A DNA stretch of 64,000 nt from Salinivirga cyanobacteriivorans. Lineage in GTDB: Bacteria > Bacteroidota > Bacteroidia > Bacteroidales > Salinivirgaceae. A program made the translations under genes and the position numbers. The first letter of the stretch is position 1. Each line of letters begins with the position of its first letter. Where the stretch lies: positions 4,489,001 to 4,553,000 of the forward strand of contig NZ_CP013118.1 of assembly GCF_001443605.1 (NCBI RefSeq). Direction: 5' to 3'. Of this stretch, positions 1 to 64,000 are shown one piece after another. The notes under the pieces are model-generated. The model had not been told where the DNA came from. It made no database searches and was given only the letters and a program-made list of their open reading frames with translations.

Positions 1-2
1 AA

Positions 3-158
3 AGGTTTGGTAAAAAGCATAGCATACATTATGACCGGAATAATGCATATATGCTGTTTAAAGGAAACAATGGTGGAAAAACTATTTATATTTCTGTTTA
101 CTTCATGGCAGATAATGAATATACGTTGATTGTACAAGATGTAGTTGAGGTACAATAG
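3..158 (+). CDS. C-terminal fragment of an unrecognised protein (5' end outside window)
   Basis: An open frame runs from the left edge to a TAG at 156-158 and gives 51 residues with no start codon inside the window. The visible tail is hydrophilic with alternating aromatic and polar residues (GGKTIYISVYF, then EYTLIVQDVVEVQ). This pattern is typical of a beta-rich C-terminus of a secreted or envelope protein. A strong terminator follows at once, which supports a real gene end here. The family cannot be named from this piece. Confidence 0.55.
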   Translation, partial: RFGKKHSIHYDRNNAYMLFKGNNGGKTIYISVYFMADNEYTLIVQDVVEVQ

Positions 159-180
159 CATAAAATTGCATTCTTTTTCA

Positions 181-212
181 AGCCGGATCGAACGATCCGG
201 CTTTTTTTTTGG
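181..212 (+). terminator. Rho-independent terminator after the partial gene
   Basis: A 10-bp perfect inverted repeat (AGCCGGATCG / CGATCCGGCT) is followed directly by a run of nine to ten T. It sits about 22 nt after the TAG of the partial gene, so it ends that transcript. Confidence 0.85.
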
Positions 213-283
213 TAGACTAACTATTTGTTTATCAACAATTTTTATGATCGGGTGTTGTTGTTATAAACTATTAAACTAACAAT

Positions 284-556
284 ATGAAGAAAATATACCT
301 GATCATTATAGTTTTTTTTGCACTTAACACCGGACTGATGGCGGACCACCATCAGATCAATACCAGTGGCTTTTCTTTTTCACCTGATTATTTAACCGTT
401 AATGTAGGAGATACTGTTACTATCAATGCAAGTTCAACCCACCCAGTGGTACAGGTAAGCAGTACTACCTGGTATAACGATGGCACAACACCACTTGCCG
501 GCGGCTTTGGACCCGATACTTCACCGATTACTTTCGAAATCACTGTTGTCCGATAA
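284..556 (+). pseudogene. N-terminal remnant of the disrupted cupredoxin gene
   Basis: This 90-codon frame contains the signal peptide and the first strands of the cupredoxin fold, including the first predicted copper ligand (His53). Its native sequence ends at the target duplication TTTCGAAAT (532-540). The last few residues (TVVR) are encoded by the left end of the IS, which also supplies the stop. A folded copper site is not possible from this fragment. Confidence 0.75.
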
Positions 557-564
557 AAAAAATT

Positions 565-603
565 AAGAGTGAGGAGACTTGAATGCCCCCCCAACTCTTT
601 TTC
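565..603 (+). terminator. Leader hairpin of IS copy 1
   Basis: Inside the IS, upstream of the transposase ATG, AAGAGT (565-570) pairs with ACTCTT (594-599) and is followed by T residues. It is placed to stop transcription entering from the host gene. Copy 2 has a different sequence at the same place that forms a longer hairpin (52882-52916), so the structure is kept although the sequence is not. Confidence 0.5.
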
Positions 604-634
604 GTAGTTTTGTTTTACCACAAAAAAAACTACT

Positions 635-1834
635 ATGGATAAAAGTACACATTTTTTTGGCACATCGGTTTTCGGACAGCTGATTTCCTTAATTGATTCA
701 AAAATCATCACTACCAGTGCAAAAAAGCACAATTCAGATCACTATGTGAAGAAGTTCAAAACAAAAGATCACTTAATTAGTATGTTGTTTTGTTCTTTTG
801 CCAAATGCACATCCTTACGCGAAGTAAGTGGCGCAATGCTTGGTTTATCAGGTAAAACCAAACATTTTCAGTTAAATCATATTCCAAAGAAAAGTACCTT
901 GTCAGATTCAAATAAACGTAGAGATTGTGATGTGTTCGGAGAAATCTACAATAAGCTACTCAAACAATATGGTCATTATATTTCGGACAGCAGAATTAAA
1001 GATGTAATAAACAAACAAGTAGAGATTATTGACAGCTCAACCATCAGTTTGTTTAAGGATATATTGAAGTGTGTTGGACGGCATCCTAAAACCGGTAAAA
1101 AGAAAGGCGGTATAAAACTTCATGCAACGATAAATGTAGACGAAACTGCACCCAAGATGGTTTGGCTCACCAGTGCTGCCACTCATGACCATGTATTGTT
1201 AAATAGTCTTAAGCATAATGCAAACACAATATACGTATTTGACAAAGGCTATAATGACTACAAAGCCTTTGATAAATTTTCGCAAACAGATACAGGTTTT
1301 GTCACCCGAATAAAAGACAATGCAGCATATAAAACGCTAAATGATTGTAAGATAGAAGAACATATTCATAGTGGGGTTGAAAAAGATGAAATCATAGAAG
1401 TTCAGGTAAAATATGAGAATAACACACGCCCTTTAAAGCTGCGTAAAGTCCAGTTCTACGACAGAAACCTTAAAAGACGGTTTGAGTTTTTAACTAACTT
1501 GTTTGAAATGAGGGCTGATTTAATAGCTGCTATTTACAAACTACGATGGCAAATTGAACTTCTGTTCAAACAATTAAAACAAAATTTCCCGCTAAAATAT
1601 TTTCTCGGGGACAATGAAAATGCGATTAAAATACAGATATACTGTGCCTTAATCGCAAACCTATTGATGACTGTTATCCAAAAAACGCTCAAGAGGAAAT
1701 GGGCGTTTTCCAATTTAGTTAGCTTCTGTAAAATTCATTTGTTTAACTACATTCATTTATTCAGGTTTCTTGAGCATCCGGACAAAGATTGGCAGAAAAC
1801 TTATGACGAATTGATGCAGCCCTCTCTATTCTGA
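635..1834 (+). CDS. IS4-type DDE transposase (copy 1)
   Basis: This 399-residue transposase moves the surrounding IS. The N-terminal part (about 1-95) resembles the DUF4372-type domain found in Bacteroidota IS4 relatives. The catalytic triad of the DDE_Tnp_1 fold is visible as Asp133 (EIIDSSTI), Asp203 (VFDKGYND) and Glu308 in the Y-RW-IELLFKQLK block that defines IS4-type enzymes. The protein appears intact. It differs from the copy at 51644-52843 by only three residues, all within the first 33 (positions 4, 27 and 33). It has the same orientation as the cupredoxin gene it interrupts. Confidence 0.95.
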   Translation: MDKSTHFFGTSVFGQLISLIDSKIITTSAKKHNSDHYVKKFKTKDHLISMLFCSFAKCTSLREVSGAMLGLSGKTKHFQLNHIPKKSTLSDSNKRRDCDVFGEIYNKLLKQYGHYISDSRIKDVINKQVEIIDSSTISLFKDILKCVGRHPKTGKKKGGIKLHATINVDETAPKMVWLTSAATHDHVLLNSLKHNANTIYVFDKGYNDYKAFDKFSQTDTGFVTRIKDNAAYKTLNDCKIEEHIHSGVEKDEIIEVQVKYENNTRPLKLRKVQFYDRNLKRRFEFLTNLFEMRADLIAAIYKLRWQIELLFKQLKQNFPLKYFLGDNENAIKIQIYCALIANLLMTVIQKTLKRKWAFSNLVSFCKIHLFNYIHLFRFLEHPDKDWQKTYDELMQPSLF

Positions 1835-1985
1835 GGCTTACTTTAAAAAATTCATTAAATGCAAACCTTAATTCTCAGAAAATCATAGTTTTGAAAAATC
1901 AATTGATCAATTCCGTGCTTTTATCGGACAGTAATGTTTCGAAATAACCTCTGAAGACACCATTTTTTATGTCTGCCAAAACCAT

Positions 1986-2294
1986 GTGGCCTCAGCAGGA
2001 ATGAAAGGTAAAATCGCCGTAAATCCAGCAACCTCAGTGCCCTCTGAACCCACATTTGATTTTACTATTTACCCCAACCCGGCACCCCGCGGATATGTGA
2101 CTGTAGCTGTTCCGCATACAGACGGGCAAAACAAAGTTCTGAAACTATACAATGCGCTGGGGCAAATAATGCGTACAGAAACCTTTTCATCTGAAGCAAT
2201 AACCGTAAATACGGGTTTGTCTGCTGGAGCATATTTCATAACTGTTCGCAGTGGGGAGTTTATGCGCTCCCGGAAACTGGAAATATTCCGATAA
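1986..2294 (+). pseudogene. C-terminal remnant of the disrupted cupredoxin gene (T9SS domain)
   Basis: The open frame is readable from the IS junction (1946), where it encodes the Cys and His copper ligands. A GTG at 1986 could start an artificial 102-residue product. It carries the Met ligand region (GMKGKI) and a complete T9SS type A sorting domain (YPNPAP motif, then SAGAYFITVRSG). Without its signal peptide this part cannot be exported. Confidence 0.75.
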
Positions 2295-2391
2295 ACTAAA
2301 AATTGCCATAGTCAATCATTCAATTAAGTAGATAGCAGGCTACCCTTTATATTTAGTTATGTTAAATTTATATTTATAAAATTATTTTATC

Positions 2392-3669
2392 ATGTTGAAC
2401 TACAAAAACTTATCTTTTTTAACGATTGTTTTAACAAGCTTGCTTACATTTATAACTGCATGTGATGATGATAACGATGAACCTGCCAATAGTGCACCTG
2501 TATGTGCGATAACAAATCCAGTTAATGGTGCTGAGTTTTCACAAGGCGAGATTATAACCGTTGCCGTAGATGCTGAAGATGAAGACAACAACCTTGAAGA
2601 GGTGCGTTTTTATATAAATGATATTGGTGTTGGTTCATCCAATAGCTTCCCCTATAATTTTGAATGGGATACCAGTGACGAAGCACCAGGGTCTTTTGCT
2701 ATAAAAGTTGAAGCCATTGATGAATTGGGGAAAAAATCAACTGATGCGATTGATATTTCCATTGTGGCTGGTGGCGATGCCCCTGTAGCAGCCTTTACTG
2801 CAAGCCAAACAACTATTGCCGTGGGAGATTCAGTAACCTTTTCAGACCAATCGGCAAATTCACCAACTTCATGGAGTTGGGACTTTGGCGATGGCAATGT
2901 AAGCACTGATCAGAATCCTACGCATTCATATAGCAGTACAGGAACTTATACCGTTAATTTGGCAGTTTCCAATAGTTATGGTTCCGATACATTAACCAGG
3001 TCTGATTATATTACAGTCGAAACCAGTGGTAGTGAGGGAACTGTAACAGATATTGATGGTAATGTGTACAATACAGTAGTCCTGGGAAATCAGGAGTGGA
3101 TGGCTGAAAACCTGAAAACCACAACTTATAATAATGGAACTGCTATATCTTTGGTAACAAATAATAGCGATTGGCAGAATAATACTACAGGTGCTTACAG
3201 CTGGTATGAAAATGATGAAACTCAATATGCCAATACTTATGGTGCACTGTATAATTGGTACGCTGTAAATACAGGTAACTTATGTCCTGATGGTTGGCAT
3301 ATACCCACCGACGATGAATGGAAAACACTGGAGATGCATCTTGGTATGAACCAGTCAGATGCAGATGGTACCGGGCCACGTGGCACCAATGAAGGGAGTA
3401 AACTGGCAAGCAATGCATCACTTTGGTATGATGGTGATTTGGAAGATGATCCCGAGTTTGGTTCTAGTGGTTTTTTAGGTATTCCAGCAGGTGCACGTGA
3501 CATCTATGGTAATTTTAGCTTCATTGAAACGAATGCTGTTTGGTGGTGCGCCAATGAATTTGATAATCAAGAAGCATGGCTTCGGGCTTTATACCATAGC
3601 CATACTTTAATTGCACGTGATTATCAATACAAAGGCAGTGGCTATTCAGTTCGTTGCTTAAAGGATTAA
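2392..3669 (+). CDS. FISUMP-domain lipoprotein with Ig-like and PKD domains
   Basis: A 425-residue predicted lipoprotein. The signal peptide ends in a lipobox (FITAC, Cys24) followed by an acidic DDDNDE stretch, as in Bacteroidota surface lipoproteins. In order it has an Ig-like bacterial domain (about 30-125, CAITNPVNGAEF), a PKD domain (about 130-210, with the signature SWSWDFGDG and the HSYSSTGTYTV strand), and a C-terminal FISUMP domain (about 215-425). The FISUMP motifs are IDGNVYNTVVLGNQEWMAENLK, GALYNWYAV, CPDGWHIPTDDEW and the terminal YSVRCLKD. FISUMP proteins are abundant in Bacteroidota and Fibrobacter, but their function is unknown. A role in cell-surface adhesion or polymer binding is inference. 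It has no operon partner. Confidence 0.85.
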   Translation: MLNYKNLSFLTIVLTSLLTFITACDDDNDEPANSAPVCAITNPVNGAEFSQGEIITVAVDAEDEDNNLEEVRFYINDIGVGSSNSFPYNFEWDTSDEAPGSFAIKVEAIDELGKKSTDAIDISIVAGGDAPVAAFTASQTTIAVGDSVTFSDQSANSPTSWSWDFGDGNVSTDQNPTHSYSSTGTYTVNLAVSNSYGSDTLTRSDYITVETSGSEGTVTDIDGNVYNTVVLGNQEWMAENLKTTTYNNGTAISLVTNNSDWQNNTTGAYSWYENDETQYANTYGALYNWYAVNTGNLCPDGWHIPTDDEWKTLEMHLGMNQSDADGTGPRGTNEGSKLASNASLWYDGDLEDDPEFGSSGFLGIPAGARDIYGNFSFIETNAVWWCANEFDNQEAWLRALYHSHTLIARDYQYKGSGYSVRCLKD

Positions 3670-3878
3670 ACAGTTTGCCTTTTTTTTCAATTTAGCCATA
3701 ATACAAGTGACAGTCTCTTTAACGAATAAAATACAATTCATTGATTAGGTTAACTGTATTCAAGCGTCAACTAAAACTTAAAGGCATTAGGTAACTTGGT
3801 GATAATGGTTTTTTCAATTAAATTGCAGCAGATACCCGAACAGGTATCTACTGTTTTATGAACTTAAACTATCTAACA

Positions 3879-5021
3879 ATGAGTCGCTTGAGAATTGTAT
3901 TGCTTATACTGGTATCGCTTTTTGTGTTTTCTTCGTGTGGCTATTTTTGGCGTGCTTTGGTTTACCAGAAAGTTGATATCGATGACTACAAAATATTTCC
4001 CAATCGTATGGTAGAAGCCGGTGAACATGAACCATGGGCCAAATCTACTGATTACAATAGCTATACCTTATCGGATACAACTTTTGAGCAGGCAATGGCA
4101 CTAAAATCAGTAGCTTACCTGGTTATACAGGATGGGAAGATTTTATACGAAAACTACTGGGACAATTATACCGACAGTTCATGGAGCAACTCCTTTTCGG
4201 CTGCCAAAAGTATTGTAAGCTTATTGGTAGGTGTTGCTATTGAAGAGGGGCACATTGGTTCTGTAAATGATCGTGTAAGCAAATATGTAACTGAATATGA
4301 TAATGAAACCAACCGGGATCTGCGTATAAAAGATGTTTTGACTATGAGTTCGGGGCTCAATTGGCACGAAGCCTATGCCAACCCATGGAGCAAAACCACC
4401 AAAGCCTATTATGGCCGGAAGTTAGAAAAAATGATACTGAAGCTGAAAATGAAATCGGAACCCGGAAAATATTTTCATTATTTCAGCGGTGATACAGAGC
4501 TTTTAGCCATTATTCTGCGTAGAGCAACCGGTATGAGTTTGGCAGATTATGCTTCAGAAAAGTTATGGAAAAAAATAGAGGCCAAACATGATGCTTTATG
4601 GAGCCTGGACCATGAAGGCGGAATTGAGAAGGCTTACTGCTGTTTCAATAGCAACGCGCGAGACTTTGCGCGCATTGGTCAGCTTGTACTCAACGATGGA
4701 TCCTGGGATGGAGCACAGGTAGTGCCAGAAGATTGGCTAGAACAATCCCTGAAACCGGCTGATCATTTGTTAACTGAAGATGAAAAAAAGCCTGTAGATT
4801 TTTATGGTTACCAATGGTGGATGGTAAACCACCAGGGGCATATGACTTATTATGCACGTGGTTTGGCCGGCCAGTATATTTTTATTGTTCCTGATTTGGA
4901 TATGGTTATAGTGCGGTTGGGGCATAAACGTAGCAAAGAGCGGGTAAATAATCTTCCATCTGACATTTACCTTTGGCTTGATACTGGATTTAAGATAGCG
5001 CAAACTAAAAACGCACAGTAA
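3879..5021 (+). CDS. Beta-lactamase-fold serine hydrolase (class C/esterase type), lipoprotein
   Basis: An upstream ATG at 3858 exists, but starting at 3879 gives a clean lipoprotein signal (MSRLRIVLLILVSLFVFSSC, lipidated Cys20). The mature part is a beta-lactamase (class C-like) domain with the catalytic SxxK motif SAAK (Ser107-Lys110), the surrounding NSFSAAKSIVSLLVG helix, and the downstream YFSGDTELLA and YGYQWWMV blocks of this family. Relatives include penicillin-binding esterases and D-amino acid peptidases, and the substrate cannot be told from sequence. Its last 17 bases overlap the 3' end of the convergent histidine kinase gene. Confidence 0.85.
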   Translation: MSRLRIVLLILVSLFVFSSCGYFWRALVYQKVDIDDYKIFPNRMVEAGEHEPWAKSTDYNSYTLSDTTFEQAMALKSVAYLVIQDGKILYENYWDNYTDSSWSNSFSAAKSIVSLLVGVAIEEGHIGSVNDRVSKYVTEYDNETNRDLRIKDVLTMSSGLNWHEAYANPWSKTTKAYYGRKLEKMILKLKMKSEPGKYFHYFSGDTELLAIILRRATGMSLADYASEKLWKKIEAKHDALWSLDHEGGIEKAYCCFNSNARDFARIGQLVLNDGSWDGAQVVPEDWLEQSLKPADHLLTEDEKKPVDFYGYQWWMVNHQGHMTYYARGLAGQYIFIVPDLDMVIVRLGHKRSKERVNNLPSDIYLWLDTGFKIAQTKNAQ

Positions 5022-6354
5022 AAACAGTTTTTCCCGGTTCTGAAGTTGCTGTAATGTTGCCACCCTGGGCACGAATCAGCTGACGCGATAAAGAAAGACC
5101 AATACCCGAACCGCTTTGCTTTGTTGTAAAGAAAGGGATGAAAATCTTTTCCAACACATCGGGTAAAATTCCCTGACCATTGTCTATTACCTGAAGCATA
5201 ACATTACCATAGTTGCCATAACCGGCAATAAGTTTTAATTCCGGGTTTTCTGTTTTTTCAAGTGCATGAATTGCATTCCGCATTAGGTTAATGAAAACCT
5301 GCTCCATCATTGTTTCATCTGCTGTAATTTCAAGGTTTGCTGGTTCTATAGCTGTTGAAAGCTTTATGCCCGATCTATCCAGTTCTTTTCGCATGAATTG
5401 TTCCAGGTTGACATAAAAATCATGGACTTTCAGTATTTCGAAATTGGGTTTGGGTATTTTGGTTAAACTGCGATAGGTCTGCACAAATTGTAAAAGTCCT
5501 TCACTGCGTTTATGAATGGTTTGCAAAGCTTGTTTAATATCTGAAGTAACTTCCGATGTATCTTCACCTGCCTCGTGGCTTTGTTGCCAGTCGTCGACCA
5601 TCAGATTTACAGTTGTTGACAGCGAGGTAATGGGCGTGATACTGTTCATGATTTCATGCGTTAAAACCCTGATCAGTTTTTGCCAGGCCTCCATTTCGTT
5701 TTGTTCGAGTTCTGACTCAATGTTTTGAACCGATACAATTGTAATTTCTTTGTTTTCTTGTTTAAATTGCTTGGCATAAACCGATAATTGTAATAAGTCG
5801 TCGTTGACCTGTACCTTTATAAGTTTGCGTTGGTTGTTCTGAATATTGCGCAATATTTCTACCAGTTCTCCACTGAATCGTGCTATGTCAGCTATATTGT
5901 TGACCTTTTTTATCTGAAATAATTTATTGGCTGCATTGTTGAGCATTAAAATTTTTCCATCGGCTGCGTACGCCATCATTGAAATACCGATGTGTTGAAC
6001 CACATTTTGATAGAAGAAGAACTGCTCTTCTTTCTCTTTCCGTATATCGTGAAAATCCTCAAGTACCTGATTAAAAGAAGCTGATAGTCCATCAAAAGCT
6101 TCGCCCAGGCCTGCCGGCTTAAATGAGCGGTTAAACTCAGCGTAACGAATAGAGTCAAGGAAAACAGTAAGCTGCCGGTTGGTTTTGTTTACCAGCTTAA
6201 TGAGCCAATAACCCTGTAAAAGTGCCAGCGCAAGTGAGAAAGAGGCTGTAAAATAAAATTCCGTTTGATAATAGAGATACCCTGCCACCAATGCCGTGAC
6301 GAGTATCAAAAGTACACGAATTATGACCTGAAATGAAAATCTTTTATAATCCAT
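5005..6354 (-). CDS. NtrY-like sensor histidine kinase
   Basis: A 449-residue membrane sensor kinase. Two transmembrane helices lie in the first 55 residues with almost no periplasmic loop. A HAMP-like linker and a PAS domain (about 110-215) follow. The HisKA H-box is RVLTHEIMNSITPI, and the HATPase domain has N-box FINLMRNAIHAL, G1 DNGQGI and G2 GSGIGLSLSRQL. The pattern matches NtrY-type kinases that partner sigma-54 activators. Its start overlaps the end of the upstream response regulator by 11 bp, so the two form one operon read leftward. The tiny extracytoplasmic loop suggests an intracellular or membrane signal. Confidence 0.9.
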   Translation of the reverse strand: MDYKRFSFQVIIRVLLILVTALVAGYLYYQTEFYFTASFSLALALLQGYWLIKLVNKTNRQLTVFLDSIRYAEFNRSFKPAGLGEAFDGLSASFNQVLEDFHDIRKEKEEQFFFYQNVVQHIGISMMAYAADGKILMLNNAANKLFQIKKVNNIADIARFSGELVEILRNIQNNQRKLIKVQVNDDLLQLSVYAKQFKQENKEITIVSVQNIESELEQNEMEAWQKLIRVLTHEIMNSITPITSLSTTVNLMVDDWQQSHEAGEDTSEVTSDIKQALQTIHKRSEGLLQFVQTYRSLTKIPKPNFEILKVHDFYVNLEQFMRKELDRSGIKLSTAIEPANLEITADETMMEQVFINLMRNAIHALEKTENPELKLIAGYGNYGNVMLQVIDNGQGILPDVLEKIFIPFFTTKQSGSGIGLSLSRQLIRAQGGNITATSEPGKTVFTVRF

Positions 6355-7717
6355 GTTTTTCCATTCTGCGATATAGCGATGTGCGCGTTAAACCTAATTC
6401 ACGTGCGGCATGACTTATATTACCATGTGTTTTATCCAGTACTTTTTTTATTACCTTTTTTTCTACTTCGTCCAGGTCAAAAGTGTCGAACTCCATGTCG
6501 CTTTTTGCCTTGCTTTTGTTGTAGAGCACAAAGTCATCGGGTTCGAGCATTGTTCCTTCTGCCATAATTACTGCTCGCTCTATGGCGTGTTGCAACTCCC
6601 TTATGTTGCCGGGCCAACTGTACATTTCGAGTTCTTTCATAGCTGCAGCAGACACTTTTCTTATGCGTTTTTTATATTTTTTACCAAAAATTTTAAGATA
6701 GTGGTCGGCCAGCAAAGGTATGTCTTCAATACGTTCTCTTAGCGGCGGAAGCTCTATTTCTACGGTGTTTATTCTGTAAAGTAAGTCCTGCCTGAATTCT
6801 CCATTGTCCACCATGTCGTAAATAGATGCATTGGTTGCACAGATTAGTCTGATGTCAATGTCTTTGGGTGTTTTGGCTCCAAGTCTTTTTACCTGCCGCC
6901 GTTCTATGGCCGTAAGTAATTTTGCCTGTAACGGGAGTGTGAGGTTTCCTATTTCATCTAAAAACAGTGTGCCACCCGAGGCTACCTCAAAACGCCCGGG
7001 TTTGGCATCTTTGGCATCAGTAAATGCGCCTTTTTCATGGCCGAAAAGTTCACTTTCAAAAAGTGTATCGGGTATGGCTCCGAGATCAACATTCACAAAA
7101 ATAGAGTCTTTGCGGGTTGAGTTGCGATGCAGTGAGCGTGCTACAACTTCTTTTCCTGTTCCGTTTTCGCCTGTTATGAGTACGCTGGCATCGGTTCCTG
7201 CCACTTTATTAATAGTAGAAAAAACCTGTTTCATTTTTGGTGCAACGCCTATAAAATCTTTAAAGGGCTGATCAGTAGCTGCTGAGAGTTCACGGGTGCG
7301 GTTTCGCTCTGTTGAGACCTCTTCCTGGCTAAAACGCAGGCGCAAACTGGAATTAACGGTAGCAATAATTTTTTCGTTCTGAAATGGCTTCAGTATAAAG
7401 TCGGTTGCTCCGGCTTTTATGGCCTGAACGGCTTTGTCTGTGTTGCCATATGCCGTAATAAATACCACCACAGCCTGGGGATCTATTTTTAATATCTTTT
7501 CCAACCAGTAATAGCCTTCCTGTCCGCTACTGGCATCCTGCGAAAAGTTCATGTCAAGCAGTATTACATCGTAATCCCGCTCTTGCATTAGGTCTGGAAT
7601 GTTGTCGGGGTTGGGCTCTATTTCTACATGGTTTACATGATGCTTAAGCAATAGTTTTAATGAAAAAAGTATATCCTCGTTGTCATCTACAATTAAAATA
7701 TTTCCATGCTTACTCAT
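6344..7717 (-). CDS. NtrC-family sigma-54-dependent response regulator
   Basis: I start it at the ATG of MSKHGNILIVDDNED (7715-7717) rather than the longer frame reaching 7816, because the receiver fold begins there. It gives 457 residues. The receiver domain has DDNED and the phospho-acceptor in VILLDMNF. The AAA+ domain has Walker A GENGTGKE and the sigma-54 contact loop GAFTDA in place of the textbook GAFTGA. A Fis-type helix-turn-helix closes the protein (GNISHAARELGLTRTSLYRRM). It is co-transcribed with the kinase and lies head to head with the ABC exporter operon at 7909, its most obvious target. I found no clear -24/-12 site there. Confidence 0.93.
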   Translation of the reverse strand: MSKHGNILIVDDNEDILFSLKLLLKHHVNHVEIEPNPDNIPDLMQERDYDVILLDMNFSQDASSGQEGYYWLEKILKIDPQAVVVFITAYGNTDKAVQAIKAGATDFILKPFQNEKIIATVNSSLRLRFSQEEVSTERNRTRELSAATDQPFKDFIGVAPKMKQVFSTINKVAGTDASVLITGENGTGKEVVARSLHRNSTRKDSIFVNVDLGAIPDTLFESELFGHEKGAFTDAKDAKPGRFEVASGGTLFLDEIGNLTLPLQAKLLTAIERRQVKRLGAKTPKDIDIRLICATNASIYDMVDNGEFRQDLLYRINTVEIELPPLRERIEDIPLLADHYLKIFGKKYKKRIRKVSAAAMKELEMYSWPGNIRELQHAIERAVIMAEGTMLEPDDFVLYNKSKAKSDMEFDTFDLDEVEKKVIKKVLDKTHGNISHAARELGLTRTSLYRRMEKHGL

Positions 7718-7908
7718 AGTGGGTTTTTTATGAATTATGATAGCCCAAATTACGCTTTTTTGTTTTTTAAACCAAAAATGTTCGTTATTGAACAGAGTGC
7801 AAGCATAATTGAACACTTTGTTTATGCTTTTAAATGCGGTTATTATTTGATTTTTTGGTAGTTAATGTAGGTTGGATTGGTTTTGGTATTGATTATAAAA
7901 ATCGAATT

Positions 7909-8997
7909 ATGGCTTATAAAACATTAATCCTGATGCTAATCTCTGTTTTTACTATGTTATCATGCAGAGAGGAGATGAATGTAGCGCCATCGTCACTACA
8001 AATCGATACTGTTAAACAAATTGCTGTTTCGGGCAAATACATCGTATCAGGAGAATTACAAAGAATCCAAACTACGGTTGTTTCGCCTTTTAGAGGAAGT
8101 GTGAAATGGCTGATCGCAAATGGCGATATAGTAAATAAAGGTGACACTATTGCTACAATTAATTCCGGTGCAAAGCTTCAATCCAATGATAAAAAAGAAG
8201 TGCTTATACAGGTTCAAAATAGGTTAGAAAAAAATATTGAATTGCTTCAGAAAATTTTGGCAAACAAAAATATTGCAGACAACACAAATGAACTCATAGC
8301 AGAACTTAAGGCATATGGAATAATGGATGAAAAGGTATTGCTTTCGCTTAGTAATGCTGACCAGTTGCAAAATATACTTCATGAAGAAATTAAGGCCACA
8401 ACAATTACTATACAACGTATTGCTCAACTTCATACAAAGCGCATGATGAGTGAGCTGTATCATGTTATAAGTCCGAATGATGGGGAATTCAAAAATATAG
8501 AATCAGATAGCATTGTAAAGCCTGGACAGGTTCTGGGCATTGTGTTTAATCATTCCGATGATGTTTTTGTATTTAATGCAGAAAAATTCCCACGTAAGAC
8601 CTGGAGTAATACTGTAAATATTTTTACGCAGCATATGAGCCTTGAGGGAAGGATTAGTGAATGCGGTGACAAATCGATTTTTTTAGCATTTCCAAAGAAG
8701 CCTGAAAGGTTGGATGATTTTTTGAATACCAGGTCAAAATTGAAACTATTTACAGAGCCCGAAAACAAAATTCTTATAAAAAGAAGTGCAGTAAATAGGA
8801 GTGGAAATACAGAATGGGTGTTTAAAAAAGTTGGGAATACCTTTAAAAAGGTACAGGTAGGGACACGTCAATATAACGGAGCATTACTAGAAATTATATC
8901 GGGTTTGCATCATAATGATCAAATTATTGTATCTTCAACAAAACCAATTTGGGATAAAACGCACCTTAAAATATCAGGTTTTTATGCTGAAAATTAA
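7909..8997 (+). CDS. Membrane-fusion (HlyD/MacA-like) lipoprotein of an ABC exporter
   Basis: I start at the ATG of MAYKTLILML because it opens a lipoprotein signal peptide ending FTMLSC (Cys at about 19). The protein has 362 residues. A biotinyl-lipoyl-like half-motif (SPFRGSVKWLIANGDIVNKGDTIATI), a helical hairpin (about 90-170) and a second half (SPNDGEF, SIVKPGQVLGIVF) give the order of a periplasmic adaptor. A C-terminal permuted domain ends in VQVGTRQYNGALLEIISGL. It would link the inner-membrane ABC pump to an outer-membrane channel, but no TolC homologue lies nearby. Its 3' end overlaps the ATPase start by 14 bp. Confidence 0.85.
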   Translation: MAYKTLILMLISVFTMLSCREEMNVAPSSLQIDTVKQIAVSGKYIVSGELQRIQTTVVSPFRGSVKWLIANGDIVNKGDTIATINSGAKLQSNDKKEVLIQVQNRLEKNIELLQKILANKNIADNTNELIAELKAYGIMDEKVLLSLSNADQLQNILHEEIKATTITIQRIAQLHTKRMMSELYHVISPNDGEFKNIESDSIVKPGQVLGIVFNHSDDVFVFNAEKFPRKTWSNTVNIFTQHMSLEGRISECGDKSIFLAFPKKPERLDDFLNTRSKLKLFTEPENKILIKRSAVNRSGNTEWVFKKVGNTFKKVQVGTRQYNGALLEIISGLHHNDQIIVSSTKPIWDKTHLKISGFYAEN

Positions 8998-9679
8998 TAA
9001 TTTAATAAAGGTTTTCCGTGCTGATGAAGTTGAAACCGTTGCCTTAAACGACATCAGTTTAGAAATACACGAAGGGGAATTTGTGGCAATAATGGGTCCT
9101 TCAGGTTGCGGAAAAACCACTTTGCTCAATATTTTAGGCCTTATAGATTTGCCTTCGTCGGGCCAGTATTTTTTCAGGAACAAAGAAGTGAGCAAATTGA
9201 AAGAAAAAGCCCGTGCAAAGCTACGCAAAGGTAGTATCGGTTTTATTTTTCAAAATTTTAATTTGATAGAGGAGCTTAATGTATTCGAAAATGTGGAGCT
9301 ACCGCTTATTTATATGGGTGTTTCGGTACGCGAGCGCAAACGGAAGGTGATGGAAGCGCTTGAGAAAGTCCAGATTACACACCGACAACGACATTTTCCT
9401 GTGCAACTGTCTGGTGGGCAGCAGCAACGTGTTGCAGTAGCCAGGGCAGTAGTGGCAGATCCTCCATTGATACTTGCAGATGAGCCCACTGGAAACCTCG
9501 ATTCTGCGCACGGAGAGGAGGTAATGCAATTGCTCAATGATTTAAACAGCAACGGAACCACAATTGTTATGGTCACCCACTCTCAACGCGATGCTGATTA
9601 TAGCAGAAGGCTTATCAGACTTTTTGATGGTAAAATTATACATGAGAATGTGGGAGCCGGGTTTGAAGAAAAAATGTAG
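8984..9679 (+). CDS. MacB/LolD-type ABC transporter ATP-binding protein
   Basis: The ATG at 8984 (MLKINNLIKVFRADEVE) fits the family start. An upstream in-frame ATG at 8915 lies inside the adaptor gene. The 231 residues hold Walker A GPSGCGKTT, Q-loop FQNFNL, signature LSGGQQQR, Walker B LILADEPT and the H-loop VTHS. This is the MacB/LolD/FtsE subgroup, which energises FtsX-type permeases. It is the second gene of the exporter operon, overlapping the adaptor and followed closely by two permeases. Confidence 0.95.
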   Translation: MLKINNLIKVFRADEVETVALNDISLEIHEGEFVAIMGPSGCGKTTLLNILGLIDLPSSGQYFFRNKEVSKLKEKARAKLRKGSIGFIFQNFNLIEELNVFENVELPLIYMGVSVRERKRKVMEALEKVQITHRQRHFPVQLSGGQQQRVAVARAVVADPPLILADEPTGNLDSAHGEEVMQLLNDLNSNGTTIVMVTHSQRDADYSRRLIRLFDGKIIHENVGAGFEEKM

Positions 9680-9708
9680 CACAAAACTAAAAGCAAATTA
9701 TTAAAATC

Positions 9709-12120
9709 TTGAAATGGCGTTGTTGGCATATGGCATTGAGGCATGCGTTGAATAACCGCATGTATTTTTTTGTAAACATCCTTGGTTTGGTGTTGGGCCT
9801 CACAGCGGTATTTTTAATAGGTATTTACCTGAACGACGAACTAAATTTTGACCGTTTTCATAAAGATTCCGACCGCATTTATCGTGTTATACAATTTGGT
9901 AATTATGGCGGATTGGTCGAACGTTCATCTAGCTGTCCGTTTCCGCTCGGGCCTGAAATAGATGATTATTTTGGCGAAAAAATTACTTCCCATACCCGGT
10001 TGTACAATTACCAATCGCCCAGCACACAAATTGCGTATCGCAATATTGTGCATTATGATAGTGGTTTCTTTTTTACAGATCCGGGCTTTTTTGAGGTTTT
10101 TACAGTCGATACCATTGATACCAAAGATGAAAAATGGCTAGAGAAACCCTATCAGGCAGTAATTACTTCAAGTGCTGCACGCAAATATTTCGGACATATC
10201 GATGTTGTTGGAAAGAAACTGACAATAGAAAATCATTTTCAGGTTGAGGTGCAGGCAGTTGTAGAAGATTGGCCTGTGCACTCACATTTTGATTTTAGTG
10301 TGTTGGTTTCGCTTGACAGTTATGCGCAAATGCGAGGAGGTGCATTACCCACCAATTGGGTCCAAAACCCTTGCTGGACCTATATTAAAGTAAGTGAACA
10401 AACCAATCAAAGTGAAATTCAAAAATCCTTGCCGGCATTTGTAAAATCTCATTTCGATGCATTTATCCGTGATAATAATGCACTGTTCCTTCAGCCTTTA
10501 CATGATATTCACCTTACATCTCACCTTGAATATGAGATACGTAAGAATGGAAATATGGAGTATGTCTATATTTTCGGGGGTGTGGCACTCTTTCTTATAT
10601 TGATGGCAGCAATTAACTATATTAACCTCACAACTGCAACATTTGCATCACGCGCCAGAGAAATAGCCATAAAAAAAGTATTGGGTGCCACTGCTGGCAA
10701 TATTCGGTTTCAATTATTTATAGAGGCGTTTATTATTACATTAATTGCCGCAATTATTTCACTTGTATTTACCGAGCTTTTACTTCCATGGTTCAATCAA
10801 ATTACGGTAAAAGACTTTGAGCTTTTAGATCTAATGTCATGGCGTAATTTGGTGTTTTTCTTTTTGATTTTAGTTGCCGTAGCCACAGCCGGCGGAATTT
10901 ATCCGGCTATTTTTATTGCAGGTTTAAATCCGGCACGTATTTTAAAAGGTAACCTCAAACGAGCCGGAAAAACTGGTGTGAGTCGAAAGGTTTTAGTTGT
11001 AAGCCAGCTTTTTATATCAACGCTGCTCGTTTTTGCTGCGTTGACCATTCATGATCAGTACAAGCATCTATTGCGCTCATCAAATGGTATAAATCGCGAT
11101 AATCTGTTTGTTATAAATGCCCGCTTTTCAGATTTGTATAAGAGCTGTCCGGAGTTTAAAAAGGAGATAGAAAAGTACGATGCTATATATAAGGTTACGG
11201 CATCGGATTATATACCGGGTATTGACCACAACAGGCACGGATTTTTTATTGGATCCGATACTGCTGTAAACGATGTTGTATTTTTGCCGGCACTGCGCGT
11301 AGTAAGCGATTTTTTTGAGGTTTATGGCCTGGAAATCACTGTGGGTAGAGGCTTTGCAAATGATTCGTCTGATTTGTTATCAGCTGTTTTAATAAATCCT
11401 GAAATGGCACGACACCTTGGCTACGAAAAACCAGGTAATGCAATAGGTGCAGATTTGAATGTGTATTATGGTAAGGAAAAGGTTGTTGGTATTTTTGAAG
11501 ATTTTTATCCCAAAACACTACACGACAAGCCCAATCCATTTGCAATCGACCTGGTATCTGAAGAAAAAAATCCAAAAATTGGCATTCAATATGCTGCAGT
11601 ACGCTATAAGCCCGGTAAAAAAGATCAGGCACTGATGTATATCAAAAGAAGTTTGAAAAGACATGCAGGAGACAAGCAAGTTCAGATTAATGAATACAGA
11701 GATATTTACTATAATCAATATGCTGAGGAAAAATTATTTAATCAATTGGCCGGTATAATGTCTGTATTAAGTTTAATTATCTCAGCTGTTGGGCTATTGG
11801 GGCTGGTTTCGTTTATGATTTTGCAAAAAAATAAGGAAATTAGTGTGCGTAAAGTACACGGAGCTTCTAATAGCTCTATACTTGGACTTATTGCAGGAGA
11901 GTTTATTCGAATTTTTATAGTAGTAATTCTTTTTGCATTGCCAGTGGCATGGTATTTAAGTCGTTTGTGGCTTGATAATTTTGCATCTCATGTAAGCTTT
12001 TCATTGATGAACTGGATTGTGGCCATTCTGACTGTGGCCTTGATGATTATTATTGTGGCAGCACTTCGTTTACGGGAGGCCGCCCGGGTTAATCCTGCCG
12101 AAACATTAAAATATGAGTGA
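9709..12120 (+). CDS. MacB/FtsX-family ABC permease (first of pair)
   Basis: An 803-residue inner-membrane permease. The likely start is a TTG at 9709, because MKWRCWHMALRHALNNR aligns with the usual first helix of this family. An ATG at 9730 is the alternative. The order is TM1 (about 20-42), a large MacB-like periplasmic domain, an FtsX module with three helices (about 285-410, containing the coupling segment REIAIKKVLGA), a second periplasmic domain, and a second FtsX module (about 680-803, with KEISVRKVHGAS). This duplicated layout is typical of Bacteroidota. Substrates of such systems are mostly unknown (peptides, lipids, antibiotics). Confidence 0.92.
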   Translation: MKWRCWHMALRHALNNRMYFFVNILGLVLGLTAVFLIGIYLNDELNFDRFHKDSDRIYRVIQFGNYGGLVERSSSCPFPLGPEIDDYFGEKITSHTRLYNYQSPSTQIAYRNIVHYDSGFFFTDPGFFEVFTVDTIDTKDEKWLEKPYQAVITSSAARKYFGHIDVVGKKLTIENHFQVEVQAVVEDWPVHSHFDFSVLVSLDSYAQMRGGALPTNWVQNPCWTYIKVSEQTNQSEIQKSLPAFVKSHFDAFIRDNNALFLQPLHDIHLTSHLEYEIRKNGNMEYVYIFGGVALFLILMAAINYINLTTATFASRAREIAIKKVLGATAGNIRFQLFIEAFIITLIAAIISLVFTELLLPWFNQITVKDFELLDLMSWRNLVFFFLILVAVATAGGIYPAIFIAGLNPARILKGNLKRAGKTGVSRKVLVVSQLFISTLLVFAALTIHDQYKHLLRSSNGINRDNLFVINARFSDLYKSCPEFKKEIEKYDAIYKVTASDYIPGIDHNRHGFFIGSDTAVNDVVFLPALRVVSDFFEVYGLEITVGRGFANDSSDLLSAVLINPEMARHLGYEKPGNAIGADLNVYYGKEKVVGIFEDFYPKTLHDKPNPFAIDLVSEEKNPKIGIQYAAVRYKPGKKDQALMYIKRSLKRHAGDKQVQINEYRDIYYNQYAEEKLFNQLAGIMSVLSLIISAVGLLGLVSFMILQKNKEISVRKVHGASNSSILGLIAGEFIRIFIVVILFALPVAWYLSRLWLDNFASHVSFSLMNWIVAILTVALMIIIVAALRLREAARVNPAETLKYE

Positions 12121-12123
12121 CCT

Positions 12124-14532
12124 ATGTGGAAAAATTATTTGGCAATAATATACCGCAATATTCTTCGTCAGAAACTTAATACCCTTATTAATATTCTGGG
12201 ACTTGCTGCCGGTATATCTGCTGCCTCACTCATTTTTTTATACGTACATACCGAGCTTAAATTCGATGAGAGCTGGGATAATGCAGATGAACTGTACCGT
12301 GTAAATGAAACCTTTGAGTATTTTCGAAAAGAGAGCACGCCTTATGCTTTAACTTCACATGTGTTGGGTAAACGCATGCGATCAGAATTTCCTGATATGC
12401 AAGTGTGCAGACTCGAAACCGGAGATTATGGAAATAACATATTTGTAGATGATAAATGGTTGAATCCGGGCAGAATAAAACACGCCGATGACAACTTTTT
12501 TAAGCTATTTACATATCCGCAAAGGGAATTCAATACGAGGACCGATACTTTGCCCAGGGCCTGGATTGCCAAAAAAAAATATGAAAAGTACTTTGAACCA
12601 TTTAATACCAAGACTTTTCGGTATGGAGAAAAATGGTATGAGCTCGCAGGAACTTTTAATAAGAGCGGTTATCAAAGTCACCTCGATGTTGATCTTATTG
12701 TTCCTTATGATTCACTAATACTGAACGATTATAAGCACACCTGGGACTGGACAAGGCTAAATACCTTAACTTATGTAAGAACTGATTTGGGTGCCGGAGA
12801 GCTGGAACAGCTTATAGATCAAAGGCTTAAAAATGAGGTGGATACTTTTACACGTAAGCATAATATGCAAATGAATTTGCATTTTCCGGTTATTTCGCTG
12901 CCCGAAATTCATTTTAACCATGTTTATCAATATGATAGCTTGTCTAACAGAGATAAAAATGTTGTATGGCTTTTTAGCATAATCGGTATACTTATTCTCA
13001 CTATTGCCAGTATAAATTACATCAATATGGCTATAGCCCAGGGTGGTATTCGGGCAAGAGAAATTGCCATTCGTAAAACTATGGGAGCTACCCGAAAAAA
13101 TGTAATTACACAATTTCTTGGTGAATCAGTTGCCATTACATTGCTGGCAATTATTATATCTGTAATATTTACCGAAATGCTGTTCCCGGCATTTAACGAA
13201 ATTACCGGATTTGATTTCCATATTTTCGAGTCAGCAGTGTTGTCACGGTTAGTTGTGTTTTTATCCGTAGTATGGCTTCTGCTCGGCTTTCTCAGTGGTT
13301 TTTATCCGGCTTTTGTATTGTCGCTTTTTCAACCCATTACCATATTCAGGGGAGGGGCTGACCTAATGCTTTATCGCAATGTGCGGTCATACTTTGTATC
13401 GTCTACAAAAGTGCGAAAACTCATGTTGGTGGCTCAATACCTGGTAGCCGGTACCATTATTATTGCAACCATCATCATTCAGTTGCAAACAAATTACCTG
13501 GTAAACCGAGATATGGGTTTTGATATGGATAAGCTCGTAATAATGGAGCTGGAGAAGGATAGCACACGGGCCCCACAGTATAGAAGCTTGTTAAACGCAG
13601 TGCTCGAATTAGACAATGTAGAAAAAGCCACTTTGGCCGAAAGGGTACCCGGATTAAGAACCGGAAGGTTACTTTTTTATTTCGAAAGTGATTCGGGGCG
13701 CTACCAGAACGGTTTCAATGTGTTCAGTGGCCGTCCCGATTATCTTGAAGTGTTGGGCTGTGAGGTTGTGGCAGGGCGCTGGTTCGACCCTTCGGCGCGA
13801 AAAGGCGAATTGCGAAATGAAATACTTGTAAACGAGGCTTTTGTAGAGACAATGGGGTGGTCGCAGCCATTAGGTAAAGAGTTTGCATCAGGATTTTCCG
13901 ATGAGCATAAAGTAGTAGGAGTGGTGAAGGATTTTAACTACTATTCACTGCATCAGGACATTGAGCCACTCGCTATTTTACCCAATATCTTCACAAATCG
14001 TTACCTTGTAATTAATGCTCGCGACCCTAAAGAGCTGATGAATTCAGGAAAACTGGAGCACTTATGGAGCGGTTTTTTCCCAAACCAGGTTCCAACCATC
14101 AACCGGCTTCGCAATACATTCAATTCACAATACACACATGAACATCGGTTGTTGAGCATATTTGCTTATTTTTCAGGGTTGTCAATCATAATCAGCAGTC
14201 TTGGCCTTTTTGCATTGAGTGCTTTTTCGGCACAAAAGAGAAGCCGCGAAATCAGTATAAGAAAAATTCTGGGTGCCGGCCACAAACACATACTAGGTTT
14301 GCTCTATGTCGATTATATGCAGATATTTGCCATTGCAATTTTATTGGCATGGTTAGGTGCATTTGTTTTTGCAAATCAATGGCTCGATTCTTTTGTCGCT
14401 GCAGTATCACCCGGTTTATTGCCCTATATACTGGGCTCTGTGTTTATTTTAGGTATTGTGGCTATTACAGTAAGTTATCATACGCTTAAAGCCACACGTA
14501 CAAATCCTGCCGTATTTCTTAAATACGAATAG
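12124..14532 (+). CDS. MacB/FtsX-family ABC permease (second of pair)
   Basis: An 802-residue paralogue of the preceding gene, starting 3 nt after its stop and so translated from the same mRNA. It has the same layout: TM1 with TLINILGLAAGISAA, a MacB periplasmic domain, FtsX helices with REIAIRKTMGATRKN, a second periplasmic domain and a final FtsX module (REISIRKILGAGHKH). The last residues (TNPAVFLKYE) match the conserved NPAxxLKYE end seen also in the first permease (NPAETLKYE). The two probably form a heterodimer around the ATPase. Confidence 0.92.
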   Translation: MWKNYLAIIYRNILRQKLNTLINILGLAAGISAASLIFLYVHTELKFDESWDNADELYRVNETFEYFRKESTPYALTSHVLGKRMRSEFPDMQVCRLETGDYGNNIFVDDKWLNPGRIKHADDNFFKLFTYPQREFNTRTDTLPRAWIAKKKYEKYFEPFNTKTFRYGEKWYELAGTFNKSGYQSHLDVDLIVPYDSLILNDYKHTWDWTRLNTLTYVRTDLGAGELEQLIDQRLKNEVDTFTRKHNMQMNLHFPVISLPEIHFNHVYQYDSLSNRDKNVVWLFSIIGILILTIASINYINMAIAQGGIRAREIAIRKTMGATRKNVITQFLGESVAITLLAIIISVIFTEMLFPAFNEITGFDFHIFESAVLSRLVVFLSVVWLLLGFLSGFYPAFVLSLFQPITIFRGGADLMLYRNVRSYFVSSTKVRKLMLVAQYLVAGTIIIATIIIQLQTNYLVNRDMGFDMDKLVIMELEKDSTRAPQYRSLLNAVLELDNVEKATLAERVPGLRTGRLLFYFESDSGRYQNGFNVFSGRPDYLEVLGCEVVAGRWFDPSARKGELRNEILVNEAFVETMGWSQPLGKEFASGFSDEHKVVGVVKDFNYYSLHQDIEPLAILPNIFTNRYLVINARDPKELMNSGKLEHLWSGFFPNQVPTINRLRNTFNSQYTHEHRLLSIFAYFSGLSIIISSLGLFALSAFSAQKRSREISIRKILGAGHKHILGLLYVDYMQIFAIAILLAWLGAFVFANQWLDSFVAAVSPGLLPYILGSVFILGIVAITVSYHTLKATRTNPAVFLKYE

Positions 14533-14554
14533 TTATTGTATTAGTAAATGCAGA

Positions 14555-14682
14555 TCACCATGGTTGAAAAGACATGCCAACCGTTATTCCAATGACATCT
14601 AACTTATCTGATCGATACATTATAAAGTTATATCTTGGCCCACTTTTAAGATGATAGAATTTATAGTCAAAACCCAATATTC
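14555..14682 (-). pseudogene. Possible remnant of an outer-membrane beta-barrel protein C-terminus
   Basis: Reading leftward, an open frame without a start codon gives ILGFDYKFYHLKSGPRYNF and then LDVIGITVGMSFQPW before a TGA (14555-14557). The alternating polar/hydrophobic strands, ending in an aromatic residue, look like the last strands of an outer-membrane barrel. The frame is closed by a stop just upstream, so if it is a gene it is a decayed fragment. This rests on pattern only. Confidence 0.3.
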
Positions 14683-14712
14683 AAAATTGCATACAATTAA
14701 TTACCACAACAA

Positions 14713-14837
14713 TTATGGCTTGGATTTAGACAAAATTCAAGAGCGTTAAAATTTCAGCCGGGAAACTAATGTGTTTTTTTAATTCACTCTAATAAAAACG
14801 TAGTTATAGCTGAGCACTTTAAACAATCGTTTGCATA
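14713..14837 (+). repeat. Diverged intergenic repeat, copy A (upstream of the DUF1338 gene)
   Basis: This stretch aligns with 32603-32729 in front of the aldolase gene. Both begin TTATGGC, share the block TTCAGCCGGGAAACTA at about +45, and after 55 (here) or 57 (copy B) bases share the identical 14-mer CAATCGTTTGCATA (14824-14837). The sequence between is diverged. The 315-bp gap after the second permease otherwise holds only the possible barrel remnant. Confidence 0.5.
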
Positions 14838-14847
14838 ACCTGTTTGT

Positions 14848-15672
14848 ATGGAAAATATTACAAGTATGGAATACAAGAAAATTTTTAACAGGTTATGGGA
14901 TGCTTATGCTGAACAAAATGTTTCAGCAAAGCGTGTAAAGGAGCTTTTTGAAAGTAAAGGCGAAACGGTTGTCAACGATCACGTGGCTTTTAGAACCTAC
15001 AATGATCCGCGTGTGAACATTGAAAAACTGGCACGAATTTTTAAAGATGCCGGTTATGTTGAAAAAGGCGCTTATGATTTTGAAGCCAAAAAATTGAAAG
15101 CGAAACATTATGAGTTGCCCGGTGTGGAAGATGCACCACGTGTTTTTATCAGTGAATTACTCCTGGAAGAGTTTAGTCCTGAGTTACAGGAAACGGTGAA
15201 AAAAGCACTGGATAGCGTTGATCAAAAAGCACTGGACGATAAAGAACTGGTATTTAAAGGACGGCCATGGAATCCTGTTTCATATAAAACTTACGAAAAG
15301 CTACGGGAAGAATCCGAATATGCTGCATGGGTTTATGTGTATGGCTACAGAGCAAACCACTTTACTGTAAGCGTCGATTATTTGGAGCATATTGGCGATA
15401 TAAAAGCTGTAAACCAACTTTTGAAAGACAATGGTTTCAAACTCAATAGCTCGGGTGGTGAAGTAAAAGGTACAAAAGAGCAATTACTCAAGCAATCGAG
15501 CATTATGGCAGATATTATACCTGTGCAGTTTGAAGAGGGTGAATATCATATTCCTGCTTGCTATTATGAGTTTGCTCAACGGTTCGAGGATGAAAACGGT
15601 GAGCGTTACTCTGGGTTTATTGCCAAATCAGCCGATAAAATTTTCGAATCAACCAATTATTATAAAAAATAA
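14848..15672 (+). CDS. DUF1338 / 2-oxoadipate dioxygenase-decarboxylase family protein
   Basis: A 274-residue member of the DUF1338 (HglS/YdcJ) family, vicinal-oxygen-chelate fold iron enzymes. In characterised HglS the reaction converts 2-oxoadipate to D-2-hydroxyglutarate in lysine catabolism, and the ligands are two His and one Glu. Candidate equivalents are visible: His45 in NDHVAFRTY, His171 in RANHFTVSV and Glu241 in ACYYEFAQR. Arg49 follows the first His as in the family. The ATG at 14848 is favoured, with M7 as an alternative. Whether this shorter Bacteroidota branch has the same substrate is unknown. It lies 110 bp before the EgtD-like gene and may be co-transcribed with it. Confidence 0.82.
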   Translation: MENITSMEYKKIFNRLWDAYAEQNVSAKRVKELFESKGETVVNDHVAFRTYNDPRVNIEKLARIFKDAGYVEKGAYDFEAKKLKAKHYELPGVEDAPRVFISELLLEEFSPELQETVKKALDSVDQKALDDKELVFKGRPWNPVSYKTYEKLREESEYAAWVYVYGYRANHFTVSVDYLEHIGDIKAVNQLLKDNGFKLNSSGGEVKGTKEQLLKQSSIMADIIPVQFEEGEYHIPACYYEFAQRFEDENGERYSGFIAKSADKIFESTNYYKK

Positions 15673-15782
15673 TCGAGTTCTTAAAACAAATATACATATC
15701 AGTAAGGTAGCAGAAAACAATTGGTTTATTTCAATTGGTTTTTTGCTGCCTTTTTTTGATATTTTTACAATAAAATCAGCGC

Positions 15783-16745
15783 ATGACCGTAAAAACCATC
15801 GATAAACAGTTGCTTGCAGATGTTGTTCAGGGACTTACGTATTCGCCTAAGTGCCTGGAGAGCAAATATTTCTACGATGATGAGGGAAGTAGAATATTTC
15901 AACAGATCATGCAAATGCCCGAGTATTATCTTACCAATTGTGAATATGAGATTTTCGATCGCAAGGCAGATGAAATACTCGATTGGTTTGCCCCAAATAA
16001 AGAACCTATAGATATTATTGAACTGGGAGCAGGAGATGGTTACAAAACACGGGTATTGCTTGAGCACTTTATTTCAAAAAGTGCCGATGTCAGGTATCTG
16101 CCAGTTGATATAAGCGAAGAAGCCAATCGCAGACTTTTGTCTGCTACAAAAAAAGCACTGCCCGAACTCTATATTAAATCCTATACAGGCGATTTTTTTG
16201 AGGTTTTGTCAGGTTTAAAGGTTTTGAACAATCGTCGTAAAATATTTCTCTTTTTAGGTTCGAGTATTGGTAATTTTGACAAAGCCTCAGCCGTGAAATT
16301 TTTCAAGCACATCGGTCAGTTTATGTCCGCAAACGATTTACTACTTGTGGGGTTCGATTTAAAAAAAGACCCTGATATTGTGCTTCCGGCATACGATGAC
16401 CCGCATGGTTACACCGCAGCATTTAATCTAAACCTGCTAAAGCGAATAAATCGTGAGCTCGATGCAGATTTTAACCTGGCAGATTTTAAACATTATGCTA
16501 CCTACAACCCAATATCGGGTGAGGCAAAAAGTTATCTCATTAGCCTGAAAGCCCAAAAAGTGAATATCGGTGTAACCGGACAAACCCTGTTTTTTGATTT
16601 ATGGGAGCCGATATTTATGGAAATTTCTCAAAAATACGACAGTGAAATGATTCAAAGTTTAGCCCGGGATAGTGGATTCTCGGTAGTTCATAGTGTCGAT
16701 GATCAAAAACATTATTTCAGAAATAGTTTGTGGAAAAAAATATAA
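15783..16745 (+). CDS. egtD: EgtD-like L-histidine N-alpha-methyltransferase
   Basis: A 320-residue Methyltransf_33 family protein. EgtD trimethylates L-histidine with SAM to give hercynine, the first step of ergothioneine synthesis. Visible signatures are the N-terminal SPKCLESKYFYDDEGSRIF block, the PEYYLTNCEYEIF motif, the SAM-binding loop IIELGAGDGYKTR (80-90), and FLGSSIGNF near 155. The ORF is full length for the family. No EgtB or other ergothioneine gene is in the window, so the product could be hercynine itself, or the partner could lie elsewhere. Confidence 0.87.
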   Translation: MTVKTIDKQLLADVVQGLTYSPKCLESKYFYDDEGSRIFQQIMQMPEYYLTNCEYEIFDRKADEILDWFAPNKEPIDIIELGAGDGYKTRVLLEHFISKSADVRYLPVDISEEANRRLLSATKKALPELYIKSYTGDFFEVLSGLKVLNNRRKIFLFLGSSIGNFDKASAVKFFKHIGQFMSANDLLLVGFDLKKDPDIVLPAYDDPHGYTAAFNLNLLKRINRELDADFNLADFKHYATYNPISGEAKSYLISLKAQKVNIGVTGQTLFFDLWEPIFMEISQKYDSEMIQSLARDSGFSVVHSVDDQKHYFRNSLWKKI

Positions 16746-16902
16746 GCCCCTCTATTTAGAATGAGTATAAATTAAAAATTAACATTTCCATAACAAAACT
16801 TCGCACAGGTAGTTTAAATATCGATTTTTATTAATATTCGTCTACCGAATCAAAAACACAATAAAAACGTATATTTATCAACCAACTTTTGAAAAACCAA
16901 CT

Positions 16903-18822
16903 ATGCGAAAATTTTTGTTATTACTATTTGCTACTGCTTTCAGTTTGGTATTATTGAAAGCTCAAGCTCCTACTGATTATTACAATACTGCTACAGGGAC
17001 AGGTTATACTTTAAAAACACAATTACACGATATAATAGATGGACACAATTCCCAGAGTTATGATGCGCTGTGGACTCATTTTCAGAATATTGAGGTGGAT
17101 AACTATTACGAAAACGATGGTAGTCCGCTTGATGTGTATTCCGAAAATCCAACCGGAGCAGATCCATATAACTGGACATTTGTAAGCGACCAGTGTGGGA
17201 ATTATTCAGGCGAGGGAAGTTGCTACAATCGTGAACATAGCTTCCCTAAGAGCTGGTTCAATGATGGCTCACCAATGTATACCGATTTGTATCATCTTTA
17301 TTTAACAGACGGATATGTGAATGGACAAAGGGGCAATTATCCATTTGGTGAGACAGATAACCCAGGCTGGACATCCCAAAATGGTTCCAGGAAAGGTCCG
17401 TGTTCATACCCCGGCTATACCGGAACAGTTTTCGAGCCCATTGATGAGTTTAAAGGCGACTTTGCACGCACCTATTTTTATATGGCCACACGCTATGAAG
17501 ATGTGCTCACAAGCTGGAGCAGCCCAATGCTCAATGGAACAGCCGATCAGGTATATGCAGATTGGGCTTTAAATATGCTTTTGGAGTGGCATGCCAATGA
17601 TCCGGTTTCTCAAAAAGAAATTGATCGTAACGAGGGTGTGTATAATATTCAGGACAATCGAAACCCGTTTATTGACCATCCGGAATGGGTAAATGAAATT
17701 TGGGGCGGTGGAACTATTAACCCCGAACCCGATAATCAGGCAACTTCATTTTCTGCAGTTGCTTCAAATTATTCAACAGTCGAGCTCAATTGGACAGATG
17801 CCACAGGCACGAACCTGCCTGACGGTTATCTTATAAAAGCCAATACCTCAGGTACTTTTACAGCACCTGTCGATGGCGCCGACCCAGCCGAAGATTTTGA
17901 CCTTTCAGACAACAGTGCCCTTGTAAAAGTGGCATACGGGAGCGAAAATTATATTTTTAATGCGCTAAATGGAGAAACTTCGTATTATTTTAAAGCCTGG
18001 GCATTTAGCAATTATGGAGACAATATTGATTACAAATTAGATGGAACAGTTCCCACTGCTAACACCACCACGCCGGTGGCGCCTGTCCCAATTTTAACAG
18101 ATAATTTTGAAACAGACCTGGCACAGTGGACTGTATTAAATGATACTGATCCTGATGCCGGGGCTGTTGTAACTAATTTATGGGGAGGGGCAGAGTCTAC
18201 CGGTAATGCGTTGCTCTTTGATGCACCAAATCCTTCATCTATCTCTTATTTTACCTCAGCTATTGAACATACATTTGATCAAACGTCTGATATTTCGCTC
18301 AATTTATGGTATTATTTTGAAGATTATCGTGGTGGTGAAATTGGCATTTATATAAATGATATTCAATATTATTCAATTGCCACAGAAGGTGGTGGAGATA
18401 TAGCAATAACCGAAAGCGATACCGATACCTGGAAATACCTGCAGCTCGATTTGGCAGACTATACCTCTGTTATTGGAGATTACACTATTAGAATTGAAGG
18501 AACAGCAAAATGCTCAGATACCTGGAAAGACCGTGTCGGAATTGATCAGATAGAGATTTTTGGCACACAATCCGACAATGGAATTAATAGTGATGGTGGA
18601 CCAATAGAACAAATATTCCCTAATCCTGCCACCACCGAAATCAATATCGTGGCAAATGGACTAAATACCATTGAAGTATATGACAGTCAGGGAAGGAAGG
18701 TTGCTGAGAAAGATATTCAGAACAGAGGGATCATTCAGGCTACACACCTTCGGTCAGGGGTGTATTTTATCCGGATTCAGGGTGAAGATAGTGCTGAAAT
18801 CCGCAAGGTTTTTATTCACTAG
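16903..18822 (+). CDS. Secreted endonuclease I family protein with T9SS tail (paralogue 1)
   Basis: A 639-residue exported nuclease. A signal peptide (1-20) is followed by an endonuclease I (EndA/NucM-like) domain at about 25-265, with the catalytic block CYNREHSFPKSWF (Arg110, Glu111, His112) and DLYHLYLTDGYVNGQRGNYPFGE. Next come a fibronectin-III-like domain (about 275-395), a jelly-roll-like domain (about 400-555, LNLWYYFEDYRGGEIGIYIN) and a T9SS sorting domain (IEQIFPNPATTEINIV, then LRSGVYFIRIQGE). It probably degrades extracellular nucleic acid at the cell surface. It is the first of three tandem paralogues. Confidence 0.92.
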   Translation: MRKFLLLLFATAFSLVLLKAQAPTDYYNTATGTGYTLKTQLHDIIDGHNSQSYDALWTHFQNIEVDNYYENDGSPLDVYSENPTGADPYNWTFVSDQCGNYSGEGSCYNREHSFPKSWFNDGSPMYTDLYHLYLTDGYVNGQRGNYPFGETDNPGWTSQNGSRKGPCSYPGYTGTVFEPIDEFKGDFARTYFYMATRYEDVLTSWSSPMLNGTADQVYADWALNMLLEWHANDPVSQKEIDRNEGVYNIQDNRNPFIDHPEWVNEIWGGGTINPEPDNQATSFSAVASNYSTVELNWTDATGTNLPDGYLIKANTSGTFTAPVDGADPAEDFDLSDNSALVKVAYGSENYIFNALNGETSYYFKAWAFSNYGDNIDYKLDGTVPTANTTTPVAPVPILTDNFETDLAQWTVLNDTDPDAGAVVTNLWGGAESTGNALLFDAPNPSSISYFTSAIEHTFDQTSDISLNLWYYFEDYRGGEIGIYINDIQYYSIATEGGGDIAITESDTDTWKYLQLDLADYTSVIGDYTIRIEGTAKCSDTWKDRVGIDQIEIFGTQSDNGINSDGGPIEQIFPNPATTEINIVANGLNTIEVYDSQGRKVAEKDIQNRGIIQATHLRSGVYFIRIQGEDSAEIRKVFIH

Positions 18823-18873
18823 ACTTAAAGTTTGAATAAAACCTGCCTTTTTGAGTTTAAAATTTAACGAGAT

Positions 18874-20841
18874 ATGAGAAAATTTGTTCTTCTTTTTGTT
18901 TTATCCTCAATTATTGCATGGGGACAGGCACAAGTACCGGCAGGATATTATGATGCTGCAACCGGAACAGGGTATACCTTAAAAACCCAATTACACGATA
19001 TCATTGATGCCCATAGCGCACAAACCTACGACGACTTGTGGACTCATTTTCAGACCACTGATGTGGATAACTATTACGAAAATGATGGCAGCCCATTAGA
19101 TATGTATTCTGAAAATCCAACAGGTGCTGATCCTTATAATTGGGTTTTCATAACGGACCAATGTGGCAATTATTCAGGAGAAGGTAGTTGCTACAACCGC
19201 GAGCACAGCTTTCCCAAAAGCTGGTTTAACGATGCCGACCCGATGTATACCGATTTATTCCACATTTATTTAACCGATGGTTATGTGAACAATATGCGGG
19301 GGAATTACCCTTTTGGAGAAGTCGGTACAGCCGATTGGACCTCACAAAATGGGTCAAAACGCGGGTCATCTAGTTATCCGGGGTATTCGGGAACTGTTTT
19401 TGAACCCATTGACACTTTTAAAGGAGATTTTGCTCGTGCCTATTTTTACATGGCTACGCGTTATGAGGATATTATTTCAGGCTGGCCGGGCTCAGATATG
19501 TTAAATGGTACAGCTAATCAGGTTTTTGAACACTGGGCCCTGAATATGCTCATGGAATGGCATGCCAATGATCCGGTATCACAAACAGAAATAGACAGGA
19601 ACGATGCTGTATACGGAATACAGGGAAATCGAAATCCATTTATAGATAACCCCGATTGGGTATATGAAATTTGGGGTGATGGAACTTCCGATCCGGAACC
19701 CGACAATCAACCAACCAATTTTGCAGCAGTTGCAAACGGAAGCGATCAAATTGACCTCACCTGGACTGATGCCACAGGCACAAATTTACCCGATGGGTAT
19801 CTGATCAAAGCCAACACAACAGGTACATTTGCTGACCCTGTTGATGGTACTGACCCGACACTTGACAATGACCTGTCTGACGGGGAGGCTGTTGTGAAAG
19901 CTGGTAATGGTTCACAAAACTATGCTTTTACAGGGCTTTTAAGCGAAACCACATATCATTTCAGTATCTGGTCTTATGCCAATAGTGGCACAAGCATCGA
20001 TTTTCTTACGAGTGGTGCACTTACAACCTCTGCAACAACCGAAGCTGGAGGCACCGGAGGCACAACTCAATGCGAAGATTTCGACGATCAAAGCGGTAAC
20101 CAGTATTTAAGCACTTTTACAACCGATGATTTTGGTACATGGACAGCCAATGAGGCCGGTAACTTCGATTTGGCAACTCCGAATAATGGTGCTGCCTGTG
20201 TGGCCCTAAATGATGACACGCCCGGGGCACATATTACAACGCCGGCATTCAATACAGTGGGAACCGTAAGTTTTTGGTATTACCAGCGAAGTGGTGATGC
20301 CAACGACCAGTTTGAGTTGCAGGTATCTGAAGATGGGGGAGCTTTTACAACAGTTACCACACAACCGTATAATGTAGGTGAAACATACACTGAATTTACA
20401 TACGATGTGAATTCCTCAAGCAGTAATGTGAAAATAAGAGTATTGAACGATAATATGGCAGCACATTTAATTATCGATGATTTTTGTGTGACAGATTATG
20501 GCGGAACACCCGAAATTAAGCCTGAACCGACTAACCATGCAACAAATTTTAGGCGAGAGCGTTCTGTAAATCTAAGTTGGACCAACAGCGAAACGCCCGA
20601 TTATTACATGATTAATATGAACACAACCGGTTGCCTGGATTTTACTGCACCCATAGACGAAACAACTTATACCGAAAGCAATACATTGAAAATAATTAAT
20701 GGGACATCAACAAATTACGAATGGTCTAACTTGCCAGCAGATGCCACCTATTACTTTATAATTATTCCGTTTAACGGAAGCAGTGGAAGCGAAAACTACA
20801 AAACCGACGGCAGCATTCCATGCCTGCAAAAGAACCTGTAG
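18874..20841 (+). CDS. Secreted endonuclease I family protein (paralogue 2), lacking a T9SS tail
   Basis: A 655-residue paralogue starting 51 bp after the first. It has a signal peptide, an endonuclease I domain (CYNREHSFPKSWF; DLFHIYLTDGYVNNMRGNYPFGE), a fibronectin-III-like domain, a choice-of-anchor J/MAM-like domain (about 400-550, VSFWYYQRSGDANDQF) and another fibronectin-like domain. That last domain stops abruptly at NYKTDGSIPCLQKNL. In paralogue 1 the matching DGTVP motif continues into a linker and further domains. No sorting domain is present, so the 3' end may have been lost by deletion. Without the tail it would be periplasmic or not surface-anchored. Confidence 0.87.
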   Translation: MRKFVLLFVLSSIIAWGQAQVPAGYYDAATGTGYTLKTQLHDIIDAHSAQTYDDLWTHFQTTDVDNYYENDGSPLDMYSENPTGADPYNWVFITDQCGNYSGEGSCYNREHSFPKSWFNDADPMYTDLFHIYLTDGYVNNMRGNYPFGEVGTADWTSQNGSKRGSSSYPGYSGTVFEPIDTFKGDFARAYFYMATRYEDIISGWPGSDMLNGTANQVFEHWALNMLMEWHANDPVSQTEIDRNDAVYGIQGNRNPFIDNPDWVYEIWGDGTSDPEPDNQPTNFAAVANGSDQIDLTWTDATGTNLPDGYLIKANTTGTFADPVDGTDPTLDNDLSDGEAVVKAGNGSQNYAFTGLLSETTYHFSIWSYANSGTSIDFLTSGALTTSATTEAGGTGGTTQCEDFDDQSGNQYLSTFTTDDFGTWTANEAGNFDLATPNNGAACVALNDDTPGAHITTPAFNTVGTVSFWYYQRSGDANDQFELQVSEDGGAFTTVTTQPYNVGETYTEFTYDVNSSSSNVKIRVLNDNMAAHLIIDDFCVTDYGGTPEIKPEPTNHATNFRRERSVNLSWTNSETPDYYMINMNTTGCLDFTAPIDETTYTESNTLKIINGTSTNYEWSNLPADATYYFIIIPFNGSSGSENYKTDGSIPCLQKNL

Positions 20842-20893
20842 TGCCCGCATTTCTTCATTTTTACTGAATAAGCCAACTAAAAACACAGGGAAT

Positions 20894-23800
20894 ATGAAAC
20901 AGTTATATCTTTTTGTAACCCTCTTTTTCGTCACTTTTATAGCAGGTGCGCAGGTGCCTGATACCTATTACGATGGTATTTCCGGTACCGGTTATACGCT
21001 AAAAACCAATTTACATAATTTGATTGATGGGCATAATTCCCAGAGCTATGATGCATTATGGACCCACATGCAATCGACAGACAATGATGGCGTTTATGAG
21101 GGGGACAATACCGTATTGGATATGTATTCCGAAAATCCCGCAGGCGCTGACCCTTATAATTTCACCTGGGGGACAGATCAATGCGGAAATTACTCAGGCG
21201 AAGGCAGTTGCTACAACCGCGAACATAGTTTCCCGAAAAGCTGGTTTAGTGATGCTAGTCCGATGTACACCGATTTGTTTCATTTATACCCAACAGATGG
21301 GTATGTAAATGGACAGCGGGGAAACTACCCCTTTGGTAATGTCGGTACCGCCGACTGGACATCTCAGAATGGTTCTAAGAAGGGTTCATGTGCACATGCC
21401 AACTATGCGGGAACAGTTTTCGAACCCATCGATGAGTTTAAGGGTGATTTTGCCCGTACCTATTTTTACATGGCTACACGCTATGAGGATGTAATCACCG
21501 GCTGGAGCAGCGATGTGCTGGATGGGTCGGCTGATAAAGTATATGTGGATTGGTATCTTGAAACCATGATTCAATGGCACCAAAACGACCCAGTGTCACA
21601 AAAAGAATTAGACCGAAATGATGCAGTTTATGATATTCAGGGCAATGCTAATCCGTTTATTGATCATCCGGAGTGGGTGTGTGAAATTTGGTCAAGTTTC
21701 TGTGGGCCTAATATTGCAGCTTCTCCAACTAGCTTAACAGGTTTTAGTTATGAAGAAGGTTCAGGGCCATCCACATCGCAAAGTTTCGAATTATCAGGAA
21801 CAAATCTGGATGGATCGCAGGTTGCGATAACTGCACCAACAAATTATGAAGTTTCTACCGATAATTCCTCATTCTCAGCGAGTGTAAATGTAAGTTATAC
21901 GGCCCCGACATTAAGCAGTACAACTATTTACGTGCGATTAAAAGCAGGTCTTTCAATTGCGTCATACAATGGTGAAAACGTAACTTGTTCAGATGATGGT
22001 TCTGCTTCCGATGTAACTATTACGAATAGTGGTACTGTTACTGCTACTTCGCTTTTTTGCGATGATTTTGAAGATAATTTGAATGATTGGACAGTAACTA
22101 ATGATGCTGATCCTGACGCATATCTTGAAATTAGCAGTACTTTTGGTGGTGCTAATTCAAGTACAAATGTAGCTCTATTTACTACCCCAAACCCTGGTTC
22201 TACAACCTATTATACTTCTTCAATTGAGAAAACCTTTTTAAATTCACAAAACCTTTCTGTAAATTTCTGGTATTTTTTTGAAGATTATAGAGGTGGAGAA
22301 GTTAATATTTATATTAATGGAACAAAGTTTTATGGAATTGCAACAGAAGGAGGCGGAGATATTGCAATCTCAGAAACTGATGACGATTTATGGACAGAAC
22401 TGTCATTAGATCTTTCCGGATTAACCTCAACAGTAGATGATTATACGATAAAAATAGAAGGAATTTCAAAATCAGCAAGCTCATGGAAAGATAGGGTAGC
22501 TATTGATGATTTGTGTGTTTATGGAACTACGGTTTCGGGTCCCACCCTCACTGTATCCCGATCCACTTTAAGCGGATTTACCTACGAAGAGGGCAGCGGC
22601 CCTTCAACAGTTCAGTCCTTTACCCTTTCAGGTAGCGATTTGGATAATTCTGATGTTACATTAACTGCGCCAACTAATTATAAAATTTCAACCTCAGATT
22701 TTGCTGCCACAGACCCCATAACTTTAAGTAGTTATGATGGTACAGAAACAACCATTTATGTGCGGTTAAAATCAGGTTTGTCAACAGCCACCTACAACAG
22801 CGAAACCATATCAATTGCCGGCGGTGGTGATACCGACGGTGCTATTGTAACTTGCAGTGGGGACGTAACGGCTGCTGGTGGGGGAGGTAGTTGTGCAAAT
22901 GAATTAATATTTTCGGAATATGTTGAAGGAAGTAGTAGTAATAAATACATTGAAATAGCAAATTTTACTGGAGGCTCAGTAGATTTGTCTGACTATGAAG
23001 TAAGATTGTACTCAAATGGTAATACAACGGCATCTCAAACAGAAGTTTTGTCTGGAACCTTAGCTGATAAGGATGTATATGTAATTGGTAACGCTGATGG
23101 AACTCTCTATACTGAAGATATCACTTCTAATGTTACCTGGTTTAATGGCGATGATGCTGTAGAGCTTTATAATACTTCTACTGGTTTAACTGTTGATATT
23201 ATTGGTTGTATAGGAGAAGATCCAGGTAGCGCTTGGACAAGTGGTAGTCATTCAACTGCTAATCAAACACTTGTTAGAAAGTCTTCAGTTACTTCTGGTG
23301 TTATATCAAATCCAGCTAGTGGTTTTCCAACTCTGGAATCTGAATGGGATAGTTATTCTGAGGATGAGAATAGTTATTTAGGTTCCCACACAATGACATG
23401 TGCCTCAACCCCAACCATAACCCTTTCCACATCCTCATTCACCGGATTTACCTACGAAGAGGGCAGCGGCCCGTCAAGCGTACAAACTTTTACCATTTCG
23501 GGTAGCGATTTAGATGGTACAGATGTGACTTTAACGGCTCCAACCAATTATGAAATTTCAACCTCAGACTTTTCGGCTGCAAGCCCAATTACACTCAGCA
23601 GCTTCGATGGCAGCGAAACAACCATTTACGTGCGGTTAAAATCAGGTTTGTCAACAGCCACCTACAACAGCGAAACCATTTCAATATCAGGCGGTGGCGA
23701 TACCGATGGCGCCAGTGTTTCGTGTAGTGGTGAAGTAACGGCTGCAGGTGGCGGTGGTGGTTCTTCGACCATTGTTGATTTTGAAACTGCAGGGGATTTG

Positions 23801-26560
23801 TATACGCCATCCACAACCGATGGTTCAGGAAATACTGATGTTTTTAACAGAACAGACGAAGGAGTTGGTACAAATAGCACCTATTATTGGGCAGTTGAAG
23901 ATATGGCTGTTACAGATCCATTTATTGATATTGATCAAATTGATGTAACAGGCGGAACTTCATTTACTTTTTCAATTGACATGCTCACCCCGAATAGTGA
24001 AGATTGGGATGTGGTTGATGAATTATTGATTTCTTACAGTGTGGATGGCGGTGCTTACCAAAATCTAATGTGGGTACAAAGCAATGATGACGGGGATGAT
24101 TTCAATGCACCGGCAGCGCTTGATCTGGATTTTGATGGCACAGGAGATGATGGTCAGGAACTTCCGGCTGTTTCAGATAATTTTGGTGCTGGTGTCGGTA
24201 GTGATTTTGAAACTTTTTCTACCAGCGATATTGCTCTAAGTGGTAATTCAACACTCGATATCAAACTGCAATTTATTGGATTGGATGCAAATGCTGAAGG
24301 TATCTATCTTGACAATATAACCATTGATGTTGCCGGAGGTTCATCGATCCCAATATTAGCTGTTTCTTCAAGTACGCTAACCAATCTGGATTATTTTTCC
24401 GGCTCAGGCCCCTCAACCGAACAAACATTCACGCTGTCAGGTTCCGACTTAGATGGTTCAAACGTGACTTTAACTCCTCCTGCCAATTTTGAGATTTCAA
24501 AATCATCGGGTAGTGGTTTTGTTTCAAATCCTTCATCTTTAACGTATTCTTCCTACGATGGTTCCGACCAAACAATATATGTAAGATTAGCCGGTGGCTT
24601 AGGAGTTAATACATATTCGGGTGATATTACAATTAGTGGTGGAGGAGATGCAGATGGCGAAACCGTTTCACTTAGTGGAGAAATTTCGTACAGTGCTGAA
24701 TCAGATATTATTGCAGTTGCCTCTTCCGAATCAGCAACTGTCTCTTCCATTGAGAACACAACTGGTCCACTGAATTCTTCACAAGGCGTACAAGTTTGGC
24801 AAATTACTATACGTGATGGTGGGGCAGGTGGTGATGCCGACGCAGCATCAACAATTGTGAATGGAATTACAATTAGTCAAAATACCAATAATGGGATGGA
24901 TGACTGGGACGAGGCCATTTTAAGTGCCGATTTGTTTGATGGAACTACGCATTTAGGAACGGCAACTATTACAAACACACAACTACAGTTCAGTGCTTCA
25001 CCGTTAGTTTCGGTTTCAGATAATGCAAGTAAAACACTAACCCTGCGCATCTCAATTTCAACTACTCCAAATACATCAGGTAATAATGTAGATGGCGATG
25101 ATTTTGTTTTTGAAGTAACAAATGCAAATGTAACCGCGGATGCCGGCGGCTCAGGATTTAGTAGTTTCTCATCCATAGCCTCAGATGATGCACAGAATGT
25201 GTTTGATATTGATGCAACCGAAATTCAATTTGCCCAACAACCAACCAATACCATGGAAACTTTGAGCATGGATCCTGCTCCGGCAGTGAAAGCCTGCGAT
25301 GCCAACGGAAATGTGGATATAGATTACACAGCAGATATTACACTGGAATCTACCGGCACCATGACCGGAGACCCTATAACCAAATCGGTGAGCAGTGGAA
25401 GAGTTATTTTCGATGTGGTGCATGAAGCTTTGGCCACCGGCCTTGAAATTACTGCCACACCAAACACAGGTTTGAGTGCAATTACAAGTAACACCTTTGA
25501 CATTACCGAGCTGTTGTGTACCGACCTCATGATTTCTGAGTATATGGAGGGAACCGGTGATGATAAAGCGATTGAGCTTTTTAATGGAACCGGCAGCGCA
25601 ATTGATTTATCGAATTATCAACTGAGGCAGGACAATGGTAATGATGGTACCTTTGAACGGATATTGGACCTAACAGGTACGTTATCTCATGGGAATCTGT
25701 TTTTAGTGATCCACGTGGATGCTAGTACGGAAATGAAAAATGCTATAAGTGCTGAAAATATTGATTTAGAAACAGATAATACTATGATAGAATTCGGTGG
25801 CGATGATCCTGTAGGTCTATTTAAAAGCGATGGAGCTAAAGCTTTTGTTTTGTTAGATGTTGTAGGTGATGGAACCAACTTTGAGACAGTAAACCTTAAT
25901 CGTAACGCTGATGTGTTTGCTCCGAATTCAACTTTTACAATTTCTGAATGGACAGAAACTGCAAATACTTATAACGATTTGGGTAGCACCGACAACCCGC
26001 TTCCCGTTACCTGGAAAAGCGTATCAGCCGTGGTAAAAGACAAATGTATTGATATTAATTGGACAACCGCAACTGAAACGAACAACGACTATTTTTCTAT
26101 TGAGCATTCTATAGATAATGACTCATTCCAACAAATTGGCCGCGTTGAAGGTGCCGGCAATGCTTCAGTCTTGAATTATTATAGCTTTAGACACAATTCA
26201 CCGGTTTCAGGAGAGAACTATTACCGTATCAAACAGGTCGATTTTAATGGCAATTTTGATTACAGTAAAATTGTTTCAGCTAAATGGGAAGGTTTGTCTA
26301 TAAGTAGGTTGAATATAGAGTTTGTGCACTGGTCGACTGATGAGCAGAAGGCTTTAATACAATCTGTACCCGGTTCAACTATTGATATTGTTATTTATAA
26401 TTTAGCTGGCAAAAAAGTCTATAAAGAATCTGTAAAAACCACCTCGGCCTACTATATGCATAGTATTGAAAAAACCTATCTACAAGATGGAATTTATATT
26501 ATGCGTGTCAGGTCAGGTGAAAACGTGGCAAGGCAAAAATTTGCAGTAAGCGGATTCTAA
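20894..26560 (+). CDS. Giant secreted endonuclease I with Ig-like repeats, lamin-tail domains and T9SS tail (paralogue 3)
   Basis: I start it at the ATG of MKQLYLFVTLFFVTFIAGAQ because it opens a signal peptide. A longer frame to 20783 overlaps paralogue 2. The product is about 1,888 residues. The endonuclease I domain comes first (CYNREHSFPKSWF, HLYPTDGYVNGQRGNYPFG). It is followed by four repeats of a module beginning LTGF-YEEGSGPS (the fourth diverged, LTNLDYFSGSGPS) and ending in an I-GGGD-DG strand. These alternate with jelly-roll domains and two lamin-tail domains (ELIFSEYVEGSSSNKYIEIAN and DLMISEYMEGTGDDKAIELFN). A T9SS domain closes it. Two of the repeats share a 49-bp identical stretch, a sign of recent duplication. 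Confidence 0.9.
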   Translation: MKQLYLFVTLFFVTFIAGAQVPDTYYDGISGTGYTLKTNLHNLIDGHNSQSYDALWTHMQSTDNDGVYEGDNTVLDMYSENPAGADPYNFTWGTDQCGNYSGEGSCYNREHSFPKSWFSDASPMYTDLFHLYPTDGYVNGQRGNYPFGNVGTADWTSQNGSKKGSCAHANYAGTVFEPIDEFKGDFARTYFYMATRYEDVITGWSSDVLDGSADKVYVDWYLETMIQWHQNDPVSQKELDRNDAVYDIQGNANPFIDHPEWVCEIWSSFCGPNIAASPTSLTGFSYEEGSGPSTSQSFELSGTNLDGSQVAITAPTNYEVSTDNSSFSASVNVSYTAPTLSSTTIYVRLKAGLSIASYNGENVTCSDDGSASDVTITNSGTVTATSLFCDDFEDNLNDWTVTNDADPDAYLEISSTFGGANSSTNVALFTTPNPGSTTYYTSSIEKTFLNSQNLSVNFWYFFEDYRGGEVNIYINGTKFYGIATEGGGDIAISETDDDLWTELSLDLSGLTSTVDDYTIKIEGISKSASSWKDRVAIDDLCVYGTTVSGPTLTVSRSTLSGFTYEEGSGPSTVQSFTLSGSDLDNSDVTLTAPTNYKISTSDFAATDPITLSSYDGTETTIYVRLKSGLSTATYNSETISIAGGGDTDGAIVTCSGDVTAAGGGGSCANELIFSEYVEGSSSNKYIEIANFTGGSVDLSDYEVRLYSNGNTTASQTEVLSGTLADKDVYVIGNADGTLYTEDITSNVTWFNGDDAVELYNTSTGLTVDIIGCIGEDPGSAWTSGSHSTANQTLVRKSSVTSGVISNPASGFPTLESEWDSYSEDENSYLGSHTMTCASTPTITLSTSSFTGFTYEEGSGPSSVQTFTISGSDLDGTDVTLTAPTNYEISTSDFSAASPITLSSFDGSETTIYVRLKSGLSTATYNSETISISGGGDTDGASVSCSGEVTAAGGGGGSSTIVDFETAGDLYTPSTTDGSGNTDVFNRTDEGVGTNSTYYWAVEDMAVTDPFIDIDQIDVTGGTSFTFSIDMLTPNSEDWDVVDELLISYSVDGGAYQNLMWVQSNDDGDDFNAPAALDLDFDGTGDDGQELPAVSDNFGAGVGSDFETFSTSDIALSGNSTLDIKLQFIGLDANAEGIYLDNITIDVAGGSSIPILAVSSSTLTNLDYFSGSGPSTEQTFTLSGSDLDGSNVTLTPPANFEISKSSGSGFVSNPSSLTYSSYDGSDQTIYVRLAGGLGVNTYSGDITISGGGDADGETVSLSGEISYSAESDIIAVASSESATVSSIENTTGPLNSSQGVQVWQITIRDGGAGGDADAASTIVNGITISQNTNNGMDDWDEAILSADLFDGTTHLGTATITNTQLQFSASPLVSVSDNASKTLTLRISISTTPNTSGNNVDGDDFVFEVTNANVTADAGGSGFSSFSSIASDDAQNVFDIDATEIQFAQQPTNTMETLSMDPAPAVKACDANGNVDIDYTADITLESTGTMTGDPITKSVSSGRVIFDVVHEALATGLEITATPNTGLSAITSNTFDITELLCTDLMISEYMEGTGDDKAIELFNGTGSAIDLSNYQLRQDNGNDGTFERILDLTGTLSHGNLFLVIHVDASTEMKNAISAENIDLETDNTMIEFGGDDPVGLFKSDGAKAFVLLDVVGDGTNFETVNLNRNADVFAPNSTFTISEWTETANTYNDLGSTDNPLPVTWKSVSAVVKDKCIDINWTTATETNNDYFSIEHSIDNDSFQQIGRVEGAGNASVLNYYSFRHNSPVSGENYYRIKQVDFNGNFDYSKIVSAKWEGLSISRLNIEFVHWSTDEQKALIQSVPGSTIDIVIYNLAGKKVYKESVKTTSAYYMHSIEKTYLQDGIYIMRVRSGENVARQKFAVSGF

Positions 26561-26586
26561 AAATTCCAAAATACAGGGTTTTTATT

Positions 26587-26620
26587 AAAAGCGGGTGTCA
26601 AGCAAGATACCCGCTTTTTT
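26587..26620 (+). terminator. Rho-independent terminator after the endonuclease cluster
   Basis: AAAAGCGGGT and ACCCGCTTTTTT form the arms of a hairpin around TGTCAAGCAAGAT. It lies 27 nt after the stop of the third endonuclease and ends the array. Confidence 0.85.
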
Positions 26621-26865
26621 AACTGTGATTTGTTATGGGTAAGTTTTGATGACAATTGGATTGAAGCGTAACTCACTATTAGCTGTCTTTGAGTTTAACT
26701 TTTAATTAACTATGGTTTAAATCACTGCTGGTAAAGGGTTTTAAATAGGAGCGCGTTTTTTATTTGAAAAATAATGTAACGGATTACAAATATCGGCGTC
26801 TTATTAATGAAACCCTTTTCAAAACCCGCATTTTTTGATCTTTGAACCGTTAAACCCTTAAAGCC
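26621..26865. other. Intergenic region, no gene seen
   Basis: Between the terminator and the small secreted protein I see AT-rich sequence with short T and A runs and no coding frame of note. It presumably holds the promoter of the gene at 26866, but I could not identify a convincing TTG/TAnnTTTG pair. Confidence 0.5.
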
Positions 26866-27213
26866 ATGAAAAACCTGTTGTTCATTATTTCTGTTACAAT
26901 GGTGCTGTTCGCAGCAACCGATCCAGTTCAGGGTAAGAATATTCCTCCCACAAATAAATCAGAGGAACTGTCTTATATTAAGCATCTTATCGATCAAAAT
27001 ATAGACTATCCGAAAGCATGTAGTCAATTTGATTGTGGGATAGTAAAAGCAAAAATTAAAATTAATGTCAATCAGGGGATTAGTGTTCTGGAGATTAATG
27101 GTAATCCGGTTCTCACAGAATATATTATAAATCAATTACAGCATATAACTGTAGCATATCCGCGTCTTATTGGCAGAGAATTAATATGTAATTTCGATTT
27201 TAGAAAAAATTAA
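26866..27213 (+). CDS. Small exported protein with a TonB C-terminal-like fold
   Basis: A 115-residue protein with a signal peptide (1-23). The mature part reads like a minimal TonB/energy-transducer C-terminal domain: IDYPKACSQFDCGIVKAKIKINVNQG, then EINGNPVLTEYIINQL. The same order (YP...A, G-V--KI-I---G, I--NP-L) occurs in small periplasmic TonB_C-like proteins of Bacteroidota. It has no transmembrane anchor or proline-rich linker, so it cannot act as a classical TonB. Its role is unknown. Confidence 0.6.
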   Translation: MKNLLFIISVTMVLFAATDPVQGKNIPPTNKSEELSYIKHLIDQNIDYPKACSQFDCGIVKAKIKINVNQGISVLEINGNPVLTEYIINQLQHITVAYPRLIGRELICNFDFRKN

Positions 27214-27547
27214 AAATCTGGACTGAAAAATCAAATCAAACTCAGTAAAAAATATCGTATTTATCAGGACAGATCCCGATAGGTTACAAAACTTCATGCC
27301 TAAACTTTTGTAATTATTGTCTAAGTTGGCTTTTATTGGCGAATTCAGCATTATTTTTTTTTAGGTTTCTTCACTAATTTTTATTACTTTATCGCAAACG
27401 TTTTCTATTATACTTCAGAACAATTTGTAGTATAAAAATTGTGACTGTGTATATATTATGGTCTTGCTTAATAGAAGTTTTGGCCTGATTTCTGAATGTG
27501 AATAGGTAAACGTTTTAGCCAACTAAAAACTATTAATATCGACAAAA
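27214..27547. other. Intergenic region upstream of the che operon with two AAACGTTTT-type sites
   Basis: No gene is visible in this 334-bp gap. It holds two imperfect palindromes with the same core, GCAAACGTTTTC (27394-27405) and GTAAACGTTTTA (27506-27517). LacI-family operators often have an AANCGNTT centre. Both sites precede the chemotaxis-like operon, the second ending about 30 bp before the cheY start. Regulatory function is inference. Confidence 0.35.
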
Positions 27548-27922
27548 ATGAAAAAGAAAGTTCTGGTTGTCGACGATTTTGAAAATACTCGATGGATCGT
27601 ACAGCAAATTCTCCAAAAAGAAGAAGAGCTTGAAGTACTAAGTGCCGGAAATGGCAAAGAAGCTTTGCAGCATTTTGAATCAACCCAAATTGATTTACTT
27701 GTAACGGACCTGAATATGCCTGAAATGGACGGCATTGAGCTGGTTAAGGCCGTAAGAGCCAAAGATCGTTACAAGTTTATGCCCATTATTATGCTCACAA
27801 CTGAGCGTAATCCTGAAAAGAAACAAAAGGCAATGGACATTAAAGTTACCACATGGATCCAAAAACCTTTTGAACAAAGTCAGTTTAGAAAAATTATACG
27901 CAAAGCTTTACGGTTGAAATAA
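27548..27922 (+). CDS. cheY: CheY-like single-domain response regulator
   Basis: A 124-residue receiver domain with no output domain. The acidic pocket (VVDDFEN), the phospho-acceptor Asp in LVTDLNMPEMDG, the conserved Thr in MLTTERNP and the Lys in WIQKPFEQ are all present. It is the first gene of a four-gene chemotaxis-like operon, and its stop overlaps the ATG of cheA by one base (TAATG). It most likely receives phosphate from that CheA and acts on an output machine that is not visible here. Confidence 0.92.
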   Translation: MKKKVLVVDDFENTRWIVQQILQKEEELEVLSAGNGKEALQHFESTQIDLLVTDLNMPEMDGIELVKAVRAKDRYKFMPIIMLTTERNPEKKQKAMDIKVTTWIQKPFEQSQFRKIIRKALRLK

Positions 27923-29952
27923 TGGAAAACTACCAGGCCAGATTTAGTCACGAAGTTTTAGAACTATTGGAAGGGCTTGAAGGAACCCTGCTCCAACTGG
28001 AGAATAATCCACAGGATGCAGAATCAATTGCTGAACTCTTCAGAGTTGTGCATACCATAAAGGGTACAGCCTCAATGTTTGGGTTTGCCAATATGGGTAA
28101 ACTCACTCATGATGTTGAGGACTTGTTTCAAATTGTACGTGCAGGGGAGCTCGATGTAAATGAGCAAATTATAAAAATAAGCTTCGATACTGTGGACTTG
28201 TTGAGGTCGATGCTTAATTCAAGAGATAAACTGACAGGAGATTTACAAAAAAAGTTTGATACCATATTGCATGATGTAAAACAAATCCTTACAGAAAGCA
28301 ATAACGCTGATAAAACCGGGGAAACAATAGAAAAAGGAAAGTTGAGTTATGACCAGAGTATGTTTTATGTTCGCTATCAGCCCGATAGCGATGTACTGGA
28401 AAGAGGTGTAGATCCATTAGGTATTTTCGAAGAATTAGAAGAAGAGGGACAATTTCTGGCTTTTCTGGACTTAAACTTAATTCCAACGCCTGAAGATTTT
28501 GATGCTGAAAAAACTTTTCTTGCATGGGATATATTCTGTTCAGGTTTCGGTGATCAGGAGGTGCTGGAAGATATATTTATGTTTTTCCTTGAACATGAGT
28601 ATACAATTATTCCATTTAAAGGTGGCGAAATAAAAGAAATCGACCAATTTGATGATATTCTAAAGCGTCTCGAGCAATACAGAATAGATGAAAATGATTT
28701 GTTTGAACAGCTCGATGGTTTATGTAACGGTTGCATAAACGGATCGCAGGAAGAACCTGTCGATGCCATAAAAAAAGAAGGTTCGGATAAAACAACCGAA
28801 GAGTCGGTGCCGGAAACCCGGGAGATGATTAGGGTTGATGCCGGCAGGCTTGATGAACTGATTAACCTTGTAAGCGACCTGGTTACTTTAAACAGCCAGC
28901 TGGAATTGCGGGCAGGAGATTTGAATGATGATGTGTTGCAGAAGCAGATTTCGGAACTTAGTAAACTTTCCAAAAGTTTCCGCGACAATGCCCTGAACTT
29001 AAGGTTAATTCCGGTCGAAACACTTACCATAAAGATGCATCGGATGGTAAGAGATTTGGCTGATAACCTCGGTAAAAAGGTTGACTTTATCACTGAAGGA
29101 ACAAACACTGAACTTGATAAAAACATTATACGGAGACTGGAAGGTCCTGTGCTTCACATCATACGAAATTGCCTTGATCATGCCATAGAAATGCCCGCTG
29201 AAAGAGCTGCGCAAAACAAACCAGAGAAAGGTATCGTGCGTTTTATCGCTTTTTATTCAGGTGCCAATGTGTTCATTCAAATTCAGGACGATGGACGCGG
29301 AATTGATCCCGAAAAAGTAAAAAAGAAAGCAGTGAGTAAGGGTATGATTTCAGCGGATGAAAATATCTCCGATGAACGCGCCTATAATCTGATATTTGAA
29401 CCGGGTTTTAGTACAGCTGAAGAGGTATCAGATGTCTCCGGACGGGGTGTTGGCCTTGATAGTGTGAAAAAGCAAATCGCCGATATGCGCGGGCAGGTTG
29501 ATGTAGAATCAGAGATTAGCCTGGGTACAAGCTTCACTATTAAGTTACCTTTGACATTGTCCATTATCGATACCCTTATGACCAAAGTGGGGGAGCATAC
29601 ACTGCTTGTGCCAATGGAATATGTGGTTAAAACAATGTTTGTGGAAAATATAAATAAACCAAATATTCCATATGAAGACTCGATTATTCCCCTGATTAAT
29701 ATGAGCAAACTGATGAATGGCCAAACTGCAAAAACAAAAATGAGGGCCATTATTATAAGGCATTACAATAAACGGTATGCCATTGCAGTTGATCATATTC
29801 TTCGCGATTATCAGGCTGTGGTAAAACCATTGGGAGCTTATAATCGTCATCATCCGTTTTTTTCCGGATCGAGTATTATGGGAGACGGCAGCCTTGCCGT
29901 TATTCTTGATATTAACCGATTAATAAAGTATCAAAAGCAAAATAATTCATAA
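27922..29952 (+). CDS. cheA: CheA-type chemotaxis histidine kinase
   Basis: A 676-residue CheA. The HPt (P1) domain carries the phospho-His in VVHTIKGTASMFGF (His44). The middle region (about 145-265: GVDPLGIFEELEEEG, then TFLAWDIFCSGFGDQE) matches an extra domain found in many CheA proteins of non-flagellar systems. Next are the P3 dimer helices, the HATPase (HIIRNCLDHAIE, DDGRGID, GRGVGLDSVKKQI) and a C-terminal CheW-like P5 domain (about 545-670). All kinase motifs look intact. It is translationally coupled to cheY and followed 5 bp later by cheW. Confidence 0.95.
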   Translation: MENYQARFSHEVLELLEGLEGTLLQLENNPQDAESIAELFRVVHTIKGTASMFGFANMGKLTHDVEDLFQIVRAGELDVNEQIIKISFDTVDLLRSMLNSRDKLTGDLQKKFDTILHDVKQILTESNNADKTGETIEKGKLSYDQSMFYVRYQPDSDVLERGVDPLGIFEELEEEGQFLAFLDLNLIPTPEDFDAEKTFLAWDIFCSGFGDQEVLEDIFMFFLEHEYTIIPFKGGEIKEIDQFDDILKRLEQYRIDENDLFEQLDGLCNGCINGSQEEPVDAIKKEGSDKTTEESVPETREMIRVDAGRLDELINLVSDLVTLNSQLELRAGDLNDDVLQKQISELSKLSKSFRDNALNLRLIPVETLTIKMHRMVRDLADNLGKKVDFITEGTNTELDKNIIRRLEGPVLHIIRNCLDHAIEMPAERAAQNKPEKGIVRFIAFYSGANVFIQIQDDGRGIDPEKVKKKAVSKGMISADENISDERAYNLIFEPGFSTAEEVSDVSGRGVGLDSVKKQIADMRGQVDVESEISLGTSFTIKLPLTLSIIDTLMTKVGEHTLLVPMEYVVKTMFVENINKPNIPYEDSIIPLINMSKLMNGQTAKTKMRAIIIRHYNKRYAIAVDHILRDYQAVVKPLGAYNRHHPFFSGSSIMGDGSLAVILDINRLIKYQKQNNS

Positions 29953-29957
29953 TTCTT

Positions 29958-30449
29958 ATGGAAGAAAATTCAGCATACAGATCAATACTTCATTTTCAGC
30001 TAGGCGCTGAGACACTCGGAGTAGGAGTGTCCAATGTGTTGGAAGTGTTGCGCAACAATGGTTTAACTCCCATACCACGATCGGCCGATTTTGTCAGAGG
30101 AATTGTACAATTCCGTGGTGAAATTATTACAGTAATTGACTTTTCTGAAAAATTGAACCTGCATGAAAATGAACCTACTAGTGGAAAAGTAATAATTGTA
30201 TTTCAGATCAAGACCAACGAACACAGTTTTAAAGTGGGTGTTTTGGCTGATGATGTGAAAGCTGTAGAGGAATTGCATGAGTCTGATATCAAAACAGTCG
30301 ATGAAATTACGCATTATTATAATCCGGAGTATTTGGAAGGTGTAGTGAAATTAAAGGAGGAATTTGTCATTGTGCTAGATGTAAATAAGATATTTTCCGA
30401 TAAAGATATAGAACTAATAAAAACAACAGCAAAAAACGATAAAAAATAA
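29958..30449 (+). CDS. cheW: CheW coupling protein
   Basis: A 163-residue single CheW domain. It starts with [20 protein letters not shown], contains [16 protein letters not shown] and ends in the [16 protein letters not shown] strand typical of the fold. It would tether CheA to the receptor encoded 4 bp downstream. Its placement between cheA and mcp supports a dedicated array. Confidence 0.93.
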
Positions 30450-30453
30450 TATT

Positions 30454-31893
30454 ATGAGTGATTTAATGGTTTTAGGCTTAACTTCTTTGGGCGGTATCCT
30501 GGTAATGGGATCCGTGCTGTTCATAATTTTCAGGAAATCAATATCCTTTGTAGTGGGGTTATTGGTTTTGTTATCGTCACTCGGCACGCTTGTTCTGGCA
30601 AGTGTCGAATTAAGTGAAAATGTATTTGTAGACAAATTGCTCGGAATACTAATTCTGGTTACAATTATGTCTGCCCTGCTCATAGCTTTTGATCGCAATG
30701 TAGGAAGGCACCTAAGGATGCTCACGCATAAGATTAACCAGATTTCTCACGGTGACCTGTCTATCAATTTTGATCAGGATTTAACGAAAAAAAATAATGA
30801 AATTGGTGAAATTGTAACTTCAATGTCCAGGATGATTGAAGCGCTTCGGGAGAGTGCAGAGGTTGCCCAAAATGTAGCAGAAGGTCAGCTATATGTTGAA
30901 ATTAAGGAAGATAAAAAAGGTGACCTTGATAATGCCATTCGTAACATGACAGAGAACCTCAAACGTATTGCTGTTGAGATAAAATCTGCTGCAGCACAGG
31001 TGGAGCAGGGTAGCCAGCAGGTGAGCGAGTCTGCCCAGAGTATTTCTTCCGGTGCAAGCGAGCAGGCTGCATCTTCGGAGGAAGTTGCAACTTCAATGGA
31101 GGAGATGTCCACAAATATCCAGCAAAATACCGAGCACGCTATGCAAGCCGAAAGCGTGGCTGAAACAGTTGCTAAAGATATTGAGAGTGTGAGCGCTTCA
31201 TTTACAGAGAGTTCTAAGGCAATGCAACAAATAAAGGAGAAAATAGAAAATATTAAGGATATAGCTGAGCGTACAGACCTGCTTGCTATTAATGCAGCAA
31301 TTGAGGCAGCCAGGGCAGGGGAGTACGGAAAAGGATTTGCCGTTGTGGCCGGCGAAATTCGGGAGCTTGCCGAAAATAGTCAAAAAACTTCTGAGTTGAT
31401 ATCTGATGTGGCTTTGAAGAGCTTGAATCAGTTCAGCGATTCTGAAGAGAAACTTTACAAAGTAATACCTGAAATTACCAAGACAGCTACGCTTGTGAAA
31501 GAAATTTCTGCTGCAAGCGGCGAACAGAATAGCGGCGTTTCTGAAATAAACCAGGCTTTACAACAATTATCATCAGTTACACAAAGTAATTCAGCTCTTG
31601 CTGAACAAATGGCATCGAGCTCTGAAGAACTCTCTTCTCAGAGTGTTAGCCTGAATGATGCGATAGGTTTCCTTAAAACTACCCGTGAAGAGTACGATTT
31701 ATCGCAAAGAGCAGAATTGCAAAAAGAATTTGAGCGATTGAAAAAAGTGCTGACAAACGAAGATCAAAAACCAAGAAAAGCACAAAAATCAAAATTTCAT
31801 ACTGACCAATCCACCGGTTCGCAGCAGAACCACAATGGAGGTGTAAATATAAACCTTGATGATGATGAGTTTGAAGGTTATGATAAATCATAA
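30454..31893 (+). CDS. Methyl-accepting chemotaxis-like receptor without a sensor domain
   Basis: A 479-residue receptor with three predicted transmembrane helices packed into the first 80 residues (about 5-27, 31-51 and 61-80). No periplasmic ligand domain is present. A HAMP segment (about 80-135) follows, then the long MA coiled-coil signalling domain whose hairpin tip reads [38 protein letters not shown]. An acidic, Gln-rich tail ends the protein. It may sense a membrane or cytoplasmic cue. No cheR or cheB is nearby, so adaptation genes must be elsewhere or absent. Last gene of the operon, followed by a terminator. Confidence 0.92.
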
Positions 31894-31900
31894 TTTGAAT

Positions 31901-31945
31901 AAAAAAGCCGCTCTGAATATCTTTTTTTTTTGGGGCGGCTTTTTA
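31901..31945. terminator. Bidirectional terminator between the che operon and the convergent gene
   Basis: AAAAAGCCGC (31902-31911) and GCGGCTTTTT (31935-31944) form a stem around a T-rich loop. The A-run on one side and T-run on the other let it serve both the che operon (rightward) and the gene at 31963-32427 (leftward). Confidence 0.8.
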
Positions 31946-31962
31946 GGACTGGTCAGGTCAAA

Positions 31963-32427
31963 TTAATCAAACCATTCCTTGATCATTTTCAGAGTCTTGC
32001 GGGCTTGTATCTGAAATGGTATGATAACCCATAAATATGCTCCCAAAACTATCCATAAGCCAATTTTTACTACCTGATCGTATTGTTGGTTCTCCCAAAA
32101 GTTGATCATCAATAGCGCTATGGTAATTATAATTAATGGAATAATAACTCTTAAATGTGGGTTTGTCATGGTCAGGGTTATACGGCTTTTATCGTTGTTT
32201 TCTGAAATAAAACCACGAATGTGGACTGGCGAGATATTCCAATATGGCACCACGGGTCTTACGGCAAAATGGTCTTCTTTGACTTTTCCCCATAAAGCAC
32301 TATTAAAAGTTTTCCCCCAGTAAAATGCCGGGCTCTTACCTTCTGTATGTTTTGCAAGCAATTCATTTGCTTCCTTTTTAGTCAGCTTAGTATCTATTTG
32401 TGTGTGAATTAATGGCCAGAATTTCAT
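31963..32427 (-). CDS. Hypothetical two-helix membrane protein
   Basis: I start it at MKFWPLIHTQIDTK (32425-32427), giving 154 residues. An ATG at 32496 would add 23 residues with no family support. The first 95 residues are soluble (LTKKEANELLAKHTEG, then PVVPYWNISPVHIRGFI). Two transmembrane helices follow (VIIPLIIITIALLMINF and VVKIGLWIVLGAYLWVIIPF) and then a short basic tail (QARKTLKMIKEWFD). I do not recognise the family. It is a lone gene convergent with the che operon. Confidence 0.65.
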   Translation of the reverse strand: MKFWPLIHTQIDTKLTKKEANELLAKHTEGKSPAFYWGKTFNSALWGKVKEDHFAVRPVVPYWNISPVHIRGFISENNDKSRITLTMTNPHLRVIIPLIIITIALLMINFWENQQYDQVVKIGLWIVLGAYLWVIIPFQIQARKTLKMIKEWFD

Positions 32428-32498
32428 AAGAACTCCCTTTTCTATTACTAACAGGTAATAAATGCTGTGGTTTAACAAATCATGCATTTTTTCCACAT

Positions 32499-32615
32499 TT
32501 ATTCGCTTAAAACCGATATTGCAACGCTACCCCACAAGTCTTTTAAACCGACCATTGGGTAATCAGAAAAAGCACTATCTACGCTTTCACTTACCTTGTC
32601 ATTTATGGCGTAGGT
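32499..32615 (-). other. Short open frame without a start, possible gene remnant
   Basis: Reading leftward, a 38-codon frame gives YAINDKVSESVDSAFSDYPM followed by VGLKDLWGSVAISVLSE and a TAA. The composition looks protein-like, but there is no start codon near its beginning and a TGA precedes it. It could be the decayed tail of a gene or chance. It partly overlaps repeat copy B. Confidence 0.25.
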
Positions 32616-32729
32616 TCAAACACACTTTAACACTCGTAAGGCTTCAGCCGGGAAACTATTGTGAGTTTTTATAAAAAAAATAGTTTCCTGATTTGTCTTT
32701 GCTAACCAAAGCTTTCAATCGTTTGCATA
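32603..32729 (+). repeat. Diverged intergenic repeat, copy B (upstream of the aldolase gene)
   Basis: Partner of 14713-14837. It has the shared start TTATGGC, the block TTCAGCCGGGAAACTA (32643-32658) and the identical CAATCGTTTGCATA (32716-32729). Copy B also has a perfect 10-bp inverted repeat, GGAAACTATT (32651-32660) and AATAGTTTCC (32679-32688), that copy A lacks. It ends about 90 bp before the aldolase start. Confidence 0.5.
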
Positions 32730-32817
32730 TTTTTAGATGCAGGAAATCATACATATAGAACTAAATGTTCTAGGAATTGATTAATTTTACGTGCTTTAAA
32801 ACTTTAAAATAGCAATT

Positions 32818-33894
32818 ATGACGAAAATATTTGATTCAGTGAAGCCAGGTGTGCTTTTTGGAAAAGATGTAACCCGTGTGTTGGAGATAGCCAAAAAAGA
32901 AAAATTTGCCATTCCTGCTGTAAATGTGGTAGGAACGAACTCTATTAATGCAGTACTGGAATCTGCTAAAACAGTAAATTCGCCAGTAATTATTCAGTTT
33001 TCAAATGGTGGAGCTTCGTTTTATGCAGGAAAAGGAATTGATTTGCCCGGGCAGGAAGCTGCTGTGGCAGGGGCTATTGCCGGTGCTTTACACGTGAATC
33101 ATATGGCAGAATTATACGGAGTACCTGTAATTTTGCATACCGATCATGCTGCAAAAAAGTTGCTGCCATGGATTGATGGTTTGTTGGATGCATCTGAAGC
33201 ACAATTCGAAGCAACCGGAAAGCCACTTTTCTCCTCGCACATGATCGACCTCTCTGAAGAAACATTAGAGGAGAACATCGAAATATGTGGAAAATATTTA
33301 GAGCGTATGGATAAAATGGGTATGACGCTGGAAATTGAACTTGGAGTTACAGGTGGAGAAGAAGATGGCGTTGATAACTCAGATGTTGATGCTTCAGCTT
33401 TGTATACGCAGCCTGAAGAAGTGTATTATGCCTGGAAAGAGTTAAGTAAAATATCGCCTAATTTTACCATAGCCGCATCGTTTGGTAATGTGCATGGCGT
33501 ATATAAACCCGGAAATGTAAAGCTAACACCCAAGATTCTCGATAATTCACAGAAATATATACAAGATAAAGAGGGAACCGTTGCCAGGCCTGTGAATTTT
33601 GTTTTTCATGGAGGTTCAGGCTCATCACTGGAAGAGATACGTGAAGCCATTGATTATGGTGTAATTAAAATGAATATCGATACCGATACGCAGTGGGCTG
33701 CATGGAATGGTGTTCGCGAATATGAAGCAAAAAACCATGATTACCTCCAGTCTCAAATCGGAAATCCTGATGGAGCGGATAATCCAAATAAAAAATATTA
33801 CGATCCCAGAAAATGGTTACGTGAGCTTGAAAAATCAATGGTTGAAAGACTTAAACAAGCTTTCGATAATTTAAATTGTATAGATAGAAATTAA
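32818..33894 (+). CDS. fbaA: Class II fructose-bisphosphate aldolase
   Basis: A 358-residue zinc aldolase of the class IIA (E. coli FbaA) type. It interconverts fructose 1,6-bisphosphate with glyceraldehyde 3-phosphate and dihydroxyacetone phosphate. Visible motifs are VILHTDHAAKKLLPW (catalytic Asp and zinc His), LEIELGVTGGEEDGVDN, the zinc His in FGNVHGVYKPGNVKL, NFVFHGGSGSS, and IKMNIDTDTQWA for phosphate binding. Length and ends match the family. It has its own terminator. The upstream region carries repeat copy B with a candidate operator. Confidence 0.97.
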   Translation: MTKIFDSVKPGVLFGKDVTRVLEIAKKEKFAIPAVNVVGTNSINAVLESAKTVNSPVIIQFSNGGASFYAGKGIDLPGQEAAVAGAIAGALHVNHMAELYGVPVILHTDHAAKKLLPWIDGLLDASEAQFEATGKPLFSSHMIDLSEETLEENIEICGKYLERMDKMGMTLEIELGVTGGEEDGVDNSDVDASALYTQPEEVYYAWKELSKISPNFTIAASFGNVHGVYKPGNVKLTPKILDNSQKYIQDKEGTVARPVNFVFHGGSGSSLEEIREAIDYGVIKMNIDTDTQWAAWNGVREYEAKNHDYLQSQIGNPDGADNPNKKYYDPRKWLRELEKSMVERLKQAFDNLNCIDRN

Positions 33895-33911
33895 GAATAA
33901 TTTAAAACAAG

Positions 33912-33947
33912 AAAGGCTGTTTGAAGTGCTCAAACAGCCTTTTTTTT
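33912..33947 (+). terminator. Aldolase terminator (copy in T1)
   Basis: An 11-bp perfect stem, AGGCTGTTTGA and TCAAACAGCCT, with a 5-nt loop and eight T. It lies 20 nt after the aldolase stop. The same hairpin recurs in T2 and T3. Confidence 0.9.
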
Positions 33948-33995
33948 GTGCATTTTATTTTTTACTGGTTACCTAATATCAACGGCATTCCATCT

Positions 33996-34739
33996 CCTGT
34001 TTTGTGCATTGGTACACCCACATTTAATTTCTATAAAAGCTATTTTTCTATTTGGTCATAAACCTACTTTTTTTGCTACAGGTCAAAAAAAGTAGGCAAA
34101 AAAAACCCGCCGCTTACAGAAAAATGCTAAAAACCTTGTCATTATGGCTAAAGTTTACGAACTCACACCGATTTTTTTTTTTGAAAAATCGGTGCTCAAA
34201 CAGCGCAAACTTTGACGCCATAATAACAAGGTTTTCTTAACGCATTTTTCTTCATGCGGCTAGCTGGCAAACTTTTTACTGCTGATCAGCGACCAGACCC
34301 AAGACAGATTGGCCAGACCAAATTACTCGTAAACTTCCCGTTTTTCACGGGACAGGCTGTGAGGACTAAAGCCATTGGCGGGCTAGCGTTAGAGTAAATC
34401 CCGATATAGAAAATCTTAGCAACTGCCTCAGCAGTTGCGCTATATTTTTATAATCGGGGTTCAATTGATATAAATGACATAAAAGAGGCTTGTCCAGCTT
34501 TTATGTGTAATTTAGTTAATTGAAAAGAGCGGGAGGAAGCGTAATTTGATCTTGAATTTTTGCGCCATCCTTCGGTCGCCGAAGGCTTGCCGCAGGTAAA
34601 ACGCTAAAGCTAAGGCGGCATGCGATTGCAACTTTTTTTCACTTCGACAAGCTCAGTGCATCGCAAGAAAAAAAGTTTAGTAAGAAAAGGTAAAACCCTC
34701 TAATAGATCTCAAGTGGGTCATGCATTGCACAAAACGGG
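33996..34739. mobile_element. Element X, copy 1: non-coding repeat with terminal inverted repeats
   Basis: The ends form an imperfect inverted repeat. The left end (33994-34021, CTCCTGTTTTGTGCATTGG...) and the reverse complement of the right end (34714-34741, CTCCCGTTTTGTGCAATGC...) match at about 22 of 28 positions. Inside are a 13-bp hairpin (34063-34096), a long foldback (34109-34260), a two-tier hairpin (34400-34458), a CCTTCGG/CCGAAGG hairpin (34569-34585) and an 11-bp outer stem (34630-34677) enclosing CACTTCGACAAGCTCAGTG. No reading frame is preserved between the two copies. It behaves like a MITE-sized non-autonomous element or a structured-RNA locus. Confidence 0.65.
34109..34260. 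repeat. Long foldback inside element X, copy 1
   Basis: Nested complementary arms occur in order: GCCGC, GAAAAATGC, AAACCTTGTCATTATGGC, AAAGTTT and CACCGATTTTT. They are answered by AAAAATCGGTG, AAACTTTG, GCCATAATAACAAGGTTT, GCATTTTTC and GCGGC. The arms pair almost throughout with small internal loops, giving a rod about 150 nt long. The matching region is repeated in copy 2 with a one-base shorter T run. Confidence 0.8.
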
Positions 34740-34765
34740 AGAAAATAGGAATAGTTTAAAACAAG

Positions 34766-34800
34766 AAAGGCTGTTTGAAGTGCTCAAACAGCCTTTTTTT
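34766..34800 (+). terminator. Duplicated terminator in T2
   Basis: Same 11-bp stem (AGGCTGTTTGA / TCAAACAGCCT) as the aldolase terminator, with seven T. It lies between the two X copies and would stop any rightward transcript of X copy 1. Confidence 0.8.
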
Positions 34801-34848
34801 GTGCATTTTATTTTTTACTGGTTACCTAATATCAACGGCATTCCATCT

Positions 34849-35591
34849 CCTGTTTTGTGCATTGGTACACCCACATTTAATTTCTATAAAAGCTATTTTT
34901 CTATTTGGTCATAAACCTACTTTTTTTGCTACAGGTCAAAAAAAGTAGGCAAAAAAAACCCGCCGCTTACAGAAAAATGCTAAAAACCTTGTCATTATGG
35001 CTAAAGTTTACGAACTCACACCGATTTTTTTTTTGAAAAATCGGTGCTCAAACAGCGCAAACTTTGACGCCATAATAACAAGGTTTTCTTAACGCATTTT
35101 TCTTCATGCGGCTAGCTGGCAAACTTTTTACTGCTGATCAGCGACCAGACCCAAGACAGATTGGCCAGACCAAATTACTCGTAAACTTCCCGTTTTTCAC
35201 GGGACAGGCTGTGAGGACTAAAGCCATTGGCGGGCTAGCGTTAGAGTAAATCCCGATATAGAAAATCTTAGCAACTGCCTCAGCAGTTGCGCTATATTTT
35301 TATAATCGGGGTTCAATTGATATAAATGACATAAAAGAGGCTTGTCCAGCTTTTATGTGTAATTTAGTTAATTGAAAAGAGCGGGAGGAAGCGTAATTTG
35401 ATCTTGAATTTTTGCGCCATCCTTCGGTCGCCGAAGGCTTGCCGCAGGTAAAACGCTAAAGCTAAGGCGGCATGCGATTGCAACTTTTTTTCACTTCGAC
35501 AAGCTCAGTGCATCGCAAGAAAAAAAGTTTAGTAAGAAAAGGTAAAACCCTCTAATAGATCTCAAGTGGGTCATGCATTGCACAAAACGGG
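34849..35591. mobile_element. Element X, copy 2
   Basis: Near-identical to copy 1, with one fewer T in the loop of the foldback. Terminal inverted repeats are at 34847-34874 and 35566-35593. It is flanked by T2 and T3, and its right boundary abuts the repeat that includes the native prohibitin 3' end. Confidence 0.65.
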
Positions 35592-35617
35592 AGAAAATAG
35601 GAATAGTTTAAAACAAG

Positions 35618-35652
35618 AAAGGCTGTTTGAAGTGCTCAAACAGCCTTTTTTT
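35618..35652. terminator. Terminator copy in T3, beyond the prohibitin gene
   Basis: Third copy of the AGGCTGTTTGA / TCAAACAGCCT hairpin. It lies just past the stop of the leftward prohibitin gene. It has T on the right and only a short A-run on the left, so it suits rightward transcripts best but may also act on prohibitin mRNA. Confidence 0.6.
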
Positions 35653-35666
35653 GTGCATTTTATTTT

Positions 35667-36482
35667 TTACTGGTTACCTAATATCAACGGCATACCATCT
35701 TCACCACTACCAATTACAATTACCTTGCTATTTGGTGATTCAGATAATTTAACTGTAGCCTCTATTCCACGCATACGGAGCAGACTTTTGGTCAAACTCG
35801 CGTTAATAATTTTGTTTGCCCGCGACTCTCCTTCGGCTTCAATACGTTTCCTTTCTGCCTCACTCTTTTCTTTTTCAAGCTTAAACTGATATGCTAAGGC
35901 TTCCTGCTCTTGTTTGAGTTTGTTCTCAATAGCCATCTTAATATCTTTTGGCAGTTGAATGGAACGAATTAAGAGGGCTCGCATATCTATGAAGTTGTTA
36001 GCTAGTTTTTTGCCTGCTTCATCAATAATCGATTGCTCTACTTCAGAACGTTTTGTGGAGTAAATTTCTTCTGCAGTGTAACGTCCTGCTACCTGTCGGA
36101 CTGTACTCCTTATTTCTGGAATAATGAGTTGGTTAATGTAATCCTGCCCAAACTGGCGATGTAAGAAAGGAATTTGTCTGTAAATAGGATTGAAACGTAC
36201 TGAAATATCTATATTCACAGAAAGGCCGTTTTTGTCAAGCACATCCATAGGTTCCTCAGACTTTTGTTCCTTTACATTGTAAGTAATAAAGTCGTTCCAT
36301 GGTGCAACAATATGAAAACCCGGTATGTAAACTTCTGCTGTATCGAGTCCGCCTCCGAACTGGCGGAAAATGATGGCACGTTCACCAGGATTTACTTTGT
36401 AAAACATACTGCTCCCGAAGAAAACTATCAGTATAAAAACACCGATAATTGCAATAATAAGTTGTTGAAGTCCTTTTTTCAT
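35667..36482 (-). CDS. Prohibitin/SPFH-domain membrane protein
   Basis: A 271-residue SPFH protein. One N-terminal transmembrane helix (about 7-28) is followed by the SPFH/band-7 domain (KVNPGERAIIFRQFGGGLD; IPGFHIVAPWNDFITYNVKEQ; ISVRFNPIY; RYTAEEIYSTKRSEVE). A helical coiled-coil region (about 185-235, KLKQEQEALAYQFKLEKEKSEAERKR) and a short tail GEDGMPLILGNQ come last. Such proteins form ring-like membrane scaffolds that modulate proteases or lipid domains. The gene follows a universal stress gene by 49 bp in the same direction. Its last codons occur twice more as orphan copies in the adjacent array. Confidence 0.93.
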   Translation of the reverse strand: MKKGLQQLIIAIIGVFILIVFFGSSMFYKVNPGERAIIFRQFGGGLDTAEVYIPGFHIVAPWNDFITYNVKEQKSEEPMDVLDKNGLSVNIDISVRFNPIYRQIPFLHRQFGQDYINQLIIPEIRSTVRQVAGRYTAEEIYSTKRSEVEQSIIDEAGKKLANNFIDMRALLIRSIQLPKDIKMAIENKLKQEQEALAYQFKLEKEKSEAERKRIEAEGESRANKIINASLTKSLLRMRGIEATVKLSESPNSKVIVIGSGEDGMPLILGNQ

Positions 36483-36531
36483 AGTTTAAAGTTTTAATAA
36501 TTGATTGATTAGTCTAATTTAAATTTGCATG

Positions 36532-37410
36532 TTAATCTGTTCCCGGCATGCTTGTCAGCACTTTAAAGGTGCCTTTGGGAACAATACTTAGTACCGGTAC
36601 AGGAGCACTATGCACAACCTCCTTGGCAAATGATCCCATAAAGAACCTAACTATTTCAGGCTGTTGATGGGTAGTAATAATAACCAAATCTGCATCTTTG
36701 TCCTGCACGTATTCTAAAAATTTTTTTCTGCGATTGCCATCGTAGAATCGAAAATCTGTTTCTATTTCAATGCCAGCTTTTTCTACAAAATCACTCACCT
36801 GTCTGAGTTGTCCCTTCAAATGGCCTACTACACCATCGTCGCGGGTAGAAGAGAATGATACTGCATAAATTTTACTGTGAAATCTTTTAGCTAAATGTAC
36901 TGCGTCGGTAACCTTTTCGCGGGTTTCCTTGGTTAAGTCCAATGGCAGAATAATTTTATCGAGGTTTTTGCTGGCACAGCCATTTTTTACCGTTACAACC
37001 GGTATATCGGCTTCAGTGGCAACCCTGAGCGCATTACTGCCAATGATTTTCTTCTTAATATTTTCAGCAGTTGAGGTTCCCATTACTATGAGCTCTGCAT
37101 CTATTTGAGCAGCCTGATCAAGAATGGTATCGCATAGTTTTCCCTCCACTACAATGGTTGAAAATTCGGGAGGTGTGTCCTGCGACAGCTCCTCGGCCTC
37201 TTTTACCAGAGCCTGCTCAATGCTTAAGATTTGATTCTCGCGTTCTTTATCATCCATGAAATTCCATGGAGGTAAATTAATGCGAATTACATGCAGGAGG
37301 TAAATTCTTGCGCCTGTTTCATTGGCTATTTGTATGGCCTGGTATATACCCTCTTTTGATTGCTCCGAAAAATCAACAGGTACTAGTATTCTGGCTTCTT
37401 TTTTTTCCAT
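36532..37410 (-). CDS. Tandem-domain universal stress protein
   Basis: A 292-residue protein with two UspA domains (about 5-145 and 150-285). The first begins ARILVPVDFSEQSKEG and has IVMGTSTAENIKKKIIGSNALRV. The second has IILPLDLTKETREKV and ends VIITTHQQPEIVRFFMGSFAKEVVHSAPVPVLSI. The second nucleotide loop (GSFAKEVVH) fits the ATP-binding G-S-x-x-x-x-V pattern loosely. It probably forms an operon with the prohibitin gene downstream, and both would serve a stress role. It is divergent from the nucleoside phosphorylase. Confidence 0.92.
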   Translation of the reverse strand: MEKKEARILVPVDFSEQSKEGIYQAIQIANETGARIYLLHVIRINLPPWNFMDDKERENQILSIEQALVKEAEELSQDTPPEFSTIVVEGKLCDTILDQAAQIDAELIVMGTSTAENIKKKIIGSNALRVATEADIPVVTVKNGCASKNLDKIILPLDLTKETREKVTDAVHLAKRFHSKIYAVSFSSTRDDGVVGHLKGQLRQVSDFVEKAGIEIETDFRFYDGNRRKKFLEYVQDKDADLVIITTHQQPEIVRFFMGSFAKEVVHSAPVPVLSIVPKGTFKVLTSMPGTD

Positions 37411-37494
37411 TTGTTGATATATTTGTAAAGTTTAGTTTTTATTTTGTACACTTTTTGAATCTAAGGAAATGGAATAATCAAACTAAATTTACAT

Positions 37495-37502
37495 TACTTT
37501 TG
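37495..37502 (+). promoter_or_regulatory. Candidate -7 element for the nucleoside phosphorylase operon
   Basis: TACTTTTG matches the Bacteroidota -7 consensus TAnnTTTG and lies about 98 bp before the ATG at 37600. No TTG sits at the right distance upstream, so this is a weak call. Confidence 0.3.
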
Positions 37503-37599
37503 CCAAAAATTAATAGCTTTGATCTCCATACCCAGCGATAATTTATTATTATGGGGGCTTTTTTTATTATTTTATTGATCATTACAAATTTAAACATAT

Positions 37600-38472
37600 A
37601 TGAAGCAAATACAAGCATCTGAATTAATTGTTAACCCTGATGGATCAATTTTTCACCTACACCTTAAGCCTGAAGACATAGCCGATACTATAATTTTGGT
37701 TGGTGATCAGGGTAGAGTGGATATGATAGGCGGATTTTTTGATGAGATTGAATTAACCCGTCAAAATCGAGAATTTAGATCAATAACCGGAACTTATAAA
37801 GGGAAAAGAATATCGGTAGTTTCTACCGGAATAGGGACCGACAACATTGATATTGTAATTAATGAGCTTGATGCCCTTGCAAATATTGACCTTGAAAAAC
37901 GCGTTGTAAAAGATACACATACGCAACTCAGTTTTGTGCGAATAGGAACTTCAGGAGCACTACAAAAAGATATTCCTGTTGATACGCCGGTTATTAGTGA
38001 AATAGCATGTGGGTTTGATGGTTTATTGAATTTTTATGCCGATCGCGATAAGATTAGCAACCTGGTAATGGAAAACAGTTTCCTGGAACACATGAACTAT
38101 TATAAAAAACTTGCAGTGCCCTATTTCGTCGATGCAGACCCAGATTTGTACAGCATACTTAAACCTGGTTGCACAAATGGTATCACAATATCTGCACCTG
38201 GCTTTTACGGCCCGCAGGGACGTGTGTTGCGCCTAGATATTAAGGACCCTGATGTGAATGATAAAATATCGGATTTTAAACTTAATGGCCACAGGTTTAC
38301 TAACTACGAAATGGAATGCTCTGCAATCTATGGGCTTTCAAAGCTTTTAGGCCACAGAGCTGTGACTATTTGCAATATTATTGCAAACCGTATGCGCGGC
38401 GAATACAGCAAAGATTATAAAGAAGGTTTGAAGAAAACAATCACAAATGTACTTGACCGGTTGAGTTATTAA
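37600..38472 (+). CDS. Nucleoside phosphorylase (uridine phosphorylase-like)
   Basis: A 290-residue PNP_UDP_1 family enzyme that splits a nucleoside with phosphate into base and ribose 1-phosphate. Motifs are ILVGDQGRVD (phosphate loop), VVSTGIGTDNIDIVINEL, VRIGTSGAL and the nucleoside-binding NYEMECSAIYGLSKLLGHRAVTI. The order matches uridine-phosphorylase-like proteins of Bacteroidota. Base preference cannot be told from sequence. The next gene starts one base after its stop, so the two are co-transcribed. Confidence 0.92.
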   Translation: MKQIQASELIVNPDGSIFHLHLKPEDIADTIILVGDQGRVDMIGGFFDEIELTRQNREFRSITGTYKGKRISVVSTGIGTDNIDIVINELDALANIDLEKRVVKDTHTQLSFVRIGTSGALQKDIPVDTPVISEIACGFDGLLNFYADRDKISNLVMENSFLEHMNYYKKLAVPYFVDADPDLYSILKPGCTNGITISAPGFYGPQGRVLRLDIKDPDVNDKISDFKLNGHRFTNYEMECSAIYGLSKLLGHRAVTICNIIANRMRGEYSKDYKEGLKKTITNVLDRLSY

Positions 38473-38473
38473 T

Positions 38474-39367
38474 ATGGATAACGAGCTATTGTATTTACTG
38501 AAGTTAATGGATGATCCCAGTAAGGAGGTTTTTAATGCGGTTGAATCAAAAGTAATTGATTTGGGACGCGATGTAATACCAGATCTTGAAAGGTATTGGG
38601 AAAAAACAGCGAATACATTAGTACAGGGTAGGATAGAAAATTTACTGCAGAAAATAAATTTTAATTATCTGAAAGGTCAGTTAAGGGGTTGGATCCCAAA
38701 TAGTGATTATAACGCTATTTACGGATCCTACCTTGTTTCCTTACTTCAGTATCCCGATATTGATTTTGAAGATATCTCAACCTTATTTGAAGAGGTTAAA
38801 AGAGATCTTTGGCTTGAGATGAATCCTCAACTTACAGCGCTCGAGAAAGTAAGGGTCATTAATCACATATTATTCCAGGTACATAAATTTCAGGGTAGCC
38901 GAAGCAATCCAACAAGCCCGCAGCATTTCTTTATTAATAATTTGCTCGACACAAAGCGGGGAAATCAATATTCACTGATGATGCTTTATGTTTCGCTCGC
39001 CCAGGCAATAGATTTGCCTGTTTATGGTGTCCAGCTGCCCCATAATTATTTGCTGGCCTATCATGATGAAGCGCTTGCAAAATACACCGGAAAAGATAAA
39101 AGCGGAATTCTGTTTTACATTAATCCTTATAATAGCGGAGCAATATTTGGAAAAAAAGAACTTACCCAAATGCTTAAACAGAATAAAATTGAACCGCGCA
39201 AACAGTTTTATGAACTTGCTGATAATGTTTTTCTAATAGCGCAGGTATATAGAGCTTTATTAATAACCTTCCAGAACCTGGGCTACACTGAGAAAGTGGA
39301 GCGAATTGAAGAGCTTTTACGTTTTATTGCGGCTGAACAAAGCAGCCATAATAAACGTAGTAAATGA
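38474..39367 (+). CDS. SirB1/transglutaminase-like superfamily protein
   Basis: A 297-residue cytoplasmic protein. The N-terminal 70 residues are helical (LMDDPSKEVFNAVESKVIDLG). The rest resembles the SirB1_N/Transglut_core2 domain: LTALEKVRVINHILFQVHKFQGSRSNPTSPQHFFINNLLDTKRGNQYSLMMLYVSLAQAIDLPVYGVQLPHNYLLAY. In this domain the Cys of true transglutaminases is usually replaced, as it is here (no Cys), so catalysis is doubtful. It may be a binding or scaffold protein. It is coupled to the phosphorylase gene upstream. Confidence 0.82.
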   Translation: MDNELLYLLKLMDDPSKEVFNAVESKVIDLGRDVIPDLERYWEKTANTLVQGRIENLLQKINFNYLKGQLRGWIPNSDYNAIYGSYLVSLLQYPDIDFEDISTLFEEVKRDLWLEMNPQLTALEKVRVINHILFQVHKFQGSRSNPTSPQHFFINNLLDTKRGNQYSLMMLYVSLAQAIDLPVYGVQLPHNYLLAYHDEALAKYTGKDKSGILFYINPYNSGAIFGKKELTQMLKQNKIEPRKQFYELADNVFLIAQVYRALLITFQNLGYTEKVERIEELLRFIAAEQSSHNKRSK

Positions 39368-39420
39368 TTGAAACAAAACATATTTTGGTTATTGTATTCC
39401 AAAATTGCTGAATTATACTT

Positions 39421-41538
39421 ATGAAACGTATATCTATTCTATTCAGAAGGCATAGAGAAAATTTGTTCCGCTTTTTTCTATTTATTATTACGGTAGCAAT
39501 ATTGGTCTTTCTGTTACCGACAGAACGAAAATTCGGATTCGAATATCGCAAGGGAGCGCCCTGGATGCACGAGGATTTGATCGCACCATTTGATTTTGCT
39601 ATACAGAAAAATCCCGACGTAATAGAAAAACAAAAAGATAGTATACAGCAACGTGCTAATGTTTTTTACCGTTTCAGGGACGAAGCATTCATGCAACTCG
39701 ATTCAACTTTTAACCAGAGTACAGAAAAAGCATTTAACCGTTTTGTCGATACAACAAACCTGACCAGCAATCAAAAGAATGATCTTAATTTTTATCTCGA
39801 TAGTTTAAGGTTAGTATATTCTGATATCATGCATAAAGGGGTAATTGATACGGTTCTTATTCACGAAGGTGCTCCGGATAAAGATATTACCCTGTTGCGC
39901 AATAATGTGGCACATACTTTTGAGGAAATTTTACCGCTACCTGAAAAAGCCGCAGCATTACTGCGGAAAAAGATAAATAGCTTTAACCTGGAACAGGAGA
40001 AACTCAGAGCCTTTTTTACCAAATTGAATGTAGGACAGTATGTTAAACCAACAGCAGTGTATGATAAACAAACCACTGCCGACAATTTAGAAAGCCTTAC
40101 CAAATCACTCTCAACAACCTCGGGCATGATTCAGCGGGGGCAGCGAATTATAAGCCGTGGAGAACTTATTACCAGCGATACCTATCAGATAATTGAATCG
40201 CTTCGCATGGAGTATGAATCTACCCAGGGTATAGGAAGAGTTAAGGATTGGCTTATTGCCGGAAAAATAATTGTGATTTCTTTAGCCATAGGTGTGCTTT
40301 TCCTGTTTTTGATTTATTTCAGACGCGAAGTGCTCCAACACCGTGTGAAGTCTTATTTTATTGTTTTTTTATTGCTTTTAATGGTTTTGGCTGCCGGTAT
40401 AACTTCCAATGCCGATAATATTAATATTTATGTGGTGCCCATTGCCATAATGCCCATCATTATTCAAATTTTCTATGATCCTCGCTTGGCCATATTTGTT
40501 CATATGGTTACCATTGTAATTATAGGTTTTATTGTACCCAATCCATTTAAATTCGTTTTTATTCAATTTGTTGTAGGTGTGGTTGCCATTCTGAGTTTAA
40601 GAAATATGCACAGGCGCCAGCAAATATTCTTTGCTGCTCTTGCTGTTTTTACAACATACAGTTTGGTATACCTGGGTCTGGGTATGATGCAGGAAGGCGA
40701 TATCACAAAGATTGATCCGATGCAATTTGCATGGTTTGCAGGCAACAGTATGTTGGTACTTTGGACTTACCCTTTGATATACCTGTTCGAAAAAATGTTT
40801 GGTTTTTTATCAGATGTCACCCTTATGGAGATGGCAGATACAAATCACCCATTACTCAGGAAACTCAACGAGAAGGCACCTGGCACATTTCAGCACTCTA
40901 TGCAGGTTGCAAATCTTGCCGAAGCAGTAGTGAGGCGTATTGGAGGCAACCCTTCACTAGTGCGCACTGGGGCACTTTACCACGATATTGGGAAAATGAA
41001 AAACCCGGAGTATTTTATTGAAAACCAGGTTCCAAATCGTAATCCGCATGATAAACATACTTTTGAAGAAAGTGCAAATATTATAATAAATCATGTGAAA
41101 GATGGTATTAAAATGGCCCGGCAATATAATTTACCAAAACCGGTGGTTGATTTTATTCGGACACACCATGGTGATGGGCTGGTACAGTATTTTTACCGTT
41201 CTCATGTGAATCAGTTTCCCGAAGAGATTGTGGATGAGTCCAGATTCCGGTATCCGGGGCCAACTCCATTTTCAAAGGAGACCGGAGTGGTTATGATGGC
41301 TGATTCTGTTGAGGCTGCTTCACGAAGCCTCAAAACGATGAATGAAGAAACTATTGATAACCTGGTAGATAATATTATCAGTTACATCATAAATGAGAAT
41401 CAGCTGGATGATGCTGATATTACTTTTAAGGATATTAATATTGCAAAAAGTATTTTTAAAGAAAAACTTAAAAATATTTATCACGCACGCATAGAGTATC
41501 CTGCAGAAAATAACAATACCAATAATCAAAAATCTTAA
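39421..41538 (+). CDS. 7TM-HD phosphohydrolase (PgpH-like c-di-AMP phosphodiesterase)
   Basis: A 705-residue membrane protein. One N-terminal transmembrane helix (about 18-35) precedes a large extracytoplasmic 7TMR-HDED-type domain (about 50-270). A block of about seven helices (about 280-470) follows, then a cytoplasmic HD domain with KAPGTFQHSMQVANLAEAV, GALYHDIGKMKNPEYF (the HDIG motif), RTHHGDG and VMMADSVEAASRSL. The layout is that of PgpH, which hydrolyses c-di-AMP in Firmicutes. The same reaction is the likely role here but has not been shown for this protein. It stands 53 bp after the SirB1-like gene and may share its transcript. Confidence 0.92.
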   Translation: MKRISILFRRHRENLFRFFLFIITVAILVFLLPTERKFGFEYRKGAPWMHEDLIAPFDFAIQKNPDVIEKQKDSIQQRANVFYRFRDEAFMQLDSTFNQSTEKAFNRFVDTTNLTSNQKNDLNFYLDSLRLVYSDIMHKGVIDTVLIHEGAPDKDITLLRNNVAHTFEEILPLPEKAAALLRKKINSFNLEQEKLRAFFTKLNVGQYVKPTAVYDKQTTADNLESLTKSLSTTSGMIQRGQRIISRGELITSDTYQIIESLRMEYESTQGIGRVKDWLIAGKIIVISLAIGVLFLFLIYFRREVLQHRVKSYFIVFLLLLMVLAAGITSNADNINIYVVPIAIMPIIIQIFYDPRLAIFVHMVTIVIIGFIVPNPFKFVFIQFVVGVVAILSLRNMHRRQQIFFAALAVFTTYSLVYLGLGMMQEGDITKIDPMQFAWFAGNSMLVLWTYPLIYLFEKMFGFLSDVTLMEMADTNHPLLRKLNEKAPGTFQHSMQVANLAEAVVRRIGGNPSLVRTGALYHDIGKMKNPEYFIENQVPNRNPHDKHTFEESANIIINHVKDGIKMARQYNLPKPVVDFIRTHHGDGLVQYFYRSHVNQFPEEIVDESRFRYPGPTPFSKETGVVMMADSVEAASRSLKTMNEETIDNLVDNIISYIINENQLDDADITFKDINIAKSIFKEKLKNIYHARIEYPAENNNTNNQKS

Positions 41539-41624
41539 TTTTCAGTTAACTGTGCTTTTCGGTTTTTTGAGAATAATTGCTTACCAACAAAATATATGTT
41601 ATTCTGTTGTACTGCAAAAAGGGA

Positions 41625-43565
41625 ATGAGCAATAGATTAAAAGAAGAGCATAGTCTCTACCTACAACAACATGCTGAAAATCCGGTGGATTGGTTTCCCT
41701 GGAGTGATGAAGCTTTCGAAAAAGCCCGAGATGAGAACAAACTTCTCATTGTAAGCATTGGATATTCTTCCTGCCACTGGTGTCATGTGATGGAACATAA
41801 TGTGTTTGAGCATGATGATGCAGCGACTTTAATGAACAAGCATTTTGTGAGCGTGAAAGTCGACCGTGAAGAACGACCCGATGTAGACCATATTTATATG
41901 GATGCAGTACAAATGATTACCGGTAGAGGCGGTTGGCCGCTTAATGTTTTTGTTTTGCCGGACGGACGGCCTTTCTATGGTGGTACATATTTTCCGAAGG
42001 AACAATGGATGAGTTTGATTGAACGGTTAGCTATAACCTATAAGGAGCGACCTGAACTAATTCGCAGTACAGCAGAAGAAATTCAGAATAAAATTGCCCA
42101 AAATGAGGAAATACTGCAGACTAATAAGCCTCGAGAAGATGATGTAAATAACCTGTCTGTCAAATTGTTAAAACAATGGGAAGCCAATTTTGACAGTGAA
42201 CATGGCGGAGAAAAAGGTGCACCTAAGTTTCCAATGCCTGCCAGGTTAAGTGCTGTGTATAATGCAGCTATTTCACAAAATCATACAGCTATTAAAAACC
42301 AAACTCTATTTACGCTCAAACAAATGGCTGCCGGTGGTATTTACGATCAGGTTGGAGGTGGATTTGCCCGTTACGCTGTTGATAGTCAGTGGCGCGTGCC
42401 ACACTTTGAGAAAATGCTGTACGACAATGCCCAACTTTTGCCGCTTTATGCTAAAGCAGCCAGTATTGAACAGGATGAAGTTTTTAAAATGGTATTAAAC
42501 GAGTCCTTTAGCTTTCTAATCAGAGAGATGGAAATCGAACCGGGTTTGTTTGCATCAGCTATTGATGCCGATAGCGAAGGTGTTGAAGGGAAGTTTTATA
42601 CATGGACCTATCAGGACTTTAAAAAAGTTGTTCCGGATGATCAATGGGCAGATTTTTTCAGTATCATAAAACCGGGCAACTGGGAGGGGACCAATGTGCT
42701 GCATTACCAGCCCGGAGCAATGGATCAACGAATCCATGATGAGCAAGGTTTTCTAGCTGCTTTGAATAAAGTGAAATCAAAACTTTTGAGCGAGCGAAAC
42801 AAACGCGTAAGACCGGTTAGAGATGAAAAAGCCATAACCAGCTGGAATGCTATGCTTGCAGCTTCATTGTTTGAAAGTTATAAGTATGTAAAAGATACGC
42901 GGTTTATAGAAGTCGCCCTGGAAATACTCAACAGGGTAAAGCAGCAATGGAAAACTAAAGGCCATTTACCACGTATTTTGAATTATGATTCGGCTACTGG
43001 TATGCTTGATGATTATGCTTATACAGTTTTAGCATTTTACAGCGCCTATGAAATTACCCACAATCAAGAATGGCTTAATCTCGCTCAAACAATTTTTTCC
43101 AAAACCCTGGAGGTTTACGATGTAGATAAATCTCTTTTAAATTATTATCCGGCAAGTGAGCAAATGTTTGCCCGTAAAACCGAATGGATGGACACCGTAA
43201 TCCCTTCATCAAATGCATTGATTGCCAATGTAGCTTTTGATCTGGGGTATGTACTTAAAAATACAGGATATACCCAAAAAGGACAAAAAATGTTGCAAAC
43301 CATGACCGAATTAATGCAAAAACATCCGCTAATGCTGGGCGCATGGATGGAAGCAGCGCAGAACAGTAAAGAGAAAATATATGTCAATATTGGGAAAAAT
43401 TACTCTGTAGACAAGGTGAGAAGCCTGTTTGCCGGCGAAAATATATACCCGGATATTCTTCCCTCTAAGGAACTTGATAATAATGAAATTATGGCCTGCA
43501 AGGGTAATACGTGTTTTAAGCCAGTCAATACAATTGATGAAGCAATAAAATTAGTTAAACCGTGA
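41625..43565 (+). CDS. DUF255 thioredoxin-fold protein (YyaL/SSP411-like)
   Basis: I start it at [26 protein letters not shown] (41625), preceded by a purine-rich AAAAAGGGA. The longer frame from 41577 adds residues the family does not have. The 646-residue protein opens with a thioredoxin-like domain whose CxxC is in [17 protein letters not shown], and has [18 protein letters not shown] and [23 protein letters not shown]. An (alpha/alpha)6-barrel-like region with [28 protein letters not shown] follows. Related proteins are widespread, sometimes annotated as N-acylglucosamine 2-epimerase-like, but no function is firmly established. Confidence 0.92.
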
Positions 43566-43700
43566 TTTGTCAATAGGAATTTGTGAAATTTCTATTGATA
43601 GCTTGAGGGTAAATAAGCATTATTCATTTTTCCTGTATCACGGATACATGAATAGGCACAACCTTAATCCCGGGATAGCTGAAAATATAAGCCTAAAAAA

Positions 43701-43726
43701 ACCGCTGGAACATTCCAGCGGTTTTA
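43701..43726. terminator. Bidirectional terminator
   Basis: ACCGCTGGAA and TTCCAGCGGT form a 10-bp perfect stem with a 2-nt centre, flanked by A-run and T-run. It sits between the DUF255 gene (rightward) and the T9SS gene (leftward) and can serve both. Confidence 0.88.
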
Positions 43727-43745
43727 GTATATAAAACGATTTGTT

Positions 43746-44924
43746 TTATTCAATTACAACTCTGCGAACGCCCATTCTGTCGCCGTTTTGAACGCGTACA
43801 AAATAAACACCGCTAGCTACATCAGAAAGGTTAATTGTACCCTGGTTCTGAATTTCCTGTGAAGTAATAACCTGACCAATAGCACTGATTACAGTAACTT
43901 TGTTGGCACCTTGAGCCTCAACCTTAATGATTCCATTTGATGGGTTAGGATAAACACTCATTTCGATTGCTTTTGGGCTCTCAAAAATACCTACTGGCTC
44001 AATACCAAATACGTCATCAACAGTCATTGCGCCTTCTACGGTAATCATGCGGTTGTCTCCACCGTCCCATTCGCCGTTATCCCAGCTTGAGTTTACAAAG
44101 TATTTGTATTCGTATTCACCTTCTTCTAAAGGAAGAACAACTGAATAGATAGTATCACCGTCTGGGTCTTCAAGAATGTATTCCGGACCTGCAATAGGCT
44201 CTGTCCAACCTGTAATTGATCCTGTAAGATTTAAGGTATCTTCACCAATTACAAAATCAGCTGAATCAACAGCGGGACGCATGTCTACGTTAAATGTAAC
44301 GTCATAAGTTACCGGCTCTGCAACCTGAATGTTGTCAAGGATAATTCTAAACATATCAGTTACATCATAATGTTGGAAAGCAATGTAAATTGTTTCTCCA
44401 GCATAGGCACTTATGTCAAGTGCACGCTCATAAATGTTTGAATCGATTGTTTCTTCGAACAGACTGTCAGTGAATGAGCCTACTGAATTGTCAGTAGTAG
44501 AGATCATCACTTTGTAGTGTTCTGCAGCCCAATCAGGATCTTGTGCATAAACGGTGTATAGCAGGTCAAGGTCTCCTGTTGCATCACTAAGATCAATTGC
44601 TGGTGAAACCAACCAATTGTTTGGTGTTAGGGCACCTCCAACATTATCGTAAGAAGCCGATGCTATAGCCCACCCGGTTGTATTCGTTTCTGTTGGAAAC
44701 CAATTATTTCCGTCACCATCTTCATCGTACATAGTCCATGCGGAGGCTGTTGTGTCAGCTTCAAAATCGTCACTGAAATATACAACTTTACCAGATTTAG
44801 TAAGCTCCGTGGATGTATTGTCATCCAGGTTGTTGATTTTTCCTGAGCGTGTTGCAATTGGTTGAGCATTAACTGCTACCATCAAAAAGCTCATCACAGT
44901 AAGTAATAAAGTAAATTTTCTCAT
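43746..44924 (-). CDS. T9SS-secreted protein with choice-of-anchor J and glycogen-binding-like domains
   Basis: A 392-residue exported protein with a signal peptide MRKFTLLLTVMSFLMVAVNA. A choice-of-anchor J (jelly-roll) domain spans about 45-205 (FSDDFEADTTASAWTMYDEDGDGNNW; LVSPAIDLSDATGDLDLLYTVY). An E-set/AMPK-type carbohydrate-binding-like domain follows (about 208-310: LNLTGSITGWTEPIAG, EGEYEYKYFVNSSWDNGEW). A complete T9SS sorting domain ends the protein (MSVYPNPSNGIIKVEAQG, LSDVASGVYFVRVQNG). No catalytic site is seen, so it is likely a surface or released binding protein. It is a lone gene with a candidate operator about 110 bp upstream. Confidence 0.9.
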   Translation of the reverse strand: MRKFTLLLTVMSFLMVAVNAQPIATRSGKINNLDDNTSTELTKSGKVVYFSDDFEADTTASAWTMYDEDGDGNNWFPTETNTTGWAIASASYDNVGGALTPNNWLVSPAIDLSDATGDLDLLYTVYAQDPDWAAEHYKVMISTTDNSVGSFTDSLFEETIDSNIYERALDISAYAGETIYIAFQHYDVTDMFRIILDNIQVAEPVTYDVTFNVDMRPAVDSADFVIGEDTLNLTGSITGWTEPIAGPEYILEDPDGDTIYSVVLPLEEGEYEYKYFVNSSWDNGEWDGGDNRMITVEGAMTVDDVFGIEPVGIFESPKAIEMSVYPNPSNGIIKVEAQGANKVTVISAIGQVITSQEIQNQGTINLSDVASGVYFVRVQNGDRMGVRRVVIE

Positions 44925-45029
44925 AAATAATGATTTTTAAGTTTAACAATGCTATTTACATCATGCTAATTTAAAAGACAAAATCAATATATCAAAGAAA
45001 AGAGTAGCTTTTAACTGAACTTTAACTAC

Positions 45030-45040
45030 GCAAACGATTG
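45030..45040 (-). promoter_or_regulatory. Candidate LacI-type operator upstream of the T9SS gene
   Basis: Reading leftward the sequence is CAATCGTTTGC, identical over 11 bases to the element upstream of the DUF1338 and aldolase genes. With its neighbours it is an imperfect palindrome (GCAATCGTTTGC). It lies about 106 bp before the gene start. Function is inference. Confidence 0.35.
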
Positions 45041-45122
45041 CAATTTGAGTTTTTTATTTTGTTACCTTTTGGCGCATTTCTTTTTTGAGTAAAAGGTAAG
45101 GATTATCTACTATAAATGCTGT

Positions 45123-46784
45123 TTAGTCTTCAATTTCGTATAAAAACCTTTTGATGCTCTTTTTGGGTGTTTTTTCGAATTCGCGCGGGTACAGTTTAAA
45201 ATGACTTATTTGCTTAAACTTAGGAAGTTCTGAATTAATGTCGCTGCGACCTTCCTCAAGTATTCCGGGTAATTGATTAACGCGTATACCCTCTTTGTCT
45301 ATAGCCTCATAATCGGGATAAACAAGAGCTACAAGCTTGTTGTCGTCTGGCAGTACAAGCGATTCCATTACATGTGGTAGGTTATTAATTTTAGACTCAA
45401 TCTCTTCGGGATAGATGTTTTCACCTGAAGGACCAAGGATCAGTGATTTACTACGGCCATTAATAAATACAAAGCCTTCGTCATCGACCATACCTAAATC
45501 GCCTGTATGCAACCAGCCATCTTTGTCTATAGCCTTAGCTGTTGCCTCAGGGTTTTTATAGTAGCCTTCCATTATATTTTCACCTCTGACCAGAATTTCA
45601 CCAACTTCTTTTTTGTCTTCATTGGCATCAATTTTTATGTCTAAAGTGTCAACTACCTGACCTGCTGAGCGGTATTTTGTTTTCTGCCATCCGGAGTAAC
45701 TTATTAACGGACCGCATTCAGTCATACCATACCCTATGGTATATCGGAATTTAATTTTTCTCAGGAAGGTTTCCACGTCTTCACTCAATGGTGCACCGCC
45801 TATTACTATCTCTCTGAACTCTCCGCCAAAAACATCTGTGAGTTTTTTGTTGATTTTCTGATAAATAGGTTTGTCTACCAAAGGTAGTGAAGTGAGTAGT
45901 TTTAGTAATTTTTTATCCAGTGCGGGCTTAATCTGTTTTTTGTATATTTTTTCAATAATTAAAGGCACCGCAATAACTACTGATGGTTTAATTGACTGAA
46001 AAGCCTGAACTATAATTTTTGGAGAAGGTGTACGTGTTAAAAAATTGATATGACACCCCATTGAAAATGGCCAGAGGAACTCAAAAGCGCATCCATAAGT
46101 GTGCGCAAGCGGTAATATCGAAACAATTTTTTCTCCCGCATTTAATGGCAGGTTATTGCGCGCAAATCTTACATTTGCTGCCAGTGCGTTATTCTTTAAA
46201 ACAACACCTTTCGAAAAACCGGTTGTGCCACTTGTATAATTAATAATACCTATTTCGTCATTCGAAACTGGCGCTATTTCAAAGTCTTCATTCGAAAATC
46301 CGTTTTTATATTTTTGGTTGAAAAAATCATTGGTGGTTTTAATGGCATTGGTGAGGTTGCAGTCAGGCTTGTTGCAGAGTGCCGAAAAATCCTCAATGGA
46401 TAATATTCCATGTAAGTTTTCCATACACGATTCATCAATTTGTTCCCATAGCATTTCTCCAACAAATAGTAATTTAGAGTCTGAATGATTCACAATATGG
46501 TGTATATCGTTGGCATGAAAATCAGGTAGAATAGGCACTATTACACCACCATAGCTTACTGTGGCGAGATATACCATGCCCCAATGAGCAGAGTTTTTGC
46601 CCAGGAGTGCAATTTTATCACCTTTTTTTATTCCTGCTTCTTCAAAAAGCTTGTGCAACCATTTTATTTGACGACCTGTGTCGGCATAAGTAAAGTCTTT
46701 ACCTTTATAATCTGACAGGGCAGGATAGTCCCAGTTTTTTTTAATACTGTCGGCGATATACGCCACAAAGTTTTCTTTGATCAT
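45123..46784 (-). CDS. AMP-forming long-chain acyl-CoA ligase
   Basis: A 553-residue adenylate-forming enzyme. The signature motifs are present: the P-loop INYTSGTTGFSKGVVL, the A5 motif YTIGYGMTECGPLISY, the A7 motif WLHTGDLGMVDDEGFVFINGRSK, and the C-terminal lysine region (KTPKKSIKRFLYEIED). The group acts on fatty acids, giving acyl-AMP and then acyl-CoA. Chain length preference is not predictable. It is cytoplasmic or membrane-associated and has its own long upstream region, which contains a palindrome at 46937-46952. Confidence 0.92.
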   Translation of the reverse strand: MIKENFVAYIADSIKKNWDYPALSDYKGKDFTYADTGRQIKWLHKLFEEAGIKKGDKIALLGKNSAHWGMVYLATVSYGGVIVPILPDFHANDIHHIVNHSDSKLLFVGEMLWEQIDESCMENLHGILSIEDFSALCNKPDCNLTNAIKTTNDFFNQKYKNGFSNEDFEIAPVSNDEIGIINYTSGTTGFSKGVVLKNNALAANVRFARNNLPLNAGEKIVSILPLAHTYGCAFEFLWPFSMGCHINFLTRTPSPKIIVQAFQSIKPSVVIAVPLIIEKIYKKQIKPALDKKLLKLLTSLPLVDKPIYQKINKKLTDVFGGEFREIVIGGAPLSEDVETFLRKIKFRYTIGYGMTECGPLISYSGWQKTKYRSAGQVVDTLDIKIDANEDKKEVGEILVRGENIMEGYYKNPEATAKAIDKDGWLHTGDLGMVDDEGFVFINGRSKSLILGPSGENIYPEEIESKINNLPHVMESLVLPDDNKLVALVYPDYEAIDKEGIRVNQLPGILEEGRSDINSELPKFKQISHFKLYPREFEKTPKKSIKRFLYEIED

Positions 46785-47239
46785 ATTTTGTTGCTTTCGT
46801 TTAACTAAATGCGTGCTTTATGCCGTTTATCTGACTTGAATATATTGAAATGGCATTTCTACCATCAAAATCAGTTCCAGAAAATTGTGCACAATATAAC
46901 TGTTTTATAAGCAGACCTGAACTTTTTGCGATTAAAATTCACACATGTGAATATATAAATTCGTTTGGTATAAACAAAATTTATTGCTGGTAATGACTCC
47001 GTAATGTTTTTAATAAGAGCGAAAAATACTTATTTTGCTTATAAAAAGAAAATATATAAAACAAGTATGATTAAAATAATTATTAAACACACTTCGCCTT
47101 CCCGTAGCTTCGGCGGAGCGAGGCACGAACATGATTATTTGGAGCTTTACAGGTGAAAAGCTTTAAAACAGGGAATAGGAGGCTCCATCCCGATTGGTAT
47201 CGGGACAGTTAATGACCTTTGAAAATTAAAAATAAACAG
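46785..47239. other. Long intergenic region with palindromes and GC-rich repeat-like islands
   Basis: No gene is visible in 455 bp. It holds a 16-bp palindrome (46937-46952), and a GC-rich island CTTCGGCGGAGCGAGGC (47109-47125), unlike the AT-rich surroundings. A hairpin CCCGATTGGTATCGGGA lies just before the next gene. CCCGAT-type half-sites also occur in element X (34400). Such islands are common dispersed repeats in Bacteroidota (general knowledge), but I cannot test copy number. Confidence 0.45.
46937..46952. promoter_or_regulatory. Palindromic operator candidate between acyl-CoA ligase and small secreted protein
   Basis: ATTCACA-CA-TGTGAAT is an exact inverted repeat with a 2-nt centre, about 150 bp upstream of the ligase start. 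It resembles the TGTGA-type half-sites of CRP/FNR-family or other dimeric regulators. No regulator gene is nearby. Confidence 0.35.
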
Positions 47240-47914
47240 ATGAAACTTCTTTTTACTTCTTTGATTTTATTATTTGCGTATGTGTTAAATGGACAGGCTG
47301 TTGCTGAAAAATTCTATTTAGAAAGCGGAGCCATATATATTGGTACTGTAAAAGAACAAACGGATGAAATAATTACAATTCTAACCATTGATGGTAATAA
47401 GCTTAGTATAAGAAAGCAGGATATTATTAGAATTGAGCAACAAAAGTCAGCTACAGATCAAAAATCAGATAGTATTGCAATACCGGTTGGTTTTATTGAG
47501 GTAAATGCAGCATTTAATGGTAATGAATCTGATATAGGCGCAAATTTATACCGTATGGGATTTTATAGAGGTATCAGGATAAAGAGCAGGTTGTTTTTAA
47601 GTGCTGGCGGGAGCATAAGAGCTTATGGATTAAATACACTGCATGGACATACTTTAATTAGTGCCGATGGTAATTTCCGGTTTTATCATAAGTCAAAAGA
47701 CCACAGAGGCTTTTATTTAGGTTTTACTCCCGGGGTTTTGTTTAATATTACTAAAGATTTCAGGGCTGAAGGACATTCCCTGAATTTGAATGGAGGATGG
47801 ATCCTGAAATTGATTAATGATACACCTTTTTATTTAGGCGCAACCATGGAATTTTATGGAACAGGGGTGGAGCGTGGCGTTTTATTTGGTGTATCGGCTT
47901 CTGTAGGCATATAA
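47240..47914 (+). CDS. Hypothetical exported protein
   Basis: I start it at the ATG of MKLLFTSLILLFAYVLNGQA (47240), which gives a clean signal peptide. A TTG at 47219 would add seven basic residues. The 224-residue product has a short N-terminal module (about 20-75) reading FYLESGAIYIGTVKEQTDEIITILTIDGNKLSIRKQDIIRIE, an SH3-like motif seen in many Bacteroidota exported proteins. The C-terminal part has alternating strands (FRFYHKSKDHRGFYLGFTPGVLF; FYLGATMEFYGTGVERGVLFGVSASVGI) that resemble a small outer-membrane barrel. Function unknown. Confidence 0.72.
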   Translation: MKLLFTSLILLFAYVLNGQAVAEKFYLESGAIYIGTVKEQTDEIITILTIDGNKLSIRKQDIIRIEQQKSATDQKSDSIAIPVGFIEVNAAFNGNESDIGANLYRMGFYRGIRIKSRLFLSAGGSIRAYGLNTLHGHTLISADGNFRFYHKSKDHRGFYLGFTPGVLFNITKDFRAEGHSLNLNGGWILKLINDTPFYLGATMEFYGTGVERGVLFGVSASVGI

Positions 47915-48030
47915 TTTAAAAATTAATATCCTTTGGATTACACAGCCAAAAAAGCCAATTTATAAATAAATGAGAATATGGTTGTTACCTCAGGTGTTAC
48001 AAAAAAGTTGATTTTTTTTGGGTTACATTT

Positions 48031-48060
48031 TTGGCAGAAAAGATAAATACACTACATTTG
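48031..48060 (+). promoter_or_regulatory. Bacteroidota-type promoter of tRNA-Ser
   Basis: TTG (48031-48033, in TTTTTGG) is followed after exactly 19 nt by TACATTTG (48053-48060). This fits the Bacteroidota housekeeping pattern TTTG / TAnnTTTG. The tRNA begins 13 nt downstream. Confidence 0.75.
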
Positions 48061-48072
48061 CAACCGCGTTTA

Positions 48073-48157
48073 GGAGAGATGGCAGAGTGGTCGAATGCGG
48101 CGGTCTTGAAAACCGTTGTCCTTCACGGGACCGGGGGTTCGAATCCCTCTCTCTCCG
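48073..48157 (+). tRNA. tRNA-Ser (UGA anticodon)
   Basis: An 85-nt class II tRNA. The acceptor stem GGAGAGA pairs with TCTCTCC, and the anticodon loop CTTGAAA (48105-48111) presents TGA at 48107-48109, reading UCA codons. A long variable arm and the T-loop GGTTCGAATCC are present, and the discriminator base is G. The CCA end is not encoded (CAA follows). A promoter precedes it and a terminator follows. Confidence 0.97.
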
Positions 48158-48169
48158 CAAGGAGATAAA

Positions 48170-48198
48170 AGGAGCACAAAAAAGTGTTCCTTTTTTTT
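48170..48198 (+). terminator. Terminator of tRNA-Ser
   Basis: AGGAGCAC and GTGTTCCT form a stem with a run of eight T, 12 nt after the tRNA. The T-run overlaps the stop of the leftward histidine-kinase fragment. Confidence 0.75.
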
Positions 48199-49528
48199 AT
48201 TCCCTTTCCTGATCAGCCAATGGCAGTGTAAAGCTGAATTTTGTACCCCTTCCGTACTCGCTTTCAACTGAAATCTTTCCACCATTTTGAGTTATAAAGT
48301 CTTTACATAATTTTAATCCCAGGCCAATGCCTTTTTCAGAGTTAGTACCTCTCGTTGTATACGTTTCATCTTCACTGAATAATATGGCTATGTGCTCCTT
48401 TTTTATGCCGGTACCATTATCCTGTATTGCAATGTTTACAAATTTCTCAGATTTTTGCGCCTCTAGAACAACATTTCCTCCTTCTGAAGTGAATTTTAAT
48501 GCATTGGAAAGCAAGTTTCTGGTTATGGTGCTAACCATGTCGGGATCTGCATATATATTAAGTTGAGAGGGGATATTTTTGATTAGTTCAATGTTTTTTG
48601 TTTGTGCCATATTTTCCTGCAAACTGATATCTCGCTCGATGGTCTGCTTAAGGTTAATTTTTCGTGGATAGAAGTTTAATTGTCCTGTTTGAGCTCGTGA
48701 CCAGTCTAATAAGTTCTGAAGCAACTGAAATGCATCTTTTGAGGCGTTCTCAATAAATTTAAGCGACTTTTTAGTGTCTTTAGAGTCCATCTCATCCAGG
48801 TTCTCAATAAGCAAGTCCGACTGACCCAGAATTATATTAAATGGGTTGCGGAGGTCGTGTCCGATTATTGAAAATAATTTATCTTTTGTGTGGTTCAGTG
48901 TTTTAAGCTCTTTGTTTACAGTTTCAAGCATTGTGGCCTGCTGTTGAATTTCTTCTTTTTGTTTAATAACCTCCTGGGTTCGTTGCCTTACTTTTTGTTC
49001 AAGAGTATTATATAACTGTGCGTTTTCCAAAGAAATGGCCAGTTGCGTGCATAAAATAGAAAGCACATTTACTCTGTCCTGGGTAAAAAGGTTTTTATTT
49101 AGATTATTCTCCAGGTACAAAATACCGACAGTGCTGGCCTGTTTCAACACTGGTATGGCGACAAGCGATTTGATTTTGTGCTCTTTTACATAAGGATTAG
49201 AACCATAATAACTATTTGCCTGAGCATCGTTTAGTGTTATAATTTTATTGTTATTTATAACAGAGTTAATAATTGTTACAGGGAGTATTTTATCACTTAA
49301 ATCATAATGTGACAATGCTATTTTAATGTTATTCTGCTCAACATAACCCAATGCTTCGATTTTCCATGTTCCGGTATCTTTTTCATTCAATATTAGCACC
49401 CCTTTTTGTGCTCCGGCATGTTCCAGTATAATGGTCATTGTCTTTTTTAAAAGCTCTTCTGGTACTATTTCACTGCTTATGGTTTTCGCAGCATCAATTA
49501 TGGTGTCAATATCTGCAGATAATGCCAA
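48197..49528 (-). CDS. C-terminal fragment: GAF and histidine kinase domains
   Basis: This 443-residue frame starts at an internal Met in LALSADIDTIIDAAKTISSE, 62 codons after the TGA. It holds a GAF domain (about 10-165, GVLILNEKDTG, VAIPVLKQASTVGILYLENN), a coiled-coil linker (KQKEEIQQQATMLE), HisKA (FSIIGHDLRNPF) and HATPase (NLLSNALKFTSEGG, DNGTGIKKEH, GIGLGLKLCKDF). It could fold as a free cytoplasmic histidine kinase if translated. Whether it has any transcript is unknown. Treat it as part of the larger pseudogene. Confidence 0.7.
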   Translation of the reverse strand: MALSADIDTIIDAAKTISSEIVPEELLKKTMTIILEHAGAQKGVLILNEKDTGTWKIEALGYVEQNNIKIALSHYDLSDKILPVTIINSVINNNKIITLNDAQANSYYGSNPYVKEHKIKSLVAIPVLKQASTVGILYLENNLNKNLFTQDRVNVLSILCTQLAISLENAQLYNTLEQKVRQRTQEVIKQKEEIQQQATMLETVNKELKTLNHTKDKLFSIIGHDLRNPFNIILGQSDLLIENLDEMDSKDTKKSLKFIENASKDAFQLLQNLLDWSRAQTGQLNFYPRKINLKQTIERDISLQENMAQTKNIELIKNIPSQLNIYADPDMVSTITRNLLSNALKFTSEGGNVVLEAQKSEKFVNIAIQDNGTGIKKEHIAILFSEDETYTTRGTNSEKGIGLGLKLCKDFITQNGGKISVESEYGRGTKFSFTLPLADQERE

Positions 49529-49714
49529 TTGGGTTGAAGAGCTTTGTTTTGATATGGATGATGTTGCATCGGGGGTAGTAGCGATGATATTTGGAAAATT
49601 CCGTAGTAGTGCCAGGGCTTTTGCTTCTGCACCCCACTGTTTATATAGGCTATATGCTTCGTTTAAATATGTTTTTGCAGTTTTTTTATTGCGATGTTTT
49701 ATCCATGCTTTGCC

Positions 49715-51544
49715 TCATAGTTCATTGGCAAGTGCTTCTTCATGAATGAATCCGTTTTCTTTATACAACTCAATAGCTTCTTCATAAAGTTTAATAGCTT
49801 CTATTCCTTTCCCTAATATGCTTTGCTCCTCAGCTTTAATTAGCTTAAGCTGACCTTTGAAATTTATTGGGGCATGTTTGGCCCAAATTTGAAATTGCCT
49901 GATGTTTTTGTTTACTCTTTTTCGTATCTGTTTTTGTTGTTTTTTGCTTACCTGATGATAATTGGCAAGTAATGTAAGTGATTCAAAAAACCTAAAGTTG
50001 GCAAACATTAATAAACCTGCGACGCCCTTTTTGTATTTATCAGCTTTTTTCAATATTGAATAAGCCTGGCTGTAGCGATTAAAATAATAGGCTAATGTAA
50101 GCTTATCCAGATAAATCATTAGGAGTGAGGTGTCATCCTGTTCTTTTTCGTGATAGGCGATCATCTCATCTTCGTTGTATATTTCGCCCTTTAGCGTTTC
50201 CGGTTTATCAGAGGGTATAACGAAATTTGTGAAAAGTTGTAGTAGTACATCAAATTGACTTGCAGAAATTTTTTCATATACATCTGAGATTGACTTTTTT
50301 TGCACTGTTGTTCGCCCTATGAGGGTTTTGAGCTCATGTCCGGCCCTGAAGTAATAGTGGGCACCTGCAGCGGCAGCACTCATCATATATTCATAATCTC
50401 CTGTTTCTTCGGCAATTTTATAGGCATCCTGAAGATGCTTATTGGTCGTCTTTAAGGGCTCTTTCCAGGGCGATATTCCTACATTAAAAATGTAAAAAGC
50501 CTGGGCATAGTGTTCGCGTCCGCTAATTTTTTCAAACAGCTTCATTCCCAACTGTCCCAATTCATACGCCCTTGGAATATCTTTGAAAATAACGTTTGTT
50601 AATAATCCAAAAGTTATGAAACTGACTGGCGATATGGGAGCAACGCCATGTTTTAAAGTAATGTCGATGAGTTTAAATACAACCAAAGCAAAAAGGTTGG
50701 GGTTTGTGCGAAAGAGTACGGAAATAGTTTGTGCCATACTTCGCATTACCGCTAACTGAACAGGATTATTCATTGGAGGAAGGTCGGCGATATTGTTTAA
50801 AGATACTTTTTTTATTTTCCGCTTTGTTTTAAAAAATTCCAGGAGGAGTTTTAAAGAACCTGGTTGCTTCGGAAAGTGTATTCCTGCAATTTCTAGTAGG
50901 GCAAGCGTTTCATCGATAGCATCTTGTTGTCTGTTCTGAGCAATGAGCGACAACGTTCTTGTTTCATGTATACGAATTTTGTTCAATAGCGTAATTGCGT
51001 GGCTCTTACTTTCCTCCAGTAATTCCTCCATTTCCTGATGATTACCGTTGAGCGCTGCGACTTCGGCTAGTTCTGTATGGTATTCGAATATAAGTTCCTG
51101 GTTAAAACGTTCAAACCCTGTTTCTTGTAGTAGTTTAAAACCCCAATTGCAAAACCTGTATGCTGGTATTAAGGCTCCTGAGGTTTTAGCCTTTTTTGAG
51201 GCTTCTAGATTTGCATTTAAAGCAAGTTTTACATCTTTGTTTTCTAATGCTTTTTTACCTTTGTTCAGATGGGTGGCTAGTTCATAGATGTTTTCATGCT
51301 GAGTGTTTTCGCCTAATCCCGACTCTATTTCCAGACCAATTTTTTTGTGTATGTTAGCCTGCTCAACTGGCGACATTAATTCATAAATACCTGATTGTAT
51401 TTTATCGTGAATGAAGCGGAAATGTCTGGTTGTTGATGTTGGATCTAATTGAAGCTTTGCTTTGCCCTCTGCCGGAATAATCAGTGATTCTTGTTTTGCT
51501 TTTTCCAGGTTTATTCCAATTGCTTTGTTATCATTATTTATCAT
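49715..51544 (-). CDS. Middle fragment: TPR-like helical region, started by the IS
   Basis: A 609-residue frame whose first ATG (51542-51544) belongs to the end of the IS. The rest is native sequence in the correct frame (INNDNKAIGINLEKAK). The content is helical repeats of the kind between ATPase and GAF domains in these proteins (FRFIHDKIQSGIYELMSP, ALEIAGIHFPKQPGSLKLLLEFFKTKRK, LYEEAIELYKENGFIHEEALANEL). It ends at the premature TGA. No catalytic motif is visible. Confidence 0.65.
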   Translation of the reverse strand: MINNDNKAIGINLEKAKQESLIIPAEGKAKLQLDPTSTTRHFRFIHDKIQSGIYELMSPVEQANIHKKIGLEIESGLGENTQHENIYELATHLNKGKKALENKDVKLALNANLEASKKAKTSGALIPAYRFCNWGFKLLQETGFERFNQELIFEYHTELAEVAALNGNHQEMEELLEESKSHAITLLNKIRIHETRTLSLIAQNRQQDAIDETLALLEIAGIHFPKQPGSLKLLLEFFKTKRKIKKVSLNNIADLPPMNNPVQLAVMRSMAQTISVLFRTNPNLFALVVFKLIDITLKHGVAPISPVSFITFGLLTNVIFKDIPRAYELGQLGMKLFEKISGREHYAQAFYIFNVGISPWKEPLKTTNKHLQDAYKIAEETGDYEYMMSAAAAGAHYYFRAGHELKTLIGRTTVQKKSISDVYEKISASQFDVLLQLFTNFVIPSDKPETLKGEIYNEDEMIAYHEKEQDDTSLLMIYLDKLTLAYYFNRYSQAYSILKKADKYKKGVAGLLMFANFRFFESLTLLANYHQVSKKQQKQIRKRVNKNIRQFQIWAKHAPINFKGQLKLIKAEEQSILGKGIEAIKLYEEAIELYKENGFIHEEALANEL

Positions 51545-51643
51545 TACTGTCCGATAAAAGCACGGAATTGATCAATTGATTTTTCAAAACTATGATTTTC
51601 TGAGAATTAAGGTTTGCATTTAATGAATTTTTTAAAGTAAGCC

Positions 51644-52843
51644 TCAGAATAGAGAGGGCTGCATCAATTCGTCATAAGTTTTCTGCCAATCTTTGTCCGG
51701 ATGCTCAAGAAACCTGAATAAATGAATGTAGTTAAACAAATGAATTTTACAGAAGCTAACTAAATTGGAAAACGCCCATTTCCTCTTGAGCGTTTTTTGG
51801 ATAACAGTCATCAATAGGTTTGCGATTAAGGCACAGTATATCTGTATTTTAATCGCATTTTCATTGTCCCCGAGAAAATATTTTAGCGGGAAATTTTGTT
51901 TTAATTGTTTGAACAGAAGTTCAATTTGCCATCGTAGTTTGTAAATAGCAGCTATTAAATCAGCCCTCATTTCAAACAAGTTAGTTAAAAACTCAAACCG
52001 TCTTTTAAGGTTTCTGTCGTAGAACTGGACTTTACGCAGCTTTAAAGGGCGTGTGTTATTCTCATATTTTACCTGAACTTCTATGATTTCATCTTTTTCA
52101 ACCCCACTATGAATATGTTCTTCTATCTTACAATCATTTAGCGTTTTATATGCTGCATTGTCTTTTATTCGGGTGACAAAACCTGTATCTGTTTGCGAAA
52201 ATTTATCAAAGGCTTTGTAGTCATTATAGCCTTTGTCAAATACGTATATTGTGTTTGCATTATGCTTAAGACTATTTAACAATACATGGTCATGAGTGGC
52301 AGCACTGGTGAGCCAAACCATCTTGGGTGCAGTTTCGTCTACATTTATCGTTGCATGAAGTTTTATACCGCCTTTCTTTTTACCGGTTTTAGGATGCCGT
52401 CCAACACACTTCAATATATCCTTAAACAAACTGATGGTTGAGCTGTCAATAATCTCTACTTGTTTGTTTATTACATCTTTAATTCTGCTGTCCGAAATAT
52501 AATGACCATATTGTTTGAGTAGCTTATTGTAGATTTCTCCGAACACATCACAATCTCTACGTTTATTTGAATCTGACAAGGTACTTTTCTTTGGAATATG
52601 ATTTAACTGAAAATGTTTGGTTTTACCTGATAAACCAAGCATTGCGCCACTTACTTCGCGTAAAGATGTGCATTTAGCAAAAGAACAAAACAGCATGCTA
52701 ATTAAGTGATCTTTAGTTTTAAACTTCTTTACATAGTGATCCGAACCGTGCTTTTTTGCACTTGCAGTAATGATTTTTGAATCAATTAAGGAAATCAGCT
52801 GTCCGAAAACCGATGTTCCAAAAAAATGTGTAGTTTTATCCAT
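51644..52843 (-). CDS. IS4-type DDE transposase (copy 2)
   Basis: A 399-residue intact transposase. It carries the same Asp133, Asp203 and Glu308 triad as copy 1 and differs at residues 4 (Thr), 27 (Ala) and 33 (Gly). All nucleotide differences I could find in the coding part fall in its first 200 or so bases. Beyond that the two genes read the same. This suggests a mosaic origin rather than steady divergence. Confidence 0.95.
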   Translation of the reverse strand: MDKTTHFFGTSVFGQLISLIDSKIITASAKKHGSDHYVKKFKTKDHLISMLFCSFAKCTSLREVSGAMLGLSGKTKHFQLNHIPKKSTLSDSNKRRDCDVFGEIYNKLLKQYGHYISDSRIKDVINKQVEIIDSSTISLFKDILKCVGRHPKTGKKKGGIKLHATINVDETAPKMVWLTSAATHDHVLLNSLKHNANTIYVFDKGYNDYKAFDKFSQTDTGFVTRIKDNAAYKTLNDCKIEEHIHSGVEKDEIIEVQVKYENNTRPLKLRKVQFYDRNLKRRFEFLTNLFEMRADLIAAIYKLRWQIELLFKQLKQNFPLKYFLGDNENAIKIQIYCALIANLLMTVIQKTLKRKWAFSNLVSFCKIHLFNYIHLFRFLEHPDKDWQKTYDELMQPSLF

Positions 52844-52881
52844 AAGTAGAGTGTTTGTGGTAAAACAAATCTACTAAAAAA

Positions 52882-52916
52882 GAGAGAAGGAAGGCTACTG
52901 CAGTCTTCCTCCTCTC
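52882..52916 (-). terminator. Leader hairpin of IS copy 2
   Basis: Reading leftward, GAGAGGAGGAAG pairs with CTTCCTTCTCTC and is followed by a run of T: a terminator-like hairpin before the transposase start. It sits where copy 1 has a different hairpin. Confidence 0.6.
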
Positions 52917-54861
52917 AAATTTTTATCGGACAACAGTGATTATTTATTATAATTGATACAGATTTTTCATCAAATGTGGCTCCAAAGCATGAAGCAACTT
53001 TTAATATTTCGGTAACTTCGTCATCCAGATTTTTTATTTTTTCTTTAAGCAAATCTGCAATGTCTCCAGATATGTTCTGATTCCTGATTTTTTCTAAATC
53101 CCAGGACCAGACGTTTGTGTGCGGCTCCAGACGTATAAGTTTTTGATCATACAGGCTGTTGAGGTATTCGATTATAAAATAGGGATTGCCCATTGTGCGG
53201 GTCTCTAAGATTTGCAACAAGCCTTCTGTGTTTTTTTTCGTATTGAAAATATCTGAAACAAAAAGCTTAATGTCACTTCTGGACAATGGTTTTAGTTCAA
53301 GTTTTTTAAAGTTGGAGCCCGTTTGCTCTATTTTATTAATAGTTGCATTCAAAGCCAAATTTTGATCTGCTTCTTCTTTTCTAAACGATCCAATGAAACA
53401 GAATGCATTATTTGTAAGATCGACTGTTAGTTTTTGAATGATGTCAAGAGATGCTTTATCGGCCCATTGCAGGTCATCCAGGAAAATAATCAATGGCCGT
53501 CCGGGGATGGCAAATAGTTTAAAAAATTTTTCTATGGTTTGGGCTAAACGCTGGGCTGAGTCATTAAGGTTTATACTGAGTCTGGTGTAGTTTTCGCTGG
53601 TGATCGATTTAAGACCTGGTGCCAGTTCATGCAATAAATAAATGTTATTACCCAATGATTCTGAAATACTTTCGCTAAAACTATTAATTTCTTTTTCTTT
53701 TTGGGCGAGCACATAATCGGCAATCTGTTGTATCAATTGACCAATTGCCTGAAAAGGTTTCTCCTGCTCATACTGCTCAAATTTTCCACTAACAAATAAA
53801 ACGGGCTGATTATCAATGTTCTCTTTTATAAATTCGACTAACCTGGTTTTACCTATACCTGAATATCCTTCTTTGAAAATGTTTTGGCTCTGTGATTTTC
53901 GTGCAGCATTAATGGCATTTTTGAGGTAGTTAATTTCTTCTTCTCTGCCATATATTTTTTGTGGTAACTGAAATTGTTGGTTTATATCATATTTTCCTAT
54001 GCTGTAATTTTTTGCCAGGTGAGGGTAATCTACTACCTGAATACATTTTTCTATATCTTTTATTAGACCTAAACCACTCTGGTATCTTAAAGCCGGGTCT
54101 TTTTGTAAAAGTTTATCAACCACTTCAGAAACCAGCTGTGGTATTTCCGGATGGATATCAGACAGTTTAAGGGGTTGCCTGGCAATATGTGCATGAATCC
54201 ATTCTCTTGTATTATCTGCTGTAAATGGTAATGTACCCGTTAGCAATTCATAGATGGTAACACCAAAAGAGTAGAAATCTGAGCGGTAATTAGGCTTAAT
54301 TTCCAGGCGTCCTGTTTGCTCCGGCGATATGTATGCAAAGGTTCCTGAAACAAAATCTTTTTCTCCTGACTCATTTTCTAAAGTATTGTTTTCAGCGAGG
54401 CTAAAATCAATCAATTTAAGTGTGCCTGTCGATGAATTGTAGATAATATTCTTTGCATTAATATCATAATGGGTTATTTGCTGTCTGTGTATATCTGACA
54501 GACCCAATGCAATTGCCCTCACTATTTTTAATGCGTTTTTAAGTTGTTTTTTATTGGTAACGGGGGTATGTTCCTGCAGGTAGTTTTTTAGTGTTGTTCC
54601 CGATATATCTTCAAGTACAAGAATTCCTTTATCATCTGCTTCAAAAAAATCGAGCGCTTTTATTACGTGAGCTGACGCTATGCTCTTAAGCAGTTTAAAC
54701 TCTTTATTTAGTTGCTCCAGCGTATTTCTGTTTTGAGCTGCATTCTCAACAATTTTTAATACAACACTGCTGTTTTCATTATTAACAGCTCTATAGGCAT
54801 TATATTTTAAGCCCTCAGCAAGTGTATCTATTATTTTATAATTTCCTGCTTTTTTTATCAT
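52915..54861 (-). CDS. N-terminal fragment: Ser/Thr kinase and AAA ATPase domains
   Basis: A 648-residue frame, the 5' part of the broken gene. Its last seven residues (HCCPIKI) come from the IS end. The kinase domain has Lys36 (VVLKIV), a catalytic loop HYDINAKN (131-138) and DFS (152-154) where most kinases have DFG. SPEQTGR takes the place of the APE motif. These variants occur in this family. The ATPase follows (GYSGIGKT at 332-339, LDDLQWAD at 461-467). The fragment could in principle be made from the native promoter, but it lacks all output domains. Confidence 0.72.
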   Translation of the reverse strand: MIKKAGNYKIIDTLAEGLKYNAYRAVNNENSSVVLKIVENAAQNRNTLEQLNKEFKLLKSIASAHVIKALDFFEADDKGILVLEDISGTTLKNYLQEHTPVTNKKQLKNALKIVRAIALGLSDIHRQQITHYDINAKNIIYNSSTGTLKLIDFSLAENNTLENESGEKDFVSGTFAYISPEQTGRLEIKPNYRSDFYSFGVTIYELLTGTLPFTADNTREWIHAHIARQPLKLSDIHPEIPQLVSEVVDKLLQKDPALRYQSGLGLIKDIEKCIQVVDYPHLAKNYSIGKYDINQQFQLPQKIYGREEEINYLKNAINAARKSQSQNIFKEGYSGIGKTRLVEFIKENIDNQPVLFVSGKFEQYEQEKPFQAIGQLIQQIADYVLAQKEKEINSFSESISESLGNNIYLLHELAPGLKSITSENYTRLSINLNDSAQRLAQTIEKFFKLFAIPGRPLIIFLDDLQWADKASLDIIQKLTVDLTNNAFCFIGSFRKEEADQNLALNATINKIEQTGSNFKKLELKPLSRSDIKLFVSDIFNTKKNTEGLLQILETRTMGNPYFIIEYLNSLYDQKLIRLEPHTNVWSWDLEKIRNQNISGDIADLLKEKIKNLDDEVTEILKVASCFGATFDEKSVSIIINNHCCPIKI

Positions 54862-55100
54862 CTCTTTACCTGTGTTGTATTTTCAAGGAAAATTGAAAAA
54901 AGGCATTGTGATTTTTTTTAAGAAGGTATTTTTACCTGTATGTTTATCCTCCAATATAGATATTATCTATGAAAAGTAAAAATCTTTAGCCATCGTGCTA
55001 ATAGATCATTTGTTTTGAATGATTTTATTGTATTTATAGCAGATGATGACAATAATAGTTTTCTTCAGATCATTATCTTTGATGCTTTTAATGATAAATT

Positions 55101-56561
55101 ATGAATGAAGCACTTAATCCTGTATACATTATTATAGCCATATTGGCTTATTTTGGTATTTTAATGACAATTTCCCGTTTAACCGGTAGTAAGGGAAATA
55201 ATCTAGGGTTTTACCTTGGTAACCGTCAGTCTCCCTGGTTTGTAGTTGCTTTTGGTATGCTGGGCGCCTCCTTATCCGGGGTGACTTTTATCTCGGTCCC
55301 GGGCTGGGTTCAGGATACGCAATTTAGTTATTTGCAAATGGTGTTGGGGTATGTGGTTGGTTACGCCGTTATAGCCTGGGTACTTTTACCGGTTTATTAT
55401 AATTTAAAACTGACTTCAATTTATACCTATTTAGAGCATCGGTTTGGCTTTTTCAGTCAAAAAACCGGTGCGTGGTTCTTTTTTATTTCCAGGGTTATAG
55501 GGGCTTCATTCAGATTATTCATTGTGGCAACTGTAATGCAGGTTATGGTTTTTGACCCTTTAAATATTCCATTTCCTGTAACGGTACTTATTACCATTTT
55601 ATTGATATGGATATACACCAATCGCGGTGGTATAAAAACCATTATTTGGACCGATGTGTTGCAAACTACATTTATGTTTTTATCGGCTATAGTAACTATT
55701 GTAATTATTTACAATAATATGGCTGAAGATGGAATGTGGAAGTTTGTTGCTAATTCAGAGTATAGCCGTGTTTTTTTCTTCGATGATTGGAATAGCCCGA
55801 ATCATTTTATTAAGCAATTTTTCTCAGGTATGTTTATTACAATTGTGATGACAGGGCTGGATCAGGATATGATGCAAAAAAATCTGAGTTGTCGTAATCT
55901 GAAAGAGGCGCAGAAGAATATGCTTTCTTATGGAATTGCTTTTGTCCCGGTAAATATTATGTTTTTGACGCTTGGTGTAATGCTCTATTCTTATGCAGCA
56001 TCGCTTGGGTTAAGTATTCCCGCGCGTGGCGATGAAATTTTTCCGCTTGTAATAGCCCAGGGTGAATTGCCCCTTTTTGTGGCGATAATGTTTATACTGG
56101 GGTTGGTTGCTGCAGCTTACTCCAGTGCCGATTCTGCTTTAACTGCACTAACGACTACTTTTACTGTCGATATATTGGGCTTTAATCACAACGATCTGAA
56201 TTCTGACAAAGCACTGCGCACCAGGCGATGGGTACATATTGGAATATCGGCATTACTGGCTGTTGTGATTATTATTTTTCAGATTATTTCTGATGAAAGT
56301 GTTATAAGTGCAATTTTTACGGTGGCCGGATATACGTACGGACCATTACTCGGACTTTTTGCCTTTGGCCTCTTTACAAAATATCATCCACGGGAGAAAT
56401 GGATTCCATATATTGCCATAGCATCTCCGATAATCTGTTATATATTAAACCGATATTCAGAAGTATGGTTCAATGGTTTTCAGTTTGGATTTGAATTACT
56501 GATCATCAACGGAGCATTAGTTTTTATTGGACTTGCAATTTCTTCAATGGGCAAAAAGTAA
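55101..56561 (+). CDS. Sodium:solute symporter (SSS family)
   Basis: A 486-residue integral membrane transporter with about 13 predicted helices. Family features are FYLGNRQSPWFVVAFGMLGASLSGVTFISVPGWV in the first core helices, GGIKTIIWTDVLQTTFMFL, and a sodium-site helix with AAAYSSADSALTALTTTFTVDIL, whose Ser pair matches known sodium ligands. The solute is not predictable. It may be a sugar, organic acid or nucleobase. It is monocistronic, with a terminator overlapping its stop codon. Confidence 0.93.
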   Translation: MNEALNPVYIIIAILAYFGILMTISRLTGSKGNNLGFYLGNRQSPWFVVAFGMLGASLSGVTFISVPGWVQDTQFSYLQMVLGYVVGYAVIAWVLLPVYYNLKLTSIYTYLEHRFGFFSQKTGAWFFFISRVIGASFRLFIVATVMQVMVFDPLNIPFPVTVLITILLIWIYTNRGGIKTIIWTDVLQTTFMFLSAIVTIVIIYNNMAEDGMWKFVANSEYSRVFFFDDWNSPNHFIKQFFSGMFITIVMTGLDQDMMQKNLSCRNLKEAQKNMLSYGIAFVPVNIMFLTLGVMLYSYAASLGLSIPARGDEIFPLVIAQGELPLFVAIMFILGLVAAAYSSADSALTALTTTFTVDILGFNHNDLNSDKALRTRRWVHIGISALLAVVIIIFQIISDESVISAIFTVAGYTYGPLLGLFAFGLFTKYHPREKWIPYIAIASPIICYILNRYSEVWFNGFQFGFELLIINGALVFIGLAISSMGKK

Positions 56562-56588
56562 GGGCTGCTCCTAAGAAACAGCCCTTTA
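56561..56588. terminator. Terminator between the symporter and thrS
   Basis: AGGGCTG (56561-56567, starting at the last base of the symporter stop) pairs with CAGCCCT (56579-56585), followed by TTT. The convergent thrS ends 21 nt to the right. Confidence 0.7.
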
Positions 56589-56608
56589 CTTGTATTTGGC
56601 AAGATTAT

Positions 56609-58546
56609 TTATTTAGAGGTTTCGTTTGCTACTTCCTGTTCAATAAATGTGGCAAATTCGTCAATTGACATCTGTCCCTGGTCACCTTCGCCTTGTTTCC
56701 TTAGCGCAATTTTGCCTTCGGTCATCTCTTTCTCGCCCACAATGAGCAGGTAGGGGATGCGTTTTAATTCGTTGTCGCGTATTTTACGACCAATTTTTTC
56801 GTTGCGTTCATCAACAGATACACGTACATCGCGAGCAGCAAGTTTTGCTTTCACATCTTTTGCGTAATCGTTGAATTTTTCACTAATGGGCAGTATTACA
56901 GCCTGTTCTGGTGTGAGCCAGAGCGGAAACTTTCCGCCGGTATGCTCCAGTAAAACAGCCACAAAACGTTCCATAGAACCAAAAGGTGCCCGGTGAATCA
57001 TAATTGGGCGGTGACGATTGTCATCGCTTCCTATATATTCCAGTTCGAAACGCTCGGGTAAGTTATAGTCAACCTGGATGGTACCCAGTTGCCATTTGCG
57101 CCCGATTGCGTCGCGTACCATAAAGTCGAGTTTAGGGCCATAAAACGCAGCCTCATTGTACTCTACTTCGTAGTTCATGCCTTTTTCATCGGCAGCTTCA
57201 ATAATTGCTTTCTCAGCTTTTTCCCAGTTGTCATCGCTTCCAATATATTTTGAATGGTCGTTTTGGTCGCGCAAAGAAACCTGAGCCACATAGTCTTTAA
57301 AGTCGAGTGTTTTAAAAATATACAGAATGATGTCTATAACCTTTATAAACTCTTCTTTTAACTGGTCGGGACGGCAAAAGATGTGTGCATCGTCCTGGGT
57401 AAAACCGCGTACCCGGGTCAATCCGTGAAGTTCGCCAGATTGCTCGTAGCGGTATACTGTACCAAATTCAGCCAGGCGAATGGGTAAATCTTTATATGAT
57501 TTTGGTGTAGCTTTGTACATTTCGCAATGGTGCGGGCAGTTCATAGGCTTGAGCAAATATTCTTCGCCCTCTTCGGGTGTGTGAATGGGCTGAAATGAAT
57601 CCTGACCATATTTTGCATAGTGACCAGAGGTTACATATAAATCTTTTTGGCCTATATGGGGCGAAATTACCTGTTCGTAGCCATAATCCCGTTGTACCTT
57701 TTTCAGGAAATTCTCAAGACGCTCGCGCAGTTCGGCTCCTTTAGGCAACCACATTGGCAAGCCCTGTCCAACTCGTTGTGAGAATGTGAAAAGCTCCAGT
57801 TCTTTACCCAGTTTCCTGTGATCGCGTTTTTTTGCTTCCTCGAGCATTTCAAGGTATTCGTCCAGCATTTTCTTTTTAGGAAATGTAATGCCGTACAGGC
57901 GTGTGAGCTGTTTGCGGTTTTCGTCTCCGCGCCAATAGGCTCCGGCTACACTGGTTATCTTAATGGCTTTGATGGGAGAGGTGTCGGGCAGGTGTGGTCC
58001 GCGACACAAATCGGTAAAATTTCCCTGTTTGTAAAATGTAATGGTGCCATCTTCTAAATCATTGATCAGTTCTACCTTGTATTCATCTCCTTTTTTCTGG
58101 TAGTATTCTAATGCCTCTTTTTTGGGAACTTCTGTGCGATGATATTCCTCTTTTTGCCGCGCAAGCTCCAGCATTTTGTCCTCAATTTTTTTGAAATCAG
58201 CGTCGGTTAGCTGCCGGTCTCCAAGGTCAATGTCATAATAAAAGCCTTGCTCAATTGCGGGCCCTATACCGAATTTTACTCCCGGATAAAGCTGTTCAAC
58301 AGCTTCTGCCAGCAAGTGGGCTGAAGAGTGCCAAAAGGCATGTTTTCCTTCTTCATCTTCCCATTTGTGTAATTTAATGCTTGCATCGTCTTTAATGGGG
58401 CGGTGTATATCCCAGAGCTCATCGTTTACTGTAACGCTAAGCACTTCCTTGGCCAGCCGTGGACTAATATCTTTTGCAATTTCTAATCCGGTAACTCCGG
58501 GTTCATATTTCTTTGTACTATTATCAGGCAGTTTTATTTCAATCAT
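56609..58546 (-). CDS. thrS: Threonyl-tRNA synthetase
   Basis: A 645-residue class II synthetase charging tRNA-Thr. It has an N-terminal TGS domain ([35 protein letters not shown]), the editing domain with [17 protein letters not shown] and [10 protein letters not shown], the catalytic core with [15 protein letters not shown] (zinc Cys), [35 protein letters not shown] and [24 protein letters not shown], and the anticodon-binding domain. It is full length and intact. Two small genes lie upstream in the same direction and probably share the transcript. Confidence 0.98.
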
Positions 58547-58552
58547 AAAAAA

Positions 58553-58837
58553 TTATTTTTCAAGTTTCTGTACTTCATCAAGTATCTCTTTCACCAGGTC
58601 ATGCAATTCATTCTGAATGTCTTTAAAATATTTTTTTGCATTCGTTTCATGCTTAACCTTTCTGTATTGGTTTATTCTGCTAAGTAGTTCCTTCTTTTTC
58701 GTTAATAGCGTGGTGGCAAGGTCCGTCAATTTAGATTCGTATTTACCTTCATACATTACATCTGCTACCAAACATTCAATTATTAACTCATTCGTTATGT
58801 AATGAATGTCTTTTTTTAATTCTTTAATACTTGCCAT
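58553..58837 (-). CDS. Small conserved-looking helical protein
   Basis: A 94-residue, highly charged, almost wholly helical protein (ASIKELKKDIHYITNELIIE; LLTKKKELLSRINQYRKVKH; ELHDLVKEILDEVQKLEK). It ends 6 bp before thrS and starts 12 bp after the next gene upstream, so it sits inside an operon. I recall similar short proteins in Bacteroidota genomes, but no function. A coiled coil is likely. Confidence 0.7.
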   Translation of the reverse strand: MASIKELKKDIHYITNELIIECLVADVMYEGKYESKLTDLATTLLTKKKELLSRINQYRKVKHETNAKKYFKDIQNELHDLVKEILDEVQKLEK

Positions 58838-58849
58838 AATTCCAAAATT

Positions 58850-59896
58850 TTAGTTTTCCTCGTTAAAATAAAGCTTATAGTAATTCATTCTTCTAATGTC
58901 GTCAAATCCTTTTTCCATATTTTCGGGATTCCCGTGTACATAAAGGTGGAAGTTTTTGTCGAGTTTGATCACAGGCCTGAAATATTTCTTTTGCTTTTTT
59001 AGCGCTGGTTTCGATATTTTGAAATCGCTGTTTGGCTCTGTCTCATACTGTTCTTTAAACTCACCTTTAAAGTCTTTAAACGCATCTATTATGTCGGGTT
59101 CGTTAATTACCTCCTGTTCAAAATTTTGTTCATCGAATTTATCGTGATTCTCAAAATACTCCTGCGACCGTTTCATAAAGTTAAGCTGGTCGGGTGTATT
59201 AAAATTGTTTTCTTCTGTTAAAACGTCATCACTAAATGCTTTGCAAAGATCAATATAATTCTTGGTATCGTAAAACTCATCTTCACGAATATTTACCTTT
59301 AAAAATTCATTCATCCAGTACATAGCTTCGCCCGACTGGTTTGTTTTGTCTACAATACTGATTTTATATCCTTCTGCTTCTTCTGTATTAAAAATTAAGC
59401 ATCCTTTGTCCAGCTTTTTTATGTTGATACCTGTTTGCATATCAACATTGTAGTGATTGTTTTGTTGAACAACTTTTAAAAAAGTATCCTTGTTTTCGCT
59501 TTTAAAAATGCCGATGGCATCGGTAATTTCATCGTCGACTACGCAACCTGCAAAGTGTACCACATATACTTCGCCCTGTTTGATGTTGGGATGTGTTGAT
59601 ACCGAATGTAGATGCCGTGCTATGTACTGCGATTGAGCCGCAAACAAATTGGGATCACCAAATAGTTTTTGTGTGTGCTGAAACATTTCATGAAAATCCA
59701 GCCCGTTTTCATGCTCAAAATGATAATACGCATCAGGTTTAAAAGGGCGTAAAAAGAAATCTACCAAGAGGTGCTCAATATCTTCCTCAAGCTCTGGTAA
59801 AACCGATTCTGACAGCTCCAGTGACTGTTCCTCCTGGTTGGAGCCAACTTTATGTATGATAATGTTTTTGAGTGATACTTCACTAAAGTCGAACAT
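58850..59896 (-). CDS. NdpA/YejK-like nucleoid-associated protein
   Basis: I start it at the ATG of MFDFSEVSLKNIIIHKVG (59894-59896). A TTG two codons earlier is possible. The 348-residue protein shows the family order: a start SLKNIIIHKVGSNQEE, QSQYIARHLHSVSTHPNIKQGEVYVVHFAGCVVDDE, ITDAIGIFKSENKDTFL, and a middle block ADKTNQ-like IVDKTNQSGEAMYWMNEFL followed by FLKVNIREDEFYDTKNY. Family members bind the nucleoid, but their role is poorly defined. It is the first gene of the ndpA-like/94-aa/thrS run. Confidence 0.85.
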   Translation of the reverse strand: MFDFSEVSLKNIIIHKVGSNQEEQSLELSESVLPELEEDIEHLLVDFFLRPFKPDAYYHFEHENGLDFHEMFQHTQKLFGDPNLFAAQSQYIARHLHSVSTHPNIKQGEVYVVHFAGCVVDDEITDAIGIFKSENKDTFLKVVQQNNHYNVDMQTGINIKKLDKGCLIFNTEEAEGYKISIVDKTNQSGEAMYWMNEFLKVNIREDEFYDTKNYIDLCKAFSDDVLTEENNFNTPDQLNFMKRSQEYFENHDKFDEQNFEQEVINEPDIIDAFKDFKGEFKEQYETEPNSDFKISKPALKKQKKYFRPVIKLDKNFHLYVHGNPENMEKGFDDIRRMNYYKLYFNEEN

Positions 59897-60004
59897 AGGC
59901 AAAAATTTCCGCTAATTTAAAAAAGATATTCGTTTAATTCAGGTAAAATTACCCTGTCTTTCACTCTTCTTTTCGTTGTATATTTGTTTAAAACAAGATC
60001 AGAA

Positions 60005-60196
60005 ATGCTTCAACACCAAAAACATATACTGAAAGCGCTTCAAAATGAGCCTGTTTTGTTTTTAAAAGAAGTGCAGAAATCGTTCCAATGGCTTTCTGAT
60101 CAAGAAATAGAATATTTAAAATCATGGCTCAAAACACAATACCCTGAGTTGTATAAAAAGAGAATAAAATATTTGTTCATAATGAATCCCACCTGA
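60005..60196 (+). CDS. Small hypothetical protein
   Basis: A 63-residue frame from the ATG at 60005 (MLQHQKHILKALQNEPVLFL), helical and basic (KSWLKTQYPELYKKRIKYLF). A TTG at 59984 would add seven residues. It lies alone between two divergently oriented neighbours and is followed by a good terminator 28 nt after its stop, which supports expression. Function unknown. Confidence 0.5.
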   Translation: MLQHQKHILKALQNEPVLFLKEVQKSFQWLSDQEIEYLKSWLKTQYPELYKKRIKYLFIMNPT

Positions 60197-60223
60197 TACC
60201 TTTTGCGACCCTGATTAAGCATT

Positions 60224-60258
60224 CCTTGCACTTCCCAGGTGCAAGGTTTGTTTTTTTA
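60224..60258 (+). terminator. Rho-independent terminator
   Basis: CCTTGCAC (60224-60231) pairs with GTGCAAGG (60239-60246), then TTTGTTTTTTT. It ends the transcript of the small gene at 60005. Confidence 0.85.
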
Positions 60259-60390
60259 TCCGATTGGATTTATCGATTGCCCTGTTTTTGAAATGTTAAA
60301 ATCATAAGGTATTATTTAAGTCTCTACTTATTTTAGTAAATTGTATGTCAGTAGAATATGTCATATGGTGATGTATTTTGTTGTTCTTCT

Positions 60391-60416
60391 GCCCCGTGCT
60401 TATGCCCCGTGCTTAT
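60391..60416 (+). repeat. 13-bp tandem duplication upstream of the TPR-SpoIIE gene
   Basis: GCCCCGTGCTTAT occurs twice head to tail, 36 bp before the ATG of the phosphatase gene. It falls in the 5' untranslated region and is GC-rich compared with its surroundings. Confidence 0.8.
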
Positions 60417-60451
60417 GCATGTGCGCTTCTTTTACTTTAAGCTCATTAGGT

Positions 60452-62980
60452 ATGCATAGAATTATTTTTGGTATTCTGCTGATCTGTATTATTCACTTTT
60501 CTGTATCTGCTCAAACAAACATTGATAGTTTACAGACTATTATAGAAAAGGGAACGCAATCTGAAAAACTCGATGCCTTACTCGAAATTAGTACAATCTA
60601 TCTGAGTATTAATGTTGATACAAGTTTGATTTTTGCCAACAAATCACTGGAATTATCGAAAGAAATTCAGGATAAAACCAGGGAGGCAAAGGCTCTGAAG
60701 AAGAGGGGCGTGGCTAATTATTATTTAAGTAATATTGACAGTGCGTTGGTTGATTTTAAACAATCAAAGCATATTTACAATAAGCTGAAAATGAGAAAGG
60801 AAGAAGCTGGTCTACTCTCCAATATTGGAATTATTGAAACGGATCTGTCTAATTATCAGCAAGCTCTGGAAGACCTGAATGCAGCTCTTCATATTTATCA
60901 GGATATAAATGATTCAGTTGGAATATGCACTGTTTATGGTAGTATTGGGGCTATTTATCTTTCAGTGAGTAGTTATGAGAAAGCTCTGAATTATTTTCAG
61001 CAATCATACGATATAGCAATAAAAGCAGGAGACGAATTTTCCAAAACCAGTGCTTTGCACAATATGGGACTTGTTTACCATAGTTGGGGGGAATTTGAAA
61101 AAGCTGTTTCCCGGTATCAGGAAGCTATGAAAATGGCCCAGGAGCGGGATGATCAGAGAACGGTTGGCCATATTACCTTAAATATTGGTGTTGTATATTA
61201 CGATTGGGGCAATTATGATAAAGCCCTTGAGTATTATCAGAAAGCATTAAGTATTCATGAACAGATGGGAGATTTGCCCAATATGACCAACTCACTAAAT
61301 AATATGGCCATAATTTATGAGCATAAAAAAGAAAGAGATAAAGCGCTTGACTTATATATGAAAGCCTTAAGTCTTGCAAAAGATGCCGGTAGGAAAGTAT
61401 CTGTCGGTACAGCATATCTGAATTTAGGAACTTTTTATACAGGGGAGCAGAATTATGATAAAGCCATAGAGTATTTCAGAAAATCGCTTGAGTTGAGAAA
61501 AGAGATAGAAGACCACCGCGGTGTGGCTACAGCTTTAATTAGCCTTGGGAATGTCTATTCTGAACTAAAACAACAGCGTAAAGCAATTAATTATTATAAG
61601 TCGGGCATGAACCTCCTTGAAGCGTTAAACAGCCTTAACGATTTAAAGGAAACATATGGTTCTATTGCGATGGCATACAAGGATATGGGTGATTATAAAA
61701 AGGCTTTTCAGTTTTATGAAAAATATACGCTGTTGAAGGACTCGGTTTTTAATAAGGAGGCCCACCAGAACATCACGGATATACAGACCAAATATGAGAC
61801 AGAGCAAAAAGAGAAAGAGATTGAGTTATTGAACAAAGAGAAATTAGTTGATCAGTTAAAAATGCAGGAACAGGATGCAGCAATAAAAAAACAGCGTATT
61901 CTGATTATTGCGTTTATATTTGTTTTTGCACTCATTCTTGTTTTCTCAATAATTGTTTACCGGCTCTATAATCGTATTCGCACGGCAAATCATGTCCTGG
62001 CCCGTCAGAATAAAGAAATAAGGGAACAAAAAGCAGAAATTGAATCACAGCGCGACGATATCACCTACAAAAATACTGAACTCGAACAAAAGAATGAAGA
62101 AATTACAGCACAACGCGATGAAATTGAGGCGCAGCGCGATATGGTGATGCAACAGAAAGAGCAGATTGAATCTATTCATCTGGAAGTTACTCAGAGTATT
62201 GATTACGCTATGCGCATACAGCAAGCGGTTTTGCCAGCGCAAAGTCTATTGACCAATAAGGGGCTCGATCATTTCATTTTGTTTAAACCTAAAGATAAGG
62301 TAAGTGGCGATTTTTACTGGTGGACTGAAATTGAAGATTTTACAGTAATTACAGCTGCCGATTGTACCGGGCACGGTGTTCCGGGAGCTTTTATGAGCCT
62401 GCTTGGCATATCATTCTTGCGTGAAATTGTTATGAAAGAATATATTACCCATCCTGGTGTTATTCTACGCAGGTTAAGAAAAGAAGTGGTTAAATCTTTG
62501 AGCCAAACAGGGAAGGAAGGTACACAAAAAGATGGCATGGATATGAGTTTACTGGTGATTAATCACAAGGAGCAAACATTTGCATGGGCAGGAGCCAATA
62601 ATCCGCTGTGGATAGTAAGGGCCGATGACCATGTTGATTACGATGATATGGCCTCGAAAATTGAAGTAATAAAAGCCGATAAAATGCCCATTGGTATTTA
62701 TGAACGTATGGATAAATTCCAGAATCATGAACTTCAACTCTGCAACAATGACAAACTTTATATGTTTTCCGATGGCTTTCCTGACCAGTTTGGAGGCCCG
62801 AAAGGAAAAAAATATAAACAAAAGGCATTTAAACGGCTTATTGCTTCAACTTCGCATCTTTCTATGGTTGAACTGGGTGCTTACCTTGAACAGGAATTGA
62901 AAAAATGGATGCAACACAATGGCGAGCATTTTGAGCAAGTCGATGATATAACAGTACTGGGAATATCTGTCAGTATTTAA
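60452..62980 (+). CDS. TPR-repeat SpoIIE-type PP2C phosphatase
   Basis: I start it at the ATG of MHRIIFGILLICIIHFSVSAQ (60452), which begins a signal peptide. The frame open to 60341 adds a stretch without that feature. Of 842 residues, about 30-440 are roughly nine TPR repeats (YQQALEDLNAALHIYQDIND; YEKALNYFQQSYDIAIKAGDE; YDKALEYYQKALSIHEQMGD). Next come a transmembrane helix (RILIIAFIFVFALILVFSIIVY), a coiled coil rich in QRDEIEAQRD repeats, and a SpoIIE/PP2C domain (KVSGDFYWWTEIEDFTVITAADCTGHGVPGAFMSLLG; MDMSLLVIN; YMFSDGFPDQFGG). Periplasmic TPRs would control a cytoplasmic Ser/Thr phosphatase, probably acting on an anti-sigma-antagonist-type protein. Confidence 0.92.
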   Translation: MHRIIFGILLICIIHFSVSAQTNIDSLQTIIEKGTQSEKLDALLEISTIYLSINVDTSLIFANKSLELSKEIQDKTREAKALKKRGVANYYLSNIDSALVDFKQSKHIYNKLKMRKEEAGLLSNIGIIETDLSNYQQALEDLNAALHIYQDINDSVGICTVYGSIGAIYLSVSSYEKALNYFQQSYDIAIKAGDEFSKTSALHNMGLVYHSWGEFEKAVSRYQEAMKMAQERDDQRTVGHITLNIGVVYYDWGNYDKALEYYQKALSIHEQMGDLPNMTNSLNNMAIIYEHKKERDKALDLYMKALSLAKDAGRKVSVGTAYLNLGTFYTGEQNYDKAIEYFRKSLELRKEIEDHRGVATALISLGNVYSELKQQRKAINYYKSGMNLLEALNSLNDLKETYGSIAMAYKDMGDYKKAFQFYEKYTLLKDSVFNKEAHQNITDIQTKYETEQKEKEIELLNKEKLVDQLKMQEQDAAIKKQRILIIAFIFVFALILVFSIIVYRLYNRIRTANHVLARQNKEIREQKAEIESQRDDITYKNTELEQKNEEITAQRDEIEAQRDMVMQQKEQIESIHLEVTQSIDYAMRIQQAVLPAQSLLTNKGLDHFILFKPKDKVSGDFYWWTEIEDFTVITAADCTGHGVPGAFMSLLGISFLREIVMKEYITHPGVILRRLRKEVVKSLSQTGKEGTQKDGMDMSLLVINHKEQTFAWAGANNPLWIVRADDHVDYDDMASKIEVIKADKMPIGIYERMDKFQNHELQLCNNDKLYMFSDGFPDQFGGPKGKKYKQKAFKRLIASTSHLSMVELGAYLEQELKKWMQHNGEHFEQVDDITVLGISVSI

Positions 62981-63214
62981 ATCGTACTTTACCCAACAGG
63001 TATAAAAGTGTTTTTAATTAGCAGGGCAAATTACTTGTAATATTGTGTTTGTTGTATTATTTTTAATTAGTTGTTTCATAGTTTTTAATAGTTGTTTCCC
63101 TCTTTAAGGGAGGCTGAAAATACGTGAGATGATTTTCATGAAAATAGGTAGATCAACGCTTTATGGGATTATGAAAAGTAAATATTTTTATCAGATAATA
63201 AAGAAAAGCCATAT

Positions 63215-63586
63215 ATGATTACTTCCCGAATTGATTACGATACAGGAATATTATATGTTGATTTTAAAGGTGAAATAACCCTCGAGGATTTGCTGGAACA
63301 TGTAACCATTAAAGAGCGTCGAAGTCACTACCCCAAAAAGCTAAAAATACTTACAAATGCTACTACTGCAGAATTTTTTCTACAACCCCGGGATTTGATT
63401 GTGGTTAAGGAAGAAATGGCACGAACACTTAAAAAATACAAAGTAATTTATGATGCATTTGTAGTAAATCACACAAAAAGCACGGCATTATCAGTCTTTT
63501 ATATGGAATTGGCTACGCTGGACAATTACCACTTCAAGGTTTTCTCTACAAAAGAGGCGGCAGAAAACTGGCTAAAGTCCAATTAG
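63215..63586 (+). CDS. Small SpoIIAA-like (STAS-related) protein, tentative
   Basis: A 123-residue cytoplasmic protein. Strand-helix alternation (TGILYVDFKGEITLEDLLEHV; LKILTNATTAEFFLQPRDL; YKVIYDAFVVNHTKSTAL; HFKVFSTKEAAENWLKSN) resembles SpoIIAA-like/STAS folds with the typical closing VFSTKEAAENWL helix. No phosphorylatable Ser motif is obvious. It lies about 230 bp after the SpoIIE-type phosphatase gene. Such phosphatases commonly act on STAS proteins, so a functional link is possible but unproven. Confidence 0.62.
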   Translation: MITSRIDYDTGILYVDFKGEITLEDLLEHVTIKERRSHYPKKLKILTNATTAEFFLQPRDLIVVKEEMARTLKKYKVIYDAFVVNHTKSTALSVFYMELATLDNYHFKVFSTKEAAENWLKSN

Positions 63587-63659
63587 ACCCATGCATAACA
63601 TTGTTTGTTATATTTATTATCTTATGTTAATTTAGCGGCTTTCATAAATATAAAAGGCT

Positions 63660-64000
63660 ATGCATAAGGTTTTTTTCCTGTTAATCCTGTTTATTTCCAC
63701 AACAGCACTTACTCAAAATCTATCAGATACCGCTTTTCAGTCATTTGATGGGTATTTAATTGTTGACTCTGCAATGAATCAAGGCAATATTACTGATCCT
63801 TTGTTTTTAATTAAGGGACGGGCAGCCGGTTTGACAGTCACAAAAGGTGATGGTCACCCGATGAATCACGAATCAGTTTTGATTCGTGGAATGGGGTCAA
63901 GGGGTTGGGACAATAGACCATTGTATGTGATAGATGGTATTCCTGGTGCTGATCCATATGGGCTTTTCCCCGGGCATATTCGATCAATGAAAATTCATAG
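63660..64000 (+). CDS. Start of a SusC/RagA-type TonB-dependent receptor plug (3' end outside window)
   Basis: An open frame of 113 codons from an ATG at 63660 to the right edge. It has a signal peptide (MHKVFFLLILFISTTALTQN) and then a TonB plug motif of the SusC kind: PLFLIKGRAAGLTVTKGDGH, then ESVLIRGMGSRGWDNRPLYVIDGIPG. Unlike canonical SusC it has no N-terminal carboxypeptidase-like domain before the plug. The barrel is outside the window, so whether it is full length is unknown. Confidence 0.8.
   Translation, partial: MHKVFFLLILFISTTALTQNLSDTAFQSFDGYLIVDSAMNQGNITDPLFLIKGRAAGLTVTKGDGHPMNHESVLIRGMGSRGWDNRPLYVIDGIPGADPYGLFPGHIRSMKIH

What the first reader, a model, noticed from the sequence alone, without database searches (positions are those of the whole stretch)
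33886..35700. Tandem T-X-T-X-T array of a structured non-coding repeat between fbaA and the prohibitin gene
Two near-identical X copies of about 744 bp are separated and flanked by a 109-110-bp direct repeat (T). T1 overlaps the aldolase stop, and T3 is the native prohibitin end. T1 differs from T2 and T3 at its left edge. T3 differs from T1 and T2 at its right edge (GGCATACC against GGCATTCC). A simple reading is that X entered together with a duplication of T, and then unequal exchange through T doubled the unit. The array has no protein of its own, yet each unit is densely structured. It may be a new mobile or RNA-producing repeat family.
Basis: partly seen in the sequence, partly recalled or inferred. 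Interest (0 to 1): 0.72.

Follow-up and report, generated by a model that had tools for sequence, protein, structure and literature searches.

The report
Mini-transposon with giant target duplications
The repeat is a small gene-less jumping element of a known bacterial transposon family that copies about 40 to several hundred bases of its landing site when it inserts, which here left both neighbouring genes whole and let the element multiply in tandem.

Summary
Confirmed: T1-X1-T2-X2-T3 lies at 33886-35700 (T 110/109/109 bp; X 744/743 bp). X is a non-autonomous transposable element (MITE) with the ends of an IS1634-family insertion sequence (CCTGTTTTGTGCA); T is its target-site duplication. 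In this genome 18 of 20 places with both element ends recognised have long direct repeats (about 40-283 bp), and 6 of the 18 are tandem arrays. Complete IS1634-family elements behave alike: 6 of 7 copies here (88-241 bp) and 22 of 80 named loci (40-471 bp); but 20 well-flanked named copies show none. A same-genus genome has the empty fbaA-prohibitin site with one terminator. Long variable duplications are known for IS1634 and IS1549, so this is a variant of a known kind. Apparently new: both native edges of T carry the same inverted A-R motif (32/41 and 35/41 against 0.18 background), as if each transposon end picks its own site; T covers both gene ends, so neither gene is cut; two MITEs bound a 7.4-kb inserted gene segment. 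An inner hairpin shows compensatory changes; transcription was not testable.

The parts
33886..33995 (.). T1, target-site duplication copy 1; holds the fbaA stop and its own terminator hairpin
33912..33946 (.). terminator-like hairpin with T-run inside T1 (repeated in T2 and T3)
   Evidence: sequence; one such hairpin stands between the two genes in G002
33996..34739 (.). X1, MITE copy 1 (744 bp)
33996..34021 (.). left terminal inverted repeat of X1 (CCTGTTTTGTGCA...)
34714..34739 (.). right terminal inverted repeat of X1; 25 of 26 bases as in the IS1634-family element of L200
34065..34263 (.). inner hairpin module (X 70-268) with compensatory changes among copies
34459..34563 (.). second dispersed palindromic module (X 464-568)
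34740..34848 (.). T2, hybrid copy: left edge as T3, right edge as T1
34849..35591 (.). X2, MITE copy 2 (743 bp; ends at 34849-34874 and 35566-35591)
35592..35700 (.). T3, target-site duplication copy that joins the native prohibitin end

Best explanation
X is a MITE: a non-coding mini-transposon with the terminal repeats of an IS1634-family (DDE) insertion sequence. A transposase of that kind, supplied in trans, inserted it between the convergent genes fbaA and prohibitin. The two element ends were joined to opposite strands at two A-R sites 110 bp apart, one inside the last codons of each gene. Repair synthesis copied the stretch between, so the end of fbaA, the terminator and the end of prohibitin were all duplicated and neither gene was cut (T-X-T). 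Later an unequal homologous exchange between the two T copies doubled the unit to T-X-T-X-T. Shown here: MITE anatomy, shared ends, long direct repeats around most copies, the empty site, the hybrid T2, the A-R motif at both native edges. Inferred: transposase acting in trans, each end choosing its own site, the repair synthesis, the exchange event.
For: Long repeats abut both ends in 18 of 20 two-ended places of this genome (13 by script and 5 by hand reading). Own IS1634-family ISs: 6 of 7 complete copies have repeats of 88-241 bp. In 22 of 80 named loci the script found both ends and repeats of 40-471 bp. X-type ends bracket IS1634-family transposases in G072, L200 and L188. Empty sites in G002 for the window and for L033. 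T2 is hybrid. Motif: A then A/G at 32/41 and 35/41 native edges, 0.182 inside T, 3-19 of 41 when the edges are slid. Control: 0 of 12 loci with other DDE transposases of this genome show a flanking repeat under the same kind of search.
Against: No complete autonomous element with GTGCA ends was found in G000; its own ISs have CCGGAT ends (the listing was cut). Two two-ended places here (L034, L046) and one IS (L064) lack a clean repeat. 20 named copies with at least 600 bp on both sides show no repeat, against 22 that do; two shorter ones exist (L187 16 bp, L188 10 bp). Movement was not observed.
Confidence: 0.9

Rival explanations
1. Same element, but the long T does not come from two separately chosen sites: one coordinated insertion or a replication-type process sets the distance, and the A-R motif only reflects a contact of each end in a single complex.
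For: In the complete genome the duplicating polarity dominates (18 of 20 MITE places, 6 of 7 ISs), which free choice by each end would not predict; no duplication under 40 bp is among the 41 measured.
Against: Distances spread from 40 to 471 bp with no 10.5-bp phasing (R 0.012); both edges carry the motif on their own; 34 two-ended named copies without repeat carry it too, +1 A at 31/34 and 32/34.
Confidence: 0.4
2. X is chiefly a structured RNA or regulatory repeat, and its spread is secondary.
For: Fold z -10.2; hairpin module 70-268 with 17 of 59 pairs changed on both sides, 0/500 shuffles.
Against: No Rfam family above its gathering score. Modules are swapped between copies while the ends stay. 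One-sided G-U type changes are few (6 cells against 36 two-sided), which fits DNA palindromes at least as well; the measure 'further pair types' did not exceed its shuffles (72/500).
Confidence: 0.05
3. The array is a plain segmental tandem duplication with no transposition.
For: Tandem arrays of other kinds exist in the genome (L053, 291-bp units).
Against: Element ends abut T exactly at 18 places, and G002 has T once without X.
Confidence: 0.02
4. Assembly artefact.
For: No reads were available to check.
Against: Single-contig genome rated 99.98% complete; T and X copies carry private differences; five further arrays of 2-4 units.
Confidence: 0.02

Closest known systems
IS1634 (Mycoplasma mycoides) and IS1549 (Mycobacterium smegmatis)
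   Same: IS1634-family transposase; long direct repeats of variable length, 8-514 bp depending on copy (PMC2266710, passages).
   Different: Those are full ISs; X has no transposase. Their sequences were not compared here.
ISPfe2 / composite transposon Tn6097 and ISGka5 (IS1634 family)
   Same: Same family; Tn6097 is a composite carried by two copies, as the L033 segment appears to be (PMC3281130, passages).
   Different: They make 6-bp repeats (PMC3281130; PMC8024623; passages).
Bacterial MITEs, e.g. MITECca01 of Cardinium
   Same: Gene-less, terminal repeats of a parental IS, many copies (PMC9769881, passages).
   Different: MITECca01's likely parent is ISCca4, listed there as IS982. From recall, bacterial MITEs make short duplications; here they are about 40-283 bp.
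IS1634-flanked tandem repeats of M. mycoides PG1
   Same: Tandem duplications attributed to flanking IS elements, some of them IS1634 (PMC1798306, passages).
   Different: Those are 8-24 kb segments; here the unit is one MITE plus one target duplication.

Membership tests
MITE of an IS1634-family element | no transposase gene of its own | tested here: met
   longest ORF confined to X is 62 aa
MITE of an IS1634-family element | terminal repeats matching an autonomous member | tested here: met
   X right end and L200 end agree at 25 of 26 bases; L188 likewise; G072 element has the same kind of ends
MITE of an IS1634-family element | dispersed copies | tested here: met
   82 match rows in G000, 47 in G001 and 23 in G002
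MITE of an IS1634-family element | target-site duplication and an empty site | tested here: met
MITE of an IS1634-family element | moved in trans by the partner transposase | not testable with these tools
   needs an assay
MITE of an IS1634-family element | autonomous partner with the same ends in the same genome | tested here: inconclusive
   own ISs end CCGGAT, not GTGCA; the end-pattern listing was cut
IS1634-family insertion sequence | encodes the transposase | tested here: not met
   X does not; the neighbouring family members do
IS1634/IS1549-type long direct repeats | long repeats of variable length | tested here: met
   40-471 bp, median 104, 41 insertions
non-coding RNA family | match to a curated family | tested here: not met
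   none at gathering score in the array
non-coding RNA family | pairing kept by compensatory change | tested here: met
   17 of 59 pairs, 36 cells, 0/500 shuffles, on 13 of the 18 copies found; the structure came from the same alignment, and RNA is not separated from DNA
non-coding RNA family | is transcribed | not testable with these tools
   no RNA-seq

The most novel reading that the evidence does not exclude
A clade of IS1634-family transposases inserts by two-site strand transfer: each transposon end is joined separately, 5' of its own A-R dinucleotide, to opposite strands 40 to about 470 bp apart. Long target duplication is then a built-in property that spares genes hit by both cut sites, seeds tandem amplification and lets pairs of MITEs move gene segments.
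Probability: 0.45. Interest if true: 0.7.

Novelty: new variant of a known kind. Interest (0 to 1): 0.5.

Why it matters
A 2008 review says that no mechanistic model had been proposed for the variable, long direct repeats of IS1634 and IS1549 (PMC2266710, passage). The 41 insertions measured here give a testable clue: the same inverted A-R motif at both native edges of duplications of 40 to 471 bp, in MITEs and in full ISs. They also show consequences: insertions whose two cut sites lie in two convergent genes leave both genes whole (window, L033), 6 of 18 repeat-flanked MITE places in one genome have become arrays of 2-4 units, and two MITEs appear to have moved a 7.4-kb segment with two genes.

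Tried and rejected
Helical phasing of duplication lengths: R 0.012 at 10.5 bp; nominal p 0.011 at 10.0 and 0.005 at 11.0 among six uncorrected periods, not taken as evidence. Duplications of more distant IS1634-family loci of the order: 9 loci, not resolved. Relaxed Rfam search: 26 matches, all below their gathering scores. Deletion-type insertion as the origin of copies without repeats: not decidable, since draft assembly and recombination look alike. Paper PMC93511 is not held; its title was seen only in a reference list. In G001, G004 and G005 I read the stretch beside the prohibitin gene and saw no fbaA there, without a formal search; G003 gave no match.

Rows dropped or set apart. One search gave 43 rows; two L061 rows repeat L037's place and were dropped, leaving 41 (13 own MITE, 6 own IS, 22 named). 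L037's two rows share one 3' edge. L042, L043, L044, L112 and L033 were added to the 18 by reading, but not to the motif counts; L033, with two MITEs, counts as one place. L136, L144 and L203 had long repeats that one search did not tie to both ends, and are not counted; nor are L187 (16 bp) and L188 (10 bp, read by eye). The 34 no-repeat loci are a hand list; 20 have at least 600 bp on both sides (two of them, L173 and L175, beside N gaps). L031, L036, L041, L045, L054, L109-L111 and L113 have one recognised end, none or degenerate ends and are in no count; L053 and L055-L060 matched X only in part. L057 (a 286-bp repeat at 90% around an element with other ends) was set aside. The second hairpin alignment (A3) used 20 of 20 copies, the first (A4) 13 of 18. 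G002: 3 of 5 fetched stretches show flanking repeats (65 bp at 82%, 42 bp at 95%, 56 bp at 100%); in the last only one element end was recognised.
Full report
What is there. X1 and X2 differ by one T. X begins CCTGTTTTGTGCA and ends TGCACAAAACGGG; one search gives an inverted repeat of 29 bp at 79%, counted from three bases outside X.

A family with long repeats around most copies. The own genome (one contig, 4.81 Mb) has 82 match rows to X, its own two copies included. I fetched 35 stretches around matches or end motifs. In 18 of 20 places where both ends were recognised, direct repeats abut the ends. In the 13 found by script they measure 40-283 bp. Read by hand, they measure 44 bp (L044), about 46 (L112), about 275 (L042, L043) and 166 (L033). 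Six of the 18 are arrays: window 2 units, L042 3, L043 2, L044 3 (one interrupted), L050 3, L112 4. L034 and L046 have no such repeat. Interiors are mosaics of modules shared between copies.

Which transposon. The genome has seven complete IS1634-family transposase genes and one interrupted copy. The element is 1622 bp with ends CCTGTTTTCCGGAT, and six of the seven carry repeats of 88-241 bp. The seventh (L064) lies in a CRISPR-like array without a clean repeat. X's ends, CCTGTTTTGTGCA, belong to sister elements. In 295 genomes of the order the extended end pattern occurs only here and in G072. In G072 the ends bracket a frameshifted transposase, both pieces of which pass the IS1634 cut-off. 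A scan of the species-genome collection with a transposase alignment kept the best 80 of 536 relatives. One, from Saccharicrinis sp. UBA6048 (L200, 1647 bp, 40-bp repeat), agrees with X's right end at 25 of 26 bases; L188, from an uncultured Prolixibacteraceae bacterium, does so too. In 22 of the 80 loci the script found both ends with repeats of 40-471 bp. Twelve loci with other DDE transposases of this genome show no such repeat.

Empty site and history. In G002, of the same genus, prohibitin and fbaA stand convergent with one terminator hairpin between them and no X. T1 keeps the fbaA end as in G002, and T3 joins the native prohibitin end. T2 has T3's left edge and T-run and T1's right edge, as one unequal crossover would leave. 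X1 and X2 are nearly identical while T1 and T3 have diverged, so the doubling seems younger than the insertion (inference).

How the insertion may work. At the native edges of T the first base inside T is A at 38/41 (5' edge) and 36/41 (3' edge, read inwards on the other strand). A followed by A or G stands at 32/41 and 35/41, at both edges in 26/41, against 0.182 inside T; sliding the edges gives 3-19 of 41. The motif holds in own MITEs (9 and 12 of 13), own ISs (5 and 4 of 6) and named ISs (18 and 19 of 22). In L037 an IS used the same 3' edge as a MITE before it. The simplest reading is that each 3' end of the element attacks 5' of its own A-R on opposite strands, and that repair copies the stretch between. 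This is inference. Against a free choice by each end, the complete genome shows almost only duplications. Among the named drafts, 20 well-flanked two-ended copies have no repeat, against 22 that do; their joints carry the same motif (+1 A at 31/34 and 32/34 in the wider set of 34), so they may be deletion-type products, recombinants or assembly errors.

Consequences. In the window both cut sites lie inside genes, yet both ORFs are whole because T carries both gene ends. L033 repeats this on a larger scale: a 7.36-kb segment bounded by two MITEs, with two genes (1144 and 407 aa) between them, carries an identical 166-bp repeat that overlaps the ends of two convergent genes by 78 and 84 bp. G002 has those two genes convergent with no such segment between them. 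I read the two flanking genes as a sugar transferase and an NAD synthetase, and the cargo tails as type IX secretion signals, from recall.

Structure. X folds far better than its 20 shuffles (z -10.2). The module X 70-268 keeps its pairing by two-sided changes: 17 of 59 pairs, 36 cells, 0/500 shuffles, 13 sequences; one-sided changes are 6 cells, and the count of further pair types did not exceed its shuffles (72/500). The module X 464-568 shows it less (7 of 33 pairs). This supports a maintained hairpin and does not show RNA. X's modules occur in G001 and G002 but in none of six more distant genomes tested (2 of 8): the interior looks genus-bound, while the ends are found more widely.

Literature. 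Long variable repeats are known for IS1634 and IS1549, without a model as of 2008 (PMC2266710, passages); other members make 6 bp (PMC8024623 and PMC3281130, passages). I also saw passages of PMC9769881, PMC11448079, PMC9330008 and PMC1798306. Nine searches of the open library listed no paper that I recognised as treating IS1634-family MITEs with long duplications or a motif at the duplication edges. Most subscription papers are not held, so this is weak evidence of absence.

Noticed in passing
L033:3116-10811 (G000:C1:2779115-2786810): Apparent composite transposon: two MITEs around two genes (1144 and 407 aa), flanked by an identical 166-bp repeat; G002 has the site empty.
   Followed up: partly
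L064 (G000:C1:1119779-1124191): An IS1634-family copy sits at the edge of a CRISPR-like array (28-29 bp repeats every 66 bp) without a clean target duplication; no CRISPR tool was run.
   Followed up: no
L037:796-3470 (G000:C1:2497795-2500469): Nested insertions: a MITE with a 143-bp duplication, then an IS with a 90-bp duplication that used the same 3' edge.
   Followed up: partly
L042 and L043 (G000:C1:3583000-3591000 and 2187000-2194500): Two arrays share the same T and flanking sequence at two chromosomal places, which suggests an earlier segmental duplication.
   Followed up: no
window 34459-34563 (X 464-568): A palindromic module of about 100 bp that occurs at many further places in G000, G001 and G002, some without recognised MITE ends; it may be a small repeat family of its own.
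   Followed up: partly
window 1430-1768 and 51710-52048: Two 408-aa frames with weak IS1634-model matches (E 3.9e-6), one on each strand; several near-identical scores elsewhere in the genome suggest another multi-copy IS.
   Followed up: no
L057:2500-3776 (G000:C1:4397499-4398775): A 705-bp element with different ends (CCTGCTGGCC...) between 286-bp direct repeats at 90% identity, perhaps another long-duplication MITE.
   Followed up: no
L068 (G000:C1:685168-689256): An IS1634-family copy interrupted by about 1 kb of other DNA.
   Followed up: no
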